A stretch of 64,000 bases of DNA, from contig NZ_ATXI01000009.1 of NCBI RefSeq assembly GCF_000421605.1, positions 1 through 64,000 on the forward strand, in the 5' to 3' direction. Positions 1 through 64,000 of this stretch are shown here, one piece after another. This DNA is from Thermodesulfobacterium thermophilum DSM 1276. Lineage in GTDB: Bacteria > Desulfobacterota > Thermodesulfobacteria > Thermodesulfobacteriales > Thermodesulfobacteriaceae. Made by a program: the position numbers and the translations under genes. Numbering within the stretch: the stretch's first letter is position 1; each line of letters begins with the position of its first letter. Under the pieces are notes generated by a model. The model did no database searches and was not told the DNA's origin. It was given only the letters and a program-made list of their open reading frames with translations.

Positions 1-403
1 TAAGCATCAAAACTATGTTTTCAAGCCTCTTCTGCCTGGTAATGTCTATCAAAACCACAAAACCTGCTGGCTTACCCTGATAGGTGATGGTGTTAGCAAA
101 AGTAAGGGTATACCTTATCTCCCCAGTTTTCCTTAAAATTTTTAACTCCTTATAAACCCTTGTAAACCTCTCCCCTCTAAGTCTTCTTTCCACTACAGAT
201 TTAAGATATTCTCTTTCTTCAGCTGGAAAAATATCCAAAATACTCATCCTGTTTAGTTCTTCTAAGGAATATCCGGTAAGTTCTAAGAAAAACTTATTAG
301 CATAAACTATGTTTTCCTGATAAATCAGCACCCCTACCGAAGGGGCCTCTAAGATAGCCTCAGCAATATCTTTTAAATGAACCTCTTTTTCATTTGCAAC
401 CAT
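1..403 (-). CDS. PAS-domain sensory protein, 3' part cut off by window edge
   Basis: The frame is open from the ATG at 403 to the window edge, giving 134 residues. These form a PAS domain: 'GVLIYQENIVYANKFFLELT' followed by 'GYSLEELNRMSILDIFPAEE', then a core ending 'GFVVLIDITRQKRLE', the usual PAS/PAC end before an output domain. A clear SD (AGGAGG) lies 4 nt before the ATG, and a good promoter lies further upstream. The PAS domain probably senses a ligand or redox state. The output domain (histidine kinase, GGDEF or other) is outside the window, so the role is unknown. It is divergent from smc. Confidence 0.8.
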   Translation of the reverse strand, partial: MVANEKEVHLKDIAEAILEAPSVGVLIYQENIVYANKFFLELTGYSLEELNRMSILDIFPAEEREYLKSVVERRLRGERFTRVYKELKILRKTGEIRYTLTFANTITYQGKPAGFVVLIDITRQKRLENIVLML

Positions 404-449
404 GAAACCTCCTATTTACTTCTTTAAACCTATCCTTCATCTATTCTTC

Positions 450-478
450 AATATACTCTTTCTTGAAATTTTTGTAAA
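450..478 (-). promoter_or_regulatory. sigma-70 promoter of the PAS gene
   Basis: On the minus strand TTTACA (478-473) and TATATT (455-450) are separated by 17 bp. This leaves a leader of about 40 nt before the ATG at 403, which carries the SD AGGAGG. Confidence 0.6.
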
Positions 479-540
479 TATTTAAGCAGTAAAACTAATG
501 AACCAATCAAGGTAGGTGGTGCAATTTCTTAAATCGATGA

Positions 541-555
541 TATAATACATCTGTG
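541..555 (+). promoter_or_regulatory. candidate -10 box placing the smc transcript start at its GTG
   Basis: A perfect TATAAT (541-546) ends 6 bp before the GTG start codon at 553, and no SD is present. Transcription would begin on or next to the start codon, giving a leaderless mRNA. No good -35 is seen (GGTGCA at the expected place). Confidence 0.4.
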
Positions 556-3500
556 TTTCTAAAAAAAATAGAAATCTACGGGTTTAAATCCTTTCCCTAC
601 AAAGTTACCATTCCATTTTCACCAGGAATTACAGGGATAGTAGGGCCAAACGGAGCTGGAAAAAGCAACGTCCTTGATGCGATTAAATGGGTCTTAGGGG
701 AACAAAGTCCTAAAAAACTCAGAGTTAAGGAGCTTTCAGACCTTATCTTCGCAGGTAATGAAGCCAAAAAAAAGGTGGATTTTGCTGAAGTAAGGATGAC
801 CATAAACCATGACCCTCCGGTATGGGAAAAATACAAAGATTTTCCGGAGGTAGTCATTACCAGAAGATTTTACCGAAACGGAGAAAGTGAATTTTTTATT
901 AATCAAAAGCCTTGCCGACTTAAAGACATCCAGTTTTTGTTTTTAGAATTAGGGATCAACACCCAATCTTATAGTATCATAGACCAGGGAGAAGTATCTA
1001 AGTTTATAGAACTTTCACCTAAAGAAAGAAGAATATTTTTAGAAGACTTGGCAGGGGTTTCTAAGTTTAAAATCACCGAAGAAGAAACCAAAAAAAACCT
1101 AAAACTTACTGAAGAAAACCTAATCAGATTAAACGATGTGTTAAAGGAGGTAGAAAATCAATATCATCATCTTAAAAAACAAGCTGAAGAAGCCAAACAA
1201 TACCTTAATCTTAAACAAAGGTTAGAAAAACTAATAGCAGAAAAAAACCTATATCTTTGGAAAAAAAACCATCAAGAAAAAAAGGAAATAGAAACTAACA
1301 TCTTAGGTTTAAAAGAAAAAATCTCTCAAGCAGAAAAACAAATAGAGGTTTTAGAAACCGAAGAGCATGTTCTTTCTCAAAAACTTTTAGGTTTAGAAAA
1401 TACCATAAGAAGCTTGAGAGAAGAGCTTGAAAGTAAAGAAAAAATCTATAAAGACTGGGAAATGAGGTTTGGCAACCTACTAAGAGAAGAAAGAGACCTT
1501 GTGCATAGGATTGACAAAGAAAAAGTAAAAGAAGAAACTGAAAAAAGGCAGTTAGAAGCCTTAGATAGAGAAAATCATAACATAGAAGAAATCCTAAACA
1601 AACTAAAAAACCAGGCAGAAAAATTAAAAACTCAGTTAGAAAAACTCAAAACTCAAAAAGAAACACTTAAAAACCTGTATGAAGAAAAAATATCCCAATT
1701 TAAAACACAAGAAGAAATTTTCTTCAGGTTGCAAAAAGAGGTAGAAAAATTTAACGAAAAAAAACACCTTCTTGAGAGAGAAATTCAAAATTTAACCAGA
1801 GAAAAAGAATCCGCTAAAAAGTTCTATCAAAATTTAAAGTTAGAAAAAGAAAAATTAGAAAAAGAAAGTACTTTATGGGATAATTTAATCGATGAAAAAG
1901 AGCAAAAACTAAAAAAATTAACGCATGAAGAAGAACTTCTATCTAAAGAAATAGAAAACCTAACACAAAAATCCAACCAGCTAAAACTTGCTGTCGAAAA
2001 CCTAAAGGGAGAAAAAAAATCTATAGAAGAAAGAATTTTATTAATCAACAGGTTATTACCTAACAAAGATAAAAACTCTTTTAAAAAATTACCCTTTCAT
2101 GTTGATTTTTTGCCAAATTTTTTGAATGTAAAAGAAAAGGAAGATTTGGACTTATTAGAAATAGTGTTTAAAGAAGACCTAAACGCTCTTTTAATAGAGG
2201 GAATCCCTCATATCAAAACGATTTCAGGATATGTAAAAGAAAATACCCCCCTTTTCCTTAAAAATCCAAAGTTTATAAGGTTTTTTGAAATAGAAAAAGA
2301 GGGAGAGCTTACAGAGGTACTTTTAGAAAGTTATGCCAAAAATCCTCGTTTTATTTACGTTAAAAAAGAAGGTTTACTTTTTACTCCATTTGGGTTTATT
2401 TATATTTTAAAGAAAAAAAATGAAGGTAAGATTCGTCTTCAAAAGGAATTAGAAGAACTTTATCAAGCAAAAATACAGGTTGAAGATAGACTTAAAGCCT
2501 TAACGTTAGAGGAACAAAACCTAAAAGAAAGGTTATCTTCTTATCAAACCAAACGCAATCAATTTTTAAATGAAATAAAAAAGCTAAAAGCTGAGATAGA
2601 AAACATACAAAAACAAAAACAAAATTTTCAGCTTTCATGGGTAAAAATCGAAGAAAAAGAAAGCAATGTTAAAGAAAGACTGAATCAAATCAGTCAAGAG
2701 ATTAATAGACTTAACCAGGAAAAAGAAGAAATTGAAAATCAGTTCCATCTCGTTAAAAATGAATTAGAAAAAAATAAAGAAACCTATCAAAAAACCAAGG
2801 CAGAAATAACTGGTTTAGAAAAACAAATTAAAGACATAGAAACTTCGTTAAACAAACTTCTCCAAGAAACAATCCAAATAAAAACCAAAAGAGATAGCCT
2901 TTTACAAAGAAAAACAGAGATTCAAAAACAGACTGAAAAACTAAAAAATAATCTAAAAACATATCAAAATTCTATAGACCTCCTTCAACAACAACTCCTA
3001 CATATAAAAGAAAGATTAAAAGAAGTCAGAGAAAAAAAAGATTCTTATTTAAAAGAGATAGAAGGTTTAAAAAAAGATTTAGACAAAGTTAATCAACAAA
3101 AAATTGAAGTAGAAAAAAACTTACGTTCTTTAGAGCAACAAAAAAAACAAAAAGAAAAAGAGATTAAGAACTTAGAAACCCAAATCTATAACTTGGAAAT
3201 AAGGCTTACTGAGAAAAAACTTTTGTTAGAAAATCTAAAACAAGCTTTAGAAGGAGTAGAGTTTGATCCTTATTCTTTTGAAAACGAAAAACTGGATAAT
3301 AAAATAGATTTAAATCTTTTAGAAAAAGAAATTCAAAAGTTAAAAGAAGATTTAAAAAATTTTCAAGAAATAAATTTAGCCAGTATCAAAGAATTTGAAG
3401 TAATTTCTGAAAGATACCATCAACTCCTTAATCAAAAAGAAGATTTAGAAAAAGGCATCTCAAAACTTCAAGAAATTCTCGAAAATCTCAAACAGCTTTC

Positions 3501-4005
3501 TAAGGAAAAAATCCAAACTACTTTACAAGAAGTAAACCAAAAGCTATCTGAAATTTTTTCCCTGATTTTTAAGGGAGGAGATGCTCAACTTATCTTTAAT
3601 GGAGATGACCTTTTAACCGCGGGACTTGATTTTCAAGTTAAAATACCAGGAAAAAACATAAAACATCTAAACATGCTTTCCGGAGGGGAAAAAGCTCTGT
3701 GTGTATTGGCAATTTTGATAGCTTTTTATCTGGTAAAACCAGGACCATTCTGTATTTTTGACGAGGTGGATGCACCACTTGACGAAAAAAATTCTCTTAA
3801 ATTCATCAGGCTATTAAATCTTATAAAGAAAAATTCTCAGATTATTCTTGTAACCCATAATCCTAACGTGATGAAAGAAGTAGATACCCTCTTAGGGGTA
3901 ACCATGGAAGAAAGGGGAATCTCTAAGGTTTTTATCATAAAACCCTTTGAAAGGGTTAACGAAGATAGGTATCAAGAAGATTGGTTAAAGCATGCTCAGA
4001 GATAA
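553..4005 (+). CDS. smc: chromosome segregation protein SMC
   Basis: SMC is the ATPase of bacterial condensin; with ScpA and ScpB it compacts and helps segregate the nucleoid. All parts are visible in 1150 residues, the usual length: Walker A GPNGAGKSN (31-39), a long Lys/Glu-rich coiled coil (about 170-500), a globular hinge (about 500-640), a returning coiled coil, then the ABC signature LSGGEKA (1042-1048) and Walker B 'FCIFDEVDAPLDE' just after. The start is GTG with no SD; the preceding TATAAT suggests a leaderless transcript. scpA and scpB are not in the window. The 3' end overlaps the convergent PilZ gene by 50 bp. Confidence 0.97.
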   Translation: MFLKKIEIYGFKSFPYKVTIPFSPGITGIVGPNGAGKSNVLDAIKWVLGEQSPKKLRVKELSDLIFAGNEAKKKVDFAEVRMTINHDPPVWEKYKDFPEVVITRRFYRNGESEFFINQKPCRLKDIQFLFLELGINTQSYSIIDQGEVSKFIELSPKERRIFLEDLAGVSKFKITEEETKKNLKLTEENLIRLNDVLKEVENQYHHLKKQAEEAKQYLNLKQRLEKLIAEKNLYLWKKNHQEKKEIETNILGLKEKISQAEKQIEVLETEEHVLSQKLLGLENTIRSLREELESKEKIYKDWEMRFGNLLREERDLVHRIDKEKVKEETEKRQLEALDRENHNIEEILNKLKNQAEKLKTQLEKLKTQKETLKNLYEEKISQFKTQEEIFFRLQKEVEKFNEKKHLLEREIQNLTREKESAKKFYQNLKLEKEKLEKESTLWDNLIDEKEQKLKKLTHEEELLSKEIENLTQKSNQLKLAVENLKGEKKSIEERILLINRLLPNKDKNSFKKLPFHVDFLPNFLNVKEKEDLDLLEIVFKEDLNALLIEGIPHIKTISGYVKENTPLFLKNPKFIRFFEIEKEGELTEVLLESYAKNPRFIYVKKEGLLFTPFGFIYILKKKNEGKIRLQKELEELYQAKIQVEDRLKALTLEEQNLKERLSSYQTKRNQFLNEIKKLKAEIENIQKQKQNFQLSWVKIEEKESNVKERLNQISQEINRLNQEKEEIENQFHLVKNELEKNKETYQKTKAEITGLEKQIKDIETSLNKLLQETIQIKTKRDSLLQRKTEIQKQTEKLKNNLKTYQNSIDLLQQQLLHIKERLKEVREKKDSYLKEIEGLKKDLDKVNQQKIEVEKNLRSLEQQKKQKEKEIKNLETQIYNLEIRLTEKKLLLENLKQALEGVEFDPYSFENEKLDNKIDLNLLEKEIQKLKEDLKNFQEINLASIKEFEVISERYHQLLNQKEDLEKGISKLQEILENLKQLSKEKIQTTLQEVNQKLSEIFSLIFKGGDAQLIFNGDDLLTAGLDFQVKIPGKNIKHLNMLSGGEKALCVLAILIAFYLVKPGPFCIFDEVDAPLDEKNSLKFIRLLNLIKKNSQIILVTHNPNVMKEVDTLLGVTMEERGISKVFIIKPFERVNEDRYQEDWLKHAQR

Positions 4006-4309
4006 GAGAAGTTAAAGTTTCTCTATCTTTCATAGACATTTCGATAAATTTTACCCCAAATTCGGTGTTAAACCTTTCGGTTTTTATCCACCTAATCTCT
4101 GCCTTACATTTGATAGAACTTTTCCATTTTATCAATAAATTGATAATGTCTCCTTCATACAAAGGTATATCTCTATCGGTTTTTAGGCGAGCACCTTCTA
4201 TGCTTAAATCTAAAATCTCTACCGGAAATACCTGCCCTTTCTCTGTAGCAACCTTGCCCTCCAAACGAATCCTATAACGCGTATAATATCTTTTATCTTT
4301 TTCATACAT
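3956..4309 (-). CDS. PilZ-domain protein (putative c-di-GMP receptor)
   Basis: This 117-residue single-domain protein carries both c-di-GMP-binding signatures of the PilZ family: RxxxR at 11-15 (RYRIR) and D/NxSxxG at 34-39 (DLSIEG). It therefore probably binds c-di-GMP; the partner it regulates cannot be told. It is the last gene of the STT3-cupin-argB-valS unit, 12 bp after valS, and its 3' end overlaps smc by 50 bp on the other strand. A GGDEF cyclase in the same window (39034-39936) could supply the ligand. Confidence 0.88.
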   Translation of the reverse strand: MYEKDKRYYTRYRIRLEGKVATEKGQVFPVEILDLSIEGARLKTDRDIPLYEGDIINLLIKWKSSIKCKAEIRWIKTERFNTEFGVKFIEMSMKDRETLTSLISEHALTNLLDTYLR

Positions 4310-4321
4310 AAAAAACTCTTT

Positions 4322-6970
4322 TCAGTTTTTTTGCAGGTCTTCTATATAACGCAAGACGACTTTAAGCCTATCCATAAGCTCTTGATAGGTTCCTCTTTCT
4401 TTTTCTACCACCTCCTTAGGTGCTTTTTCTAAAAATTCCTGGTTGTTAAGTTTTTTTTCTATTTGTTTTAACTTAGACTCAAGTTTTTCCTTTTCTTTGG
4501 TTAACCTTTGCAACTCTTTTTCTAAATCTATAAGGTTTTCTAAGTTTATTAAAACTTCCCCTTTAGATAAAATATAGGATACTTCTCCTTTACTTTTAAT
4601 ATGTTGTTTTACGCCCTCAATTTTCTTTACTTTAGCCAAAAACTCTATTACCTCGCTTTCTTGAGATAGAAGATTTAAATATTGATCTTCAGAACAATGA
4701 TAAAAAACTTTTAGATCTGTCTTAGCCGTAAGACCATATTCTGCTTTAATATTTCTTATCCCAACCGTTAACTCCTGTAAAAATTGAACTTTTTCTTCTG
4801 CCAACTCATCTAACAAATTTTCTTTAAAGACAGGGTAATTAGTTTTTATTATATGTTCTGTATCTTTTTTTGGCAAGTGAGCCCAAATTTCTTCAGTAAC
4901 AAAAGGAATAAAAGGATGAAGTAATTTTAGACAAGTGGTTAACACCTCTAACAATACCTTTTGTGTTTGAAGTTTTGTTTCTTCTTTTTTAAGGTAAACT
5001 TTGGCTACTTCTAAAAACCAATCACAAAATTTACCCCAGAAAAAGTGATAAACCTCCATAGCTGCCTGATCAAACTCAAATTCTTCCAGTTTTTCTCTGA
5101 CCTTTTTAACCGTTCTCTGAAGTTCAGAAAGTATCCATTTGTGCCACAAAGGAAGTTTGGCTGGTTCTATTTCTACTTCAGCAGACTCTCTTTCAATGTT
5201 CATAAGGACAAACCTACTTGCGTTCCATATCTTGTTGATAAAGTGTTTAAACCCCTCAATCCTTGCCTCAGAAAGCTTTATATCCCTACCTTGAGCAGCA
5301 AGGGCTATCAGGGTAAACCTTAGGGCATCTGCCCCATATTTTTCTATCATTAACAAGGGGTCTATCACATTACCCCTGCTTTTACTCATCTTTTGACCTT
5401 TTTCATCCCTCACCAAAGCATGTATGTAAACTTTTTGAAAAGGTATCTGTCCCATAAAATGAATTCCCATCATGATCATACGAGCTACCCAAAAGAAAAT
5501 GATATCAAAGCTGGTAACCAAGACAGAGGTTGGATAAAAGGTGGTTAAGGTTTGAGTTTTTTCAGGCCACCCCATCGTAGAAAAAGGCCAGAGAGCTGAA
5601 GAAAACCAGGTATCAAGCACATCTTCATCTTGATAAATCTTTTCAGAATTACACACAGGACATCTTTCTACCACTTCTTCCTTACTGACGATGGTTTCCC
5701 CACAGTCTTTACAATACCAAACAGGTATACGATGTCCCCACCATATTTGACGAGAGATACACCAATCTCTTATGTTCCTCATCCAATCAAAATAAAGATT
5801 CGTCCAGTTTTCTGGTATAAACTTTATAAACCCATACTCTACAGCTGCTATAGCAGGTTGAGCCAAAGGTTTGGTAGCCACAAACCACTGTTTAGAAACC
5901 AAAGGTTCTATTACCGTATCACATCTATAACAGTGTCCTAGTATAAGCTTATAATCTTCCTCTTTCTCAAGAAACCCCTGATTTTTTAAATCCTCCAATA
6001 CCTTTTTTCTCGCTTCATATCTTTCCAGTCCTTTATAAGGCCCAGCTTCTTCTGTCATAAAACCATCTTCACCTATTACTTTTACTAAAGGTAGGTTATG
6101 TCTTTTAGCCATTTCAAAATCTGCAAAATCATGGGCTGGGGTAACCTTTACCGCACCTGTTCCAAACTCAGGGTCTACTGCTTTATCTCCTATTATCGGT
6201 ATTTTTCTTCCTATTAAAGGAAGAACCAAAAACTTACCGATTAATCCTTTATATCTTTCATCCTCAGGATTTACAGCAACCGCAGTATCCCCTAACATGG
6301 TCTCAGGTCTGGTAGTAGCTACCACCACAAAACCACTACCATCTTCTAAAGGATACTTTAAGTACCAGAGTTTTCCCTGAGTTTCTCTCATCTCTACCTC
6401 TAAATCAGCAAGAGCAGTGCCACAACGAGGGCACCAATTTATGATATAATCCCCCCGATAGATAAGACCTTCTTTCCAAAGGTTTACAAAAACCTCTTTA
6501 ACTGCCCTCGAAAGACCTTCGTCCATCGTAAACCTTTGGTATGACCAACTACAACTTGCCCCTAACTTTTTCAACTGGTCTATGATGATGTTTCCACATC
6601 TTTCTTTCCATTGCCAAACCCTTTCTATAAATTTCTCCCTTCCTAAGGCTTGTCTGGTCAAACCTTCTTTAGCGATTTCTTTCTCTACCACGTTTTGGGT
6701 AGCTATTCCTGCATGGTCAGTCCCCGGAACCCATAAAACATCGTATCCATCCATTCTTTTATAACGTGCTAACACATCTTGTATGGTGTTGTTTAAGGCA
6801 TGACCTATATGTAAAACCCCTGTTACGTTTGGAGGAGGGATAACTATAGAAAATTTTGGTTTATTCTTGTCAAAAGATGGTTCAAAATACCCTTTCTCTT
6901 CCCATACTTTATACCATTTGTCTTCTACTTTTTTAGGATCATAACTTTTGTCAAGGTTCAACTCGATCAA
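4322..6970 (-). CDS. valS: valyl-tRNA synthetase
   Basis: Class I aminoacyl-tRNA synthetase charging tRNA-Val, 882 residues, normal length. Visible are the HIGH motif (HIGH at 54-57 within PPPNVTGVLHIGHALNN), KMSKS ('GQKMSKSRGNVIDP'), Zn-type CxxC pairs (CPRCGTALADLE and later 'CPVC'), the editing-domain motif 'TTRPETMLGDTAV', and a C-terminal coiled-coil arm typical of ValRS. The start codon is TTG (6970-6968), with a strong GGAGGG SD upstream. It lies 51 bp after argB and 12 bp before the PilZ gene, so it is probably co-transcribed with both. No T-box-like leader is visible. Confidence 0.97.
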   Translation of the reverse strand: MIELNLDKSYDPKKVEDKWYKVWEEKGYFEPSFDKNKPKFSIVIPPPNVTGVLHIGHALNNTIQDVLARYKRMDGYDVLWVPGTDHAGIATQNVVEKEIAKEGLTRQALGREKFIERVWQWKERCGNIIIDQLKKLGASCSWSYQRFTMDEGLSRAVKEVFVNLWKEGLIYRGDYIINWCPRCGTALADLEVEMRETQGKLWYLKYPLEDGSGFVVVATTRPETMLGDTAVAVNPEDERYKGLIGKFLVLPLIGRKIPIIGDKAVDPEFGTGAVKVTPAHDFADFEMAKRHNLPLVKVIGEDGFMTEEAGPYKGLERYEARKKVLEDLKNQGFLEKEEDYKLILGHCYRCDTVIEPLVSKQWFVATKPLAQPAIAAVEYGFIKFIPENWTNLYFDWMRNIRDWCISRQIWWGHRIPVWYCKDCGETIVSKEEVVERCPVCNSEKIYQDEDVLDTWFSSALWPFSTMGWPEKTQTLTTFYPTSVLVTSFDIIFFWVARMIMMGIHFMGQIPFQKVYIHALVRDEKGQKMSKSRGNVIDPLLMIEKYGADALRFTLIALAAQGRDIKLSEARIEGFKHFINKIWNASRFVLMNIERESAEVEIEPAKLPLWHKWILSELQRTVKKVREKLEEFEFDQAAMEVYHFFWGKFCDWFLEVAKVYLKKEETKLQTQKVLLEVLTTCLKLLHPFIPFVTEEIWAHLPKKDTEHIIKTNYPVFKENLLDELAEEKVQFLQELTVGIRNIKAEYGLTAKTDLKVFYHCSEDQYLNLLSQESEVIEFLAKVKKIEGVKQHIKSKGEVSYILSKGEVLINLENLIDLEKELQRLTKEKEKLESKLKQIEKKLNNQEFLEKAPKEVVEKERGTYQELMDRLKVVLRYIEDLQKN

Positions 6971-7021
6971 AGCCCTTCCCTCCTTTTATCGTTTTCTTCT
7001 ATAGTCTTACCAACTCAATTA

Positions 7022-7909
7022 CTATTGTTCAGTAAAAACTACCTGAGTGCCTAACCCTTCGTCGGTAAAAAGTTCTATGATTAAGCTATGAGGCACTCTT
7101 CCGTCTATGATATGTACCTTCTTGACTCCCCCTGCTAAAGCCTTTTTGGCACTCTTTAACTTAGGGATCATACCTCCTTTTGCGATACCTGTTTCTATCA
7201 ATCGGTCTATATCTTTTATGGTTAATGTAGAAATTAAGTTCCCTTTTTCATCCTTAACTCCTTCTACATCAGAAAGGTAAACCAATTTTTCGGCTTTAAG
7301 AGCAACAGCCAAGGCTCCTGCCACTAAATCTGCGTTTATGTTATAAGCCTCTCCGTCTGGGCCTATTCCTACTGGAGCAATAACCGGAATGAAATCTTTT
7401 TCTATCAAAGTAAAAAGGACCTGAGGATTAACCTCTTTTACTTTCCCTACTCTTCCTATGTCTATGATTTCTGGAGGTCTATCTTCCCCTCTGTATTTAT
7501 AAACCTTCATTTTTTCTGCAACGATAAGCTCTCCGTCTCTTCCAGAAAGTCCTACTGCCTTTACTCCAGCTCGGTTTAACAAACTCACGATGTTTTTATT
7601 CACCGTCCCTACCAGCACCATCTCAACCACGTTCATGGTTTCTTCATCTGTAACCCTCTGTCCTTCTATAAACACAGGTTTCAACCCCATCCGTTCCATA
7701 ACTTGATTAATCTGAGGTCCTCCTCCATGGACTATCACAGGACAAATCCCTACATATTTCATCAAAGCAATGTCCTGAGCAAAATTTTGTTTAAGAGATG
7801 GATCTACCATGGCATGACCGCCATATTTAATAACCATGATTTTTTTATAAAACTCTCTAAAATAAGGTAAAGCCGAGATAAGTATCTTTGCCTTTTCTAA
7901 TATCTCCAT
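7022..7909 (-). CDS. argB: acetylglutamate kinase
   Basis: Phosphorylates N-acetylglutamate in the second step of arginine synthesis. The 295 residues have the amino-acid-kinase fold motifs: 'KIMVIKYGGHAMVD' near the N-terminus, 'VIVHGGGPQINQVM' for substrate binding, 'YNINADLVAGALAVAL' and 'GGMIPKLKSAKKAL'. The ATG has an AAGGAG SD. It sits 12 bp after the cupin gene and before valS. Other arg genes are not adjacent; argG is 39 kb away in this window, so the pathway is scattered. Confidence 0.96.
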   Translation of the reverse strand: MEILEKAKILISALPYFREFYKKIMVIKYGGHAMVDPSLKQNFAQDIALMKYVGICPVIVHGGGPQINQVMERMGLKPVFIEGQRVTDEETMNVVEMVLVGTVNKNIVSLLNRAGVKAVGLSGRDGELIVAEKMKVYKYRGEDRPPEIIDIGRVGKVKEVNPQVLFTLIEKDFIPVIAPVGIGPDGEAYNINADLVAGALAVALKAEKLVYLSDVEGVKDEKGNLISTLTIKDIDRLIETGIAKGGMIPKLKSAKKALAGGVKKVHIIDGRVPHSLIIELFTDEGLGTQVVFTEQ

Positions 7910-7921
7910 AGTAGAAACTCC

Positions 7922-8263
7922 TTACCAAAGAGCAGGGGCATGAATAATGTAACATCTCATAGGAATTTCTCCTTTCACCTTTAAACCATGCTCCTCTTTA
8001 GGAAGTATGGTTACGATATCTCCAGCCTTGATAGGTTCCCACTTTCCATTAATAAAAATTTCTCCTTCTCCTTGAAGCACAAAGATGGTATCAGCCTCTT
8101 TTTCGTGGGTATGTATAGGGAGTTCTGTTTCACCAGGAATTTCAAGAATGGTTATACTTGCTTCACAACATACGTCTTTGGTAACCACAAAACCTATTTT
8201 TACCCCATCAAACTTAGGATGAGGGTTCATCTCAACATCAGCTATGTTAATTTTAACTCCCAT
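7922..8263 (-). CDS. small cupin-domain protein
   Basis: A 113-residue single cupin barrel. Motif 1 contains 'PIHTHEKEADTIFVLQGEGE' (metal-binding His and Glu) and motif 2 contains 'AGDIVTILPKEEHGLKV'. It is probably a metal-binding isomerase or sensor; substrate unknown. I chose the ATG at 8263 because AGGAGGGG sits 3 nt before it. An in-frame ATG at 8278 overlaps the STT3 stop as TAATG, but its own start region holds that SD. It lies between STT3 and argB in one transcription unit. Confidence 0.82.
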   Translation of the reverse strand: MGVKINIADVEMNPHPKFDGVKIGFVVTKDVCCEASITILEIPGETELPIHTHEKEADTIFVLQGEGEIFINGKWEPIKAGDIVTILPKEEHGLKVKGEIPMRCYIIHAPALW

Positions 8264-8277
8264 CTGCCCCTCCTTCA

Positions 8278-10359
8278 TTACTGTATTTTTTCCTTTACTT
8301 TATAAACTACCATATGAGGAAAATCATCTAACACCAACTCAAAATAAGCAGGATCATAACTTCTAAGAAGATACATCTTATTAAATAAGGTTTCAGCTAA
8401 CATAGGATTAAGGATAAAAAGGGCGGCGTGATTCTCTTTAAACTTTACTATCTCAACTATTACTCCATTTTCAAAAAATTTCTTTTCTATCATTCCTTTA
8501 GGGTCTTTTACAACTAACTTTCTAATAGGAATACTCTGGTTACCAGCAGTGACAACTCCTACATTTAGGTCTAATTTAGCGCCTATATCCTGGCAATCAA
8601 GCACGTTGGCTGTGCTCATAGAGCATTTTTCAGGAGCTATGATGTTTCCATGAATTCCCTGTTTTTTATCAAAATCATAGCTACCAAAATAATGAATCCA
8701 GGCAAATTTGGGTATCAAGTCCTCGGTAAAAACCCAATAAACAGGATGTTTTATGTCTTTACTAAAGTATCCTTCTTGAACCTTTTTAACCAGTTCTTTG
8801 GCGGATATCCCCTTTTTTAATTCTTCGGCAATCCCTTTTAACCCATAGTTAGTAATAAAAGAGGTAATGAACCAGGCTTCTTTTGGGTCGCTGGTAGTAA
8901 AGCTTCTTGCAATAAAATAGGTTTTAGGAGAAGCCTGTGAACCTCCGTCATGAAAGGTAGGTCTTCTTGAATAATACTGAAAAGCATAACCATAGTCCCA
9001 CCAAGTCCAGATAGCCGAACCTTGAGGAGTTTTTTGTTTTAGATAATCCATGTCTTTTACGATAGGGCTAAAAACCTTAGGATAACTTGCCCAACTTATG
9101 ACAGGTTTTTGTACCAAAAACAATAAACATAAGAATAAACTTCCTATCAGGTTTACTGTAATAACCTGTTTTTCCTTATGCTTAAAAAGGTCTAAATACC
9201 CAAGGGCTTTTTCAAAAAGAAAATGTACCAAAAAACCTATCCCAACCCCTATAAAAGGCGAGAGATACATGATAAACCTTGCACCTGAGACAAAAGATAA
9301 AAACCCAATCCCTAAGAAAGGAAGTAGAAAGAATAAGTTTTTAAAATAATAACCAAAGCATAAAATTACCCCTATAATTCCTAAAATCCCTAATATAGGA
9401 CTATAAACAGCTGTTTCAAGAACTTTATCAAAGCTTTCTCTTTGCAACTCAGAGATAGACATAAAAACATTGGGAAAATCTTTAAAAAGTTGTTCTGCGC
9501 TGGTGGTAGTTTTGAGGTTAAAAACAAGGGTTTTTACCTGTATAAAAAGATGGTAAGGGCCTTCGTAGATATACCAGATTTGAGGAACAATTAGGATAGC
9601 TAAATAAAGATAATCTTCCTTCGTGAGTTTTAGCTTTTTATCCCATAGATATCTTATCAGAAACATAAAAATCAACACAAAACACAGATTAGGATGACCG
9701 TACCAAAGATAATAGAAAAGAACTACCAGAGAGGCAAGGCTAATCCATAAATACTTTACCCTGTTTTTAACGGATGAAAAAAACTTATAAAAAAAATAAG
9801 CTGCTAAAAAAGGTAGGGTGAGATTAAGAATATCCTGGTCCAACCTCATGAGATTGGTCCTTCCCCAATACATAGGAGAAGCAATGGCTACCAACCCCCC
9901 GAGCAAACCTGCATAGGCACATCCAAGGTCTTTAAAATAAAAGAAAAGTGGAAGCACTACCGAAACAGCTAAAATTGGGATTAGATAAAAAGTTAAAGTC
10001 TCAAGAGAAAGGTTAAACCATTTTGAAAGATAAGCCCAGGTCACACTAATAAAAACACCAGGCACCTGATATTTAGCATAAAATACGTTTTTTTCATCCA
10101 GTTTGGCTGAAGATGAATTATCTGGGAATACTCGATAGTGGTCTATCTCTCCAGTTCTGAAAACCCCCTGTTTGATGTCTTCAGCTAACCTCGCAAAATA
10201 GAAAGAATCATATTCGCTGTAAATAGGCTTATCTTTGTAGTAAAAAAGGGCTTGATTAGAGTGCCAAAAATTTTTGTCTTCAAATCTTATATAAAGTCCC
10301 CAGAAAACAACAACGAATAGCAACAAAAAGGGATAGTAAATCTTTAAAAATTTATCCAT
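8278..10359 (-). CDS. STT3/PglB/AglB-family oligosaccharyltransferase
   Basis: Membrane enzyme that transfers a lipid-linked glycan to asparagine of N-glycosylation sequons. In 693 residues it has the first acidic motif at E49/D51 (SEYDSFYFARLAEDI), the second DxD at 174-176 (LDQD), about 12 hydrophobic segments, the SxSE motif at 301-304 (SISE) that holds the catalytic-loop Glu, and WWDYG at 453-457 followed by a soluble C-terminal domain. All are hallmarks of STT3 (family knowledge). It heads the unit with cupin, argB, valS and PilZ, with its own promoter upstream. DegT aminotransferase, isomerase and GT9 genes lie just upstream. The acceptor protein and the glycan are unknown. Confidence 0.93.
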   Translation of the reverse strand: MDKFLKIYYPFLLLFVVVFWGLYIRFEDKNFWHSNQALFYYKDKPIYSEYDSFYFARLAEDIKQGVFRTGEIDHYRVFPDNSSSAKLDEKNVFYAKYQVPGVFISVTWAYLSKWFNLSLETLTFYLIPILAVSVVLPLFFYFKDLGCAYAGLLGGLVAIASPMYWGRTNLMRLDQDILNLTLPFLAAYFFYKFFSSVKNRVKYLWISLASLVVLFYYLWYGHPNLCFVLIFMFLIRYLWDKKLKLTKEDYLYLAILIVPQIWYIYEGPYHLFIQVKTLVFNLKTTTSAEQLFKDFPNVFMSISELQRESFDKVLETAVYSPILGILGIIGVILCFGYYFKNLFFLLPFLGIGFLSFVSGARFIMYLSPFIGVGIGFLVHFLFEKALGYLDLFKHKEKQVITVNLIGSLFLCLLFLVQKPVISWASYPKVFSPIVKDMDYLKQKTPQGSAIWTWWDYGYAFQYYSRRPTFHDGGSQASPKTYFIARSFTTSDPKEAWFITSFITNYGLKGIAEELKKGISAKELVKKVQEGYFSKDIKHPVYWVFTEDLIPKFAWIHYFGSYDFDKKQGIHGNIIAPEKCSMSTANVLDCQDIGAKLDLNVGVVTAGNQSIPIRKLVVKDPKGMIEKKFFENGVIVEIVKFKENHAALFILNPMLAETLFNKMYLLRSYDPAYFELVLDDFPHMVVYKVKEKIQ

Positions 10360-10395
10360 TTTAACTCCCCAAGATAAGTTGATAAACTGATAAAA

Positions 10396-10423
10396 ATTAT
10401 ATTAAAAAATTTGTGAAAAACAA
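10396..10423 (-). promoter_or_regulatory. sigma-70 promoter of the STT3 operon
   Basis: On the minus strand TTGTTT (10423-10418), a 16-bp spacer and a perfect TATAAT (10401-10396) precede the STT3 ATG at 10359. The -35 lies in an inverted repeat (AACAAG-aa-CTTGTT, 10419-10432) that may also end the upstream MltD transcript. Confidence 0.55.
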
Positions 10424-10440
10424 GAACTTGTTTGTTTATA

Positions 10441-11637
10441 TCATCTTTTTTTCGATTTTTTGGTATGTTGAGAGGTAGATTTGGCTTTTTTCTTTTTATT
10501 AGAATTTTTTTTAGAAGACTTGATTTGTTTAGACTTCTTAGCAACCTTTCGAGGTTGTTTATTTCGTGTAATGGACAAAGATTGATTTTGAGTTGAGTTT
10601 TCTAAAATTAAATCTTTTTCTGACAATTCAGAATTAGCAAGGGTTACGATGTAAAAAGTTCCGTCTGTAGTTGTTTTTTCTATCAACTTTAATTTTAGAC
10701 GATTTAGGTTAGCCTGTATTTCCTTTTTTTTGTCTTGAGGAACTTTGAGTAAATAGGGTTTGCCCGGTGGTGTTATCTGTCTTCTAAGCTCTGCGTTCAT
10801 CATCAAAAGCAGGTCATAGTTTATCTGTCCAGCTACAGCAAATACCTTAAGGTCAACCCCTCCGTTAACCTCCATCTCTTCATATTCCAAAGCCTTAGGC
10901 TCTAAGGGTTGAAATCCGTATTTTTGGGGATTTTTAATGATAAAGGTAATAGCCATCCACTGAGGGAGATAAGCCGCTGTCTCTAAAGGGAGGCTACCTG
11001 AGTTTAATAATTGCCAATAATCTATAAAGTTTTTAGCCCTTAAAATCCTTAAAAGCCTACCTTCTCCAAGGTTATAGCTTGCTACCGCAGGCCTCCAGTC
11101 TCCGAAGATATCATAGAGTCTTTTCAAATAACGAGCTGCCGCATGGGTAGACTTGATAAAATCTTTTCGCTCATCTACCCAGTAGTCTATTTTTAATCCG
11201 TAAGATCTACCGGTTTTTTCCATAAATTGCCAGATTCCAACCGCCCCTGCCCTTGAAATCGCAAAAGGATTACAACCACTTTCTATAAAAGCAATATAAA
11301 CAAGATCCTCAGGGACTCCATACTCTCTAAAGATAGTTTTAAAATAAGGAAGATAAGGACTACAGCGTTTAAGCCATCTTTCAGTAACTTCCCTTTTATC
11401 CTTGGTAAAATATTTTATAAAATAAGCTACTTGATCGTTTATGTCTTGAGGTAAATTTTTAATAACCTTAGGAGGAAGTTCTTCTAAAACTTCATAAACC
11501 TCTTCGTCTTGTGGGTTGATATTTTGAGAAAAAACAGGTAAATTCCAGCTTAACCCAAGAAAAACCATTAAAACTATGGTTAAAAACCACCTAATAACTA
11601 CTTTAAACCTTTTACTCTTGTAATTTTTCCCATTCAT
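10441..11637 (-). CDS. MltD-like lytic murein transglycosylase (GH23)
   Basis: Cleaves peptidoglycan glycan strands in the periplasm. The 398-residue protein has an N-terminal membrane or signal segment (about 13-36), then a GH23/SLT domain with catalytic Glu119 in 'YIAFIESGCNP', followed by 'AVGIWQFMEKTGRSYGL' and 'AVASYNLGEGRLLRIL', the MltD pattern. The C-terminus is not a clear LysM domain; it ends in an extremely Lys/Ser-rich tail (last about 50 residues), possibly binding anionic polymer. The start overlaps the end of the upstream isomerase gene by 26 bp. Confidence 0.88.
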   Translation of the reverse strand: MNGKNYKSKRFKVVIRWFLTIVLMVFLGLSWNLPVFSQNINPQDEEVYEVLEELPPKVIKNLPQDINDQVAYFIKYFTKDKREVTERWLKRCSPYLPYFKTIFREYGVPEDLVYIAFIESGCNPFAISRAGAVGIWQFMEKTGRSYGLKIDYWVDERKDFIKSTHAAARYLKRLYDIFGDWRPAVASYNLGEGRLLRILRAKNFIDYWQLLNSGSLPLETAAYLPQWMAITFIIKNPQKYGFQPLEPKALEYEEMEVNGGVDLKVFAVAGQINYDLLLMMNAELRRQITPPGKPYLLKVPQDKKKEIQANLNRLKLKLIEKTTTDGTFYIVTLANSELSEKDLILENSTQNQSLSITRNKQPRKVAKKSKQIKSSKKNSNKKKKAKSTSQHTKKSKKR

Positions 11638-12391
11638 CGGTTAGAACCTTCAAGTTTAGATAGGTATCTTCCTCGTTGTGAGCTTCTGAAGTCAAGATTG
11701 GAACTATCTTTTTCTCCTTTAAAAACTTAAAAATGGCGTTAAACTTCAATACCCCTTTCCCTAAGGCTAAATGGTCGTCTTCTTCCCCTAAGTTATCATG
11801 GCAATGAATTTCCTTCAGATATGGATAAAGGATGTCTAACCAATCAAGTTCGTCCTTTTTAGAAAACACCCTTGCATGTGCTGGGTCAAAACACCAGCCA
11901 ACCCTTCCGGAAAAAGCTTCAAAAATAGGTAACATAAACTCAGGAGTAGGTTCATAAACATTCTCTAAAGATAGAGACAACCTCTCTTCCTGGATAAATT
12001 CCAATAATTTATTTAAATTTTCTATAAATATAGAACGCCATTCTTCTTTTAATTCGTGATAATTATAGGAATAACCAGAATGAAGAACAAGGTTTAAGGG
12101 TTGGAAAAGAGAGGCCCTTTCAATGGCAAGAAAAATCCTTTTCAGGCTAACCTCTCTTATCCACAGGTCAACAGACCCTATAGAAAGATCTATAAAAGGC
12201 AGATGAACGGTAGTTAAAAGCCCTTCTTCCTTAATCAGGTTAGCAACTTCTTTAAAAGTATGGTAAGAGTAATTATCCAAAGAAAAAGCGTTTAAAGATA
12301 CTTCTACGTTTATTCTATTCTCTAAAACCAAAGAAAGATACTTTTCTTTTAAAAGGTTAAAAGGAATGGAAACAAAAACCAACGGTCTCAT
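11612..12391 (-). CDS. sugar phosphate isomerase/epimerase (xylose-isomerase-like TIM barrel)
   Basis: 259 residues with the AP-endonuclease-2/TIM-barrel pattern: 'HLPFIDLSIGSVDLW', 'LVLHSGYSYNYHE', 'LSLENVYEPTPEFMLP', 'VGWCFDPAHARVF', 'EIHCHDNLGEEDDHLALGKG'. The conserved His, Glu and Asp are metal ligands in this family. The substrate is not predictable. It lies 2 bp after the DegT-type aminotransferase, so a joint role in making an activated or amino sugar is an inference from context. Confidence 0.8.
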   Translation of the reverse strand: MRPLVFVSIPFNLLKEKYLSLVLENRINVEVSLNAFSLDNYSYHTFKEVANLIKEEGLLTTVHLPFIDLSIGSVDLWIREVSLKRIFLAIERASLFQPLNLVLHSGYSYNYHELKEEWRSIFIENLNKLLEFIQEERLSLSLENVYEPTPEFMLPIFEAFSGRVGWCFDPAHARVFSKKDELDWLDILYPYLKEIHCHDNLGEEDDHLALGKGVLKFNAIFKFLKEKKIVPILTSEAHNEEDTYLNLKVLTDEWEKLQE

Positions 12392-12393
12392 TT

Positions 12394-13524
12394 TTATCCT
12401 CTTTTAAAAAATTCTCTTACCCAGTAGACTACATAGTCTATTTCTTCTGAGGTTAGATATGGGAAAAACGGAAGGCTTAAAACTTCTTGGGCAACTTTTT
12501 CTGTTACAGGAAGCATACCTTTTTTAAAACCTAAATCTTGATAGACTGGTTGCAGATGTAAAGGATGTTCATAATAAATCCTGGTTGTAACCCCTTTTTC
12601 CTTAAGAAATTCCTGTAGGTCCTTTCTATAAGGAGTCCTTACAGTAAAAAGAGACCAGCTTGGGGTATAGGTTTTAGGAATTTTAGGTAGAAAAAGCTCA
12701 GGCTCAAGATCTTGCAATCCTTTTATATAAGCTAAAGCATATTTTTTTCTGAGGTCTAATTCTTCCTTAAAATATTTGAATTTTACAAGCAAAATAGCAC
12801 AATGGATTTCATCTATTCTTCCGTTTATACCGTGATATTCATAAAAATAAGGTTTGGTCTGTCCATGTTCTTTTAAAATTCTAACCCTCTTTTCTATCCC
12901 TTCGTCTGCAGTAAAAACCATCCCGCCATCTCCAAAGGTGGAAAGAGGTTTGGTAGGATAAAAGGAAGTGGCAGAAGCAACCCCAAAGGTTCCAACATAT
13001 CTATCAAGTATCTTAGCCCCAAAGGCTTGACAAATGTCTTCTATAAGTAAAATCCCTTTTTCTTGGCAAAACACTTCAATCCTTTCTAAATCAGCAGGAA
13101 TACCAAATAAACTTACTACTATGGCTGCAGAGACCTTTTTACCTCGTTTCGTAAGATAAAGATAAGCCTCTTTTAACGTTTCTAAGGAAACATTAAAGTT
13201 AGATTCTTCTATGTCAACAAAATAAGGAATAAGTCCAGCCCGTACTACTACCTCAGAAGTAGCAATAAAAGTAAAAGATGGTACTAACACATAACTTCCC
13301 TGAGGTAGGTCTAAGGCCTTGAGTATTAAGTATAAACCCTCTGTCCCTGAAGAAACTCCTATAGCATAAGGAATATCTAAAAAAGAAGCTAAAGTTCTTT
13401 CTATTTCTTTTGTATAAGGTCCATTCAAATAAACCCCACTTCTTAAAACGTTAATAACTTCTTTCTCTATCTCTTGTCCATATTTTTGATATCCTCTTTT
13501 CAGGTCTAAAAAAGGAACCTCCAT
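12394..13524 (-). CDS. DegT/DnrJ/EryC1/StrS-family sugar aminotransferase
   Basis: PLP-dependent aminotransferase of the family that makes amino sugars on nucleotide carriers. In 376 residues, the PLP Lys is K192 in 'SFYPTKPLSTFGDGG'; 'IEDICQAFGA' holds the PLP-binding Asp; the N-terminus 'VPFLDLKRGYQKYG' and 'GVSSGTEGLYLILKALD' are typical. First gene of a unit with the isomerase and MltD-like protein, with a promoter upstream. It probably supplies an amino sugar for a surface glycan, perhaps the STT3 donor (inference). Confidence 0.92.
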   Translation of the reverse strand: MEVPFLDLKRGYQKYGQEIEKEVINVLRSGVYLNGPYTKEIERTLASFLDIPYAIGVSSGTEGLYLILKALDLPQGSYVLVPSFTFIATSEVVVRAGLIPYFVDIEESNFNVSLETLKEAYLYLTKRGKKVSAAIVVSLFGIPADLERIEVFCQEKGILLIEDICQAFGAKILDRYVGTFGVASATSFYPTKPLSTFGDGGMVFTADEGIEKRVRILKEHGQTKPYFYEYHGINGRIDEIHCAILLVKFKYFKEELDLRKKYALAYIKGLQDLEPELFLPKIPKTYTPSWSLFTVRTPYRKDLQEFLKEKGVTTRIYYEHPLHLQPVYQDLGFKKGMLPVTEKVAQEVLSLPFFPYLTSEEIDYVVYWVREFFKRG

Positions 13525-13556
13525 TTTTTCTCCCCTTTACTTAAAAAATCTTAGTT

Positions 13557-13585
13557 ATTATACTTTATTTGATTAGATAAAACAA
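13557..13585 (-). promoter_or_regulatory. sigma-70 promoter of the aminotransferase operon
   Basis: On the minus strand TTGTTT (13585-13580), 17-bp spacer, TATAAT (13562-13557), giving a leader of about 25 nt with the SD AGGGGAG before the ATG at 13524. Confidence 0.6.
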
Positions 13586-13624
13586 CCCTTTACTAAACAA
13601 TCACAAAAACCTTGAACTTACTTG

Positions 13625-14419
13625 ATGAAAAGGTTACTTTTTTACCGAAGAGGAGGATTAGGTGATACCCTTCTTACGTTTCCGGTTCTTGAGGTTTTAA
13701 AAAGTCAAGGTTATAAAATAACTGTCATAGGGGTTAAGGCCTATTATCAGTTAGCTCAAAAAGTAGGATGGGTAGACGAGATCTATGAGGACCTTTATCC
13801 GCAGGTGTTAAACCAACCCTATGATTTAAAAATTTTCTTCTCTAAAACAGAAGGATTTGACCCTTTCCCTTCAAAAAGAATCTGGTTGATAGATTATTAC
13901 TTTGGTTGTTTAAACCTGCCTAAAAAGTTTTCTCAAATTTTACCTGTCGAAGGATCAACTGAAAGCATCCTAAAAAACAAGGTAGTCCTTCATCCAGGAA
14001 GTGGTTCCTCTAAAAAAATCCCTGATTTTTTGCTTTTTTCGATGATAGAAAAATTTTTAAAAGAAAAAAAATTTGACTATATTTACATAGTAGGAGAGGC
14101 TGACAAGTGGATAAAGGCTTTTACCTCAAATTTTTGGGAAGTAGAGGACATTGAGGTTTTAGCTAAGGCTTTAAAAACCGCTCGAGGGTTTATAGGGCTT
14201 GACAGTGGGATATCACACTTGGCAAGTTATTTAGGAGTAAAAAGTTTTATCTTTTTTGGCCCCACAGACCATATTGTATGGCGTCCGATAGGCCCTAACC
14301 ATACCATCATAACCTTAGGTTTAACCTGTAGTCCCTGTTTCCCTAAGACCTGTTCTGAAAGGCCTTGCTTAGATCCTCAAAAGTTTTTCTTTAAATTTTT
14401 AGAAAAGGCAGATTTATAG
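13625..14419 (+). CDS. glycosyltransferase family 9 (heptosyltransferase-like)
   Basis: 264 residues, shorter than typical heptosyltransferases (about 340). The N-terminus has 'RRGGLGDTLLTFPVLEVLKS', the nucleotide-sugar half has 'VVLHPGSGSSKKIPD' and 'GLDSGISHLASYLGVK', then 'FFGPTDHIVWRPIG', all GT9 marks. It ends with a Cys-rich stretch (CSPCFPKTCSERPC) also seen in some GT9 members. It probably adds a heptose or related sugar to LPS core or a surface glycan. ATG 13625 is preferred over TTG 13622; there is no clear SD. It is divergent from the aminotransferase operon. Confidence 0.82.
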   Translation: MKRLLFYRRGGLGDTLLTFPVLEVLKSQGYKITVIGVKAYYQLAQKVGWVDEIYEDLYPQVLNQPYDLKIFFSKTEGFDPFPSKRIWLIDYYFGCLNLPKKFSQILPVEGSTESILKNKVVLHPGSGSSKKIPDFLLFSMIEKFLKEKKFDYIYIVGEADKWIKAFTSNFWEVEDIEVLAKALKTARGFIGLDSGISHLASYLGVKSFIFFGPTDHIVWRPIGPNHTIITLGLTCSPCFPKTCSERPCLDPQKFFFKFLEKADL

Positions 14420-14513
14420 AGATTTTTAAAATAATTTTATTTATTTTTTCTATTAGATGGTTTAGGCTAAGGTGTTAAACTTAGAAATTTGAAAAAATTT
14501 TAAAAGGGGGCAT

Positions 14514-15134
14514 ATGATGAAAACGTTAGACGTAAAAGGGCTTCCCTGTCCTCAACCTGTTATTCAAACAAAAGATTTTTTAGAAAGTTTAGAAGAGGGA
14601 GAGGTTTTTCAGATAGTTTTAGACAGTCAAACGTCAGCTAATAATGTAAAAAAATTTTTAAATTCCCAGGGACACAAAATCATTTCTGAGGTAGAAAAAG
14701 GAGAAGAAATTTTATTGGTGGTAGAAAAAAAAGGTTATGAAGTAAAGGTAAAAGATGAAGAGCTTGCTCATTTTTCATGCGAAACAAATTTAGAAAAAAA
14801 AGAGCTTTTTGTTATTCTAACCAATGATGTAATCGGTAAAGATGAGGCTTTAGGTAAGATATTGATAAAAGGCTTTTTTGAGACCATGCTTGTACAAAAC
14901 CTTTTACCAGACAGAATGTTTTTTATGAACAAAGGGGTATTTTTAACTACAAAGGACGAAGAAATAATATCTTTACTAAAGGAGATTGAGAAAAAAGGGG
15001 TTGAAATCTATTCTTGTGGTACCTGTTTAAAATACTATGGTTTAGAAGATCAACTCAAAGTCGGGAAAAGAGGTGGCACAGACATCTACTTAGAAGGTAT
15101 GTTTTATTTCAAAAAAACCGTTTGGGTAGGTTAA
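14514..15134 (+). CDS. yedF: YedF-like protein (TusA domain + DsrE-like domain)
   Basis: Two domains: TusA/SirA-like (1-72) with the CPxP motif in 'VKGLPCPQPVIQTKDFL', and a DsrE/F-like domain (about 95-206) with 'CGTCLKYYGL'. This arrangement matches the YedF family associated with selenium or sulfur metabolism; the biochemical role is not established. The CPxP Cys is the likely persulfide or selenium carrier. A strong AAGGGGG SD precedes ATG-ATG; either Met may be used. It stands alone between the GT9 gene and the tRNA-Met promoter; no selenium genes are adjacent. Confidence 0.82.
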   Translation: MMKTLDVKGLPCPQPVIQTKDFLESLEEGEVFQIVLDSQTSANNVKKFLNSQGHKIISEVEKGEEILLVVEKKGYEVKVKDEELAHFSCETNLEKKELFVILTNDVIGKDEALGKILIKGFFETMLVQNLLPDRMFFMNKGVFLTTKDEEIISLLKEIEKKGVEIYSCGTCLKYYGLEDQLKVGKRGGTDIYLEGMFYFKKTVWVG

Positions 15135-15153
15135 AATACCTCCAAAAAAGGCC

Positions 15154-15182
15154 TTGACAACCTTGGTAAAGATGTTTAAATA
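15154..15182 (+). promoter_or_regulatory. promoter of the tRNA-Met / amphi-Trp / tRNA-Cys cluster
   Basis: Perfect TTGACA (15154-15159), 17-bp spacer, TAAATA (15177-15182), about 15 bp before the mature tRNA 5' end. Confidence 0.6.
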
Positions 15183-15204
15183 ATATAAAAAACTTGTTAA
15201 ATAT

Positions 15205-15278
15205 GGCGGCGTAGCTCAACAGGTTAGAGCATGTGGCTCATATCCACAGGGTTGGGGGTTCGAGTCCCTCCGCCGCCA
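15205..15278 (+). tRNA. tRNA-Met (anticodon CAT)
   Basis: Acceptor GGCGGCG pairs with CGCCGCC; D-arm GCTC/GAGC; anticodon stem TGTGG/CCACA with loop CTCATAT (CAT); T-arm loop TTCGAGT; discriminator A. CCA is not encoded. The 5' G pairs with C, so it is elongator-type rather than initiator. A CAT anticodon could also be tRNA-Ile2 modified by TilS; sequence alone does not settle this. Confidence 0.92.
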
Positions 15279-15304
15279 CTAAATTAAATCTTGGAAGAAA
15301 GACT

Positions 15305-15511
15305 ATGAAGGATAAGGTTGAGGTAAAAAAGATTACCACTCCTCAAGAAGCAGCCCAGCTTCTTCGTCAAATTGCCGAGGAAGTAGAAAAAGGTAAGATA
15401 AAGATTGAACAGGTGGAAATAGATTTGCCTGCCAATTTTGAATGTGAACTGAAGTATAAGGTTAAAGAGGACAAAAAAGAATTTGAAATAGAGTTTACTT
15501 GGAGGAGTTAA
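15305..15511 (+). CDS. amphi-Trp domain protein, 68 aa
   Basis: Small acidic/basic amphipathic protein with an N-terminal helix ('PQEAAQLLRQIAEEVEKGKI') and beta strands ending 'KEFEIEFTWRS', the pattern of the amphi-Trp family, whose function is unknown. The start is the ATG at 15305 preceded by GGAAGAAAG; the frame is open further upstream only because it runs through the tRNA-Met gene. It lies between two tRNA genes and is probably on their transcript. Confidence 0.75.
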   Translation: MKDKVEVKKITTPQEAAQLLRQIAEEVEKGKIKIEQVEIDLPANFECELKYKVKEDKKEFEIEFTWRS

Positions 15512-15520
15512 GTTTTAGCT

Positions 15521-15592
15521 GGCGGCGTAGCCAAGCGGTAAGGCGACGGCCTGCAAAGCCGTGAATCCGGGGTTCGAATCCCCGCGCCGCCT
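15521..15592 (+). tRNA. tRNA-Cys (anticodon GCA)
   Basis: Acceptor GGCGGCG/CGCCGCC, anticodon stem-loop with CTGCAAA (GCA), T-arm CGGGG-TTCGAAT-CCCCG. The discriminator base is T (U73), the known identity base of tRNA-Cys. CCA is not encoded. Confidence 0.95.
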
Positions 15593-15616
15593 TTATTTTT
15601 TATATCACTTTTAATT

Positions 15617-15991
15617 ATGTTCAGATTAAAAGTACAAGATTCTTTTTCTTCAGCCCACTTCTTAAGAAACTACGAAGGTCCATGTGAAAAACTTCATGGA
15701 CATAATTGGAAGGTAGAGGTGGTAGTAGAAGGAGAACGTTTAAACGAGCTTGATATACTCATCGATTTCAAAGAGCTAAAAAAAGCCCTAAAAGAAACTT
15801 TGAAAAGCTTAGACCATCGTCTTTTAAACGACCTCCCCTATTTTTTGGAGGTTAACCCTTCATCTGAAAGGATTGCCCAATATATCTTTCAAGACCTCAA
15901 GAAAAAACTTTCTTTATATACAAACTTAAAGATTAAAGAAGTAACTGTTTTTGAAACAGAAAAGGCCTGTGCCACCTACTTTGAACCTTAA
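15617..15991 (+). CDS. queD: 6-carboxy-5,6,7,8-tetrahydropterin synthase QueD
   Basis: Converts 7,8-dihydroneopterin triphosphate to 6-carboxytetrahydropterin in queuosine synthesis. In 124 residues the Zn ligands are His14 (SSAHFL), His27 and His29 (LHGHNW), with catalytic Cys23 (GPCEK); 'SLDHRLLND' and 'TVFETEKACATY' complete the active site. The next gene, queE, starts inside or at its stop, so the two are coupled. It follows tRNA-Cys by 24 bp with no obvious SD. Confidence 0.92.
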   Translation: MFRLKVQDSFSSAHFLRNYEGPCEKLHGHNWKVEVVVEGERLNELDILIDFKELKKALKETLKSLDHRLLNDLPYFLEVNPSSERIAQYIFQDLKKKLSLYTNLKIKEVTVFETEKACATYFEP

Positions 15992-16619
15992 AATCTCTGA
16001 GACCTTTTTCTCTATCCAAGGGGAAGGTCCTTTTGCAGGTTATCCTACGTTTTTTGTAAGACTTTTTGGGTGTAACCTAAAATGTACATGGTGTGATACC
16101 CTTTATGCAAGAGAAAGTGATAAATACCAAAGCATAACCTTAGAAGAGATAATTAAGTTATGGGAAAACCACTATTCTTCAATCCCCTACATCGCTATCA
16201 CAGGTGGTGAACCCCTACTTCAACCAGAAGTCTATCCTTTAATAGATAGATTTTTGAATAAAAAATGTATAGTTTGTATAGAAACCAACGGAAGCCTCTC
16301 TATTAAGCGCCTCCATCCTCAAGTGATTAAAGTCATGGACCTAAAAACTCCCTCTTCTGGAATGGCAGACCACAATCTATATGAAAACATCGACTTTCTT
16401 AGCCCAAAGGACGTCATAAAGTTTGTAATACAAGACAGAAAAGATTTCGAGTTTGCTTTAGATAAAATTAAAACTTTTGACCTTATCTCTAAAACCCAAG
16501 TGTATTTTTCTCCGGTATTTGGAAAGCTTTCTCCTAAAGACCTTGCTAACTGGCTTTTAGAAATCAAACTACCTATAAGATTACAACTTCAACTGCACAA
16601 AATTTTAAACCTAAAATAA
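15981..16619 (+). CDS. queE: 7-carboxy-7-deazaguanine synthase QueE (radical SAM)
   Basis: Radical SAM enzyme that turns QueD's product into 7-carboxy-7-deazaguanine. The cluster-binding CxxxCxxC is C31/C35/C38 (FGCNLKCTWCDT), preceded by the family N-terminus 'KISETFFSIQGEGPFAGYPT' and followed by 'AITGGEPLLQ'. I place the start at TTG 15981, which overlaps the queD stop and matches the usual N-terminus. GTG 15969 and TTG 15951 are in frame and cannot be excluded. queC and queF are not in the window. Confidence 0.92.
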   Translation: MNLKISETFFSIQGEGPFAGYPTFFVRLFGCNLKCTWCDTLYARESDKYQSITLEEIIKLWENHYSSIPYIAITGGEPLLQPEVYPLIDRFLNKKCIVCIETNGSLSIKRLHPQVIKVMDLKTPSSGMADHNLYENIDFLSPKDVIKFVIQDRKDFEFALDKIKTFDLISKTQVYFSPVFGKLSPKDLANWLLEIKLPIRLQLQLHKILNLK

Positions 16620-16635
16620 ATCTATACGATTTAAA

Positions 16636-16664
16636 TTGTAGATTTTATATTTTTGTGTTAAAAT
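16636..16664 (+). promoter_or_regulatory. promoter of the RpoH-type sigma factor gene (leaderless)
   Basis: TTGTAG (16636-16641), 17-bp spacer, TAAAAT (16659-16664). The ATG is at 16672, 7 bp after the -10, so the mRNA would begin at or next to the start codon. No SD is present. Confidence 0.5.
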
Positions 16665-16671
16665 AATCACT

Positions 16672-17625
16672 ATGAAAGAACAAGATTTAAATGTTTTAGA
16701 AAAAGAAACAACCGAAGTTTTATCTCAACTGCCTGCAATCGCTGAAGAAAGTCTCCCTGCTAAATTTGACCCTCTCCAAAAATATCTGAAAGAAATCAGT
16801 AAATATCCGGTACTTACCAGAGAGGAAGAAGAACAGATAGCTAAAGCTTATTATGAAACTAAGGACCCTCGATTAGCTTATAAATTGGTGGTCTCAAATC
16901 TTAAATTAGTGGTAAAAATAGCCTTAGAATTTCAGAAATTTTGGGCTCACAACTTCTTAGACCTTATCCAAGAGGGTAATCTTGGGTTAATTCAAGCCGT
17001 AAAAAAATTTGACCCTTATAAAGGGGTTAAATTTTCTTATTATGCCTCTTTTTGGATAAAAGCTTACATTCTTAAGTACATCATGGATAATTGGAAGCTC
17101 GTTAAAATGGGGACTACCCAAGCTCAAAGAAAGTTATTTTATAAACTTCGTAAGGAAAAAGAAAAACTTGCAGCCTTAGGTTTTGAGCCAACTTCTGTAG
17201 AGATAGCTAAACGTTTAGGAGTTAAAGAAAAAGAAGTAGAAGAAATGGAACAGAGAATGTTTTCTCAAGACCTAAGTCTTGAAGCACCGATAGGGCACGA
17301 CTCTGAAGATACCTTAGCCAGTTTTCTTAAAGATCATAGACCTACTCCGGAAGAAATCTATGCCAAAGAAGAGGTGCTTTCAAAGTTTAGAAAGCTTTTA
17401 AAAGAGTTTGCGCAAACTTTATCTGGCAAAGATTATGTTATCTTTCACGAAAGACTATTTACCGAAAACCCTAAAACTTTGAATGAACTTTCTCAAAAGT
17501 TAGGGATTTCTAAGGAAAGGGTTAGACAAATAGAAGAAAAAGTTATTAAAAACCTTAAAAAATTTCTTGAAGAGAGGCTCCCTGATGTTCAATATTACAC
17601 CCTGGCACTTCCAGAAAATCTTTAG
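16672..17625 (+). CDS. rpoH: RpoH-type (sigma-32-like) RNA polymerase sigma factor
   Basis: 317 residues with sigma-70 regions 1.2 ('DPLQKYLKEISKYPVLTREE'), 2 ('FLDLIQEGNLGLIQAVKKFD', 'FSYYASFWIKAYILKYI'), 3 and 4 ('ISKERVRQIEEKVIKNL'). After region 2.4 comes 'QAQRKLFYKLRKEKEKL', which matches the RpoH box (QRKLFFNLR in sigma-32). Region 1.1 is absent. It therefore probably directs heat-shock transcription, perhaps of hsp20 and clpB in this window (inference). Its own transcript appears leaderless. The TPR gene starts inside its 3' end. Confidence 0.88.
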   Translation: MKEQDLNVLEKETTEVLSQLPAIAEESLPAKFDPLQKYLKEISKYPVLTREEEEQIAKAYYETKDPRLAYKLVVSNLKLVVKIALEFQKFWAHNFLDLIQEGNLGLIQAVKKFDPYKGVKFSYYASFWIKAYILKYIMDNWKLVKMGTTQAQRKLFYKLRKEKEKLAALGFEPTSVEIAKRLGVKEKEVEEMEQRMFSQDLSLEAPIGHDSEDTLASFLKDHRPTPEEIYAKEEVLSKFRKLLKEFAQTLSGKDYVIFHERLFTENPKTLNELSQKLGISKERVRQIEEKVIKNLKKFLEERLPDVQYYTLALPENL

Positions 17626-19171
17626 TTTATCTCTGATATTTGTTCTCTTCTGTCTTTTTATTCCTGCCTGCTCCTTTGCTTCTAATCACAAAGGCTTAGC
17701 TTATTACTACTTTCTTTTAGCCTTAAGACAGGAAAACCCAGAAAAAACAGAACAATATCTAAAAAAAGCCATAAAACTTGACAAAAAAAGCCTTTATCTA
17801 CAAAAACAGTTAATTTTATATTATCTTCAAAACAAACAGTTTAAACAGGCAGAGAGTTTAGCAAAACAGCTCCTTTCTGAGCATCCCGATGAAAAAGAAC
17901 TTACCTTAATTTTAGCCAAAATTTATCTTTTTGAAGATAGACCTTATAAGGCAGCTAACCTACTTGAAAACCTCCTGGAAAAAGAACCTAAAAATGAAGA
18001 GATTTTAAGTTTATTGATAAACATTTATCTTGAAAAAAAAGACTGGAATTCTGCTTTATCTCACTTAGAAAAATTACTAAAAATAGACCCTAATAATTAC
18101 GTCGCTTGGTTGTTTAAAGGTAGAGTCTTAAAAGAATTAAAGAGGACAAAAGAAGCTAAAGAGGCTTATTTAAATGCTTTAAAAGCTTCTTCTGATAACA
18201 GAATGATTTTGATTGAACTCCTAAAATTTTTAGAAGAAAATAAAGAAGACCAACAGTTAGAAGAGATTTTAAAGGTGCTTATTCAAAAATATCCTACAGA
18301 TGAGAACCTTATCAAGCTCTTGTTAGGTTTTTATGTAGAAAAAGGAGACTGGCAAAACTCTGAAAAACTTCTCAAAGACATCCCAGAAGGTCTAAAAGAT
18401 AAACCTGAAATGCTTTTTTTCTTAGGATTTTGTTTAGAGAACCAGAAAAAATTAGACGAGGCTTTAGAAATTTATAAAAAAATCTTACCTCAGAATGAAT
18501 GGGGATTAGAGGCTTCTAAGAGAATAGTTTTTATCTTGAGAAAAAAGGATAGGAAACAAGCTTTAGATTATTTCAAAACCTTAGAAGAAAAAACCAAAAA
18601 AGATAAATCATGGTATAAGCTGTTGATAAGCTCAGCTGAGGCCTTAGATCTTTGTGAAAAGGGAGTGCATTACGGAGAAGAAGCCTTCAAACTATATCCA
18701 GATGATTTAGAGATAATCCTTGGTTTAGCGTCTAACTATGCCTGTTTAGAAAACTATCAAAAGGTTTTAGACCTTACCCTTCCATGGTTAAGTAAAATGC
18801 CAGAAAATCCTCATGTTTTAAATTTTGTGGGATATAGTTATGTAGAATTAGGGAAAAATCTTGAAGAGGCAGAAAAACTACTTCTAAAAGCCTTACAGTT
18901 TAAGCCTAATGACCCTTACATCCTTGATAGTTTGGGCTGGTGTTATTATAAGATGGGAAAAATTGACCTTGCTTACCAGTATTTAGAAAAAGCAGTAAAC
19001 AACTTGTCTGAAGAAGAAGCAGTTATCCTGGAGCATTTAGCTGACCTGCTGGTGGTTAAAAAAGAATCACCAAGGGCATGCAATCTTTATAAAAGAGCCC
19101 TCAATGCCTCTTTTCATATCAGGGATACTGAAAGGATAAAAAATAAAATAAAAACCTTAGGTTGTGAATAA
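17585..19171 (+). CDS. exported TPR-repeat protein
   Basis: 528 residues: an N-terminal signal segment (about 11-30) ending 'FIPACSFAS', where the Cys could be a lipobox (IPAC, with an unusual Pro), then tandem tetratricopeptide repeats to the C-terminus. The last block, 'LNFVGYSYVELG' ... 'ILDSLGWCYYKMGKIDLAYQ', is typical of outer-membrane-associated TPR proteins. The ATG at 17585 has GAGAGG 8 nt upstream and overlaps the sigma factor gene by 41 bp. The following lipoprotein gene overlaps its stop. The pair probably works in the cell envelope; no specific function can be read. Confidence 0.8.
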   Translation: MFNITPWHFQKIFSLSLIFVLFCLFIPACSFASNHKGLAYYYFLLALRQENPEKTEQYLKKAIKLDKKSLYLQKQLILYYLQNKQFKQAESLAKQLLSEHPDEKELTLILAKIYLFEDRPYKAANLLENLLEKEPKNEEILSLLINIYLEKKDWNSALSHLEKLLKIDPNNYVAWLFKGRVLKELKRTKEAKEAYLNALKASSDNRMILIELLKFLEENKEDQQLEEILKVLIQKYPTDENLIKLLLGFYVEKGDWQNSEKLLKDIPEGLKDKPEMLFFLGFCLENQKKLDEALEIYKKILPQNEWGLEASKRIVFILRKKDRKQALDYFKTLEEKTKKDKSWYKLLISSAEALDLCEKGVHYGEEAFKLYPDDLEIILGLASNYACLENYQKVLDLTLPWLSKMPENPHVLNFVGYSYVELGKNLEEAEKLLLKALQFKPNDPYILDSLGWCYYKMGKIDLAYQYLEKAVNNLSEEEAVILEHLADLLVVKKESPRACNLYKRALNASFHIRDTERIKNKIKTLGCE

Positions 19172-19766
19172 AGCCTCTACTCTAACTAAAATTCTCTTTT
19201 GGTTATACTTACCCTTTTTCTTGGTTGCTTGTAGTAAAAAACCTGTCTATTTTTTGCCTGAAACCCTATCTGATAGCATCTACACCGGGAACGTATGGAT
19301 TACGATAGAGATTAATCAAAGAGAAAAACAAGAAATTAATACAGTTTACGGAGATTTTCAGTTAAGTGCTAAGTTTTTTTATCTAAGGCTAAAAGACCCC
19401 TTTGGGACAACTTTAGGGGTTTTGGTTTGGAATAAAGAGGAAAAAGAACAGATAAAAATATACGACTTATACCATCATAAAATACTGGTTATTTCTTTTC
19501 CTAAAGGTTTTAATCCTAAAGACCTTCCTCAATATTTTTTAGGAATAAAAGAACAGGAAAAAACATGGGAAGTTCCTAATCATGGTATTATAAAATATAG
19601 TTTTGACAAAAATTCTGGACAAGGAAAAGTTAAGGTTGAAGTGAAAGGTTTTGAAGTATCTTGGAAGTTTAAAAGTCTAAACTCTGTAAAAGAACTCCTT
19701 TGGGACCCTAAGTTTTATCAAAAACATTTAGAAAATGAGGGACAGAAAGAATTACTTAAGTTTTGA
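19164..19766 (+). CDS. LolB-like outer-membrane lipoprotein
   Basis: 200 residues starting at GTG 19164, overlapping the TPR gene's stop by 8 bp. The signal peptide ends in a good lipobox, 'FFLVAC', with Cys at about 23. The mature part is beta-rich ('FQLSAKFFYLRLKDPFGTTL', 'KVKVEVKGFEVSWKF'), similar in layout to LolB, which receives lipoproteins from LolA at the outer membrane. The resemblance is structural and from context, so lolB is not assigned. It overlaps the convergent CorC gene by 15 bp. Confidence 0.65.
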   Translation: MNKASTLTKILFWLYLPFFLVACSKKPVYFLPETLSDSIYTGNVWITIEINQREKQEINTVYGDFQLSAKFFYLRLKDPFGTTLGVLVWNKEEKEQIKIYDLYHHKILVISFPKGFNPKDLPQYFLGIKEQEKTWEVPNHGIIKYSFDKNSGQGKVKVEVKGFEVSWKFKSLNSVKELLWDPKFYQKHLENEGQKELLKF

Positions 19767-20996
19767 TTTTTCCTTTTTGATAGGTCTAATTTTTATCAGA
19801 ACCTCATCAACTGTTTGTGGACTGGCTTTTAAAATTTTAATTTCTAAGTTATCATAGCAAATCACCTCTCCTTCTCCTGGAATTTTTCCTGTAACAGAAT
19901 AAATAAAACCATTTAAAGTCTCATAATCTCCTGAAGGAATAGGGATACCCATTTGTTGTAATTTTTCTATCTCTATAAAACCCTTAAATTTATAAGTGTT
20001 TTCATTAATCTTTTGATATTCGGGTACATAATAATCCAGAGCATCTCTAAACTCTCCTAAAACCTCTTCCACCAAGTCTTCTATGGTTACGATTCCTGTG
20101 GTGAGCCCATATTCATCAACAATAACCGCTATTTCCATACCAGACTTTTGAAGGGTTGAAAGAACCTCATGAGCCCGAGCAACTTCAGGGAAAAAAAGAG
20201 GGGAATAAGCAATATTTTTTAAGGGTTTTTCCTCTTCTAACAAAGTTTTACCTAACAAATGTTGTACCTTTACGATATATTTTATGTGATGAATATCTTC
20301 CTCATAGAGTGGTATGTAGGAAAAATTATATTTTTTACTGAATTCTATACCATCTTTTACCGTTGCTTCTAAAGGTAAAGCCTTTACTTGACTTATCGGA
20401 ATCATAACCTGAGAAACCTTTTTCTTTGCAAAATCTATGATTTTATGCATTAAATCTTTTTCTGTAAGGTCTATTTCTTCTTCATATCTTATAAAATTAA
20501 GAAAAACTTCCCTAAACCTAGTTAAAAAAATGGGATTTTTTTCTTGAGGTTTAAGCAATTTCTGGGCTAAAAAAGTATTGATATATACTAAAGGCCAAAA
20601 AATAAAAGAAATGACATAAACCAAAGGGAGTAAATAAAGAATCAGAGGATAAGCAAACTTTTTACCGATGGTCTTTGGTATAATCTGTCCAAAAACTACC
20701 ATGGAAAAAGGAAGTATAGTTGAAGATATTACTATTCCTATGTTTCCAAACTCTTTGATTAGAAAATAAGAAGTAAAAACACCGTTGCCTGCGATACAAA
20801 AGGTAATTCCCATAAGGGTTGTGGTAAAAAGCCTTTCAGGGTTTTCCCAGAACTTAAGATAAATCTTGGCTGCCCTTTCTTTTGTAGCCAACTTTTCCAT
20901 GAAATATCTTTCTACAGAAATAAAAGAAATCTCGCTACAGGCAAAAAAAGCCTCCCCTAAGAGAAAAAAAAGAAAAGAAAAAACACCCAACATCAA
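19752..20996 (-). CDS. CNNM/CorC-family membrane protein (DUF21 + CBS + CorC_HlyC)
   Basis: 414 residues. The N-terminal CNNM (DUF21) domain has about four membrane segments (1-160), with 'FTTTLMGITFCIAGNGVFTS' and 'FGQIIPKTIGKKFAYP' typical. Two CBS domains follow ('FSYIPLYEEDIHHIKYIVKV' and 'AVIVDEYGLTTGIVTIEDLV'), then a C-terminal CorC_HlyC domain. The family is linked to Mg2+/Co2+ efflux. Its ATG overlaps the stop of the next CorC gene by 4 bp; the two may form a heterodimer. Confidence 0.9.
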   Translation of the reverse strand: MMLGVFSFLFFLLGEAFFACSEISFISVERYFMEKLATKERAAKIYLKFWENPERLFTTTLMGITFCIAGNGVFTSYFLIKEFGNIGIVISSTILPFSMVVFGQIIPKTIGKKFAYPLILYLLPLVYVISFIFWPLVYINTFLAQKLLKPQEKNPIFLTRFREVFLNFIRYEEEIDLTEKDLMHKIIDFAKKKVSQVMIPISQVKALPLEATVKDGIEFSKKYNFSYIPLYEEDIHHIKYIVKVQHLLGKTLLEEEKPLKNIAYSPLFFPEVARAHEVLSTLQKSGMEIAVIVDEYGLTTGIVTIEDLVEEVLGEFRDALDYYVPEYQKINENTYKFKGFIEIEKLQQMGIPIPSGDYETLNGFIYSVTGKIPGEGEVICYDNLEIKILKASPQTVDEVLIKIRPIKKEKSKLK

Positions 20997-22258
20997 ACCT
21001 CTCCCTGGGGAATTCTTTCTATCTCAACCCAAAGAATTTTTCTTCCTTTAACCCTTTTTACCGTAAACCTGTATCCACCATAAACTATGGTTTGACCTTC
21101 TTTAGGAATCTCTTTAAAAAGGGATAACAAAAATCCGTTTAAGATCTTGATGTCTCTTAAGGTTTCTTCGTCTAATTCTAAATCTAACATAGACTTTAAG
21201 TTTTCCATAAGTACTTTTCCATGAACCAACCATTTTTGTTCTCCTATTTTCTGAATCAAATCTACTTTAGCTTCTTTTTGTTCGTATATTTCTCCAAAAA
21301 GGACCTCTAACACATCTTCAAGGGTAACTAATCCTTTAACCATACCATATTCGTCTACCACGATGGCGATTTTAAGATGTTTTTTTTGAAATTCAAAAAT
21401 TAAATCTCTTACCTTAAAATTTTCTGGCACATAAAATACCGGTCTTACTAAATCAGAAAGCTTAGTTTTTCCTAAGAGCTCGGGTGAAAAATTTTGAATG
21501 ATATCTTTTACGTACAATATCCCTATGATATTATCTAAGGAATCCTCGTAAACCGGAAATTTGTTGTAGGGCATATATTTAATTTTTTCTAAAAATTCCA
21601 GGGTAATATCCCTATCTTCAAAGGCTACCATTTCAGAACGTGGAGTTAAGATAGCTGAAACCGATATTTTCTCAGAAAGAAATACACCTTTGATAAAAGT
21701 TTTTTCCTTCTCAGTAATCCTTCCCTGTAGATAAGCTTTTTCAATAACATAAACTATAATTTGCTCTACTTTAGAAAACGTTGTAGAATAGATTTCTTCT
21801 ACCGGGAAAATTTTTTCTAAACTTTGATAAATGAACCTATAAATTTTCCTAACTGGCCAAAAAATACAATACAAAATATAAATGATGTATATTACTTTAG
21901 TTATAAGCCAGTCTTTAGCCTTAAAACCTATTACCTTAGGGAAAAAATCTCCCAGCCAAAACATCAAAAAGCTTAAAGCAAAGAAAGCTATGGCCTTTCC
22001 TTTATCAGGAAAAAGAGAAGAAAATAACTTAGACCCAAGGAAACTGGCAAAAAAATCAACTACTTCATTTCCAGCAATAAGAACTACTAATAAATCCTCT
22101 GGTCTTTTTAGCAGATCCAAAAGCTTTTGAGAAACCCCTGAAACCCGTAAATTTGCAAGTTCTATCCTGGAGATAGAAAAAATAGCTGCTTCTGAATACG
22201 TCAAAATCATCGAGGTTAACAAAAAAAATAAAATAAGAAAAAAATAAAGCTCGATCAT
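20993..22258 (-). CDS. CNNM/CorC-family membrane protein, paralogue of its neighbour
   Basis: 421 residues with the same order: CNNM/DUF21 membrane domain (about 1-170, 'AGNEVVDFFASFLGSKL', 'GDFFPKVIGFKAKDW'), a paired CBS region ('YNKFPVYEDSLDNIIGILYV', 'IVVDEYGMVKGLVTLEDVLE') and a CorC_HlyC domain ending near 'YRFTVKRVKGRKILWVEIER'. Known family role: Mg2+/Co2+ transport. It begins immediately after the stop of the upstream unrecognised gene and overlaps the downstream paralogue as ATGA. Confidence 0.9.
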   Translation of the reverse strand: MIELYFFLILFFLLTSMILTYSEAAIFSISRIELANLRVSGVSQKLLDLLKRPEDLLVVLIAGNEVVDFFASFLGSKLFSSLFPDKGKAIAFFALSFLMFWLGDFFPKVIGFKAKDWLITKVIYIIYILYCIFWPVRKIYRFIYQSLEKIFPVEEIYSTTFSKVEQIIVYVIEKAYLQGRITEKEKTFIKGVFLSEKISVSAILTPRSEMVAFEDRDITLEFLEKIKYMPYNKFPVYEDSLDNIIGILYVKDIIQNFSPELLGKTKLSDLVRPVFYVPENFKVRDLIFEFQKKHLKIAIVVDEYGMVKGLVTLEDVLEVLFGEIYEQKEAKVDLIQKIGEQKWLVHGKVLMENLKSMLDLELDEETLRDIKILNGFLLSLFKEIPKEGQTIVYGGYRFTVKRVKGRKILWVEIERIPQGEV

Positions 22259-23089
22259 TTATACTTTAAGGTATATCACAAAAGAGCTTTTTTGATCAGC
22301 ATTTAAAGGGATTGAAAAACCTAAAAGATCTTCTATCTTTGTTTTAAATTCGTAAACTTGGAACTTCCCTTCATCCTTTACAGAATAAGTATGTTTTTCC
22401 TGCCATGATTCTAATAATTCTGAAGAGGTAATTATCAACCCGTCTAACCCTGAAGCATGATTAAAATCTATATAAGGACCTAAAGTCTGCCAAGCTTTGA
22501 TTCTTTGTTCAAGATTAAGTAAACTTTCTTGAACTTCTATAGAGGATAATACTAAACGATTTAACTCTTCTAAGGGTTTAAAAGAAAAGTCCTCTCCTAC
22601 TATTTTTTCTTTAAACACTTCTTGATATTTTAATTCTAAACTTTCTAAATCAACTTTTATTTCATAAGTAGAAACATCCAGTTTCTCAGCTAACATAAGA
22701 GTTATAATCTGCGATTTTACCATAAACTTATCTTCTTGTAATGTTTTTACACCCTTTATAGCATATAAAAGATCCTCCAAAAAATTTTCAAATACATCTC
22801 TAAACTGGCTAAAATATCTCAAATTTTCTGGAGTTCTAAAGTTAGCCCCCCATTCTTCTAAATGGGCTACCTCTTTTTTGACTTCTTCAAGGTCAATCTC
22901 TAAGTCTGGTTTAAAACCTAAAAAAACAACTTTTTCTTTTAAATCTGTTTTTTCATGATAAAATTTAAGCCAATTTTCCTTAGTTGTACCAAGATCTAAC
23001 ACTAGCAACCTTTCTATTAATGTTATAACTTTTTCAACCTGTTCCACGCCTAAAAAAGTTTGAGGATATAATAATACCTGATAACCCAT
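22259..23089 (-). CDS. unrecognised protein, 276 aa
   Basis: I do not recognise a family. It begins 'MGYQVLLYPQTFLGVEQVEK' and is soluble, with no membrane segment or Cys motif. It contains mixed alpha/beta segments, a Trp/Arg-rich stretch 'EEWGANFRTPENLRYFSQFR' (about 88-107) and an acidic helical middle. Gene order (200-aa helical protein, this, CorC, CorC) with gaps of 11 and 0 bp says it belongs to one operon with the CorC pair. A cytosolic partner of the transporters is a guess. Confidence 0.75.
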   Translation of the reverse strand: MGYQVLLYPQTFLGVEQVEKVITLIERLLVLDLGTTKENWLKFYHEKTDLKEKVVFLGFKPDLEIDLEEVKKEVAHLEEWGANFRTPENLRYFSQFRDVFENFLEDLLYAIKGVKTLQEDKFMVKSQIITLMLAEKLDVSTYEIKVDLESLELKYQEVFKEKIVGEDFSFKPLEELNRLVLSSIEVQESLLNLEQRIKAWQTLGPYIDFNHASGLDGLIITSSELLESWQEKHTYSVKDEGKFQVYEFKTKIEDLLGFSIPLNADQKSSFVIYLKV

Positions 23090-23100
23090 ATTCCTTCCTT

Positions 23101-23703
23101 TTAACTGACGATTTTATTAAAAATACCTTTTAAATACTCTAATTGCCTGTTATATTCTTCGTCCAGTTTTTCTTTAATTTTTCTCCACTCTTCTTTAAAT
23201 TTAGGATGATTTTCTGGATCTACATGTACCTCTGCCCCTAACTGACTGGATAAAGCCTGTTCGATCATCTCTATTTCTGCAGAAAAACGTTCAACCATTT
23301 GTTGATAAATAGTTTCTTTGTGGGTATTATACTGGATTAAAAGTTTCTCAATTTCCTTTAAAAGACGATCCATCTCAGGCATCTTTTCAAAAACCAGCTT
23401 TAAACCTTTTAGAGCATTTTTGGCATCTTGCAGTTGATGCTCATTCAAAGGTAAAACTATGTTTCTTAAAAAAACTTGAACTACCCCTTTAAGGATGGCC
23501 TTTTTTTCTTGTGGTTTTCTATCTTTAAGCATTGTTTCTAATTCTTCGCGAAAATCTGACGATTCTTCTCTCAAAAATTTAGCCGCAAGCCTTTGAGCCT
23601 CTTCCTGTAGTTCAAGTAGTCTTAGTTCTTCCTTAGAAGCCTTTCCTATTTTTTCTGCCTTTTCTAAAGCGATCTCAAGACTACTTCTTATTTCATCAGG
23701 CAT
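23101..23703 (-). CDS. unrecognised helical protein, 200 aa
   Basis: Almost wholly alpha-helical and highly charged, with heptad-like stretches ('LEIALEKAEKIGKASKEELR', 'FKEEWRKIKEKLDEEYNRQL'), no Cys and no membrane segment. I do not recognise a family. A strong GAGGAGG SD precedes the ATG. First gene of the operon that continues with the 276-aa protein and the two CorC proteins. It could be a coiled-coil adaptor; this is a guess. Confidence 0.75.
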   Translation of the reverse strand: MPDEIRSSLEIALEKAEKIGKASKEELRLLELQEEAQRLAAKFLREESSDFREELETMLKDRKPQEKKAILKGVVQVFLRNIVLPLNEHQLQDAKNALKGLKLVFEKMPEMDRLLKEIEKLLIQYNTHKETIYQQMVERFSAEIEMIEQALSSQLGAEVHVDPENHPKFKEEWRKIKEKLDEEYNRQLEYLKGIFNKIVS

Positions 23704-24291
23704 AAAACTGCCTCCTCTCGATAGAATAAAACTGTTTATTTTAAAAAATTAACATCTAAAACCCTTTTCGGCAAGAGAAAACTTAGGAAGCTTAAAAGTT
23801 ATTTTTGTTGAGAAAAAACTCTAACAGGATCTTACCTGGAACACACAAAAGTATAAGTTAGCTTAAATTTGTGCAATACTTTCAAAGCTTTTTACCGCAT
23901 AATAGGTAGATTCTAAAAAACTTTTCTAAAACCCAAAAATCTCCAAAGCATAAAATGTATCTTACACAGTAGGTGGAAGATAAGGAGTTGATCTAAAACC
24001 TCCGGGGTCTTTCTTGTTTTTACAAGCTGAGATATCTGTTTCCCAATAAATTAACCAAACTTTTTAAACATCATATTTCCACAGGACGACCTTGTCCAGA
24101 TTTTTTCCTTGTAGTAAAAAATAAAATTTTCAACGTTATTTAATATTTTTTAGGAATTTAATTTTATTTTTGAAGAAAAATTTTAATCTATCTTTACAAA
24201 TTGTAGGTTTTTGTTAGTATAAAAATTATTATATTTGTCGATAAATTTGAATAAATAAGCTACATAAATCTTAATAAAAAGGGGGAATATT
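23704..24291. other. 588-bp divergent gap between the 200-aa protein gene and nikR
   Basis: The largest gene-free stretch here. Both strands carry frequent stops and I find no open frame worth calling, no tRNA and no recognisable riboswitch. It must hold two divergent promoters; the nikR side is very AT-rich (about 24120-24260) with TATA-like boxes (e.g. AGTATAAAAA near 24215), but no clear -35/-10 pair. The nikR SD (AAGGGGG) is at about 24278-24285. A non-coding RNA is possible but not shown. Confidence 0.5.
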
Positions 24292-24714
24292 ATGGAAGAG
24301 TTAGCACGTTTTGGAATTTCTATTCCTAAGGAGTTACTCAAAGCCTTCGATGACTATATAGAACGTAAACATTATGCCAACCGTTCTGAAGCTATCAGAG
24401 ACCTTATTCGTCAGAAACTAGTAGAAGAAGAGTGGAAAGAGTCTAAAGAAGAAGTAGTGGGGGTGATTACCTACCTTTATGACCATCACAAAAGGGAGCT
24501 TACCGATAAATTAGTAGATATTCAACACGAGTATTATGAAAAAATTATTACAACCCAACACCTTCACGTAGACCACCACAGATGCTTAGAAATAATTTTG
24601 GTTAGAGGTAAGGCTAACGAGATCAAGGATTTAGCAGATAAAATTCAAGCCCAAAAAGGTGTACTTCATCTAAACTTAGCTCTAACTACTTTAGGAAAAA
24701 GTATTCCTTCTTAA
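24292..24714 (+). CDS. nikR: nickel-responsive transcriptional regulator NikR
   Basis: 140 residues: an N-terminal ribbon-helix-helix (ARFGISIPKELLKAFDDYI; 'ANRSEAIRDLIRQKLVEE') and a C-terminal ACT-like Ni-binding domain. The four Ni ligands of the E. coli protein are matched at a constant offset of three: His79, His90, His92 and Cys98 ('QHLHVDHHRCLEI'). In the family it represses nickel uptake when Ni2+ is bound. No nickel transporter is adjacent. An acyl-CoA synthetase gene follows after 108 bp of T-rich DNA. Confidence 0.95.
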   Translation: MEELARFGISIPKELLKAFDDYIERKHYANRSEAIRDLIRQKLVEEEWKESKEEVVGVITYLYDHHKRELTDKLVDIQHEYYEKIITTQHLHVDHHRCLEIILVRGKANEIKDLADKIQAQKGVLHLNLALTTLGKSIPS

Positions 24715-24822
24715 TTTTTTTATTTTATTTTTGTGAAATTTTTATTTTATTTATTGTCTTTTAGTGTTTTTTTTACATTCTCTTTTTTTCAGAGTATTTG
24801 AGAAATTAGCTGGAGGTATTTT

Positions 24823-26439
24823 ATGCAAAAAGAGTTACAATATTATCATGAAGTAGTTAAAAATTTTAAGCTACAGGTTCCTGAAAAATTCTCATTTCCC
24901 TTAGACGTGTTTGACAAATGGGGTAGCCTTCCTGCGTTAATTTGGACAGATGGTAAAGAAGTTAAAAGATTTACTTTTGAGGAGCTTACTGCTTTTTCGA
25001 GCAAATTGGCAGGAGGTTTAAAAAATTTAGGTATAGGTAAAGGAGACAATGTTTTAATGTTTTTACCTAACCGATATGAATGGTGGATTACAGTATTAGC
25101 TTTAATGAGACTAAACGCTGTTATCGTTCCTTCTACCGTGATGTTAACGGTAAAAGATTTAGAGTATAGACTTAAATCTTTAGAAATTAAGGCTATCATT
25201 TCAGATGAAGAGAATGCTAAAAAAGTAGAAGAAGCGGTAAATATTACAAATTCTAAGGCTATTCTTATAAACATCGATGATATTCCTGGCTGGGAAAAGT
25301 ATAGTGAGCTTTTTAAGTTTGACCCTTTTGTAGGAGAAAGGACTTTTTCAGAGGATACATCTATCATCTTTTTTACTTCAGGTACTACAGGACCACCTAA
25401 AATGGTAAGACATACTCAAGTTTCCTATCCTTTAGCCCATGTTATTACCGGAAAGTTTTGGTTAAACCTAAAGCCTGGCATAATACACTGGAATCTATCT
25501 GATACAGGTTGGGCTAAGGCTGCCTGGTCAAGTCTTTTTGGCCCATGGAATACAGGGGCAACCATTTTTGTAAGGCGAAGAGGAAAAAAGTTTACTCCAG
25601 ATGTTATGATAGAAACTTTAAAACATTTCGAAGTAAACTCTCTTTGTGTTCCACCCACTGTTTACAGAATGTTAATCAAAGAAGTTCCCTTAAAAGATCT
25701 GTCTTTCCCCACGGTTGACCATTTTGTCTCAGCAGGAGAACCACTTAACCCTGAGGTAATCGACATATGGAAAGAGGCTACTGGAAAATACATCTATAAT
25801 GGCTACGGCCAGACAGAAACTGTTAACACCATAGCCATGTTTCCTTTTATCCCTATGCGGAAGGGTGCTATGGGGCTTCCTACTCCAGGGTTTAATGTAG
25901 AAATAGTAGATGACAACGGAAATATTTTAAAACCTTATGAAGAAGGCAACATAGCCATTAAAATCCATCCTGAAAGACCTGTAGGTCTTTTTAAAGAATA
26001 CATAGGAGACGAAAAAGAAATGGCAGCTGCCTTCAAAGGTGAGTGGTATTTTACCAGAGACAGAGGATATAAAGATGAAGACGGCTACTTTTGGTTTTTA
26101 GGAAGAGAAGATGATATAATCATAAGTTCAGGATATAGGATTTCTCCTTTTGAAGTAGAAAGTGTTCTTATCAAACACCCCGCAGTAAAAGAATCTGCTG
26201 TAGTAGCAAGCCCTGATGAAATAAGAGGGGAGGTGGTCAAAGCTTTTATTGTTTTAAAAGATGGGTTTAAACCCTCTCCTGAGTTAATAAAAGAATTACA
26301 AAATTTTGTCAAAACAGAAACCGCTCCTTACAAATATCCACGTAAGATTGAGTTTGTAGAGGAGCTTCCTAAAACTGTTAGCGGGAAGATCAAACGAAAA
26401 GAATTAAAGTTAAAAGAATTTGGACTTTGGCCTAAATAA
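24823..26439 (+). CDS. AMP-forming acyl-CoA synthetase
   Basis: 538 residues of the acyl-adenylate superfamily: P-loop-like 'FFTSGTTGPPKMVRHTQVSY', 'YIYNGYGQTETVNT' (A5), 'GEWYFTRDRGYKDEDGYFWF' (A7), 'DDIIISSGYRISPFEVE' (A8) and the catalytic Lys in 'TVSGKIKRKELK' (A10). The length and motifs are closest to medium-chain/acyl synthetases (ACSM-like) rather than the 650-residue acetyl-CoA synthetase. It activates a carboxylic acid with ATP and CoA; the chain length is unknown. SD TGGAGG. It ends at a terminator hairpin facing rnr. Confidence 0.9.
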   Translation: MQKELQYYHEVVKNFKLQVPEKFSFPLDVFDKWGSLPALIWTDGKEVKRFTFEELTAFSSKLAGGLKNLGIGKGDNVLMFLPNRYEWWITVLALMRLNAVIVPSTVMLTVKDLEYRLKSLEIKAIISDEENAKKVEEAVNITNSKAILINIDDIPGWEKYSELFKFDPFVGERTFSEDTSIIFFTSGTTGPPKMVRHTQVSYPLAHVITGKFWLNLKPGIIHWNLSDTGWAKAAWSSLFGPWNTGATIFVRRRGKKFTPDVMIETLKHFEVNSLCVPPTVYRMLIKEVPLKDLSFPTVDHFVSAGEPLNPEVIDIWKEATGKYIYNGYGQTETVNTIAMFPFIPMRKGAMGLPTPGFNVEIVDDNGNILKPYEEGNIAIKIHPERPVGLFKEYIGDEKEMAAAFKGEWYFTRDRGYKDEDGYFWFLGREDDIIISSGYRISPFEVESVLIKHPAVKESAVVASPDEIRGEVVKAFIVLKDGFKPSPELIKELQNFVKTETAPYKYPRKIEFVEELPKTVSGKIKRKELKLKEFGLWPK

Positions 26440-26454
26440 AAGTTCCTTTAAAAG

Positions 26455-26488
26455 GCTTGCTTAGGGGGCATAGTTCCTCTAAGCAAGC
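26455..26488. terminator. bidirectional hairpin between acyl-CoA synthetase and rnr
   Basis: Inverted repeat: GCTTGCTTAGGGG (26455-26467), 8-nt loop, CCTCTAAGCAAGC (26476-26488); 13 pairs with one G-T. The right arm includes the last codons and TAG of rnr (26479-26488). Neither side has a long U-run. Confidence 0.6.
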
Positions 26489-28626
26489 ACAAAATTAATA
26501 TAAAACCTCCTTAAATCTACCTCTTTGACCCTTACCGTTACAGATTGTCCTATTTGAAAAACCTTGCCTGTGTTTTGTCCTATCAAAGCAATTCCTTTTT
26601 CATCTAACACATAAAAGTCATCTTCCAAATCAATTACCCTAACCACCCCACTTACCATATACTCTAACAGGTCTACAAAAAAACCAAAAGCAGTAACTCC
26701 GGTAATAATTCCGTTAAAAGTCATTCCTATCTTATCCTTCATGAAGAAACATTGAAATCTCTTTAAAACCTCTCTTTCTGCTTCTTCGGCAGTTCTTTCT
26801 CTTTCAGAAAGATGTTTACCCATTTTTTCTAATTCTTCTTCTTTGTAAACAGGCTTTTTTCTTCTTAAAGCAGCTTTTAAAGTTCTATGGACTAATAAGT
26901 CTGGGTATCTCCTTATAGGAGAGGTAAAGTGACAATAACAAGTGGAGGCTAAACCAAAGTGACCTATGTTTTCAGGCGTATATTTAGCCTGTTTTAAGGA
27001 CCTTAATAATAGATGATTAAAAAAATAGGCATAAGGTTTTCCGCTAAACTGAGAGATCAATCGTTGAAAAAACTGAGGGGTTACTTCCTCTGGAAAAGTT
27101 ACTTCTATCCCATAAGAGAGGAAAATTTCAGACAATTGTTTTAATTTGTTTATATCCGGCGTTTCATGGACTCTATATAGAAATGGATAGTCTTTTTGAG
27201 TTAAAAAACTTGCCACCGCTTCGTTAGCTGCGATCATAAAATCTTCTATCAACATATGAGCTAAATTTCGCTCTCTTTTTACTATATTTTCCACCTCTCC
27301 TTTGATGTTAATTATTATTTCTGGCTCAGGCAAATCAAAATCTAAACTACCCCTTTTTAGTCTTTTTTCTCTTAAAATAAAGGCAAGCTCGGCTGCAGTA
27401 TCAAGCATAGGATAAAGGTCTCGATATTTTTGAATGATCTCTTGGTCGTGATCAACGACCATCTGTTTTACCTCTGTATAGGTCAACCTGGCATGAGAAT
27501 GGATCACCCCTTCATAAAATTTCTGGTTAATCACCTCTCCATCATGACTAAAATCTATCTCTACTATCATAGCTAATCTATCTACCTTAGGCTTTAAGCT
27601 GCATAGATGGTTAGAAAGTTTTTCATGAAACATAGGGATAACCATGGTAGGAAAATAAACGCTGGTTCCCCTAAGATAGGCTTCTTGATCTAAAAAAGAA
27701 CCTTTTTTTACATAATGAGCTACATCAGCAATAGCAACCCAAAGTTTATAGCCTTTTTTAGTCTTTTGAACACAAACCGCATCGTCAAAATCCCTTGCAT
27801 TTTCACCATCTATGGTTACCAAAGGAATCCTGGTCAAATCTTTTCTACCCTTTTTATCTTCTAACATGACTTCTTCAGGTAATTTTTGAAGTTCAGCCAT
27901 CAATTCTTCGGTCCATAAATGAGGAAGGTCATAGGTATACACCACCGCCCAGGTATGAGATTCGAGATTAAGAGGGTCTCCTAAATCTTTAATTATCTCC
28001 CCTACCGGAAATCCATACTCTGAGGTAGGTTGAATAATTTTTGAGACCACTAAATGGTTTACTTGAGCTTTGTTAAGCCTTTTTTTTGGGATATAAATCT
28101 CAAAAGGTATCCTCGGATCTTCTGGTTCTACAAAATAGGCCTTTTTTCTCTTTACTAAGTATCCCACTAAATTTTTTCTTTTTCTTTCAACAACCTCGAT
28201 AATCCTACCTTCAGGACCTTTTAAACTTACCCTGTCTATCCTAACTAACACTATGTCTCCGTCTAAGGCCTTACCTATAAACCGAGGAGGGATAAAAACA
28301 CGCTCTTTTTCTGTCTCTACAAAGCCATAACCATCAGGATGAACTCTCAATCTTCCTCTTAAAAACGAAACATGCTCTGGAAGACCATACTTTCTCTTTT
28401 TTAATTGAATAACCTTATTTTGGGCCTCTAAAAGTCTCAAGGCCTCTCTAACTTCTGGTCTTTTTTCTTTCGGAAGTTTCAATAGATGGTAAATCTCTCT
28501 TAGTAACAAAGGCTTTTTTACTGATTTTAACAGGTTAAGGAGGTCCTCTTGAAGTTTATCTTTAAAACGATGACCTTTATTTCCCTTTTTTTTAGTTAAA
28601 CCTTTTTTTTTCTTTTTAGAAGACAT
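26479..28626 (-). CDS. rnr: ribonuclease R (RNase II/RNB family exoribonuclease)
   Basis: 3'-5' exoribonuclease that degrades structured RNA. The 715 residues have a winged-helix and cold-shock N-terminus ('GRLRVHPDGYGFVETEKERV'), the RNB catalytic core with 'ARDFDDAVCVQKTKKGYKLW' (the Asp residues bind Mg2+), 'HSHARLTYTEVKQMV', 'HFTSPIRRYPDLLVHR', and a C-terminal S1 domain ('GMTFNGIITGVTAFGFFVDL'). Extremely basic first 20 residues. It starts 5 bp after the small haem-protein gene. Confidence 0.95.
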   Translation of the reverse strand: MSSKKKKKGLTKKKGNKGHRFKDKLQEDLLNLLKSVKKPLLLREIYHLLKLPKEKRPEVREALRLLEAQNKVIQLKKRKYGLPEHVSFLRGRLRVHPDGYGFVETEKERVFIPPRFIGKALDGDIVLVRIDRVSLKGPEGRIIEVVERKRKNLVGYLVKRKKAYFVEPEDPRIPFEIYIPKKRLNKAQVNHLVVSKIIQPTSEYGFPVGEIIKDLGDPLNLESHTWAVVYTYDLPHLWTEELMAELQKLPEEVMLEDKKGRKDLTRIPLVTIDGENARDFDDAVCVQKTKKGYKLWVAIADVAHYVKKGSFLDQEAYLRGTSVYFPTMVIPMFHEKLSNHLCSLKPKVDRLAMIVEIDFSHDGEVINQKFYEGVIHSHARLTYTEVKQMVVDHDQEIIQKYRDLYPMLDTAAELAFILREKRLKRGSLDFDLPEPEIIINIKGEVENIVKRERNLAHMLIEDFMIAANEAVASFLTQKDYPFLYRVHETPDINKLKQLSEIFLSYGIEVTFPEEVTPQFFQRLISQFSGKPYAYFFNHLLLRSLKQAKYTPENIGHFGLASTCYCHFTSPIRRYPDLLVHRTLKAALRRKKPVYKEEELEKMGKHLSERERTAEEAEREVLKRFQCFFMKDKIGMTFNGIITGVTAFGFFVDLLEYMVSGVVRVIDLEDDFYVLDEKGIALIGQNTGKVFQIGQSVTVRVKEVDLRRFYINFVLA

Positions 28627-28631
28627 TTAGA

Positions 28632-28913
28632 TTACTTAAGGTTTAAATACTGAATAGCTTTTTCTAAGTCTTCTTCAGGTACGGTTACATGAAGACCTGA
28701 CTTTGGGCCTTTTCTTATATAAAACCTCAATTCTTCTGCTGTTTTGATATTTTTCTCCTTTACTATGTTAGGGAGACTCTTACTTCCTTTATGACATTTT
28801 AAACATTTAAAATCTTCAGCGGCAAGTTCTAATTTATGATAGGAATAAGCAACCAAAAGACTGCCTAAAAAGATAACAGGTAAAATGCTAATATCATAAA
28901 ATCTAACTTTCAT
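28632..28913 (-). CDS. small membrane-anchored monohaem c-type cytochrome-like protein
   Basis: 93 residues: an N-terminal hydrophobic signal/anchor (about 9-25), then one haem-binding CXXCH (C37-L-K-C40-H41, 'FKCLKCHKG'). After that only about 50 residues follow, and no Met is present to serve as the sixth iron ligand; another His (e.g. 'SGLHVTVPEED') may do so. It would act outside the membrane in electron transfer or as a haem sensor. It has its own promoter and a GAGGAGAGG SD and precedes rnr by 5 bp. Confidence 0.75.
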   Translation of the reverse strand: MKVRFYDISILPVIFLGSLLVAYSYHKLELAAEDFKCLKCHKGSKSLPNIVKEKNIKTAEELRFYIRKGPKSGLHVTVPEEDLEKAIQYLNLK

Positions 28914-28963
28914 AACCTCTCCTCAAAAATTTGTCTACACATCTACAATTTCTTTTAATGTTT

Positions 28964-28992
28964 ATACTATAACATATAAAAATTTTTGTCAA
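28964..28992 (-). promoter_or_regulatory. sigma-70 promoter of the cytochrome-rnr unit
   Basis: On the minus strand a perfect TTGACA (28992-28987), 17-bp spacer, TAGTAT (28969-28964). Overlapping TATAGT (28971-28966) would give a 15-bp spacer. Leader about 45 nt. Confidence 0.6.
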
Positions 28993-29131
28993 CTCTCTCC
29001 TATGGAGAAGGTGTTCGGAAAATCTTTCTACTATTTTTTACATAACTATTTTCTTCCTGATCCCTTTTGCCCCCTTTTAAAATATAAAATTAGATCCCTT
29101 TAAATTTTCATGAAACAAGAGATGATTGTTT

Positions 29132-29171
29132 TTTGTTAACTCTCTATTTTACTATAGAATAATTTGTTAAC
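29132..29171 (+). repeat. two direct copies of TTTGTTAAC, 31 bp apart
   Basis: Identical 9-mers at 29132-29140 and 29163-29171, about three helical turns apart, upstream of the gatB promoter. They could be half-sites for a regulator. The GTTAAC core is itself palindromic. Confidence 0.4.
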
Positions 29172-29219
29172 GAATCATAGACAAAAGGAAATTTTAAAAA
29201 CATCTTCTACAGGTTAATA

Positions 29220-29247
29220 TTGACACAGAATAAAAAAATTGTATGAT
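29220..29247 (+). promoter_or_regulatory. sigma-70 promoter of gatB-mtnA-rex
   Basis: Perfect TTGACA (29220-29225), 16-bp spacer, TATGAT (29242-29247), about 38 nt before the gatB ATG, which has an AAAGGGGTG SD. Confidence 0.65.
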
Positions 29248-29291
29248 AACATTTATATTCTCACTATCAACTTCCATTAAAGGGGTGATTT

Positions 29292-30722
29292 ATGGAATTT
29301 GAGGCAGTAATAGGATTAGAAGTCCATGCTCAGCTTAACACCCAAACTAAGATGTTTTGCTCATGTTCCACCAAGTTTGGTAACCCTCCTAATACTCAAG
29401 TTTGTCCGGTATGTACAGGACAGCCAGGGGTACTTCCAGTAATCAATAAAAGAGCCGTAGAATTTGCCATAAAATTAGGTTTAGCCCTTGGTTGTAAAAT
29501 CAACAAAAACTCTGTAATGGCTCGTAAAAACTATTTTTATCCAGACCTACCCAAAGGATATCAAATCTCTCAGTACGAACTTCCCATAGCTGAAGGCGGA
29601 GAAATAGAAATTGAGGTAAATGGAACAAGAAAAATCATACCTTTAGTTAGGATTCATATGGAAGAAGATGCGGGTAAGCTAATCCATGACGAGAAACAAC
29701 CCTTTTCTTATGTAGATTTTAACCGGTGCGGAACTCCACTTTTAGAAATAGTAAGTACCCCCACTCTTTCTTCCCCAGAAGAAGCGGTAGCTTATCTTAA
29801 AACTTTAAGAAGAATCGTAAGATATTTGGGTATTTGTGATGGAAATATGGAAGAAGGAAGTTTAAGATGTGATGCTAATGTTTCGGTTAGACCTAAAGGA
29901 AGTGATAAATTTGGTACTAAAGTAGAACTTAAAAACATGAACTCATTTAAACATGTAGAAAAGGCCTTATCCTACGAAATAAAAAGACAGATAGGATTGC
30001 TTCTCGAAGGTAAAACCATAGTTCAAGAAACCAGACTTTATGATGAAGCTACCCAAACTACCCATCCGATGAGAGGAAAAGAAGAAGCCCATGACTACTG
30101 CTATTTTCCTGACCCTGACCTGATAGAAATCCAGATTGATGATGACATGTTACAAAAGGTAAAAAATGAACTTCCAGAACTTCCTCATGTGAAAAAACAG
30201 AGATTTTTAACTCAGTATCAACTCACCCCTTATGAAGTAGAAATTTTGATAGAAGAAAGAGATTTTGCTGAATTTTTTGAAAAAACCTTAGAAATTTATC
30301 CTAACCCAAAGATGGTTTCTAATTTTATGTTAACAGAAGTTTTACGTTATTTAAATCGAGACAACATAACCATTACTCAGTCAAAACTTACCCCTGAAAA
30401 CTTAGCCCAACTTCTTAAGTTGGTTGAAGATAACCTTATTTCTATAACCATAGCCAAACAAATCTTTCCAGAGGTTTACGAAAAGGGTGTTGACCCCAAA
30501 AAACTGGTAGAAGAAAAAGGGTTAGTCCAAGAAAGTTCAGAAGAAAAATTAAAAGCTATCTGCGAAGAAGTAATCAGAGAAAATCCTGCAGAGGTAGAAA
30601 AATATAAAGCAGGAAAGAAAGGATTACTTGGTTTCTTTGTAGGACAAGTTTTAAAGAAAACCCAAGGAAAAGCCAATCCTAAAGTAGTTAATAAACTTTT
30701 GGAGGAGTTGTTAGAAAAATGA
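29292..30722 (+). CDS. gatB: Asp-tRNA(Asn)/Glu-tRNA(Gln) amidotransferase subunit B
   Basis: Subunit B of GatCAB, which kinases and amidates mischarged Glu-tRNA(Gln) or Asp-tRNA(Asn). The 476 residues begin 'FEAVIGLEVHAQLNTQTKMF', carry Zn-site CxC/CxxC ('MFCSCSTKFG', 'CPVCTGQPG'), 'YFYPDLPKGYQISQYELPIA' and 'NMEEGSLRCDANVSVRPKGS', and end in the YqeY-like helical tail. gatA and gatC are not in the window. mtnA overlaps its stop by 4 bp. Confidence 0.97.
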   Translation: MEFEAVIGLEVHAQLNTQTKMFCSCSTKFGNPPNTQVCPVCTGQPGVLPVINKRAVEFAIKLGLALGCKINKNSVMARKNYFYPDLPKGYQISQYELPIAEGGEIEIEVNGTRKIIPLVRIHMEEDAGKLIHDEKQPFSYVDFNRCGTPLLEIVSTPTLSSPEEAVAYLKTLRRIVRYLGICDGNMEEGSLRCDANVSVRPKGSDKFGTKVELKNMNSFKHVEKALSYEIKRQIGLLLEGKTIVQETRLYDEATQTTHPMRGKEEAHDYCYFPDPDLIEIQIDDDMLQKVKNELPELPHVKKQRFLTQYQLTPYEVEILIEERDFAEFFEKTLEIYPNPKMVSNFMLTEVLRYLNRDNITITQSKLTPENLAQLLKLVEDNLISITIAKQIFPEVYEKGVDPKKLVEEKGLVQESSEEKLKAICEEVIRENPAEVEKYKAGKKGLLGFFVGQVLKKTQGKANPKVVNKLLEELLEK

Positions 30723-31843
30723 AAAAGAAAAAAAACGACATAAAAACCCCCAGTCAAGCAGACATAATCCAGGCCTGGATTTGGAATGAAGAAGGACTTT
30801 TTTTATTAGACCAAAGAAAACTTCCTTTAGAGGAAAAATACGTTTTTTGTAATACCCTAAATAAAGTCAGAAAGGCGATCAAAGAGTTGGTAGTAAGAGG
30901 GGCTCCTGCTATCGGAATATGTGCTGCCATAGGATTTACCATAGGATTTAAAAACTTTTTAGAAAGAAATAAGAATTTTTCTATCAGGCGTATCACCGAA
31001 GAAATAGGAAAAATTAGTCTACTTTTAGAAACAGCCAGACCTACGGCTGTTAACCTTAAATGGGCTGTAAACAGAATGAAAGGGGTTTGTGAAAAATTTC
31101 TTAAAGAGGTTGAAAAAGAACCAATAACGTTAAAAACTTTAAAAGAGCTTTACTTTATTTTAGAAAAAGAGGCTTTAAAAATCTGGGAAGAAGATGTAAA
31201 AGGAAATCTATCCATGGCAAATTTTGGGAAAGATCTTATTCCTGAGGGAGGGGTTCTCACCCATTGTAATACTGGAGCTTTAGCTACAGGAGGTTATGGT
31301 ACAGCCTTAGGGGTGATAAGAGAGGCTTATAAACATAAAAAAATCTTTGTATTCGTAGATGAAACAAGACCTTTTTTACAGGGTGCAAGACTTACTGCCT
31401 GGGAACTTAGTAAGCTTAACATACCTTATGCTATCATCACAGATAACTCAGCGGGATATCTTATCAAAAAAGGAAAAATCAAGGCTATCATAGTAGGGGC
31501 TGATAGAATAGCCTTAAACGGCGATACAGCCAATAAGATAGGAACTTATAGTTTAGCTGTCCTTGCCCATTACCATAAAATACCCTTTTTTGTAGCTGCT
31601 CCATCCTCTACGTTCGACTTAGAAATCTCCTCAGGAGAAGAAATCCCTATAGAAGAAAGGCCTTCGAAAGAGGTACTCTCTTGTGGAAAAACACGGGTTG
31701 CTCCTTTAAATGCTAAGGCTTATAACTTTGCCTTTGATATAACACCAGGAAAGTTGATTACTGCTATAATTACAGAAAAAGGGGTGATATATCCTCCTTA
31801 CAGCCAAAATATACCAAAAATCATAAAAGGGAATAAAAATTAA
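30719..31843 (+). CDS. mtnA: S-methyl-5-thioribose-1-phosphate isomerase
   Basis: Converts 5-methylthioribose-1-phosphate to the ribulose isomer in methionine salvage (or the related DHAP shunt). Family signatures: 'VVRGAPAIGICAAIGFTIG', 'LLETARPTAVNLKWAVNRM', catalytic Cys in 'VLTHCNTGALATGGYGTALG', catalytic Asp in 'IVGADRIALNGDTANKIGTY'. 374 residues, slightly long because of a basic N-terminus and a C-terminal tail. It overlaps gatB by ATGA. No other salvage genes are adjacent, so the physiological pathway is unproven. Confidence 0.93.
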   Translation: MKKKKNDIKTPSQADIIQAWIWNEEGLFLLDQRKLPLEEKYVFCNTLNKVRKAIKELVVRGAPAIGICAAIGFTIGFKNFLERNKNFSIRRITEEIGKISLLLETARPTAVNLKWAVNRMKGVCEKFLKEVEKEPITLKTLKELYFILEKEALKIWEEDVKGNLSMANFGKDLIPEGGVLTHCNTGALATGGYGTALGVIREAYKHKKIFVFVDETRPFLQGARLTAWELSKLNIPYAIITDNSAGYLIKKGKIKAIIVGADRIALNGDTANKIGTYSLAVLAHYHKIPFFVAAPSSTFDLEISSGEEIPIEERPSKEVLSCGKTRVAPLNAKAYNFAFDITPGKLITAIITEKGVIYPPYSQNIPKIIKGNKN

Positions 31844-32456
31844 GGACCTACCAGAAAACACCTTAGAAAGGTTGATTTTTTATCTTAAGATCCTTGAAAG
31901 CCTTGAAGATAAAGGTATCCTTTCACTTTCTTCTGAAGAGTTGGCAGAACTTGCTGGAGTAACCTCTGCTCAACTAAGAAAAGACTTAAACTTTTTAGGA
32001 ACCCTTGGCACTAAAGGTGTAGGCTATAACATTAAAACATTAAAGTTTAATCTAAAAAAATTCTTAGGCCTTTCCCGAGAATGGAACCTAATATTAGGTG
32101 GCATTTCTCCCTTAGGGATATTTCTGTTAGAAAATAAAGAACTCCAGAAAGAAGGCTTCTACTTTATGGCAGCCTTTGATACCAGAGAGGAGCATATAGG
32201 AAGAATCTATAGCGGAATTTCTGTTTACAACTTAGACCAGATTTCCTATGTGTTTAAAGCAATTCAAGTAGACATAGGAGTTATTACCGCAGAAGAAAAC
32301 GCAGAGGTTTACATAAAGACTTTTTTGGATAATGGATTAAAGGCTATTTTAAACCTAACCAAAATCCCATTTTTTTCCAGGAATGATTCAGTTCGGATAG
32401 AAAACCTTTCGTTTAGCTTAGGTTTAACCAAATTATCTTATTTTTTAAGTAGATAA
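31839..32456 (+). CDS. rex: Rex redox-sensing transcriptional repressor, probable AUU start
   Basis: Rex represses fermentation or respiration genes until NADH binds. The winged helix is clear: 'LSSEELAELAGVTSAQLRKD' then LGTLGTKGVGY (usual FGxFGxxGxGY). The first ordinary start is TTG 31872, which would cut off the conserved N-terminal 'LPENTLERLIFYLKILES' helix. The frame extends back to ATT 31839, which has AAGGG 7 nt upstream and overlaps the mtnA stop; this gives 205 residues. The Gly-rich Rossmann loop reads GGISPLG instead of GVGNLG, so NAD(H) binding may be altered. Confidence 0.85.
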   Translation: MKDLPENTLERLIFYLKILESLEDKGILSLSSEELAELAGVTSAQLRKDLNFLGTLGTKGVGYNIKTLKFNLKKFLGLSREWNLILGGISPLGIFLLENKELQKEGFYFMAAFDTREEHIGRIYSGISVYNLDQISYVFKAIQVDIGVITAEENAEVYIKTFLDNGLKAILNLTKIPFFSRNDSVRIENLSFSLGLTKLSYFLSR

Positions 32457-32488
32457 AAATTTTAATTGTAATCGTAAAAGGAGTTAAA

Positions 32489-32929
32489 ATGAAGATAGAG
32501 GTTTGGAAAAAAGACGAAAGAGCCAAGCTTCCTGAGAGAAGTACCGAGGGTTCGGTAGGATATGATATTTTCGCTTTGGAGGATTTAGAGATTTTACCAG
32601 GAGAGTTTAAACTTATAAGAACAGGTTTAGTAATAAAGGCCCCCTACCCTTATGCCCTTTTAATTTTCCCTCGTTCTTCCCTTTTTAAAAATAAAGGACT
32701 TATCCTTCCTAACTCAGCAGGAATTATTGACTTTGATTACTGTGGTGTTGAGGATGAGATAAAAATACCTGTAGTTAACATCACCCAAAAGACTGCTTTT
32801 ATAAAAGCTCAAGAAAAGGTAGCTCAGGCCATATTTATCCAGGTGGGATTTCCTGAAATAGTAGAAACTAAAGAACCACCCCAAAAAACTTCCAGAGGTG
32901 GTTTTGGGTCAACAGGTGGCTACAGATGA
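32489..32929 (+). CDS. dut: dUTP diphosphatase (trimeric dUTPase family)
   Basis: Hydrolyses dUTP to dUMP, the substrate of the next gene's enzyme. 146 residues with motif 1 'GSVGYDIFALEDLEI', motif 2 'FPRSSLFKNKGL', motif 3 'NSAGIIDFDYCGVEDEI' (Cys where Arg is usual) and the C-terminal P-loop-like motif 5 'SRGGFGSTGG'. The related dCTP deaminase family is less likely because motif 5 is present. It shares ATGA with thyX. Confidence 0.88.
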   Translation: MKIEVWKKDERAKLPERSTEGSVGYDIFALEDLEILPGEFKLIRTGLVIKAPYPYALLIFPRSSLFKNKGLILPNSAGIIDFDYCGVEDEIKIPVVNITQKTAFIKAQEKVAQAIFIQVGFPEIVETKEPPQKTSRGGFGSTGGYR

Positions 32930-33882
32930 ACCTCGCGGACTTAAGACAACTTCAAAAAGAATTTATTTCTGTAATAGTTGAAAATTCTGATATTAAAGCT
33001 ATAACAGATTTTCTCTTCTTTAGCTATTTAGGAGCAAGGATATGTTACGCCTCTTCCCATCCTTTGGCCCTTTTTTCTGAAGAAAAGTTTAAAAACTTTG
33101 AGACCTTTAAAAATTTTCTTCTTCATCTAAAAAAACTGGAACATTACAGTGTTTTTGCCCATACTCCGGTTTTCGTCAACACCGAAAACATCGAAGTTGA
33201 ACAAAAACTTCTTCTCGCACAAATTTACTTTAAAGTATTTTGGGATGAAACTAAAAAACAGGCCTTGTTTAATCTTAGACATCTTGCAGAAAATCTTTCA
33301 GAGGAACAATTTGCCAAACTGATAGAAATTCCTCCTGACTTAACCTCGATTGAGATTGTTTATTTTAAAAATAACCAAAACTTATATCAGGGCACACTCT
33401 TAGAGTTCCCTTACCATCTTGTTGAAGAAGACCATAATAACTTTTTTGCTATTCCTGAGGTCATCATCATAAAACAACTGAAACCTTATCCCTTTAACTG
33501 GGTTGGAGTAATCGTTCATAACTTTTCAAGAATCTTTAGTCACCAATTCGTAAGACACACCTGGCTTAATTTCAATCAACGTTCTCATAGATATACCGAG
33601 GTTGATAAGTTTATCTTACCTAAAAATTTTAGCGACTACCATATCAAAACCTACCAAGAAATCATAGAATATACGATGAAGTATTACAAAGATTTTATGA
33701 AAGACCTAAAAAAAGAGAGTGCAAGGTTTTTAGTTCCTCAAGGTGTAGCTACCACTCTTTTAGCCACCGGGCCAGAATTTGTATGGGAAGATTTTATCAA
33801 CAAAAGGGCGATACCCCAAGCCCAAGAAGAAATAAAAAATTTAGCGTTCCTGTTAAAAGAACATCTTTTTAAGAATCGTTAG
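32926..33882 (+). CDS. thyX: FAD-dependent thymidylate synthase ThyX, divergent
   Basis: Makes dTMP from dUMP using FAD and methylene-THF. 318 residues, longer than the usual 220-250. The N-terminal part 'ARICYASSH' and '[12 protein letters not shown]' fit the family. The signature at 210-223 is '[14 protein letters not shown]', versus RHRxxSxNxxSxRY: the third Arg is Thr and the Ser is Asn. About 115 residues separate the SVFAH block and the signature, longer than usual. Overlap with dut (ATGA) supports the assignment. No thyA is seen here. Confidence 0.85.
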
Positions 33883-34112
33883 AATTTTTTTTGAGAACCC
33901 TCTTCTTTAAAATTGCTTTTCTGGCCTTTTTCTTTACGGGCATAATCTGTAACATACCAGCCAGAACCTTTTAAAATAAAACCGGTATTTCCGATAAGTC
34001 TTCTTAACTCTCCTCCACACTTCTCACAAGTTTTAAGAGGATCTTCAGTAATTTTTTGCCAAATCTCAAACTGGTGTCCGCAAGCCAAACACTCATATTC
34101 ATAAATAGCCAT
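33879..34112 (-). CDS. FmdB-family zinc-ribbon protein
   Basis: 77 residues: '[15 protein letters not shown]' and '[11 protein letters not shown]' give a two-CxxC zinc ribbon of the FmdB type, followed by '[14 protein letters not shown]', the usual second half, and a charged tail. Function unknown; some members are linked to regulation. I chose ATG 34112, which has AAGGGGG 6 nt upstream, over TTG 34118. It overlaps the convergent thyX by 4 bp. A second FmdB lies at 53254-53457. Confidence 0.88.
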
Positions 34113-34232
34113 AAGCAACCCCCTTCTCCAAAATTCAAAACTTACCTGTGAATTTGAAGAAAAAATTCGTTGGAAAATATAATGCAGAATGATAACTTTT
34201 AAAGAGGATTAAACACAAAAATTATTAAAAAC

Positions 34233-34760
34233 CTATTTTTTGACCAAAGGAGCCAGGATGGTTATCAGCTGTTTTCCCTCTAACTTAGGAGGACTTTCCA
34301 CCTGAGCCTTATCCTTTACCGCCTCCAAAATAGCTAGTAACACCTTATCTGCCATTTCGGGATGAGCTATTTCTCTTCCTTTAAAAACAATTCTCACCTT
34401 TACTTTATTTTTGTCTTCTAAGAACCTGATAATATGTTTAATTTTTACTTCCAAATCATGCTTATCTGTTTTAGGACTAAGTTTAATTTCTTTGGTTTCA
34501 ATCTGAACCTGTTTCTTTTTAGCTTCTTTAGCTTTTTTAGCCTCTTGATATAAAAATTCTCCAAAATCCATTATTTTACATACAGGAGGATTAGCAGTAG
34601 GTGCTATTTCTACCAGGTCTAAACCATAATCTTCGGCATATCTTAACGCTTCGGTTAACGACACAATACCTATCTGTTTACCATCTGGACCTATCAGTCT
34701 TACTTCTTTAGCTTTAATCTGTTCATTAACCCGATACTTTTTCTTCAAGTCTTTTTGCAT
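34233..34760 (-). CDS. infC: translation initiation factor IF-3
   Basis: Binds the 30S subunit and monitors start-codon choice. 175 residues: N-terminal 'YRVNEQIKAKEVRLIGPDGK', linker 'EIAPTANPPVCKIMDFGEFL', C-terminal 'FKGREIAHPEMADKVL'. The start here is ATG with AGGAGG 11 nt upstream, not the AUU codon used by many infC genes for self-regulation. It follows thrS by 74 bp, but rpmI and rplT do not follow, unlike the common thrS-infC-rpmI-rplT order. Confidence 0.95.
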   Translation of the reverse strand: MQKDLKKKYRVNEQIKAKEVRLIGPDGKQIGIVSLTEALRYAEDYGLDLVEIAPTANPPVCKIMDFGEFLYQEAKKAKEAKKKQVQIETKEIKLSPKTDKHDLEVKIKHIIRFLEDKNKVKVRIVFKGREIAHPEMADKVLLAILEAVKDKAQVESPPKLEGKQLITILAPLVKK

Positions 34761-34834
34761 ACTACAACTTTCCTCCTAAGTGAATTTTAATTTTTGGAGA
34801 TGTTAAAACCTTAACTTTATGACGAAGAGAAAAC

Positions 34835-36778
34835 TTAAGACCTTTCATTAAGTTGATAATAAGGCTGATTTTCAGTTTTTAATTTAGAGATAAGATCTTC
34901 CAAGGAAAGATTGTTTAAAACCTCTCCTGTACGTGACCTAAGGCTTACCACTTGATTTTCTTCTTCTTTATCTCCAAGGATTACCATGTAAGGGACTTTT
35001 TCTTGTTGAGCTATCCTTATTTTATAGTTGAGTTTCTCACTTCTAAAATCCCTTTCTACTCTAAAACCTGCTTTTTCTAAAGTTTGAGCTACCTTTTCTG
35101 CATAAGGAATAGTTCTATCGGTAATGGTTAAAACCTTTAACTGTACAGGTGAGATCCAAAAAGGAAAAGCACCTGCATAGTTTTCTATCAAAACCCCTAA
35201 AAATCTTTCTAAAGACCCTAACAAAGCTCTATGCACCATGATAGGACGATAAAATTTATTATTTTCTCCTACATAAACCAAATCAAATCTTTCAGGCAGG
35301 TTAAAATCTACCTGAATGGTAGAACATTGCCAAAAACGACCAAGGACATCTTTAATCTTAAGGTCTATCTTAGGGCCGTAAAAAACTCCTTCTCCCGGGT
35401 CTATTTCATAAGAAAGTCCCTTGTTTTCTAAGGCTTTTTTAAGTGCCTCTTCTGCTTTGTCCCAAACTTTAGGATCTCCTACAAACTTTTCTGGCCTGGT
35501 AGAAACGAAAATTTTGTATTCATAAAAACCAAACACCTTAAGAAAATAAACCACCAAATCAAGAACGTTGGTCAATTCCTCTTCAAGCTGATCCTCACGG
35601 CAAAAGATATGGGCATCGTCCTGAGTAAATCCTCTAACTCTTAAAAGGCCATGTAAAACCCCACTTCTTTCAAAACGATATACCGTCCCAAGCTCACAAA
35701 AACGGATAGGAAATTCTCTGTAGCTCCTTCTTTTTTGGTTGTACACATATATATGGAAAGGACAATTCATCGGTTTTAACTGATAGGCTCTGTTTTCAAG
35801 CTCCATAGAAGGAAACATATTTTCTGCATAAAAATCTAAATGTCCAGAAACCTTCCATAGGTCTCTTAAAGCTATATGAGGTGTATATAATAACTGATAT
35901 CCTCGCTTAAAATGTTCTTCTTTCCAAAAATTTTCTATCAAATTTCTAATAAGTGCACCTTTTGGCAACCAGATAACTAACCCAGGACCTATGGCTTCTT
36001 CTATCGTAAAAAGCTCAAGCTCTTTTCCTAATTTTCTGTGGTCTCTCTTTTTGATTTCTTCAAGTCTTTTTAGATATTTCTCAAGCTCTTCTTTACTAAA
36101 AAAAGCAGTTCCGTAAATACGCCATAACATAGGATTTTTTTCATCGCCTCTCCAATAAGCACCAGATACAGATAGGAGCTTGATTGCCTTGATGTCTCCT
36201 GTCGAAAGAACGTGAGGACCTCTACAAAGGTCTACAAAATCTCCTTGAGAATAAATAGAAACTGTATCTTCGTTAATCTCTTTTATAAGTTCAAGTTTAA
36301 ACTCTTCTTTTAACGAAGAAAACAACTTTTCAGCTTCCTCTTTACTAATCTCCCTTCTTTCTAACGGTAATCTTTTTTGAATGATTTCCTTAACTTTTTT
36401 TTCTATTTTCTCCAGGTCTTCCTCATTAAAAGGTCTTGTATAATAGATATCATAGTAAAAACCATCTTCTATCGCAGGGCCTATACCCAACTTTGCCTCT
36501 GGAAAAAGTTCCTTTACTGCTTGAGCAAGCACATGGGAAGCGGTATGTCTCAAAAACCATAAAGCTTCCTTGTCGTCAGGATAGATAGGAATAAGCTCCA
36601 CCAACTCACCGTTTCCCAAAGAGCTGGTAACAGGAGTATGCCAATCTAAGTACTCTTCTTGAAACTTAAAACCTACAGGAAGTTTTTTGACAACTTTTTT
36701 GATTTCAGATAAAATTCTTTTTAAAGGTTGACCTGGCTGAAGGTCAAACTCCCCGATGTCCTGAATAACTATTTTCAA
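34835..36778 (-). CDS. thrS: threonyl-tRNA synthetase
   Basis: Class II synthetase, 647 residues: TGS domain (1-60, ends 'ELIPIYPDDKEALW'), editing domain ('RHTASHVLAQAVKELFP' and 'YSQGDFVDLCRGPHVLSTGD'), catalytic core with Zn-Cys in 'KPMNCPFHIYVY', 'FTQDDAHIFCRED' and 'VHRALLGSLERFLGVLIENY', and an anticodon-binding domain at the end. The start is TTG (36778), after a GAGGAGAAAAGGG-rich leader. It lies 39 nt after tRNA-Val on the same strand, so the two probably share a promoter; no T-box is visible. Confidence 0.97.
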   Translation of the reverse strand: MKIVIQDIGEFDLQPGQPLKRILSEIKKVVKKLPVGFKFQEEYLDWHTPVTSSLGNGELVELIPIYPDDKEALWFLRHTASHVLAQAVKELFPEAKLGIGPAIEDGFYYDIYYTRPFNEEDLEKIEKKVKEIIQKRLPLERREISKEEAEKLFSSLKEEFKLELIKEINEDTVSIYSQGDFVDLCRGPHVLSTGDIKAIKLLSVSGAYWRGDEKNPMLWRIYGTAFFSKEELEKYLKRLEEIKKRDHRKLGKELELFTIEEAIGPGLVIWLPKGALIRNLIENFWKEEHFKRGYQLLYTPHIALRDLWKVSGHLDFYAENMFPSMELENRAYQLKPMNCPFHIYVYNQKRRSYREFPIRFCELGTVYRFERSGVLHGLLRVRGFTQDDAHIFCREDQLEEELTNVLDLVVYFLKVFGFYEYKIFVSTRPEKFVGDPKVWDKAEEALKKALENKGLSYEIDPGEGVFYGPKIDLKIKDVLGRFWQCSTIQVDFNLPERFDLVYVGENNKFYRPIMVHRALLGSLERFLGVLIENYAGAFPFWISPVQLKVLTITDRTIPYAEKVAQTLEKAGFRVERDFRSEKLNYKIRIAQQEKVPYMVILGDKEEENQVVSLRSRTGEVLNNLSLEDLISKLKTENQPYYQLNERS

Positions 36779-36817
36779 ACCTAAACCCTTTTCTCCTCAA
36801 GGTTTCAACAAAAATGG

Positions 36818-36889
36818 TAGGCGCGGGCGGGATCGAACCGCCGACCTCTTGCGCGTCAAGCAAGCGCTCTCCCACTGAGCTACGCGCCT
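36818..36889 (-). tRNA. tRNA-Val (anticodon GAC)
   Basis: Read on the minus strand: acceptor AGGCGCG/CGCGCCT, D-arm GCTC/GAGC, anticodon stem CTTGC/GCAAG with loop TTGACGC (GAC), T-arm GGCGG-TTCGATC-CCGCC, discriminator A. CCA is not encoded. The first pair is A-T, unusual but seen. Confidence 0.93.
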
Positions 36890-36907
36890 ACAGTTTAATT
36901 AATCCTT

Positions 36908-36935
36908 AAAATAACAAAATTTTGGCTTATGTCAA
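36908..36935 (-). promoter_or_regulatory. promoter of tRNA-Val and thrS
   Basis: On the minus strand a perfect TTGACA (36935-36930), 16-bp spacer, TATTTT (36913-36908), about 18 bp before the tRNA 5' end. Confidence 0.55.
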
Positions 36936-37017
36936 GGTAAAAAATAAAAATGTACCAAAAAATTTTAGCCTGTTTATACAATTTTAACGTCCCCCTCTGG
37001 ATTTTGTCATAAAGAAT

Positions 37018-37041
37018 TGTATCTTTAAATGTATCTTTAAA
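37018..37041 (+). repeat. perfect tandem repeat of 12 bp (TGTATCTTTAAA x2)
   Basis: Two adjacent copies, 37018-37029 and 37030-37041, in the lpxD leader just before its SD. A weak promoter, TTGTCA (37004-37009) and TAAATG (37026-37031), would use the first copy as -10. Confidence 0.6.
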
Positions 37042-37064
37042 TAAAAAAACACGGAGGTGAAAAC

Positions 37065-38087
37065 TTGAAAGCTTATAAACTATCTTTTATAGCCAAACAA
37101 ATAAACGGAGAACTGATAGGAGAAGACCTTGAGATAAGAGGAGTTAATGCCCTTCCTCTTGCCAAAGAAGATGAATTAATTTTTATAGACTCTTTAAAAA
37201 AAGTACCTCAGGCTAAAGCCTCTAAAGCAAAAGCTGTGCTTTGTCCTAAAGGTTTGGCCAATCAATTAGAAGAAAAATCTGTGGTCGAGGTAAAGGAGGT
37301 TAGGTTAGCCTTTGCTAAGATTACTGAACTTTTTAAAAAGGAACCTCCTATAAGATGGGGAATAAGTGAAAAGGCATTTATAGAAGATGGGGTAGAAATA
37401 GAAGAACCGGTTGCTATTTACCCTAATGTATACATACAATCAGGGACAAAAATAAAAAAAGGGGTAGTCCTTTATCCAGGAGTTTTTGTAGGGGCCTTTT
37501 GTGAAATTGGAGAAAACACAGTAGTTTATCCTAACGCCGTGCTATATCCCTATTCTAAGATAGGTAAAAATTGCATCATCCATGCAGGAGTCGTCATAGG
37601 CGCTGATGGTTTTGGGTTTGCTCAAGAACTTTTAGATGAAGGCTACAAAAACGTTAAAATTCATCATTTTGGAGGGGTCTTGATAGAAGATGATGTTGAA
37701 ATAGGTGCTAATTCTACGGTTGATAGGGCTGTTTTTGGGTTTACTGTTATCGGAGAAGGAACTAAAATTGACAATTCTGTCCAGGTGGGGCATAACGTTA
37801 AAGTTGGGAAACAAAACATCTTAGTTTCTCATACTGCCATAGGAGGTAGTGCTGTTTTAGAAGATTTTGTGATGATCGCAGGACAGGTAGGAATAGCTCC
37901 TTCAGCCAAAATCGGTAAAGGCGCAAGAGTAGCAGCCAAATCAGGGGTAGTTGGAGAAGTTCCCCCAAACACCGAGGTAGCAGGAATACCGGCTATAAAA
38001 GCAAACGTTTGGAAAAGGGCAATAATAATTTTTGAAAAGCTCCCTGAAATATATAAACAACTTAAAAAAATCCTAAAGATTTCTTAG
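37065..38087 (+). CDS. lpxD: UDP-3-O-acylglucosamine N-acyltransferase LpxD
   Basis: Third enzyme of lipid A synthesis; adds the N-linked acyl chain. 340 residues: an N-terminal uridine-binding domain ('INGELIGEDLEIRGVNALPL'), then a left-handed beta-helix of hexapeptide repeats from about 105 ('IEDGVEIEEPVAIYPNVYIQ' onward) with the catalytic His region 'VQVGHNVKVGKQNILVSHTA', and a helical C-terminus. The start is TTG with an ideal GGAGGTG SD. It shows that the host makes lipid A. No other lpx gene is adjacent. Confidence 0.95.
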   Translation: MKAYKLSFIAKQINGELIGEDLEIRGVNALPLAKEDELIFIDSLKKVPQAKASKAKAVLCPKGLANQLEEKSVVEVKEVRLAFAKITELFKKEPPIRWGISEKAFIEDGVEIEEPVAIYPNVYIQSGTKIKKGVVLYPGVFVGAFCEIGENTVVYPNAVLYPYSKIGKNCIIHAGVVIGADGFGFAQELLDEGYKNVKIHHFGGVLIEDDVEIGANSTVDRAVFGFTVIGEGTKIDNSVQVGHNVKVGKQNILVSHTAIGGSAVLEDFVMIAGQVGIAPSAKIGKGARVAAKSGVVGEVPPNTEVAGIPAIKANVWKRAIIIFEKLPEIYKQLKKILKIS

Positions 38088-38092
38088 TTTCT

Positions 38093-38108
38093 TCCACAAT
38101 CCTGTGGA
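38093..38108. terminator. small hairpin after lpxD
   Basis: TCCACA (38093-38098), loop ATCC, TGTGGA (38103-38108): a perfect 6-bp stem between convergent lpxD and the small BFD-like gene. There is no U-run, so its role as terminator is tentative. Confidence 0.3.
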
Positions 38109-38121
38109 CGTCTCCTAAACA

Positions 38122-38280
38122 TCAAGTCTTCTTGGGATTTCTAAGATAACATTCACATTGGCCCTTTCTTTTTTTATCCATGATAAACTCTAAGATTTCA
38201 GAACGTCCCTGGTTTTCTTTTACATCCCTCACAATATCCTCTTTAGCAAAACCAAAACAATAACACACCAGTTCTTTCAT
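38122..38280 (-). CDS. small BFD-like [2Fe-2S]-binding protein, 52 aa
   Basis: A 52-residue gene starting at ATG 38280 with GAGAGG 8 nt upstream. Four Cys stand in two CxC pairs: C6/C8 in 'KELVCYCFGFAKEDIVRDVK' and C42/C44 in 'KGQCECYLRNPK', with 'KENQGRSEILEFIMDKKRKG' between. This is the layout of the BFD-like/CopZ-N-type [2Fe-2S] domain. It lies 24 bp after the flavin reductase gene on the same strand, so the pair may shuttle electrons. The frame and spacing are seen; the cluster and role are inferred. Confidence 0.75.
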   Translation of the reverse strand: MKELVCYCFGFAKEDIVRDVKENQGRSEILEFIMDKKRKGQCECYLRNPKKT

Positions 38281-38304
38281 ATATTTTACCTCTCTTTTTT
38301 CTCC

Positions 38305-38823
38305 TTATTTTACCATATAAACCTTCTTATCGCAGAAAACAAAAAATCTTCCTGTTTTATGTAAGGGTAACTTCCAAAACTCTTTAAACCCTTCTTCGTC
38401 AAAAGCTTTAGCCTCCCAAAACAAAACCTCTCCTATGTAAAAAACATGATCTCCTACCTTGATGCCCTCTAACACTTTACATTCAAAAGTTGCCATACTC
38501 TCCTCTAACAAAGGTAACTTGAAGTTAGGACTTGGTTTGGTTTTTATGGCAAATTTTTTAATTTTATCGATTTCTCTTCCCTTGACAGAACCTACGTTAA
38601 AAATCAGCTCATAGTTTTCTGTTATGTTTACCGAAAAAGCTTGATACTTATCGATAAGCTCTTTTGTATAATGTTTAGTTGCACAAGCAAAACCTATGGT
38701 AGGAGGTTCCACAGAGATAGGGGTTATCCAGGAACAAGCCATAAGATTAGCTTGTCCTTGTTCTACGTTGCCACTACCTATGATTACAGCTGGTCTTGGA
38801 TGAAAGGCCCTGTAAAATTTCAT
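38305..38823 (-). CDS. flavin reductase-family (FMN-binding split-barrel) protein
   Basis: 172 residues: 'YRAFHPRPAVIIGSG' ... 'MACSWITPISVEPPTIGFAC' and 'HYTKELIDKYQAFSVNITEN' fit the flavin-reductase-like family that binds FMN in a split barrel; 'VLFWEAKAFDEEGFKEFW' lies near the end. Probably an NAD(P)H:flavin or related oxidoreductase; substrate unknown. It is followed by the small BFD-like gene. Its SD region is tandemly duplicated (see the repeat at 38833). Confidence 0.85.
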   Translation of the reverse strand: MKFYRAFHPRPAVIIGSGNVEQGQANLMACSWITPISVEPPTIGFACATKHYTKELIDKYQAFSVNITENYELIFNVGSVKGREIDKIKKFAIKTKPSPNFKLPLLEESMATFECKVLEGIKVGDHVFYIGEVLFWEAKAFDEEGFKEFWKLPLHKTGRFFVFCDKKVYMVK

Positions 38824-38832
38824 GTTTAGCCC

Positions 38833-38865
38833 CCTTTAGTTTTTTAATCTCCTTTAGTTTTTTAA
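38833..38865 (+). repeat. 15-bp direct repeat covering the flavin reductase SD region
   Basis: CCTTTAGTTTTTTAA occurs at 38833-38847 and 38851-38865. On the minus strand each copy ends in AAAGG, so the leader holds two candidate SD sequences; only the one nearest the ATG is correctly placed. Confidence 0.6.
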
Positions 38866-38963
38866 GCTTATATTTTAAACACTGGTTATTTTATCTTACC
38901 AAAATAAAAAAACAATAACTAACCCACCGGGTCCTCAAACCTGATTTTTTTTGCTATTTATTA

Positions 38964-38991
38964 TTGACAAAAAAAATTTTTAAGCTACTTT
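38964..38991 (+). promoter_or_regulatory. candidate promoter of the CBS-GGDEF gene
   Basis: Perfect TTGACA (38964-38969), 16-bp spacer, poor TACTTT (38986-38991). The gene start is at 39034 with an AGAGGT SD. Confidence 0.35.
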
Positions 38992-39033
38992 TCTACTATT
39001 AATTATAAAAAAACAACATTTAGAGGTAAATCC

Positions 39034-39936
39034 ATGTTAGTAAAAGACGTGATGATCGATGACGTCTTTAAGGTTGACCCTGAAAGTAGCCTATTAGAAT
39101 TGGTTTCTTGTTTTATAGATAAAGAGATCGGAAGTGTGGTTGTAGTAGATCAACAACAAGAACCCATCCAGATTATTACTCTAAGAGACCTGCCTAAAAT
39201 TTTCTTATTTGCCCCAACACCTTCTAACGTAGAAGAAATTCTCCAGACTTTAGGTAAAGACAAGAAATCTCTTATAACTGTTAAAGTTGGAATGCCCCTT
39301 ATAGAAGCCATAAACCTTATGGCCAGGTTTAACATAAGCCATCTTCCGGTAGTTGATGATAATTCTAAACTGGTAGGTCTTCTAAGCTTAAAAGACATAA
39401 TAAAGTCTGTACCTAGCATGATGTATATAGACCATCTTACTGGGCTAAACAACAGACTTTACCTCGATTTACTAATCCCTAAACTTAAAAGAACTAAAGG
39501 TCCTATTGGTTTTATTATGGCAGACATAGACAACTTTAAAAACATAAACGACCTCTATGGACATCTGATAGGAGATGAAGTTTTAAAGGTAGTTGCCCAA
39601 ACCTTGAGAAAAAACGTAAAAATAAGTGATGAGGTTATAAGATACGGAGGAGAAGAATTTTTAATCATCCTCTACAGGTGTGATTTAGATAAGGTAAAAA
39701 TGGTGGGGGAAAGGTTGAGAGAACGGGTTATGGAAATAAATTTTGAAACTAATCCTAATCTAAAGGTTACGATCAGTTTAGGGGGATGTGAATACAGAGG
39801 AGAAAAAAACATAATGGAATACATTTCTTTAGCTGATCAAGCGCTTTATCGGGCAAAACAGTTAGGTAAAAACCGGGTTGAAGTTTTAAGGTTAGAGGAA
39901 AAACAGGATTTTTGTGAGATAAGCCCTATTTTATAG
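39034..39936 (+). CDS. CBS-pair diguanylate cyclase
   Basis: 300 residues: two CBS motifs (1-125; 'MLVKDVMIDDVFKVDPESSL' and 'FNISHLPVVDDNSKLVGLLS') followed by a GGDEF domain (about 130-290) with 'DHLTGLNNRLYLD', 'FIMADIDNFKNINDLYGHLI' and active-site 'RYGGEEF'. It should make c-di-GMP from GTP, gated by a nucleotide bound to the CBS pair. The inhibitory I-site RxxD is KISD here, so product inhibition may be lost. The PilZ protein at 3956-4309 is a possible target. Confidence 0.93.
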   Translation: MLVKDVMIDDVFKVDPESSLLELVSCFIDKEIGSVVVVDQQQEPIQIITLRDLPKIFLFAPTPSNVEEILQTLGKDKKSLITVKVGMPLIEAINLMARFNISHLPVVDDNSKLVGLLSLKDIIKSVPSMMYIDHLTGLNNRLYLDLLIPKLKRTKGPIGFIMADIDNFKNINDLYGHLIGDEVLKVVAQTLRKNVKISDEVIRYGGEEFLIILYRCDLDKVKMVGERLRERVMEINFETNPNLKVTISLGGCEYRGEKNIMEYISLADQALYRAKQLGKNRVEVLRLEEKQDFCEISPIL

Positions 39937-40396
39937 TCTCTCTTTTTAGTCTAAAGAATTCTTTTAAAAGTTGAGCTGCTTGTTGTCTCAATAAACCTTC
40001 TTTCATTTTAATCCTGTGGTTTAACCTTAGATCACTGATTATTTGATAGAGGCTAACACAAGCTCCTGTTTTTTCATCTCGGGTAGCAAAGATCAATTCT
40101 TCTATTCTTGCAAGCACAAGAGCATAGGCACACATCGGACAGGGCTCAAGAGTCACATACATCTTACATCCCAAAAGTCTAAAATTACCAATCCTTTGAC
40201 AGGCCTCTCTTATGGCTAAGATTTCGGCATGCGCGGTTGGGTCGTTTTGTTTTAGAATTTGGTTTCTTCCTCTACCTATGATTTCCCCCTTAGGAGAAAC
40301 TATCACTGCCCCAACAGGTACTTCATCTTCTTCAAAAGCCTTTAAAGCCTCTTTAAGGGCCTCTTCCATAAAAAATAGGTCTTCTTCTTTAAACAT
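39926..40396 (-). CDS. tadA: tRNA-specific adenosine deaminase
   Basis: Deaminates A34 to inosine in tRNA-Arg(ACG). 156 residues with the zinc-deaminase motifs 'TAHAEILAIREACQRIGNF' (HAE) and 'YVTLEPCPMCAYALVLARIE' (PCxxC), then 'EKTGACVSLYQI' and 'EGLLRQQAAQLLKEFFRLKR', the TadA C-terminus. It begins 7 bp after ispH and overlaps the convergent GGDEF gene by 11 bp. Confidence 0.93.
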   Translation of the reverse strand: MFKEEDLFFMEEALKEALKAFEEDEVPVGAVIVSPKGEIIGRGRNQILKQNDPTAHAEILAIREACQRIGNFRLLGCKMYVTLEPCPMCAYALVLARIEELIFATRDEKTGACVSLYQIISDLRLNHRIKMKEGLLRQQAAQLLKEFFRLKRETIK

Positions 40397-40403
40397 TTTT
40401 ATA

Positions 40404-42047
40404 CTACCCTAAACTTCTAACAAAAAAACCACACGCTAAAAAAGCTAAAGAAACTATAAAAACTAAGGTTTCTAAGTATACTACCTGCCCAAGAGGTCTC
40501 TTTTTAACTACTAAACCAAGAAAATAAGCTACTCCCCAAACCAAAAAGAATACTCCAAATTTGTAATGAAAAAGAGTTGTTAAGCTGGTTATCAATAGTC
40601 CTATTAAGATAGTTAAGTTCAAAATTTTAAAGAAAATTTTAGGCTCATACGAAAAGGTAGAAAGCAAAAAATTTTTCGGCAAAAAGCCATCTGTCTGAAA
40701 GTAAACGATCTCTAAATAAAGTTTTAGGTATAAAATCACAAGAACAGCTTGCAAAAAAACGACTCCAAAACTAAAAGTCCAAAAGGGATATAGATAAAGA
40801 GAAAGGGCTGACAAGAAAAGTATCTCCCAAAAAAAGGTTAATGCACTTCGATAGGTAAGAAAGTCAATCAACAAAAGTGCTATCACCAAACTTATTATCC
40901 TTGGTTTATAAAGAAAAGCGGTTATTAAGGTAAAAAAACCCGTTAGCACAGCAAAAAACAAAAGTTTTTTTTGATTTTGAGAAAGAAACCTGTGTTTTAT
41001 CGGAAGGAAAAACTTAAAACTTTCTTTTAAAAGACTCTGGTTTAAAAGGTTTCTAAAAAGGCTAAAACTTAAAAACCATAAAAGAAGATAAGAAAACTTA
41101 GAGTTTAAAGGATGGTTAATCCCTAACAACAGCCCAAGAAAAATTAAAAATAGGGTTAACGACCAGGTAGCCGAAGAAAAACACATAGCTTTTAAAAACT
41201 TATAAAAAAAAGAAGTTCTATTTTTTAAAAAATCGACTACCTCATTGATTAACCAGTTTGGTGTTGAGGCTCCTGCGGTTATACCTACTGTTTTGTGTTT
41301 CTTTAAATCTTCCCAAGAAAGTTCTTCAGGACTTTCGACAAGAAAAACATCTTTATTTTCTTTTTTAGCTACGTCTGCTAAACGGTTGGTGTTTGCACTA
41401 AACTTTCCACCTATAACCACGATAGCTGAACATTCCTCACAAAGTTTTCTAACCTCGTTTTGTCTGACTGCTGTAGCATTACAGATGGTATTGATGATCT
41501 TTCCGTTAGGATAAAGAGACGTTATCCTTTTAGAAAGATGGTTAAACAGTTTTTCGTCTTGGGTAGTTTGAGAGAGGATGACATAATCTTTAAAAGGGGG
41601 AAGGTTTACAACGTCTTCTTCTGAGGAAACCACATATCCTTTACCTTCACAATAACCAAGAATACCCTTAACTTCTGCATGATCTTTATCTCCTATGATC
41701 ACTACCTCTTTTCCCTCTGATACAGCTTTTTTAGCCAAGGCCTGAACCTTAAGAACCCTTGGACAAGTACCATCTATAACCTTATGTTTTTCTGCCAACA
41801 CTTTATATTCCTTTGGAGGCACCCCATGAGCACGAATAATTACTACCCCTGAGGGAAGGTTTTCGTTAGGGTCTTTTAACACCTGTACTCCAAAAATATC
41901 AAGAAGTTTTAAGGTCTGAGGATTATGGATTAGTGGTCCGTAAGTATAAATATATGATTCTTTCTCGTTTAAAGCCTTTAATACTAAATTTACCGCCCTT
42001 CTTACACCCATGCAAAACCCAGCTTTCTTAGCGATTTTTATCTTCAT
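40404..42047 (-). CDS. ispH: IspH (HMBDP reductase) fused to a C-terminal multi-pass membrane domain
   Basis: Residues 1-275 are a complete IspH, the [4Fe-4S] enzyme that makes IPP and DMAPP: cluster Cys12 (GFCMGVRRA), Cys95 (DGTCPRV) and Cys189 (NTICNAT), catalytic Glu125 (DHAEV) and the terminal 'GITAGASTPNWLINEVVDFL'. Instead of ending there, the frame continues for about 270 residues with roughly eight hydrophobic segments (290-547). This part loosely recalls the UbiA prenyltransferase fold ('FRNLLNQSLLKESFKFFLP', 'YLEIVYFQTDGFLP'), but its Asp-rich motifs are missing. It overlaps radC by 4 bp. Confidence 0.92.
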   Translation of the reverse strand: MKIKIAKKAGFCMGVRRAVNLVLKALNEKESYIYTYGPLIHNPQTLKLLDIFGVQVLKDPNENLPSGVVIIRAHGVPPKEYKVLAEKHKVIDGTCPRVLKVQALAKKAVSEGKEVVIIGDKDHAEVKGILGYCEGKGYVVSSEEDVVNLPPFKDYVILSQTTQDEKLFNHLSKRITSLYPNGKIINTICNATAVRQNEVRKLCEECSAIVVIGGKFSANTNRLADVAKKENKDVFLVESPEELSWEDLKKHKTVGITAGASTPNWLINEVVDFLKNRTSFFYKFLKAMCFSSATWSLTLFLIFLGLLLGINHPLNSKFSYLLLWFLSFSLFRNLLNQSLLKESFKFFLPIKHRFLSQNQKKLLFFAVLTGFFTLITAFLYKPRIISLVIALLLIDFLTYRSALTFFWEILFLSALSLYLYPFWTFSFGVVFLQAVLVILYLKLYLEIVYFQTDGFLPKNFLLSTFSYEPKIFFKILNLTILIGLLITSLTTLFHYKFGVFFLVWGVAYFLGLVVKKRPLGQVVYLETLVFIVSLAFLACGFFVRSLG

Positions 42048-42793
42048 AAGATTTCTCTCCTTATCTCTGCCTTTAACCTCTCTATATCTCCTTTTTCAGC
42101 CATACTGTAGTATCCATTTTTACCTACGATAACATGATCAAGCACTTTAATCTGAAGAAGGTCTCCTGCCAAAACCAGTCTTTTAGTAAGCATTAAATCT
42201 TCTTTAGAAGGGGTAGGATCTCCAGAAGGATGGTTATGCACTAACACTATGGAAAGGGCCTTTTTCTCCAGCGCTTTTTTAAAGATTTCTCTTGGATATA
42301 CCGCGCTTTCATGTAGAGTTCCTTCAAAAAGGGTTTCTCCTCCTAAAAACTTAGACTTAGCATCAAGAAAAAGAACTTTTAAAACCTCTCGGTCCAAATT
42401 TTGCATTTCATACTTGAGATATTCATATACCTCTTGTGGAGACCTTAGATATTCTGACTTTGTCGCCCTATTCTGAAGATACCTTCGAGCAACCTCATGG
42501 ATAACCTTTAAAGGTAAAATAGCTTTTTCCTTAAGTCCCTTAAACTTTTTAAGTTCTTCTAAAGGAGCATCAAGTACTTGGTCTAAAGTCTTATATTGCT
42601 CTAAAAGAGCTCTTGCAAGTTTTCTGGTATCTCTGTAAGGAAGGCTAAACATCAAGAGAAGCTCAAGCAAGTCTTCGTCGGTAAAACTTTTTGGCCCTTC
42701 TTTAAGAAAACGTTCTTTTACCCTGGATCTGTGTCCTTTTGCCTTTTCATAAGCCTCTATCAAAATTTTCTGAGAATATCTCTTTTCAGACAT
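42044..42793 (-). CDS. radC: RadC-family JAB/MPN domain protein
   Basis: 249 residues: an N-terminal helix-hairpin-helix region ('FTDEDLLELLLMFSLPYRDT', 'LEELKKFKGLKEKA') and a C-terminal JAMM metalloprotease-like domain with 'IVLVHNHPSGDPTPSKEDL' (HxH...SxxD). Long called a DNA repair protein, but the biochemical function is unproven. It lies between lptC and ispH, overlapping ispH by ATGA. Confidence 0.93.
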   Translation of the reverse strand: MSEKRYSQKILIEAYEKAKGHRSRVKERFLKEGPKSFTDEDLLELLLMFSLPYRDTRKLARALLEQYKTLDQVLDAPLEELKKFKGLKEKAILPLKVIHEVARRYLQNRATKSEYLRSPQEVYEYLKYEMQNLDREVLKVLFLDAKSKFLGGETLFEGTLHESAVYPREIFKKALEKKALSIVLVHNHPSGDPTPSKEDLMLTKRLVLAGDLLQIKVLDHVIVGKNGYYSMAEKGDIERLKAEIRREIL

Positions 42794-43256
42794 GTTAGAA
42801 AATAATCAGGTTAAAAACTCATCTGAAATTGAGCCCTTCCGTGAACCTGAAAATTCCCTTCTTTTATATGATAGGTCATACCCTTTCCCCTAACTAACAT
42901 GCCCTTTTGTTTTACTAAAACCTCTCTTTCCGTAAAAAGATAGTTCTTTTTAGGGAAAAATATCAACTCTTCGGTATATACTTCTCCATGGTTTTCAGTA
43001 ACCAATTTTACATTGCCTTGAAAAACCATTTTATCCTCTTTGGGATAGTAATAACCTCTCTGAGAAGAGACGTTAATTCCTTTGGATGGACTGATTAAAG
43101 TTAAACCCTCTGCCCAAAAAGTACCTTCTTTATCACGTTTAAAGAAAGATGCTTTAAGCTTCCAAAGAAGTCCTTCTTTACTGTAAAAACTGTACTCCAA
43201 ATCTTTGGCTACCATACGAAAATCTTTGGATAAGGAAGGAGAAACTAAAAACAAAA

Positions 43257-44643
<1,387 letters not shown>

Positions 44644-46218
44644 ATGAAAAATCTTATGGACTATACAAGGTTTGAAAAAAACTTTTTCCGTAAAAAATGG
44701 ACAGGAAGAATTTCTATAGCTTTAGTATTTCCTAATCATTATCAGGTTGGTATGTCTAACTTAGGATTTCTTTATGTATATCAAAGACTCAACTTTTATC
44801 AAGAAATAGTATGCGAACGGGTTTTTTTACCAGAAAAAGATGAAAAAATAAGGTCTATTGAAAGTTCTCGTCCTCTTAAAGATTTTAACCTTGTACTTTT
44901 TTCCATACCCTTTGAAGTAGACTATATAAACGTGGTAAAAATCTTACAAAAAGGAGAACTTGGGTTAAACCCTACTCAAAGGACACAACCTGTGTTAGCA
45001 GGAGGAGTGGCTACTTGGTTAAATCCAGAGCCAATCGCTTCTTTTGTTGATGCTTTTTTACTTGGAGAATGGGAAGAAATAGAAAAACATGTAGTTCCTA
45101 TTTTTATAGAACATTCTAACGACAAAAAATTACTTCTTGAAAAATTAAGCACTTTAGACTTTGTTTACCTTCCTTTGTCCTCTGACCAGAAGAAAATAAA
45201 AGTAGCCAAAATAAAAAAACCAGAAAAGGTGGTCTATTCAGATCTTATCAGTCAAAAAGCAATATTTTCTGAAACCTATCTCATAGAAGTAGCCAAAGGT
45301 TGTGGGAGAGGTTGTAGATTTTGTGCAGCAGGTTTTATATATCGTCCTCCCAGAGGTTATCCAGAAAAATCTCTATCTGACGTACTCGAAAACATACCAG
45401 AAAACTCTAAAGTTGGTTTAGTGGGGCTTGAATTTGCTAATAAACAAGAAATCCTTGAGTTTGGAAAAAAACTTTTAGAAAAAAGTTGTATCCTTACCTT
45501 TTCTTCTCTTAGGATAGATGCTTTAAACGAAGATTTTTTAGAACTTTTAAAAGGAACAAAAAGTGTTGCCATTGCACCTGAGACAGGGTCTCAAAAACTT
45601 AAAAAAGTTATCAACAAAAACCTACCCCACGAAGAAATCTTTGAGGTGTTAGAAAAATTCCAGCAAAGGGGTTTAAAAAACATAAAATTTTATTTTATGT
45701 TAGGATTACCCTTTGAAACCCAAGAGGATTTAGAAGAAACGGTGAAATTTATAAAAAAGATACTCGCACGAAGATACAACCTTAATCTTTCTTTTACCTT
45801 TTCTTTCTTTGTTCCTAAACCTCATACCCCCTTCCAATGGGCAGAACTTTCAGATTTAAAAAATTTAAAAGAAAAAGAGAAATGGATAAAAAAAGAATTA
45901 GGGCATGTTAAAAACCTAAAGGTTGAACCTCCAGAGGAAGCACTTTTACAAACTTTGATAGCCCGAGGTAGCAAAGAATTAAAAGATTTTTTAATTAGTT
46001 TAGCTCAAGGTCAAAATCTAAAAAAGGTTATAAAAAGTATGCCTAAGGTTTTAGAAAGTTTATGTCCACAAGATTCGTTAGAGACAGAATTCCCATGGGA
46101 TAAGATTGAGTTAGGGGTAAAGAAAGAGTTCCTATGGAATGAATGGCAAAAGGCAAAAAACTTAAAACTAACTGGTTTTTGCCATCCTGGGAAATGTAAA
46201 CTCTGTGGAGCCTGCTAA
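44644..46218 (+). CDS. B12-binding-type radical SAM protein
   Basis: 524 residues: an N-terminal Rossmann-like domain (about 1-200; 'ALVFPNHYQVGMSNLGFLYV') of the B12-binding radical SAM class but without a clear DxHxxG, then the radical SAM core with CxxxCxxC ('KGCGRGCRFCAAGF') and 'FYFMLGLPFETQEDLEETVK', and a C-terminal Cys cluster ('CHPGKCKLCGAC'). It resembles the uncharacterised radical SAM family that often pairs with a TIGR03936-type partner. It may modify tRNA or a cofactor; substrate unknown. No SD is visible. Confidence 0.85.
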   Translation: MKNLMDYTRFEKNFFRKKWTGRISIALVFPNHYQVGMSNLGFLYVYQRLNFYQEIVCERVFLPEKDEKIRSIESSRPLKDFNLVLFSIPFEVDYINVVKILQKGELGLNPTQRTQPVLAGGVATWLNPEPIASFVDAFLLGEWEEIEKHVVPIFIEHSNDKKLLLEKLSTLDFVYLPLSSDQKKIKVAKIKKPEKVVYSDLISQKAIFSETYLIEVAKGCGRGCRFCAAGFIYRPPRGYPEKSLSDVLENIPENSKVGLVGLEFANKQEILEFGKKLLEKSCILTFSSLRIDALNEDFLELLKGTKSVAIAPETGSQKLKKVINKNLPHEEIFEVLEKFQQRGLKNIKFYFMLGLPFETQEDLEETVKFIKKILARRYNLNLSFTFSFFVPKPHTPFQWAELSDLKNLKEKEKWIKKELGHVKNLKVEPPEEALLQTLIARGSKELKDFLISLAQGQNLKKVIKSMPKVLESLCPQDSLETEFPWDKIELGVKKEFLWNEWQKAKNLKLTGFCHPGKCKLCGAC

Positions 46219-46273
46219 AAGCAAACAGATTGAGTTGCTATCTCAAAAACCTGTGGTAAAATGATTTTTAATC

Positions 46274-46591
46274 ATGAGTGTGTTGATGGCGATAAGCATC
46301 TTTCCGGTAGATAAGGGAGAAAGTTTAAGTAGTTTTGTAGCTCGGGCTGTAAAGACAATAAAAGAGTATAACTATCCTTATGTAGTTACTCCTATGGAAA
46401 CGGTGGTAGAAACAGAATCGATAGAAGAGGCTTTGAAGCTTGCCGAAGAGTGTTTCAAAGCTTTGGAAGTAGATTGCAACAGGATCATCGTTAACATAAA
46501 AATCGACTACAGAAAAGGCAAATCAGGTCGTATCAAAGGAAAAGTCGAATCGGTACAAAAGAAGATCAACGAACCTTTAAGTACTGTCTAA
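46274..46591 (+). CDS. MTH1187-family (YqgV/DUF77) thiamine-binding-like protein
   Basis: 105 residues of ferredoxin-like fold: 'SVLMAISIFPVDKGESLSSF', 'TVVETESIEEALKLAEECFK' and 'DCNRIIVNIKIDYRKGKSGR' match the MTH1187/YkoF-like family, some members of which bind thiamine. Role unproven. It is 19 bp upstream of argG and thus probably co-transcribed. thiL is elsewhere in the window. Confidence 0.85.
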   Translation: MSVLMAISIFPVDKGESLSSFVARAVKTIKEYNYPYVVTPMETVVETESIEEALKLAEECFKALEVDCNRIIVNIKIDYRKGKSGRIKGKVESVQKKINEPLSTV

Positions 46592-46609
46592 GAAGGAGGT
46601 CTTTCTCAG

Positions 46610-47812
46610 ATGCCTAAGAAAATTGTCTTAGCTTATTCTGGTGGCCTTGATACTTCAGTAATTTTAAAATGGCTTATAGAAAGGTATCAATGTCCGGTGA
46701 TTGCTTTTTGTGCAGACCTTGGACAAGAAGAAGACTGGGAAGAGATTAAACAAAAAGGACTTAGTTGTGGAGCTGAAAAGGTTATCATAAGGGACCTTAA
46801 AGAGGAATTTGTAAAAGAGTATGTATTTTTTGCCATAAAGGCTGGAGCAAGATATGAAGACTGGTATCTAATGGGAACCTCTCTTGCTCGTCCACTGATT
46901 GCTAAAGAACAGATAAAGATTGCCCTTGAAGAAGGGGCTGATGCCGTAGCCCATGGAGCAACAGGAAAGGGAAACGATCAAGTAAGGTTTGAACTTACTT
47001 TTTCCGCCTTAGCTCCTCATCTTAAAGTGATTGCACCCTGGAGAGAATGGGATTTTAAAGGAAGGCAAGACCTGATTGCTTACGCCCAAAAACATGGTAT
47101 CCCAATTCCAGTAACCCCAGAAAAACCTTATAGCATCGATGCCAACCTTTTCCATATAAGCTATGAAGGAGGTATTTTAGAAGACCTGTGGACTGAGCCA
47201 CCAGAAGATATGTTTCTTATGACGGTATCTCCTGAAAAGGCACCTGATAAACCAGAATATATCGAGATAGAGTTTGAAAGAGGAGAACCGATAGCAGTTA
47301 ACGGAGAAAAATTAAGCCCTGCCAACCTTCTAAAGAGACTCAATGAAATAGGAGGAAGACATGGGATTGGCAGAATCGATATGGTAGAAAACCGGTTTGT
47401 TGGACTTAAAAGCAGAGGCATTTACGAAACCCCAGGAGGAACCATCTTACACATAGCCCATAGAGCTTTAGAACAGATTACCCTTGATAGAGAAGTAATG
47501 AGGCTTAAAGATAGTCTTATGCCTAAGATAGCAGAAATGATATATTATGGTTTTTGGTTTAGTCCTGAGTTTCAGGCGTTGAAAACCATGGTAGAACAAA
47601 CTCAAGAAAGGGTTTCTGGAACGATAAGAGTTAAACTTTATAAAGGGAATGTAATGATAGCAGGGAGGAAAAGTCCTAACAGCTTATATAAAAAACGTTT
47701 GGTAAGTTTTGAAGAAAAAGAAGGATACAATCCTAAGGACGCAGAAGGTTTTATAAGACTTCAAGGATTGAGATTAAAAATTTACAACCTATCGAAGGAG
47801 GAGGAAGCATGA
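46610..47812 (+). CDS. argG: argininosuccinate synthase
   Basis: Joins citrulline and aspartate in arginine synthesis. 400 residues with the N-type ATP pyrophosphatase motif '[16 protein letters not shown]', then '[20 protein letters not shown]', '[16 protein letters not shown]' and '[20 protein letters not shown]'. Strong AAGGAGG SD 12 nt before ATG. The transaldolase gene overlaps its stop by ATGA. argH is not next to it. Confidence 0.97.
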
Positions 47813-48465
47813 AAATCTTTGTTGACACCGCTAAGATCGAAGAAATCAGAAAGGTTAAAGAATGGGGTATCCTTGACGGAGTAACTACCAACCCTACCCT
47901 TCTTTCTCAAACAGGGAAACCTTGGAAAGAAGCTGCCCTTGAGATTTTAAAGGAAGTCCCAGATTTGCCTGTTTCTTTAGAGGTTTTAGCTACTGACTCT
48001 GAGGGCATGGTTAAGGAAGCGAAAGAACTGGCTAAGATGGGAAATAATGTAGTTATTAAAATCCCCTTTACTGTGGATGGAATAAAAGCTGTCCAAGCCT
48101 TAGCTGCAGAGCAAATTCCTACAAATGTTACCTTAGTTTTTAGTCCTATGCAAGCTCTTATTGCTGCCAAAGCAGGAGCCACCTTTGTTTCTCCCTTTGT
48201 AGGAAGAATAGATGACATCTCCTATGATGGAATATCTGTCCTGGAAGAAATTATTCAGATTTATGCAGCTTATGGGTTTGAAACTGAAATCATCGCTGCA
48301 AGTATACGTCATTTAGATCATGTAAGAAAATGTGCTCTTTTAGGGGTAGACATTGCTACCATTCCCTTTAAAGTAATAGAACAGATGTTTAAGCATCCTC
48401 TCACAGACATAGGTCTTGCTAAATTTTTAGAGGATGCTAAAAAAGCTAATATTTCTATCCTGTAA
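47809..48465 (+). CDS. tal: transaldolase / fructose-6-phosphate aldolase family
   Basis: 218 residues, the short transaldolase/FSA type. '[20 protein letters not shown]' and 'GVTTNPTLL' begin it; the Schiff-base Lys is K84 in '[10 protein letters not shown]'; then '[19 protein letters not shown]', '[11 protein letters not shown]' and '[19 protein letters not shown]'. Works in the non-oxidative pentose phosphate route. Whether it is a transaldolase or an aldolase cannot be told from sequence alone. It overlaps argG by 4 bp. Confidence 0.92.
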
Positions 48466-48488
48466 AAGACTGAGTTTTAAGGGTTGCC

Positions 48489-49082
48489 TTGTTTTTATGT
48501 GAGTTAGACCTCAAATTATTTTATGTTATCAACCAATTTAGACATAGGTTATTAGATTTAACCTTACCTTATTTTAGCCATCCAGACCTTATTTATGTCT
48601 TTTTTGTTACGTCTGGATGGCTTATCCTTAAAAAGAAAACTTTATTACAAAGTTTGATAATCTGGATTTTTTTAATCTTAGGGTATGTATGGGTAGATTT
48701 TAGTTGTGCTAAAATTCTTAAGCCTTATTTCCAAAGACCAAGGCCTTTTGTATCTCAGGAAAACCTTTATTATTACTCTGATCAAAAACATCGTTACCTT
48801 AACCAACCTTTAAAAAAAGAAACTTCCTACAGTTTTCCTTCAAATCATGCTTCAAATGTCTCTTTTGCTTCCATTTACTTAAGTCTTTTTTATCCTCCTT
48901 TTGCCTGGGGCTGGATATTGTTTATGTTGTTGGTAGGTTGGTCAAGGATATACCTTGGGCACCATTATCCCTTTGATGTGCTGTTTGGTTTTTTCTGGGG
49001 TGGTTTTTGGGGATGGACGTTTTATCTTTTGGTAAAAACCCTTCTTAAAAAATTAAGACATGAAAAAAAACTTTCTGCTTAA
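48489..49082 (+). CDS. PAP2-family membrane phosphatase
   Basis: 197 residues with several membrane segments and the three PAP2 motifs: KX6RP ('KPYFQRPRPFV'), PSNH ('SFPSNHASNV', usual PSGH) and SRX5HX3D ('GWSRIYLGHHYPFDVLFG'). Such enzymes remove phosphate from polyprenyl diphosphates or lipid A. The start TTG 48489 has only a weak SD. It overlaps the GT-C glycosyltransferase gene by 23 bp, which suggests a shared lipid-linked sugar pathway. Confidence 0.88.
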   Translation: MFLCELDLKLFYVINQFRHRLLDLTLPYFSHPDLIYVFFVTSGWLILKKKTLLQSLIIWIFLILGYVWVDFSCAKILKPYFQRPRPFVSQENLYYYSDQKHRYLNQPLKKETSYSFPSNHASNVSFASIYLSLFYPPFAWGWILFMLLVGWSRIYLGHHYPFDVLFGFFWGGFWGWTFYLLVKTLLKKLRHEKKLSA

Positions 49083-50472
49083 ACCACTTTTCTTCTTATT
49101 CTCTTTGTTTTTGATAAAACTTTTATATCTCCTACTTTTAGACCTCCCTCTTTCTTATGACGAGTCTTATTATTGGGACTGGTCAAGAAATCTTGCTTGG
49201 GGATACTACAGTAAACCACCGATGGTTGCATGGTTAATTAAGATTTCAACTGGTTTTTTTGGAAATTATGAATGGGCAGTCCGGTTACCTGCACTTTTTT
49301 CTATTACCTTTACCACCTTGTTTTTTTATCTAATCCTAAAAAAACGCATTCCTTATGAAAAAGAACTTTTTTTAGGTCTAATCTGTCTTAGCTTAATCCC
49401 TTTACTTACTGTATACAGTTTTATCATGACCATAGACCCTCCTCTTATACTTTTTTGGACTGGAGCTACCTATTTTTTTATAAATTATCTAGAAACGCTA
49501 AAGGTAAGACACGCTTTCTTGGCTGGTCTTTTTATGGGCTTAGGTCTTCTTACCAAACAGACGATGTTGGGTTTTATAGCGATTGCCATAGGATATATCC
49601 TATGGTTTAAAAGACCTGCCTTAAAAAAACCTGTAACTTTTCTTATGTTTGGATTACCTTTCTTGATGATTCTACCCAATCTTTACTGGAACTGGATAAA
49701 TGGTTTTGTTATGTTTAAACATACAGAGGAACATTTTTCAAGAACCGGGATAGAGTTATCCAAGGGACTAAAAACAATTCTTGAGACCTTACTACTTTAT
49801 ACCCCTTTAGCTTTAGGTTTTATACTCATGGCACTAAAAAACTTAAAAGATGAGATATACAAAACCAGAGATTTTATTTATTTTCTTGGGCTTCCGTCTT
49901 TATTATTCCTGGGGCTTTCTTTTATGGTAGAAATAAACGCAAACTGGATCTTACCTTTTATGGTTTCAGGACTAATCTGGGTAGTTTATACCCCTCCTTT
50001 TCCTAAATTTATCACTTTTCTCAGGTTTAACCTCCTTTATGGTATTTGTTTCCTTATACTGGCCTTGTCATTTGGAGCCTTTTTTGACCGATTTCCAGAG
50101 TTTACCCGAGACCTTTTAAAGAAATTTATAGGATGGAGAGAACTTGCCTCTTATGTTGAGACCTTTTATGATGGGAAAACTCCTATCGTTGTCTCTTATC
50201 GAGATATAGCTTCCTCTTTAGCTTTTTATCTAAAGTCTCATCCAGAAAACATTTATGTAGTACAAAAGCACCCTTACCCACAAAATCAATACCATCTATG
50301 GAGAAAAGACTCAGATTTATCAGGAAAAGAGGTTATCTTTATCCAAAAGAACCCTATCCCTCCTAAAAACCTTAGAAACCCTGTTAAACTTGGTGAAGTT
50401 CGGGTTAAAATATCTCAAAAAACTTATAAAGAGTTTTTTATCTGGAAAGGAATTTGGGAAAAGGAAGGATAA
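49060..50472 (+). CDS. GT39/ArnT-like membrane glycosyltransferase (GT-C fold)
   Basis: 470 residues with about 10-12 membrane segments. The first loop has 'LPLSYDESYYWDWSRNLAWG' (Asp-Glu pair, as in ArnT and PMT), followed by 'KPPMVAWLIK', and a C-terminal soluble part. It uses a polyprenyl-phosphate sugar donor and modifies lipid A or a protein on the periplasmic side; the substrate is not known. It partly overlaps the PAP2 gene and is 3 bp before radA. Confidence 0.85.
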   Translation: MKKNFLLKPLFFLFSLFLIKLLYLLLLDLPLSYDESYYWDWSRNLAWGYYSKPPMVAWLIKISTGFFGNYEWAVRLPALFSITFTTLFFYLILKKRIPYEKELFLGLICLSLIPLLTVYSFIMTIDPPLILFWTGATYFFINYLETLKVRHAFLAGLFMGLGLLTKQTMLGFIAIAIGYILWFKRPALKKPVTFLMFGLPFLMILPNLYWNWINGFVMFKHTEEHFSRTGIELSKGLKTILETLLLYTPLALGFILMALKNLKDEIYKTRDFIYFLGLPSLLFLGLSFMVEINANWILPFMVSGLIWVVYTPPFPKFITFLRFNLLYGICFLILALSFGAFFDRFPEFTRDLLKKFIGWRELASYVETFYDGKTPIVVSYRDIASSLAFYLKSHPENIYVVQKHPYPQNQYHLWRKDSDLSGKEVIFIQKNPIPPKNLRNPVKLGEVRVKISQKTYKEFFIWKGIWEKEG

Positions 50473-50475
50473 AAC

Positions 50476-51804
50476 ATGGCTTACTATTGTCAGGAATGTG
50501 GTTATAAAAGCCTTAAATGGTTAGGACGCTGTCCTGAATGTGGGGGATGGAATACCTTTATAGAAGAAAAAGAAAGCTCGATAAAACCAAAAAACAAAAG
50601 CAGAATAAGCAATAAACCGATAAAGGTCTTAAAACTTTCAGACATAAAGTATGAAGTAAAACCAAGGATTTTAACAGGTCTTAGCGAACTTGATTTGGTA
50701 TTAGGAGGAGGATTTGTGCCTGGGTCTTTTATCCTTATAGGAGGAGATCCAGGAATAGGGAAATCTACCCTTCTTACTCAAGTAGCAGGTGTGCTTGCAG
50801 AAAAGGGGCTAAAAATAGTTTATCTATCTGCCGAAGAATCTGCTGAACAAGTTAAGTTAAGGGTTGAAAGACTGGGGTTGGGAGATGAAGTCCTTTTTAT
50901 AGGAGATACTGAACTTTCCACGATAATAGAAGAGTTGAAAACCATAAAACCTGACCTTCTGATAGTAGACTCCATCCAAACAGTTTTTTTACCTGAGTTA
51001 GAAAGCCCTCCAGGTGGGGTTTCTCAAATAAGAGAGTGTGCGAATCTCCTTATGCGATTTGCTAAAGAACAGGAGGTGGTAACAATTGTGGTAGGCCATA
51101 TTACCAAAGGAGGCTTGATTGCAGGACCAAAAGTTTTAGAACATTTGGTAGACGTGGTACTTTATTTGGAGGGAGAGAAAGAAACAGGATTTAGGATTCT
51201 AAGAGCAGTTAAAAATCGTTTTGGTCCGGTAAATGAGATCGGAGTCTTTTTGATGACCTCCAAAGGATTGGTTCCTCACTCCCAATGTGAAGACCTCTTT
51301 CTATCAGGAGAAGAAAACGCGGCTGTATTTTGTGTGATAGAAGGAACCAGACCTTTGCTGGTAGAGGTGCAATCCTTGGTTGCCAAAAGTTTTCTTGCTT
51401 TACCAAGAAGGACAGCAGTTGGATTTGACCCTATAAGGCTATCTTTACTTGTTGCTATCTTAGAAAAAAAACTAAATTTCAATTTTAGTAATCAAGACAT
51501 TTATGTTAAAATATCCGGGGGGCTCAAGATAACCGACCCTTCTGCAGACATGGCAGTAGCTGTGTCTTTGGTGTCAAGTTTATTAGAAAAACCTCTTCCA
51601 GACAAAACTATTTTTATAGGAGAAATCGGGCTTTCCGGTGAGATAAAACCAGTAAGAGAAATAGCCCTACGGCTAAAAGAGGCAGAAAAGAAGGGGTTTA
51701 AAAGAGCTTTTGTTCCAGAAAGATTAAACCTTCCTAAGCATAACCTATCATTAGAAATAATCCCTTGTAGAAAGCTTTTAGAAGTTTGTGAAAAAATCTT
51801 TTAG
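50476..51804 (+). CDS. radA: DNA repair protein RadA (Sms)
   Basis: RecA-related helicase that processes recombination branches. 442 residues: four-Cys zinc finger ('YYCQECGYKSLKWLGRCPEC'), Walker A ('GGDPGIGKSTLL'), the RadA signature KNRFG ('AVKNRFGPVNEIG'), and a C-terminal Lon-like domain ('GGLKITDPSADMAVAVSLVS', 'FIGEIGLSGEIKPV'). It follows the glycosyltransferase by 3 bp; the downstream VTT gene lies after 19 bp. Confidence 0.97.
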   Translation: MAYYCQECGYKSLKWLGRCPECGGWNTFIEEKESSIKPKNKSRISNKPIKVLKLSDIKYEVKPRILTGLSELDLVLGGGFVPGSFILIGGDPGIGKSTLLTQVAGVLAEKGLKIVYLSAEESAEQVKLRVERLGLGDEVLFIGDTELSTIIEELKTIKPDLLIVDSIQTVFLPELESPPGGVSQIRECANLLMRFAKEQEVVTIVVGHITKGGLIAGPKVLEHLVDVVLYLEGEKETGFRILRAVKNRFGPVNEIGVFLMTSKGLVPHSQCEDLFLSGEENAAVFCVIEGTRPLLVEVQSLVAKSFLALPRRTAVGFDPIRLSLLVAILEKKLNFNFSNQDIYVKISGGLKITDPSADMAVAVSLVSSLLEKPLPDKTIFIGEIGLSGEIKPVREIALRLKEAEKKGFKRAFVPERLNLPKHNLSLEIIPCRKLLEVCEKIF

Positions 51805-51823
51805 TAGAAAAATATAAAATCCT

Positions 51824-52429
51824 ATGTTTGAAGATTTTATAAACCTTTGGGATAGCAGAGAAGAAATAAGGGTTTTTGTAAAAAATCATCCCATAGCCGG
51901 AGGTATTTTATTTGTTTTTTTACAAGCTTTACAAGTAATAATAGCCCCCCTCCCTGGAGAAGTGACAGGATTTTTTGCAGGTTTTCTTTTCGGAGGGATC
52001 TATGGGTTTATGTTAAGTATGGCAGGCTTGATGATAGGATCTTTAATTTCTTTTTATATAGCAAGGTTTTTAAGAAAAAAATTTTTTAAAAAATACTGTC
52101 AATTTCCAACCTATTTGAAGGTAAAGAAAATTTTTTATAAACATGGGCTTACCGGGATGTTTTTACTTTATCTTTTTCCTGGCTTTCCAAAGGATTTATT
52201 AAACTATTTACTCGGTTTTATGCCTGTCTCTTTAAAAGGTTTCACGGTGGTATGTTTTTTAGGTAGAATACCAGGCACTTTTGCCCTTTCCCTTCAGGGG
52301 GATGTAGTATACGGTGGGCATCCTCAAAGTATAATTTTAGTAACTTTCACTTTTGTTATAGTTTTTTTAATTTTTTTGGTGATTAAAAAAAGAATTGAAG
52401 GTTGGTTAGAAAAAGATCCTACCACTTAG
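51824..52429 (+). CDS. VTT-domain (TVP38/TMEM64, DedA-like) membrane protein
   Basis: 201 residues, about five hydrophobic segments. '[20 protein letters not shown]' and '[20 protein letters not shown]' are typical of the VTT/TMEM64 family, whose members act in lipid scrambling or membrane homeostasis. No specific substrate. The last 11 bp overlap the convergent hisF. Confidence 0.85.
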
Positions 52430-53198
52430 TTCTTACCTTTACCCCCTTTTTAGCTAAGTAATCCTTGATTTCTTTCACGGTATACATTCCATAGTGAACC
52501 ATAGAGGCTATAAGCGCTGCATCAGCTTTACCTTCGGTAAGAACCTGATACAAATGTTCAGGGTGACCTGCACCACCTGAGGCGATAACCGGAATGTTTA
52601 CCGCCTCTGCTATCATCCTCGTAATGGTTAACTCATAACCTTCTTTAGTGCCATCTGCATCTATAGAATTAAGACAAATCTCCCCTGCCCCTAAGTTTTC
52701 TGCTTCTTTTGCCCACCAAACAGCATCTATTCCCATCGGTTGTCTTCCACCCTTTATCCAAACCTCATATCCAGAGGGGATTTTAGAAGAAGGTTCAACC
52801 TTTTTCACATCCATACCAAGTACGATACATTGAGAACCAAAGGCCTTAGCCCCTTCGTAAATCAGTTTGGGATTAAGCACAGCCGCGGTATTAACCGAAA
52901 CCTTCTCTGCTCCTGCAAGCAAGACCTGTCTCATGTCTTCGACTGACTTAATTCCACCTCCCACTGAAAAGGGAATAAAAATCCGTTCAGCAGTCCTTCT
53001 AACCACGTCTATCATGATCCCTCGATGTTCTGCACTGGCAGTAATATCGTAAAAAACTATTTCATCAGCCCCTTCTTGATAATACTTTTCAGCCATCTCT
53101 ACAGGGTCGCCTACCTCTACATTGTCTTTAAACTTTATCCCTTTAGTCGTTTTACCATCCTTTACGTCAAGGCATACGATTATTCTTTTACTTAACAT
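52419..53198 (-). CDS. hisF: imidazole glycerol phosphate synthase subunit HisF
   Basis: Cyclase subunit of the histidine pathway. 259 residues of TIM barrel: '[20 protein letters not shown]' with catalytic Asp11, '[20 protein letters not shown]', '[19 protein letters not shown]' with catalytic Asp130-type Asp, '[20 protein letters not shown]'. SD AAAGGGG. It stands alone: hisH and other his genes are not adjacent. Confidence 0.97.
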
Positions 53199-53253
53199 GT
53201 AAAACCCCTTTACACTTTTTTAAAAGGCAACCTGCCTTTTTCTCTTTTTAAGC

Positions 53254-53457
53254 TCAGCTAAAACCAAATCCTCCTCCACAAGAACTCTTCTTATAATCAC
53301 CTACCCCTTTCATCATCGCACATACATTAGATACTACCTTTTCTACCTTTTCTGAACCACAAAAGGGACATTTTACCTCTTGTTCTTCTGTTTTACTAAA
53401 AATAAGTTTTTCAAAAATCCTCCCACAATCATAACACCTAAATTCATAAATAGGCAT
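53254..53457 (-). CDS. FmdB-family zinc-ribbon protein (second copy)
   Basis: 67 residues: two CxxC knuckles in 'MPIYEFRCYDCGRIFEKL' and 'EVKCPFCGSEKVEKVV', then 'MMKGVGDYKKSSCGGGFGFS' at the end. The Cys-Gly-rich tail is common in FmdB proteins with unknown function. It lies between hisF and cutA on the same strand. Confidence 0.88.
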   Translation of the reverse strand: MPIYEFRCYDCGRIFEKLIFSKTEEQEVKCPFCGSEKVEKVVSNVCAMMKGVGDYKKSSCGGGFGFS

Positions 53458-53513
53458 ACCCTTCCCCTCCTATATCCTTAAATTTAGCTTCGCAGTAAAA
53501 TAATAAAAAATTT

Positions 53514-53846
53514 TTAAATTTCAACCCCTGTTTCTTGTAAAAGCCATCTATAAAAACAGGGGGTAACCTCAGAAACCTCTATTTTTGCGATACAAGGGCA
53601 AGAATAAGAATGGTTTTTAAGTACCTCTTTTTCTACCTCAGGATAAAGAGATTCGCGGGTTTTTACTATTAAAACAGCTTCTTGAGAAACTTCTATCTTA
53701 CCTTCCCACCAATACATAGAGTTAATGTTAGTAAAAAGGTTAACACAACCACAAAGTCTTTTCTCAAGGAGTATCCTTCCAACTTTTTGAGCCTCCTCTG
53801 AATTGGGAAAAGTTATGTAAACAAATACAATCTTATCTTGTGCCAT
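53514..53846 (-). CDS. cutA: divalent-cation tolerance protein CutA
   Basis: 110-residue trimeric PII-like protein: 'FVYITFPNSEEAQKVGRILL', 'RLCGCVNLFTNINSMYWWEG', 'EAVLIVKTRESLYPEVEKEV' and 'HSYSCPCIAKIEV', all CutA marks. Its true role is uncertain (once tied to Cu tolerance). SD AGGAGG, ATG 53846. Confidence 0.94.
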   Translation of the reverse strand: MAQDKIVFVYITFPNSEEAQKVGRILLEKRLCGCVNLFTNINSMYWWEGKIEVSQEAVLIVKTRESLYPEVEKEVLKNHSYSCPCIAKIEVSEVTPCFYRWLLQETGVEI

Positions 53847-53941
53847 AATTACCTCCTGTTTAAATTTCTCTCTAAAAGAGCTAAAGTATAATTATACCTT
53901 AATCGTTATAAATTGCCAAAAAATAAAGGTTTTTTCTGTTG

Positions 53942-53969
53942 TTGGAAAATAACAAAAAGGTTTTATAAT
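53942..53969 (+). promoter_or_regulatory. sigma-70 promoter of ndk-thiL
   Basis: TTGGAA (53942-53947), 16-bp spacer, perfect TATAAT (53964-53969); leader about 28 nt with the SD GAGGAGG before ATG 54004. Confidence 0.6.
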
Positions 53970-54003
53970 GGAGCAAAAATTAGTTATGAGGAGGAGGGAT
54001 CAG

Positions 54004-54426
54004 ATGGAAAGAACGTTGGTTATGATTAAACCTGACGGGGTCCAGAGAAACCTTATAGGAAAGGTTATTAGTATTTTTGAAGAAAAGGGTCTCAGGGTGG
54101 TTGCTTTAAAAAAAGTTAAACTATCTAAGGAGCAGGCAAAACAATTTTATGTCGTACACAAAGAACGTCCTTTTTTTGAAAGTCTAACAGATTACATGAG
54201 TTCTGGTCCAGTGGTGGCTATGGTTTTAGAAGGAGAACAGGCTATAAAAAGGGTACGTGAAATCATGGGAGCAACCGACCCTAAAGAAGCTCAAGAAGGT
54301 ACCATAAGAAAACTTTTTGCGATAGACAAGGAAAAAAATACCGTTCATGGTTCTGACAGCCCTGAATCTGCCGCTAAGGAAATACCATTTTTCTTTAGTG
54401 AGTATGAACTTCTCAGCGCTGAATAA
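54004..54426 (+). CDS. ndk: nucleoside diphosphate kinase
   Basis: Transfers phosphate between nucleoside di- and triphosphates. From ATG 54004 (GAGGAGG upstream) it is 140 residues, the usual length; an upstream in-frame ATG at 53968 lies in the promoter's -10 region and is unlikely. Motifs: 'ERTLVMIKPDGVQRNLIGKV', 'VAMVLEGEQAIKRVREIMGA' and the phospho-His region 'KNTVHGSDSPESAAKEIPFF'. thiL follows with its ATG sharing the stop (TAATG). Confidence 0.96.
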   Translation: MERTLVMIKPDGVQRNLIGKVISIFEEKGLRVVALKKVKLSKEQAKQFYVVHKERPFFESLTDYMSSGPVVAMVLEGEQAIKRVREIMGATDPKEAQEGTIRKLFAIDKEKNTVHGSDSPESAAKEIPFFFSEYELLSAE

Positions 54427-55376
54427 TGACTGAAAAGGAATGGATAACTTATTTAAAAAAACATCTTTTTGAAAAACCTCCTGTTTTTAAAACCTATAAT
54501 GAAGACTGTACTGTTATTCAAAAAGAGGAGCAGGAATTTTTACTTATTACAACTGATGCGCTAGTAGAAACAATCCATTTTAAATTAGATTATTACTCTT
54601 TTTTTGACTTAGGCGTTAAATTAGCTAACTCTAATTTAAGCGACATCGCTGCCTGTGGAGGGGAGCCTGAATGGGCTCTCCTTACCTTAGGAAGTCCGAT
54701 CCCTGTAGATGTTAACTGGGCAGAGCCGTTTTTACAAGGACTTAATCAAAGCTTAAATAAGTTTGGTGCCCATTTGGTAGGTGGAGACACAGTTAAAAGT
54801 CCCTTCTTTTTCTTTAACCTAACTTTATTTGGTAAAACCAACTTCCCTATTTTAAGAAAAGGAGCAAAGGAAGGAGATTTGATCTTTGTCTCAAGACCCT
54901 TAGGAGGAAGTTCTGCTTTTTTAAGAATGGTTAAAACCTCTCCTTTAAAAGAAATACCTGAAAATCTCAAAAAAGCCCATCTTTACCCAGAACCAGAAAT
55001 AATCTTAGGTAAAGAACTCTCTTCGAAAAATTTAGCTACCTCAGCCATAGATATCTCCGACGGTCTTTTACTTGACCTTTGGAGGATATGTGAAGAAAAC
55101 TCAGTTGGGGCTGAATTATTACAAGAGGCTATACCTATAGAGCCCGGAGCTACCTTAGAAGATGCCCTTTCAGGAGGAGAAGACTATGCCCTTCTTTTTA
55201 CTGTTTCTCCCTCTAACTTACACCAAATAGGTGAAATCGAAACCAAACTAAAAAGGAAGTTTTTCTGCATAGGAAAAATTTTGCCTGAAAAGAATCTATA
55301 TTTGGTTAACGAAAAAAAAGAAAGATTAAAGCTAAAACCCAAAGGGTTTGACCACTTTAATCTTAAAATAACTTAA
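54426..55376 (+). CDS. thiL: thiamine-monophosphate kinase
   Basis: Phosphorylates thiamine monophosphate to the coenzyme TPP. 316 residues of the AIR-synthase-like fold: 'LITTDALVETIHFKLDYYSF' (Mg-binding Asp), 'LGVKLANSNLSDIAACGGEP', 'HLVGGDTVKS', 'LATSAIDISDGLLLDLWRIC' and 'DALSGGEDYALLFTVSPSNL'. Translationally coupled to ndk. No TPP riboswitch is visible in the leader. Confidence 0.94.
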   Translation: MTEKEWITYLKKHLFEKPPVFKTYNEDCTVIQKEEQEFLLITTDALVETIHFKLDYYSFFDLGVKLANSNLSDIAACGGEPEWALLTLGSPIPVDVNWAEPFLQGLNQSLNKFGAHLVGGDTVKSPFFFFNLTLFGKTNFPILRKGAKEGDLIFVSRPLGGSSAFLRMVKTSPLKEIPENLKKAHLYPEPEIILGKELSSKNLATSAIDISDGLLLDLWRICEENSVGAELLQEAIPIEPGATLEDALSGGEDYALLFTVSPSNLHQIGEIETKLKRKFFCIGKILPEKNLYLVNEKKERLKLKPKGFDHFNLKIT

Positions 55377-55377
55377 T

Positions 55378-55415
55378 AAAAAACCCCCGAGGGTCCCCCC
55401 CCGGAGGTTACCCTC
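55378..55415 (-). terminator. terminator of hsp20, with a C8/G8 run
   Basis: Stem GAGGGT (55389-55394) with ACCCTC (55410-55415), or the smaller GGAGG/CCTCC within it. On the minus strand it is followed by GGGGG and six U (55383-55378). Eight Cs in a row (55395-55402) form the loop; such a G/C run is striking in this AT-rich sequence. Confidence 0.6.
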
Positions 55416-55423
55416 CTAAAGGA

Positions 55424-55867
55424 TTATTTCTCTACGTTGATCTTGATAAGTTTTTTCTTTTCTTCAGGTTTTTTAGGTAAAATTATCTTCAAAACACCAT
55501 CTTTATAGGTAGCTTCTATCTTATCTTCTTCAACCTCACAAGGAATAGGTATAGACCTCATAAAACTTCCATAAAATCTTTCAATCCTATAGAAGTTTTC
55601 TTTTTTCTCCTCCTCTTCTCTTTTCTTTTCTCCTTTAATAACCAAAACATTCTCCATCAAGCTAATTTCCATATCCTCAGGATTTACACCTGGTACATCA
55701 ACTTTTACGATAACTTTATCATCTGTTTCCGAAACATCTACAGCAGGTGCCCAACTTATACCTTCCCATCTTTCTGTTAACAATTCTTTACCAAAAAATT
55801 CTTGCCATATACGATCCATTTCCTTTTTTAAGTCTTGTAATGGACGCCAAAGGATTAAATCTGCCAT
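55424..55867 (-). CDS. hsp20: small heat-shock protein (Hsp20/alpha-crystallin family)
   Basis: Holdase chaperone, 147 residues from ATG 55867, which has AAAGGAGG 8 nt upstream; GTG 55876 would put the SD at its own start. Alpha-crystallin domain: 'WAPAVDVSETDDKVIVKVDV', 'GVNPEDMEISLMENVLVIKG', 'FYGSFMRSIPIPCEVEEDKI' and 'ATYKDGVLKIILPKK' with the conserved GVLxI, then a Lys-rich tail. Divergent from clpB and probably co-regulated with it. Confidence 0.94.
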   Translation of the reverse strand: MADLILWRPLQDLKKEMDRIWQEFFGKELLTERWEGISWAPAVDVSETDDKVIVKVDVPGVNPEDMEISLMENVLVIKGEKKREEEEKKENFYRIERFYGSFMRSIPIPCEVEEDKIEATYKDGVLKIILPKKPEEKKKLIKINVEK

Positions 55868-55915
55868 AGTTATCACCTCCTTTTTACTTTATTTTTTTAT
55901 TTTCAAAATTAAAAA

Positions 55916-55940
55916 TAAGTATACACTTTAAAAGTTTCAA
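55916..55940 (-). promoter_or_regulatory. candidate heat-shock promoter of hsp20
   Basis: Minus strand CTTGAAA (TTGAAA at 55940-55935), 13-bp spacer, TACTTA (55921-55916). The short spacer and CTTGAAA resemble RpoH promoters. Confidence 0.4.
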
Positions 55941-55986
55941 GTATCCGTTTATAAAAAAATTTCAATAAAAAAATCTGTGATAACTG

Positions 55987-56012
55987 TTGAAAGTCAAAAT
56001 ATCGTATTTAAT
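55987..56012 (+). promoter_or_regulatory. candidate heat-shock promoter of clpB
   Basis: GTTGAAA (TTGAAA at 55987-55992), 12-bp spacer, TATTTA (56005-56010), or 14-bp spacer and TTTAAT (56007-56012). It mirrors the hsp20 promoter on the other strand. Confidence 0.4.
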
Positions 56013-56049
56013 TTTTAACTAATAAATACTAACATTTGGAGGTCAAAGA

Positions 56050-58641
56050 ATGAAGCTTGATAGGTATACTTTTAAAGCTCAAGAGGCTTTACAAGAAGCC
56101 CAAAAGTTAGCCGAGTCTAAAAACAATCCTCAGTTAGAACCAGAGCACCTTTTATTAGCTTTGGTTACCCAAGAAGGTGGGATTATCCCTACCATCCTGG
56201 ACAGGCTGGGGGTAAACTCCAAAATCATTGCTTCTGAGCTTGAGGAAATTTTAGATAAATTTCCCAAACTTACCCAAGGAGCTTATCAGCTATATCTTTC
56301 TTTAAATCTTAAGCAAATTTTAGATAAAGCCGAGGGATTAGCCCGAGAAATGAGAGATGAGTATGTTTCAACAGAACATCTATTTTTGGCTATCATAGAT
56401 AGTCCAACTAAAGCAGGAGAAATTTTAAGAAAACGTGGGGTTACCTTTAGCAACACAAAAGAGGTTATCAACAAAATAAGAAAAGGACAAAGGATTACTG
56501 ACCAAAATCCAGAAGAAAAATATCAATCTTTAGAAAAATTTGGTAGAGACCTTACTGCTCTTGCCAAAGCCGGAAAACTTGACCCTGTGATAGGAAGAGA
56601 CGAAGAAATAAGAAGGGTTATGCATATTTTAAGTAGAAGAACCAAAAATAACCCGGTGTTGGTCGGAGAGCCAGGTGTAGGTAAAACAGCCATCGTAGAA
56701 GGATTAGCTCAGAGGATAGTAGCTGGAGATGTTCCTGAGATTTTAAAAAACAAAAGAATTATACAACTTGATTTGGGCTCTTTGATAGCAGGAACTAAGT
56801 TTAGAGGAGAATTTGAGGAAAGACTAAAGGCGGTTTTAAGAGAGGTGCAAGCAAGTGAAGGAGAAATCATCCTTTTTATAGATGAGATACATACCTTGGT
56901 TGGAGCTGGTGCAGCCGAAGGAGCTATGGATGCTGCTAACATGTTAAAACCAGCCTTGGCAAGAGGCGAATTAAGATGTATAGGTGCTACTACCATAGAT
57001 GAATACCGGAAGTACATAGAAAAAGATCCTGCCTTAGAAAGGCGTTTCCAACCTGTATATGTAGATGAACCCTCTCCAGAAGAGGCTATCGCTATTTTAA
57101 GGGGTCTAAAAGAAAAATATGAAGTGCACCACGGAGTAAAGATTACAGATAACGCTATCGTAGCAGCGGTAATGCTTTCTCACAGGTATATCACAGATAG
57201 ATTTTTACCTGATAAAGCTATAGACCTTATAGATGAAGCGGCAGCTAAACTTAGGATTGAAATAGATTCTATGCCTACAGAAATAGATGAGATAGAAAGG
57301 AAAATCAAACAGTTAGAAATAGAAAAAGTGGCTTTAGAAAAAGAAACCGACCCAAAGGCCAAAGAAAGACTTACTAAGATTTTAGAACAACTTCAAGACC
57401 TTAGAAATAAGGTAGAACAGTTAAAGGAACAATGGCTTAAGGAAAAAGAAATAATTCAAAAAATTAGAAAGCTTAAAGAGAGAATAGACCAATTAAAGGT
57501 CGAGGCTCAACAAGCAGAAAGAAAGGGAGACCTAAACCGGGTAGCAGAAATTATCTATGGTATCATACCTCAGCTTCAAAAAGAACTTGAAGAGGAAAAC
57601 CGTAAACTTGCTGAAATCCAAAAAGAGCATAAATTCTTAAAAGAAGAAGTAGACGCAGAAGACATCGCTCAGATTATCTCTAAATGGACGGGAATTCCTG
57701 TAAGCAGGCTTTTAGAAAGCGAAAGAGAAAAACTGCTCAGAATAGAAGAAAAACTAAAAGAACGGGTGGTAGGACAAGATCATGCTATTAAGGTCATCGC
57801 AGATGCTTTAAGAAGAGCCAGAGCTGGGCTAAAAGATCCCAACAGACCTATCGGTTCTTTTATGTTTATAGGTCCTACAGGAGTAGGAAAAACTGAGCTT
57901 GCTAAAGCTTTGGCTGAGTTTATGTTTGATACCGAAGATGCTATGATTAGGATCGACATGACAGAATATATGGAAAAGCATTCGGTATCAAGGTTGATAG
58001 GTGCCCCTCCAGGATATGTAGGCTATGAAGAAGGAGGACAACTTACAGAAGCTGTAAGAAGAAGGCCCTATTCAGTAATACTTTTTGACGAAATAGAAAA
58101 AGCTCATCCTGATGTGTTTAACATCCTATTACAGGTACTTGATGACGGAAGACTTACAGATGGAAAAGGTAGAACAGTAGACTTCAGAAATACCATCATC
58201 ATCATGACTTCAAACGTAGGTAGCTTTTACTTCCAAGACCTTTCCTTGAGCCATACTGAGATAGAATCTAAAATACATGAACTTTTAAAAGCTACTTTTA
58301 AACCTGAATTTTTAAACAGGATCGACGAAATTATCATCTTTAATAACCTGCAAAGAGAACATATCATAAAAATAGTTGACATACAAATCAAATATCTAAA
58401 CGAAAGATTAGCTGAAAAGAACATGAGTTTGGAACTCACCGAAAAAGCAAAGGAATTAATAGCTACCTATGGATACGATCCTACTTTTGGAGCAAGACCT
58501 CTCAAAAGAGCTATACAGCGTTACATAGAAAATCCTTTAGCCTTAAAGATTCTTGACGGGACCTTCGTAGAAGGGGATAAAATCATCGTAGATGTAAACG
58601 ATTTCGGAGAGTTTGTATTCACCAAACAACCAGTTCATTAA
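56050..58641 (+). CDS. clpB: ATP-dependent disaggregase ClpB
   Basis: Hexameric AAA+ chaperone that, with DnaK, resolubilises aggregates. 863 residues in the normal order: N-terminal Clp repeats (1-145), NBD1 with Walker A '[14 protein letters not shown]' and Walker B '[20 protein letters not shown]', the middle coiled-coil domain (about 400-530) that marks ClpB, NBD2 with '[19 protein letters not shown]' and '[20 protein letters not shown]', and a C-terminal D2-small domain. No ClpP-binding IGF loop is expected or seen. SD TTTGGAGG. It ends at a strong hairpin. Confidence 0.97.
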
Positions 58642-58657
58642 TAATATAAGTAACTTC

Positions 58658-58704
58658 CCCTACCCCTCTATATCTTTCCAACTTTAAGGATATGAGGGGT
58701 AGGG
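58658..58704 (+). terminator. strong hairpin after clpB
   Basis: CCCTACCCCTC (58658-58668) pairs perfectly with GAGGGGTAGGG (58694-58704). The adjacent ATATC/GATAT adds 5 pairs with one bulged T. It is followed by ATTGAATTTTA. It insulates clpB from hpf. Confidence 0.7.
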
Positions 58705-58786
58705 ATTGAATTTTATATGAAAATTGGTAAACTTTATCATAAAAGGGAGATAAATTTTTTAAATTTTATCTAAGGAGGGTTTACGA

Positions 58787-59296
58787 ATGATGGAATTTAA
58801 TTTTACGTTTAAAGGTCTTGATCCTTCAGAGGCTATCAAACAGTATGCTGAAAAAAAGATTAGCAAGTTTGAAAAATATTTTGAAGGACCTGTAAACGTA
58901 CAGATAGTTTTTAAGAGAGAAAAATTTAGAGAAATCGTAGAAATAGTACTTAAAGGAGATGGAGAGGTATTGGTGGTAAAGGAAGAAACTTCAGATATCT
59001 ATGAAGCCATAGACCTTGCTTATGAAACTTTAGAAAAACAGGTGAAAAAATTAAAGGAAAAAAGAAAAGAGTTTAGAAAAGGAAGGACCGTTGAAATGTC
59101 AGGAGAAGCCTCAGTTCCTAACTATGAAATCAAAAAAGTTGAAGTTAACCATCTTTCTACCGCAGAAGCTATAAATTGGTTTAAGAAAAACCATAAAGAA
59201 GATTTTTTTGTTTTTTACAACACTGATTATGATAAAATATGCATTATCTATTTGAAAGATGATAAACCAGTGGTTCTTGTACCAGAATTTGCTTAA
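58787..59296 (+). CDS. hpf: long-form ribosome hibernation promoting factor
   Basis: 169 residues: an N-terminal RaiA-like domain (1-95; 'NFTFKGLDPSEAIKQYAEKK', 'EKYFEGPVNVQIVFKRE'), a linker, and a C-terminal dimerisation domain ('EIKKVEVNHLSTAEAINWFK' ... 'DDKPVVLVPEFA'). Long HPF dimerises 70S ribosomes into inactive 100S in stationary phase. The SD AAGGAGGG precedes ATG-ATG. rapZ follows after 2 bp. Confidence 0.95.
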   Translation: MMEFNFTFKGLDPSEAIKQYAEKKISKFEKYFEGPVNVQIVFKREKFREIVEIVLKGDGEVLVVKEETSDIYEAIDLAYETLEKQVKKLKEKRKEFRKGRTVEMSGEASVPNYEIKKVEVNHLSTAEAINWFKKNHKEDFFVFYNTDYDKICIIYLKDDKPVVLVPEFA

Positions 59297-59298
59297 AG

Positions 59299-60171
59299 AT
59301 GCCTAATTTAATCATCATAACTGGCACCTCAGGTTCTGGGAAAAGCACAGCTTTAAAGGCTTTTGAGGATTTAGGCTACCTTGCTATAGACAACTTTCCT
59401 ACCCGACTTTTAATTTCCTTTTTAAAGGAAGTTAAGGAAAGCCTGTCTACAGACAAGGTAGCCTTAGTAATGGACCTAAGAGATAGATACTTTTTGTCTG
59501 AGTTTAAAACCGTACTTTCTGAAATAGGCACCTTAGGTTATTTTTGGGAGCTCATCTTTCTTGATGCAAGAACTGACGTTATCATTTCAAGGTTTAACCT
59601 CACAAGAAGATTGCATCCTCTTTTAAGAGAAAAAGAAGTTGGTTTAGAAGAGGTTATAGAGAGGGAAAAGGAACTTTTAGCAGACATCAGAGAACTTGCT
59701 ACTCTCTTTATAGACACCTCTAACTACAACGTCCATCAACTAAGAAATGAAATTTTTACAAGGTACCAGACAAGAACTGACCTGAAAATTTTAGTCTTAC
59801 ATTTTATCTCTTTTGGATATAAATATGGAATACCTCCTGAAGCAGACTATGTCTTTGATGCAAGAATCCTTCCTAACCCTTATTTTAACCCAGAATTAAA
59901 ACCTCTTAGCGGAGAGAACCCTCTTATTAAACAATATTTACTAAACTACGATATAACCAAAACATTTTTAAACTTTCTAACCGAGTTTTTAAATTGGTTA
60001 ATACCTGTTTATGCCAAAAGCAACAAAAGATATCTTACTTTAGCCATAGGATGTACTGGGGGTAGACATCGTTCAGTTGCTCTAATCGAATTTTTAGTAG
60101 AAAATTTAAAAAAATCTTTGTTTGAAGTAGAGTTTATAGTATCTCATAGAGATATTAATAAAGATGCTTAA
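59299..60171 (+). CDS. rapZ: RapZ/YvcJ-family nucleotide-binding protein
   Basis: 290 residues with Walker A at 9-16 (GTSGSGKS), 'FEDLGYLAIDNFPTRLL', 'VALVMDLRDRYFL', 'LILDARTDVI'-like 'FLDARTDVIISRFNLTRRLH', and a C-terminal domain with 'LAIGCTGGRHRSVALIEFLV'. In E. coli RapZ guides RNase E to the GlmZ sRNA and controls GlmS; in others it has unclear nucleotide-binding roles. The hpf-rapZ order mirrors the rpoN-hpf-ptsN-rapZ gene cluster, minus the PTS gene. Confidence 0.95.
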   Translation: MPNLIIITGTSGSGKSTALKAFEDLGYLAIDNFPTRLLISFLKEVKESLSTDKVALVMDLRDRYFLSEFKTVLSEIGTLGYFWELIFLDARTDVIISRFNLTRRLHPLLREKEVGLEEVIEREKELLADIRELATLFIDTSNYNVHQLRNEIFTRYQTRTDLKILVLHFISFGYKYGIPPEADYVFDARILPNPYFNPELKPLSGENPLIKQYLLNYDITKTFLNFLTEFLNWLIPVYAKSNKRYLTLAIGCTGGRHRSVALIEFLVENLKKSLFEVEFIVSHRDINKDA

Positions 60172-60601
60172 AATCGAGGTATTAAACCAAGAAAAAGACC
60201 TTGAGTTTATAGCCCTACTTGAAAAAGAATTGTTTAAAAATGAGCCTTGGGACTATACAAGACTTTTGTCTGAGTTCAAAAATTCTTTTTCTCAGATATG
60301 GGTCTTAACCAAAGAAAAGGAAAAACTCGGCTATCTTGTGTTTAGGATAATCTTAGACGAAGCAGAACTATTAAGGATTGGGATAAAAAAAGAACATCAA
60401 AACAAAGGGTTAGGAACTTATTTTTTAAAGGAATTTTTAAATCATCTTAAACAGCAAGGGGTGAAAAAAGTACATTTAGAACTAAAAATAGACAACCATC
60501 CTGCACTTAAGTTATACCAAAAAATGGGGTTTCAAAAAGTCCAAGTTAGAAAAAATTACTATCAAAATAACGATGCTTTAGTTATGACCAAAAACCTTTA
60601 A
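60164..60601 (+). CDS. GNAT-family N-acetyltransferase (RimI-like)
   Basis: 145 residues with GNAT motif A 'RIGIKKEHQNKGLGTYFLKE' (acetyl-CoA-binding Q-x-x-G-x-G/A), then 'HLELKIDNHPALKLYQKMGF' and 'RKNYYQNNDALVMTKNL', the C-terminal pattern of RimI, which acetylates ribosomal protein S18. The RimI assignment is plausible but not proven. It overlaps rapZ by 8 bp and is followed by the giant PPDK-like gene after 3 bp. Confidence 0.82.
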   Translation: MLKIEVLNQEKDLEFIALLEKELFKNEPWDYTRLLSEFKNSFSQIWVLTKEKEKLGYLVFRIILDEAELLRIGIKKEHQNKGLGTYFLKEFLNHLKQQGVKKVHLELKIDNHPALKLYQKMGFQKVQVRKNYYQNNDALVMTKNL

Positions 60602-60604
60602 ACA

Positions 60605-63600
60605 ATGATAGAAAAGTTCACTTCTAAAGCCTTATTAGCCAATTTAGCCTATACTTTTGTAGAAAACGTAGAGTACGACCCTAAGTATAATGTTTTCCCA
60701 GAAATTTATGCTAAGTTTCCAGCTCTTAGGCAACAAATAGAAACACTTTTAAAAGAGGCCTTCCATCCTTATAAAAATAATCTTCTTGTTTTAGAAGAAC
60801 TTAGAAGTTACTTTTTAAAGAACCTTTCGATTTTACTTAAACATCCCTACAGAAACAGGGCTTACTGGTTAATTTTTGACCTTTTATTTAAGTTTTTTGG
60901 AAAAGACCAAGAAACTAACATCAAAACCGCAGAGACTATTTTTTCTATACTTGATAAAACAGCAGACCTAATCGACCAAGAAACTTTTTACGAGCTAATC
61001 CCTGTTTTAAAAGAAATTTTAAAGGCCATAACCAACCTTCCAGAAGAATATTTTCTAAATTTTTTAGAAAACTACTATTCTTTTAAACGTTTAGTTCAAA
61101 AACTGAGCAAACTTTCTTTTTCCCGAGAACTTGAGTTGGTTTATATAGACCTTCTTAAAAAAACTTATATTTCAACCTATACTTTTTGGGGAAAATTAGC
61201 TAAAACCTGTGAGGCTAATCTTATACAAAACCCCTCGGACATAAAACTTAAAGAGAATTTTTTAACCTCAACCTATTTTGAAAGTCTCATCAACTCATTA
61301 ACTGAAAAATCTGTTACCTTATCTCATCTTTTATCTCTTCCAGATCATTTAGACCTACTTAAAAAATTAAAAAATTTTATATCTTCTCTCAATCAACTGA
61401 ACCATTACAATATTTCTGACGAACTAAAAATCAATTTTCTTTTTGATTTGATAAAAGCCCCCATTCTTAAACTCATCCATGAAGAATTAATCAGAGAAGT
61501 AAACCATAATTTAATCTTAATGATTAACTCTAAACCTTACCAAAACTTAGACGAATTTATCAGAAAATTTTTTGATATTCTAAAAGAAAAACTCAACCTT
61601 TATCCACGGACTGCCCTTGAATGTATTAAAAACATAGGGATTTGTATTCTAAACAAAAAAGAGGTTTATCTTATAGAAGTTTTGATAAATGAAATCATAA
61701 AGGTTGGGTTTCAACCTCCACAGATCAAAGGAATAGGTTTAAATTGGAAGATTATCCAAAACCCGCACCATCTCCTTAACATAAAAACTTGGCTTGAGAT
61801 TTTTAAGGTTAATCCTGAATGGTGTAGTAGTCTTTTGGCTGCTATGATCTTAAACCTAAGACTATATGGAATTTCTATCAAAGATACAGATCTTTTTCAA
61901 AAAGAGATTACCCACCTACTTAACGCTCCTATCAAACCGGTTTACAACCTTACCAAACAGTTTTGTAAACTACTACCTGTTTATTACAACGAAATCGGAG
62001 CAGAAGGTCTTATAAGAGACATATCTACAGAATTAGATGAACTCTTTAACAGGCAAGATTCTTTAATCCATTTTTTAAGAAAGTTTATACACATCGAAAA
62101 CTCAAGCTTAGCAGTTGAATTCATAAAAGATATTCTTAAATACTGGTTTACCCTGGAAGATAGACATATTTTAAAATATTTACCAGAAATACTTCATAAC
62201 AAGTTAAAAAATGAAGAAATTGAAATGCATATCAAAATGCAAGGTTTACTTCAAGCTGTTTTTCAGAAAGCAAATTTAAAAAATTTTGAGGAACTTTTAA
62301 ACATAGACCTTTCATCTTTGGAAAAAATCCTTAAAGAAATAGACTTTGAAGAAACATATAAAAAGAAACTTTATCTTACGGTTTCTTTGTACCATTTAGA
62401 ATATCAGAAGTATTTTGGGGTGTTAAAAGACATAAATCTTTTGTTAACCCAATACGACGAAAAGGAATTTCCTTTTATCGCCGAACTAAAAGAGCTTTTA
62501 CAAAAAGAGCCTCAAGATTTATATGAGGTTTTAGAAAAAATCTTAGCTTGGATGTCTGACCTAAAAGAGATTATCCTGTCTAAGCAGACCTATCCTCCTA
62601 TAGAAGAAATCCTTCAGAAAAGACATGTAGCTGCCGACATTCCCTCTATGTACGGGAGATATAAAGAAAAGAAATTTGATGCCTTAGGACTTACCTTTCG
62701 TCTGGAATACCTTGCCAACCTTTTATTTGAAAGGCTTATAGAAAGGTTTGACCTTCAGTTTATCACAAGAGCCTCTTTCTTTAAAATTCTTAAAATATTA
62801 AAACTTTTTAAAATGGCCTTAGACATCGATGGGATTTTTTCACAAAAATTTGAATCCTCGTTAAACCTTCTTGAATATTCTTTGAAAAGTTATCCTTTAA
62901 CCTATAATCAATACCTGGACATTTTTCGTGGATTATTAGAGGGGGTTCAACATATAGTAAAAGTTTACTATGTAAACCCCTTTCTCAAGGTCTTTCCCTT
63001 GGTATTTCAAACACTAAGTGAAGAAGAAATTTTAGAAAAGTACAGAAAATGTTTCTGTGGTTTAGAAAAAGAGCAACGTTATTTTTGTATAAGTGAGGTA
63101 GTAATAAAAGACCTTATAGGAGAGGCTTTTAGTCTAACCCATCTAGACCGTTTTCTTAAAAAGATCTACGATATACTTTCTTCTTATTTAGAAAAGATAG
63201 CTAAAGAGGACTTAAACCTATTAATGAGCTATGACCCCAGAAGAACCCTCTCTTTTATACATAAACCCAACAAGTTAGTAACAGACTTGATTTATCTCGG
63301 AAACAAAGGATACATTCTTACGGTGTTAGCTCAGGAACAAGAAATAAAAAACAAAATACCCCCAGGTTTTATTCTAACTACAGAAGTGTTTAGATGTTAC
63401 CCTCTTATAAAAAAATATCCTGAATTATGGCTTGATTATACTGAAAAAATTGAACAAAATATCAAGATGTTAGAAGATATTTCTCAGAAAGTTTTTGGAG
63501 GTAAAGAAAATCCTTTAATATTAAGTATAAGAAGCGGGGCAGCCCTTTCTATGCCTGGGATGATGAATTCTATCTTGAACGTAGGATTAAATCTTGAAAC

Positions 63601-64000
63601 AGTAGAGGGATTGGCCAAGGTTTCTGGGAATACATGGTTTGCTTGGGATACATACCGCAGGTTTATTCAAAGCTGGGCTATGGCTTTTGGGGTACCTCGA
63701 GATTTTTTTAACCATCTTATGCGAGAGCATAAACGAAAGTATAAAGTAAAGAAAAAAAGGGAGTTTAGCGGAGAACAGATGCAAGAACTTGCGTTACTCT
63801 ACAGGAAAAGTATTCAAGAGTTAGGAATTCCGGTCATCGATGATCCTTGGGAACAGCTTTTTAAAGGAATTGAATTGATTTTAACCTCTTGGTTTAATGA
63901 AAAAGCGAAGTCTTATCGGGAGATAATGCAGCTTTCTGATGAATGGGGAACGGCTGTAATCGTTCAACAGATGGTTTTTGGAAACATAGGCGACCAAACA
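60605..64000 (+). CDS. giant PPDK-like PEP/pyruvate-binding protein, N-terminal 1132 codons (3' end outside window)
   Basis: Open from ATG 60605 to the window edge. Residues 1 to about 890 are a predominantly helical, Leu/Lys/Glu-rich region with no recognised catalytic motif, though it includes 'ADIPSMYGRYKEKKFDALGL'. From about 894 the ATP-grasp/PEP-pyruvate-binding fold of pyruvate phosphate dikinase begins: 'LIYLGNKGYILTVLAQEQEI', 'IPPGFILTTEVFR', 'LSIRSGAALSMPGMMNSILN' (about 974), 'GNTWFAWDTYRRFIQSWAMA', 'WGTAVIVQQMVFGNIGD'. In PPDK the His-carrying and PEP domains follow; they would lie beyond the window. The start is 3 bp after the GNAT stop. Confidence 0.85.
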   Translation, partial: MIEKFTSKALLANLAYTFVENVEYDPKYNVFPEIYAKFPALRQQIETLLKEAFHPYKNNLLVLEELRSYFLKNLSILLKHPYRNRAYWLIFDLLFKFFGKDQETNIKTAETIFSILDKTADLIDQETFYELIPVLKEILKAITNLPEEYFLNFLENYYSFKRLVQKLSKLSFSRELELVYIDLLKKTYISTYTFWGKLAKTCEANLIQNPSDIKLKENFLTSTYFESLINSLTEKSVTLSHLLSLPDHLDLLKKLKNFISSLNQLNHYNISDELKINFLFDLIKAPILKLIHEELIREVNHNLILMINSKPYQNLDEFIRKFFDILKEKLNLYPRTALECIKNIGICILNKKEVYLIEVLINEIIKVGFQPPQIKGIGLNWKIIQNPHHLLNIKTWLEIFKVNPEWCSSLLAAMILNLRLYGISIKDTDLFQKEITHLLNAPIKPVYNLTKQFCKLLPVYYNEIGAEGLIRDISTELDELFNRQDSLIHFLRKFIHIENSSLAVEFIKDILKYWFTLEDRHILKYLPEILHNKLKNEEIEMHIKMQGLLQAVFQKANLKNFEELLNIDLSSLEKILKEIDFEETYKKKLYLTVSLYHLEYQKYFGVLKDINLLLTQYDEKEFPFIAELKELLQKEPQDLYEVLEKILAWMSDLKEIILSKQTYPPIEEILQKRHVAADIPSMYGRYKEKKFDALGLTFRLEYLANLLFERLIERFDLQFITRASFFKILKILKLFKMALDIDGIFSQKFESSLNLLEYSLKSYPLTYNQYLDIFRGLLEGVQHIVKVYYVNPFLKVFPLVFQTLSEEEILEKYRKCFCGLEKEQRYFCISEVVIKDLIGEAFSLTHLDRFLKKIYDILSSYLEKIAKEDLNLLMSYDPRRTLSFIHKPNKLVTDLIYLGNKGYILTVLAQEQEIKNKIPPGFILTTEVFRCYPLIKKYPELWLDYTEKIEQNIKMLEDISQKVFGGKENPLILSIRSGAALSMPGMMNSILNVGLNLETVEGLAKVSGNTWFAWDTYRRFIQSWAMAFGVPRDFFNHLMREHKRKYKVKKKREFSGEQMQELALLYRKSIQELGIPVIDDPWEQLFKGIELILTSWFNEKAKSYREIMQLSDEWGTAVIVQQMVFGNIGDQT

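Follow-up and report, generated by a model that had tools for sequence, protein, structure and literature searches.

UbiA enzymes carry two Asp-rich motifs, located in the TM2-TM3 and TM6-TM7 loops, which bind Mg2+ and prenyl diphosphate. Fusions of such a domain to IspH were previously described by Rao et al. 2015 (PMC4746011), who reported 47 IspH-UbiA proteins (PT_UbiA_5, a 'Rosetta stone' protein), all from sulfate-reducing anaerobes and each with a UbiA part that carries two DXXXD repeats, and proposed a membrane localisation of IspH with local supply of IPP and DMAPP. The published case presumes that the prenyltransferase joined to IspH is active and receives its substrate from it. In that study the intact protein was not obtained; the products, from a set that included the thermophile Thermodesulfatator, were mostly truncated and found in inclusion bodies. 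Its text names Thermodesulfatator, and neither Thermodesulfobacterium nor anammox bacteria (PMC4746011). Our analysis of a 64,000-nucleotide stretch of Thermodesulfobacterium thermophilum DSM 1276 (the window) revealed a gene of this published kind in a lineage-specific degenerate form (Table 1).

Table 1. Features of the fused gene and its immediate neighbours, in positions of the window.
Feature	Position	Strand	Basis or remark
Fused gene ispH-ubiA-like	40404..42047	minus	547 codons and stop; single open frame
IspH domain, residues 1-277	41217..42047	minus	PF02401 1.8e-90; invariant columns
UbiA-fold membrane domain, residues 279-547	40407..41213	minus	AlphaFold2; PDB structural matches; hhalign
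UbiA motif 1 site, residues 333-354, NLLNQSLLKESFKFFLPIKHRF	40986..41051	minus	Asp residues lost; motif table
UbiA motif 2 site, residues 444-460, YLEIVYFQTDGFLPKNF	40668..40718	minus	DxxDxxxD changed to ExxYxxxD
C-terminal block RPLGQVVYLE, residues 517-526	40470..40499	minus	conserved in clade alignments
tadA, downstream neighbour	39926..40396	minus	PF00383
radC, upstream neighbour	42044..42793	minus	PF04002; sequence

The fusion of IspH to a membrane domain is confirmed. The minus-strand frame is uninterrupted over 547 aa, and a plus-strand reading of the same interval was rejected, with stops throughout and no frame. Among 60 relatives, the full-length fused frame was present in every intact copy across the genus (g1), the family (f1) and two groups of order-level relatives (f2 and f3); in a named collection, the same-genus and same-family relatives carry the labels Thermodesulfobacterium, Caldimicrobium and Thermodesulfatator sp. 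MAGs. Two apparent splits within the genus (G005 and G012) are both located at contig ends. Since the fused frame recurs unbroken in all complete relatives, a frameshift or misassembly was rejected. A first-pass annotation of the sequence had noted that the frame runs on for about 270 residues past IspH and had named separate ORFs in relatives as the sign of a sequencing error; apart from the two splits at contig ends, the relatives examined speak for a true fusion. It had also placed the end of the frame cleanly before tadA, which indeed begins 7 nt downstream, and on the other side radC and the start of ispH share 4 nt. Within Thermodesulfobacteria only radC and tadA recur as neighbours. Between families the neighbours vary; judged by eye from their sequences, they include ParA/ParB-like genes, FtsY-like genes and membrane proteins, among others, and the neighbourhood was rejected as a pointer to a prenyl acceptor because it is not conserved across families. 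Convergent with tadA, the window also encodes a protein that combines a CBS pair with a GGDEF diguanylate cyclase domain (39034-39936, plus strand).

The IspH half has the features of a complete enzyme of its family. PF02401 (LYTB) covers residues 3-274 with 303 bits in a profile search, TIGR00216 scores 277 bits (cut-off 188), and the ASTPNW block, through which the domain had been read as complete, corresponds to residues 260-265. C12, C95, C189, H41, H74, H123, E125, S217, N219 and S261 are invariant in 35 fused homologues; we take them to be the three cluster-binding Cys and the substrate-binding His, Glu, Ser and Asn residues, with roles as in E. coli IspH. The genome contains one copy each of IspH and IspG. 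From family membership and the intact active-site residues we infer that the N-terminal half acts as the cell's sole HMBPP reductase, yielding IPP and DMAPP.

The membrane half was not directly recognised in Pfam and NCBIfam searches, and PF01040 itself gave no match to it at E-values up to 10; therefore, we used intermediate sequences and structure. An AlphaFold2 model of the C-terminal domain, based on an alignment of 42 sequences, reached a pLDDT of 95.2 and a pTM of 0.92 (full-length model: pLDDT 92.9) and predicts nine long membrane helices. The multi-pass character proposed earlier is thereby retained, while the count of about eight hydrophobic segments is revised to nine. In a Foldseek comparison with the PDB, ranks 1-10 were UbiA proteins, with modest E-values (4e-3 upward) and probabilities up to 1.00. 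Likewise, ranks 1-9 of VIA-align were all UbiA-family proteins with Z 16.4-11.7 (UBIAD1, 16.4; AfUbiA, 4tq4, 14.8; ApUbiA, 4od5, 14.5), compared to Z <= 11.6 for soluble prenyl synthases, which share the wider fold. As in UbiA, one motif site lies in the TM2-TM3 loop and the other where TM6 ends, the placement of conserved residues being deduced from helix order in the model. Moreover, an hhalign comparison of a profile of the window's clade (12 domains; genera g1, g2 and g6 of f1) with nine deep fusions aligned 272 columns at 96.8% and E 2.9e-10. PF01040 matches 13 of 25 homologues among the deep fusions (best 6e-16) and still matches the sister genera g3-g5 of f1 (2e-5 to 3e-9), and does not match g1, g2 and g6. 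Fold, profile comparison and intermediates thus establish the UbiA homology of the C-terminal domain, and the remote resemblance suspected in the first-pass annotation was borne out, including by its suggested fold search.

Scoring the Asp-rich patterns NDxxDxxxD and DxxDxxxD in a table of about 150 fusions revealed a range of motif states. Most fusions of the phylum have a motif 2 of the form DxxDxxGDxxxGKET and an N-x-x-x-[D/G]...NDP variant of motif 1. The order-level relatives f2 and f3 carry motif 1 in the N...D...NDP form and ExxExxxD as motif 2, and in g3-g5 of f1 motif 1 is without its Asp residues and motif 2 reads DxxDxxxD. The window's clade has lost motif 1, with no conserved acidic residue left at its site, and its motif 2 is ExxYxxxD, with Tyr in place of the middle Asp. 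The earlier statement that the Asp-rich motifs are absent therefore holds for the greater part, but motif 2 keeps two of its three acidic positions as E446 and D453. Together with the IspH tree, these states point to a graded loss across clades. Because the domain is homologous to UbiA and its relatives span this range, descent from forms with metal- and diphosphate-binding Asp motifs is supported. We found no prior description of motif loss in IspH-UbiA proteins in the open-access library searched. In the IspH tree of 150 rows, SH-aLRT is 100 for the 20 rows that make up the window's clade and 99 for the g3-g5 clade; the two clades form a group with f3 at 97, and a wider one that takes in f2 at 98. 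The tree does not fix the branching order of the window's clade, g3-g5 and f3, and its open deep forks trace neither where the fusion arose nor whether it was transferred to Planctomycetota. A second subclade, comprising five Desulfobacterales fusions (L084, L098, L099, L117 and L118), carries Ser in place of the final Asp of motif 2 (DxxDxxGS), a possible independent change of the active site. A fusion in a Nitrospinota bin (L102) has AxxHxxxD as motif 2 and an altered motif 1 and is a candidate for an independent loss.

The domain of the window's clade also carries conserved residues of its own. About 20 positions are near-invariant, among them Y444, E446, Y449, Q451, D453-P457 (DGFLP), F460, R517-Q521 (RPLGQ), Y524 and E526, which define the new blocks ExxYxQ[TS]DGFLP and RPLGQxxYxE. 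This holds among 18 sequences with C-terminal domains down to 26% identity, and E526 is aligned in 25 of 25 compared fusions. For pairs with measurable divergence, the C-terminal dN/dS is 0.14-0.23 (0.16-0.23 in the window's clade), compared to 0.03-0.12 for the IspH part; the closest pair of the window's clade, with very few changes, gave 0.46. This range marks the extension as part of a protein that is translated and under selection, and the codon comparisons show purifying selection on the C-terminal domain in the window's clade despite the motif loss. The median ratio of C-terminal to IspH divergence is 1.2-1.7 in six other clades and climbs towards the window's clade, from 2.1 for the sister families through 2.6 for the order to 3.0 for both f1 groups. 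Measured against IspH, the domain's rate of evolution is about double that of most clades with intact motifs.

We consider it most likely, with a probability of roughly 60%, that the fused domain is a non-catalytic membrane dock for IspH. The UbiA-fold domain would now serve mainly as an anchor that holds IspH at the cytoplasmic face of the membrane; it would not transfer prenyl groups, and its conserved patch (E446, Y449, DGFLP, RPLGQ..Y.E) may touch IspH, lipid or a partner. Such docking, as Rao et al. 2015 proposed, is plausible. The first-pass annotation had also raised a hand-over of the IspH product; the loss of most of the diphosphate/Mg2+ site in this lineage argues against delivery into an active site of the attached domain itself. 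However, E446 and D453 together with the DGFLP and RPLGQ residues exceed the needs of a bare anchor and could form a remodelled active or binding site, and an anchor could be much simpler than nine helices.

Such a remodelled site would allow a still-active prenyltransferase, in which E446, D453 and E526 replace the Asp clusters and IspH locally supplies diphosphates derived from DMAPP and IPP. The near-invariance of these three residues and of DGFLP and RPLGQ in strongly diverged domains is in line with such an activity, as is the position of the ancestral site at the same place. We nevertheless regard it as unlikely, given a motif 1 without conserved acidic residues, the Tyr within motif 2 and the accelerated divergence of the domain. 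A further argument against it is one strong separate UbiA-family gene with PF01040 (G000:C14:32127-32864), in a genome that also encodes two polyprenyl synthases. This UbiA-family gene scores 332 bits with TIGR01475 (UbiA-like polyprenyltransferase), is close to MqnP models and carries the motifs NRLVDKPFD and DYEFD. Therefore, quinone prenylation probably does not depend on the fused domain.

The IspH-UbiA fusion is much more widespread than published and extends beyond sulfate reducers. Of 395 evenly drawn Desulfobacterota genomes, 170 have a match to the deep-domain profile with E <= 0.001, mostly at E < 1e-20 and in frames of fused length, with the window's own clade being too diverged for this profile. 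The fusion is also present in Candidatus Brocadia, Scalindua, other Planctomycetota, one Nitrospirae bin and one Nitrospinota bin. Strong matches occur in about forty of 246 Planctomycetota genomes, and IspH lies in the same frame in five of the six examined, the sixth being cut by a contig end. The fusion is therefore an inherited trait of large lineages and of the way they make isoprenoids. The Planctomycetota fusions, which include those of anammox bacteria (L080, L093, L095, L107, L079 and L122, from Brocadia, Scalindua and others), are placed among the Desulfobacterota fusions on the IspH tree, beside the Nitrospirae bin, in a weakly resolved region. One Planctomycetota genome (G657) has three strong domain matches on three contigs, possibly paralogues or contamination.

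Stand-alone copies of the domain were absent from genomes with unfused IspH, searched with positive controls, and from the 395 Desulfobacterota genomes at E < 1e-20, barring a few short frames. Some of these frames start at contig ends, and one genome (G308) has a frame of 264 aa; one short Planctomycetota case is likewise located at a contig end. In several Desulfobulbaceae-like genomes (L058, L060, L063, L066, L072 and L082), IspH ends at about 277-288 aa without a fused domain, and no stand-alone domain was detected in them. Those tested are placed among fused relatives on the IspH tree, which suggests a secondary loss of the domain.

This strict fusion, with no stand-alone copy in the genomes searched, would also suit a regulatory sensor that holds a prenyl lipid or a quinone in the former UbiA cavity and modulates IspH, similar to the action of UBIAD1 on HMG-CoA reductase. 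The best structural match, UBIAD1 from its complex with HMG-CoA reductase, points in the same direction, but similarity of fold is no evidence of regulation, most of the diphosphate-binding residues are gone, and UBIAD1 works by way of protein degradation, a route without parallel here; we therefore hold this reading to be quite improbable. Similarly doubtful is the more far-reaching idea that the UbiA half of Thermodesulfobacteriaceae is a pseudo-prenyltransferase whose new site (ExxYxQ[TS]DGFLP and RPLGQxxYxE) controls or positions IspH at the membrane, as a bacterial counterpart of UBIAD1/HMG-CoA reductase in the MEP pathway. Finally, a decaying remnant that is merely tolerated, or a frame created by sequencing artefact, would fit the motif loss and faster divergence but is highly improbable given intact copies in three genera without stop or frameshift, dN/dS values mostly of 0.16-0.23 and the set of near-invariant residues.

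The window's clade represents a natural loss-of-catalysis control: by keeping the fusion without the motifs, it separates the two proposed roles, substrate supply and holding IspH at the membrane. Its thermophilic members are perhaps also worth expressing because the proteins of the earlier study were mostly truncated and in inclusion bodies (PMC4746011).

Among known systems, the IspH-RPS1 fusion (PRK00087) likewise joins IspH to a large C-terminal extra domain in anaerobes, but its partner is the soluble ribosomal protein S1, and in the present protein the PRK00087 match is confined to the IspH half (304 bits compared to a cut-off of 624). UBIAD1 with HMG-CoA reductase (8djk) is also a UbiA-fold protein tied to an upstream isoprenoid enzyme; however, the two are separate polypeptides of the mevalonate pathway, and regulation proceeds via protein degradation in the ER. 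With the UbiA prenyltransferases of PF01040, the fused domain shares the fold seen in ApUbiA and AfUbiA and the positions of the two motif loops, whereas its identity is only about 10%, its Asp motifs are largely missing and it is attached to IspH. The fusions of Rao et al. 2015 have the same order of an N-terminal IspH and a C-terminal UbiA-like domain in one chain, nine predicted membrane helices with a UbiA fold, a Desulfobacterota host and a separate UbiA/MenA-type gene elsewhere in the genome. In contrast to their two DXXXD repeats, motif 1 is lost here, motif 2 is ExxYxxxD and PF01040 does not match; and whereas their carriers were all sulfate reducers, the fusion is now also seen in Planctomycetota including anammox genera. 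The IspH-UbiA fusion itself has been published since 2015, and the degenerate state of its membrane domain appears to be new.
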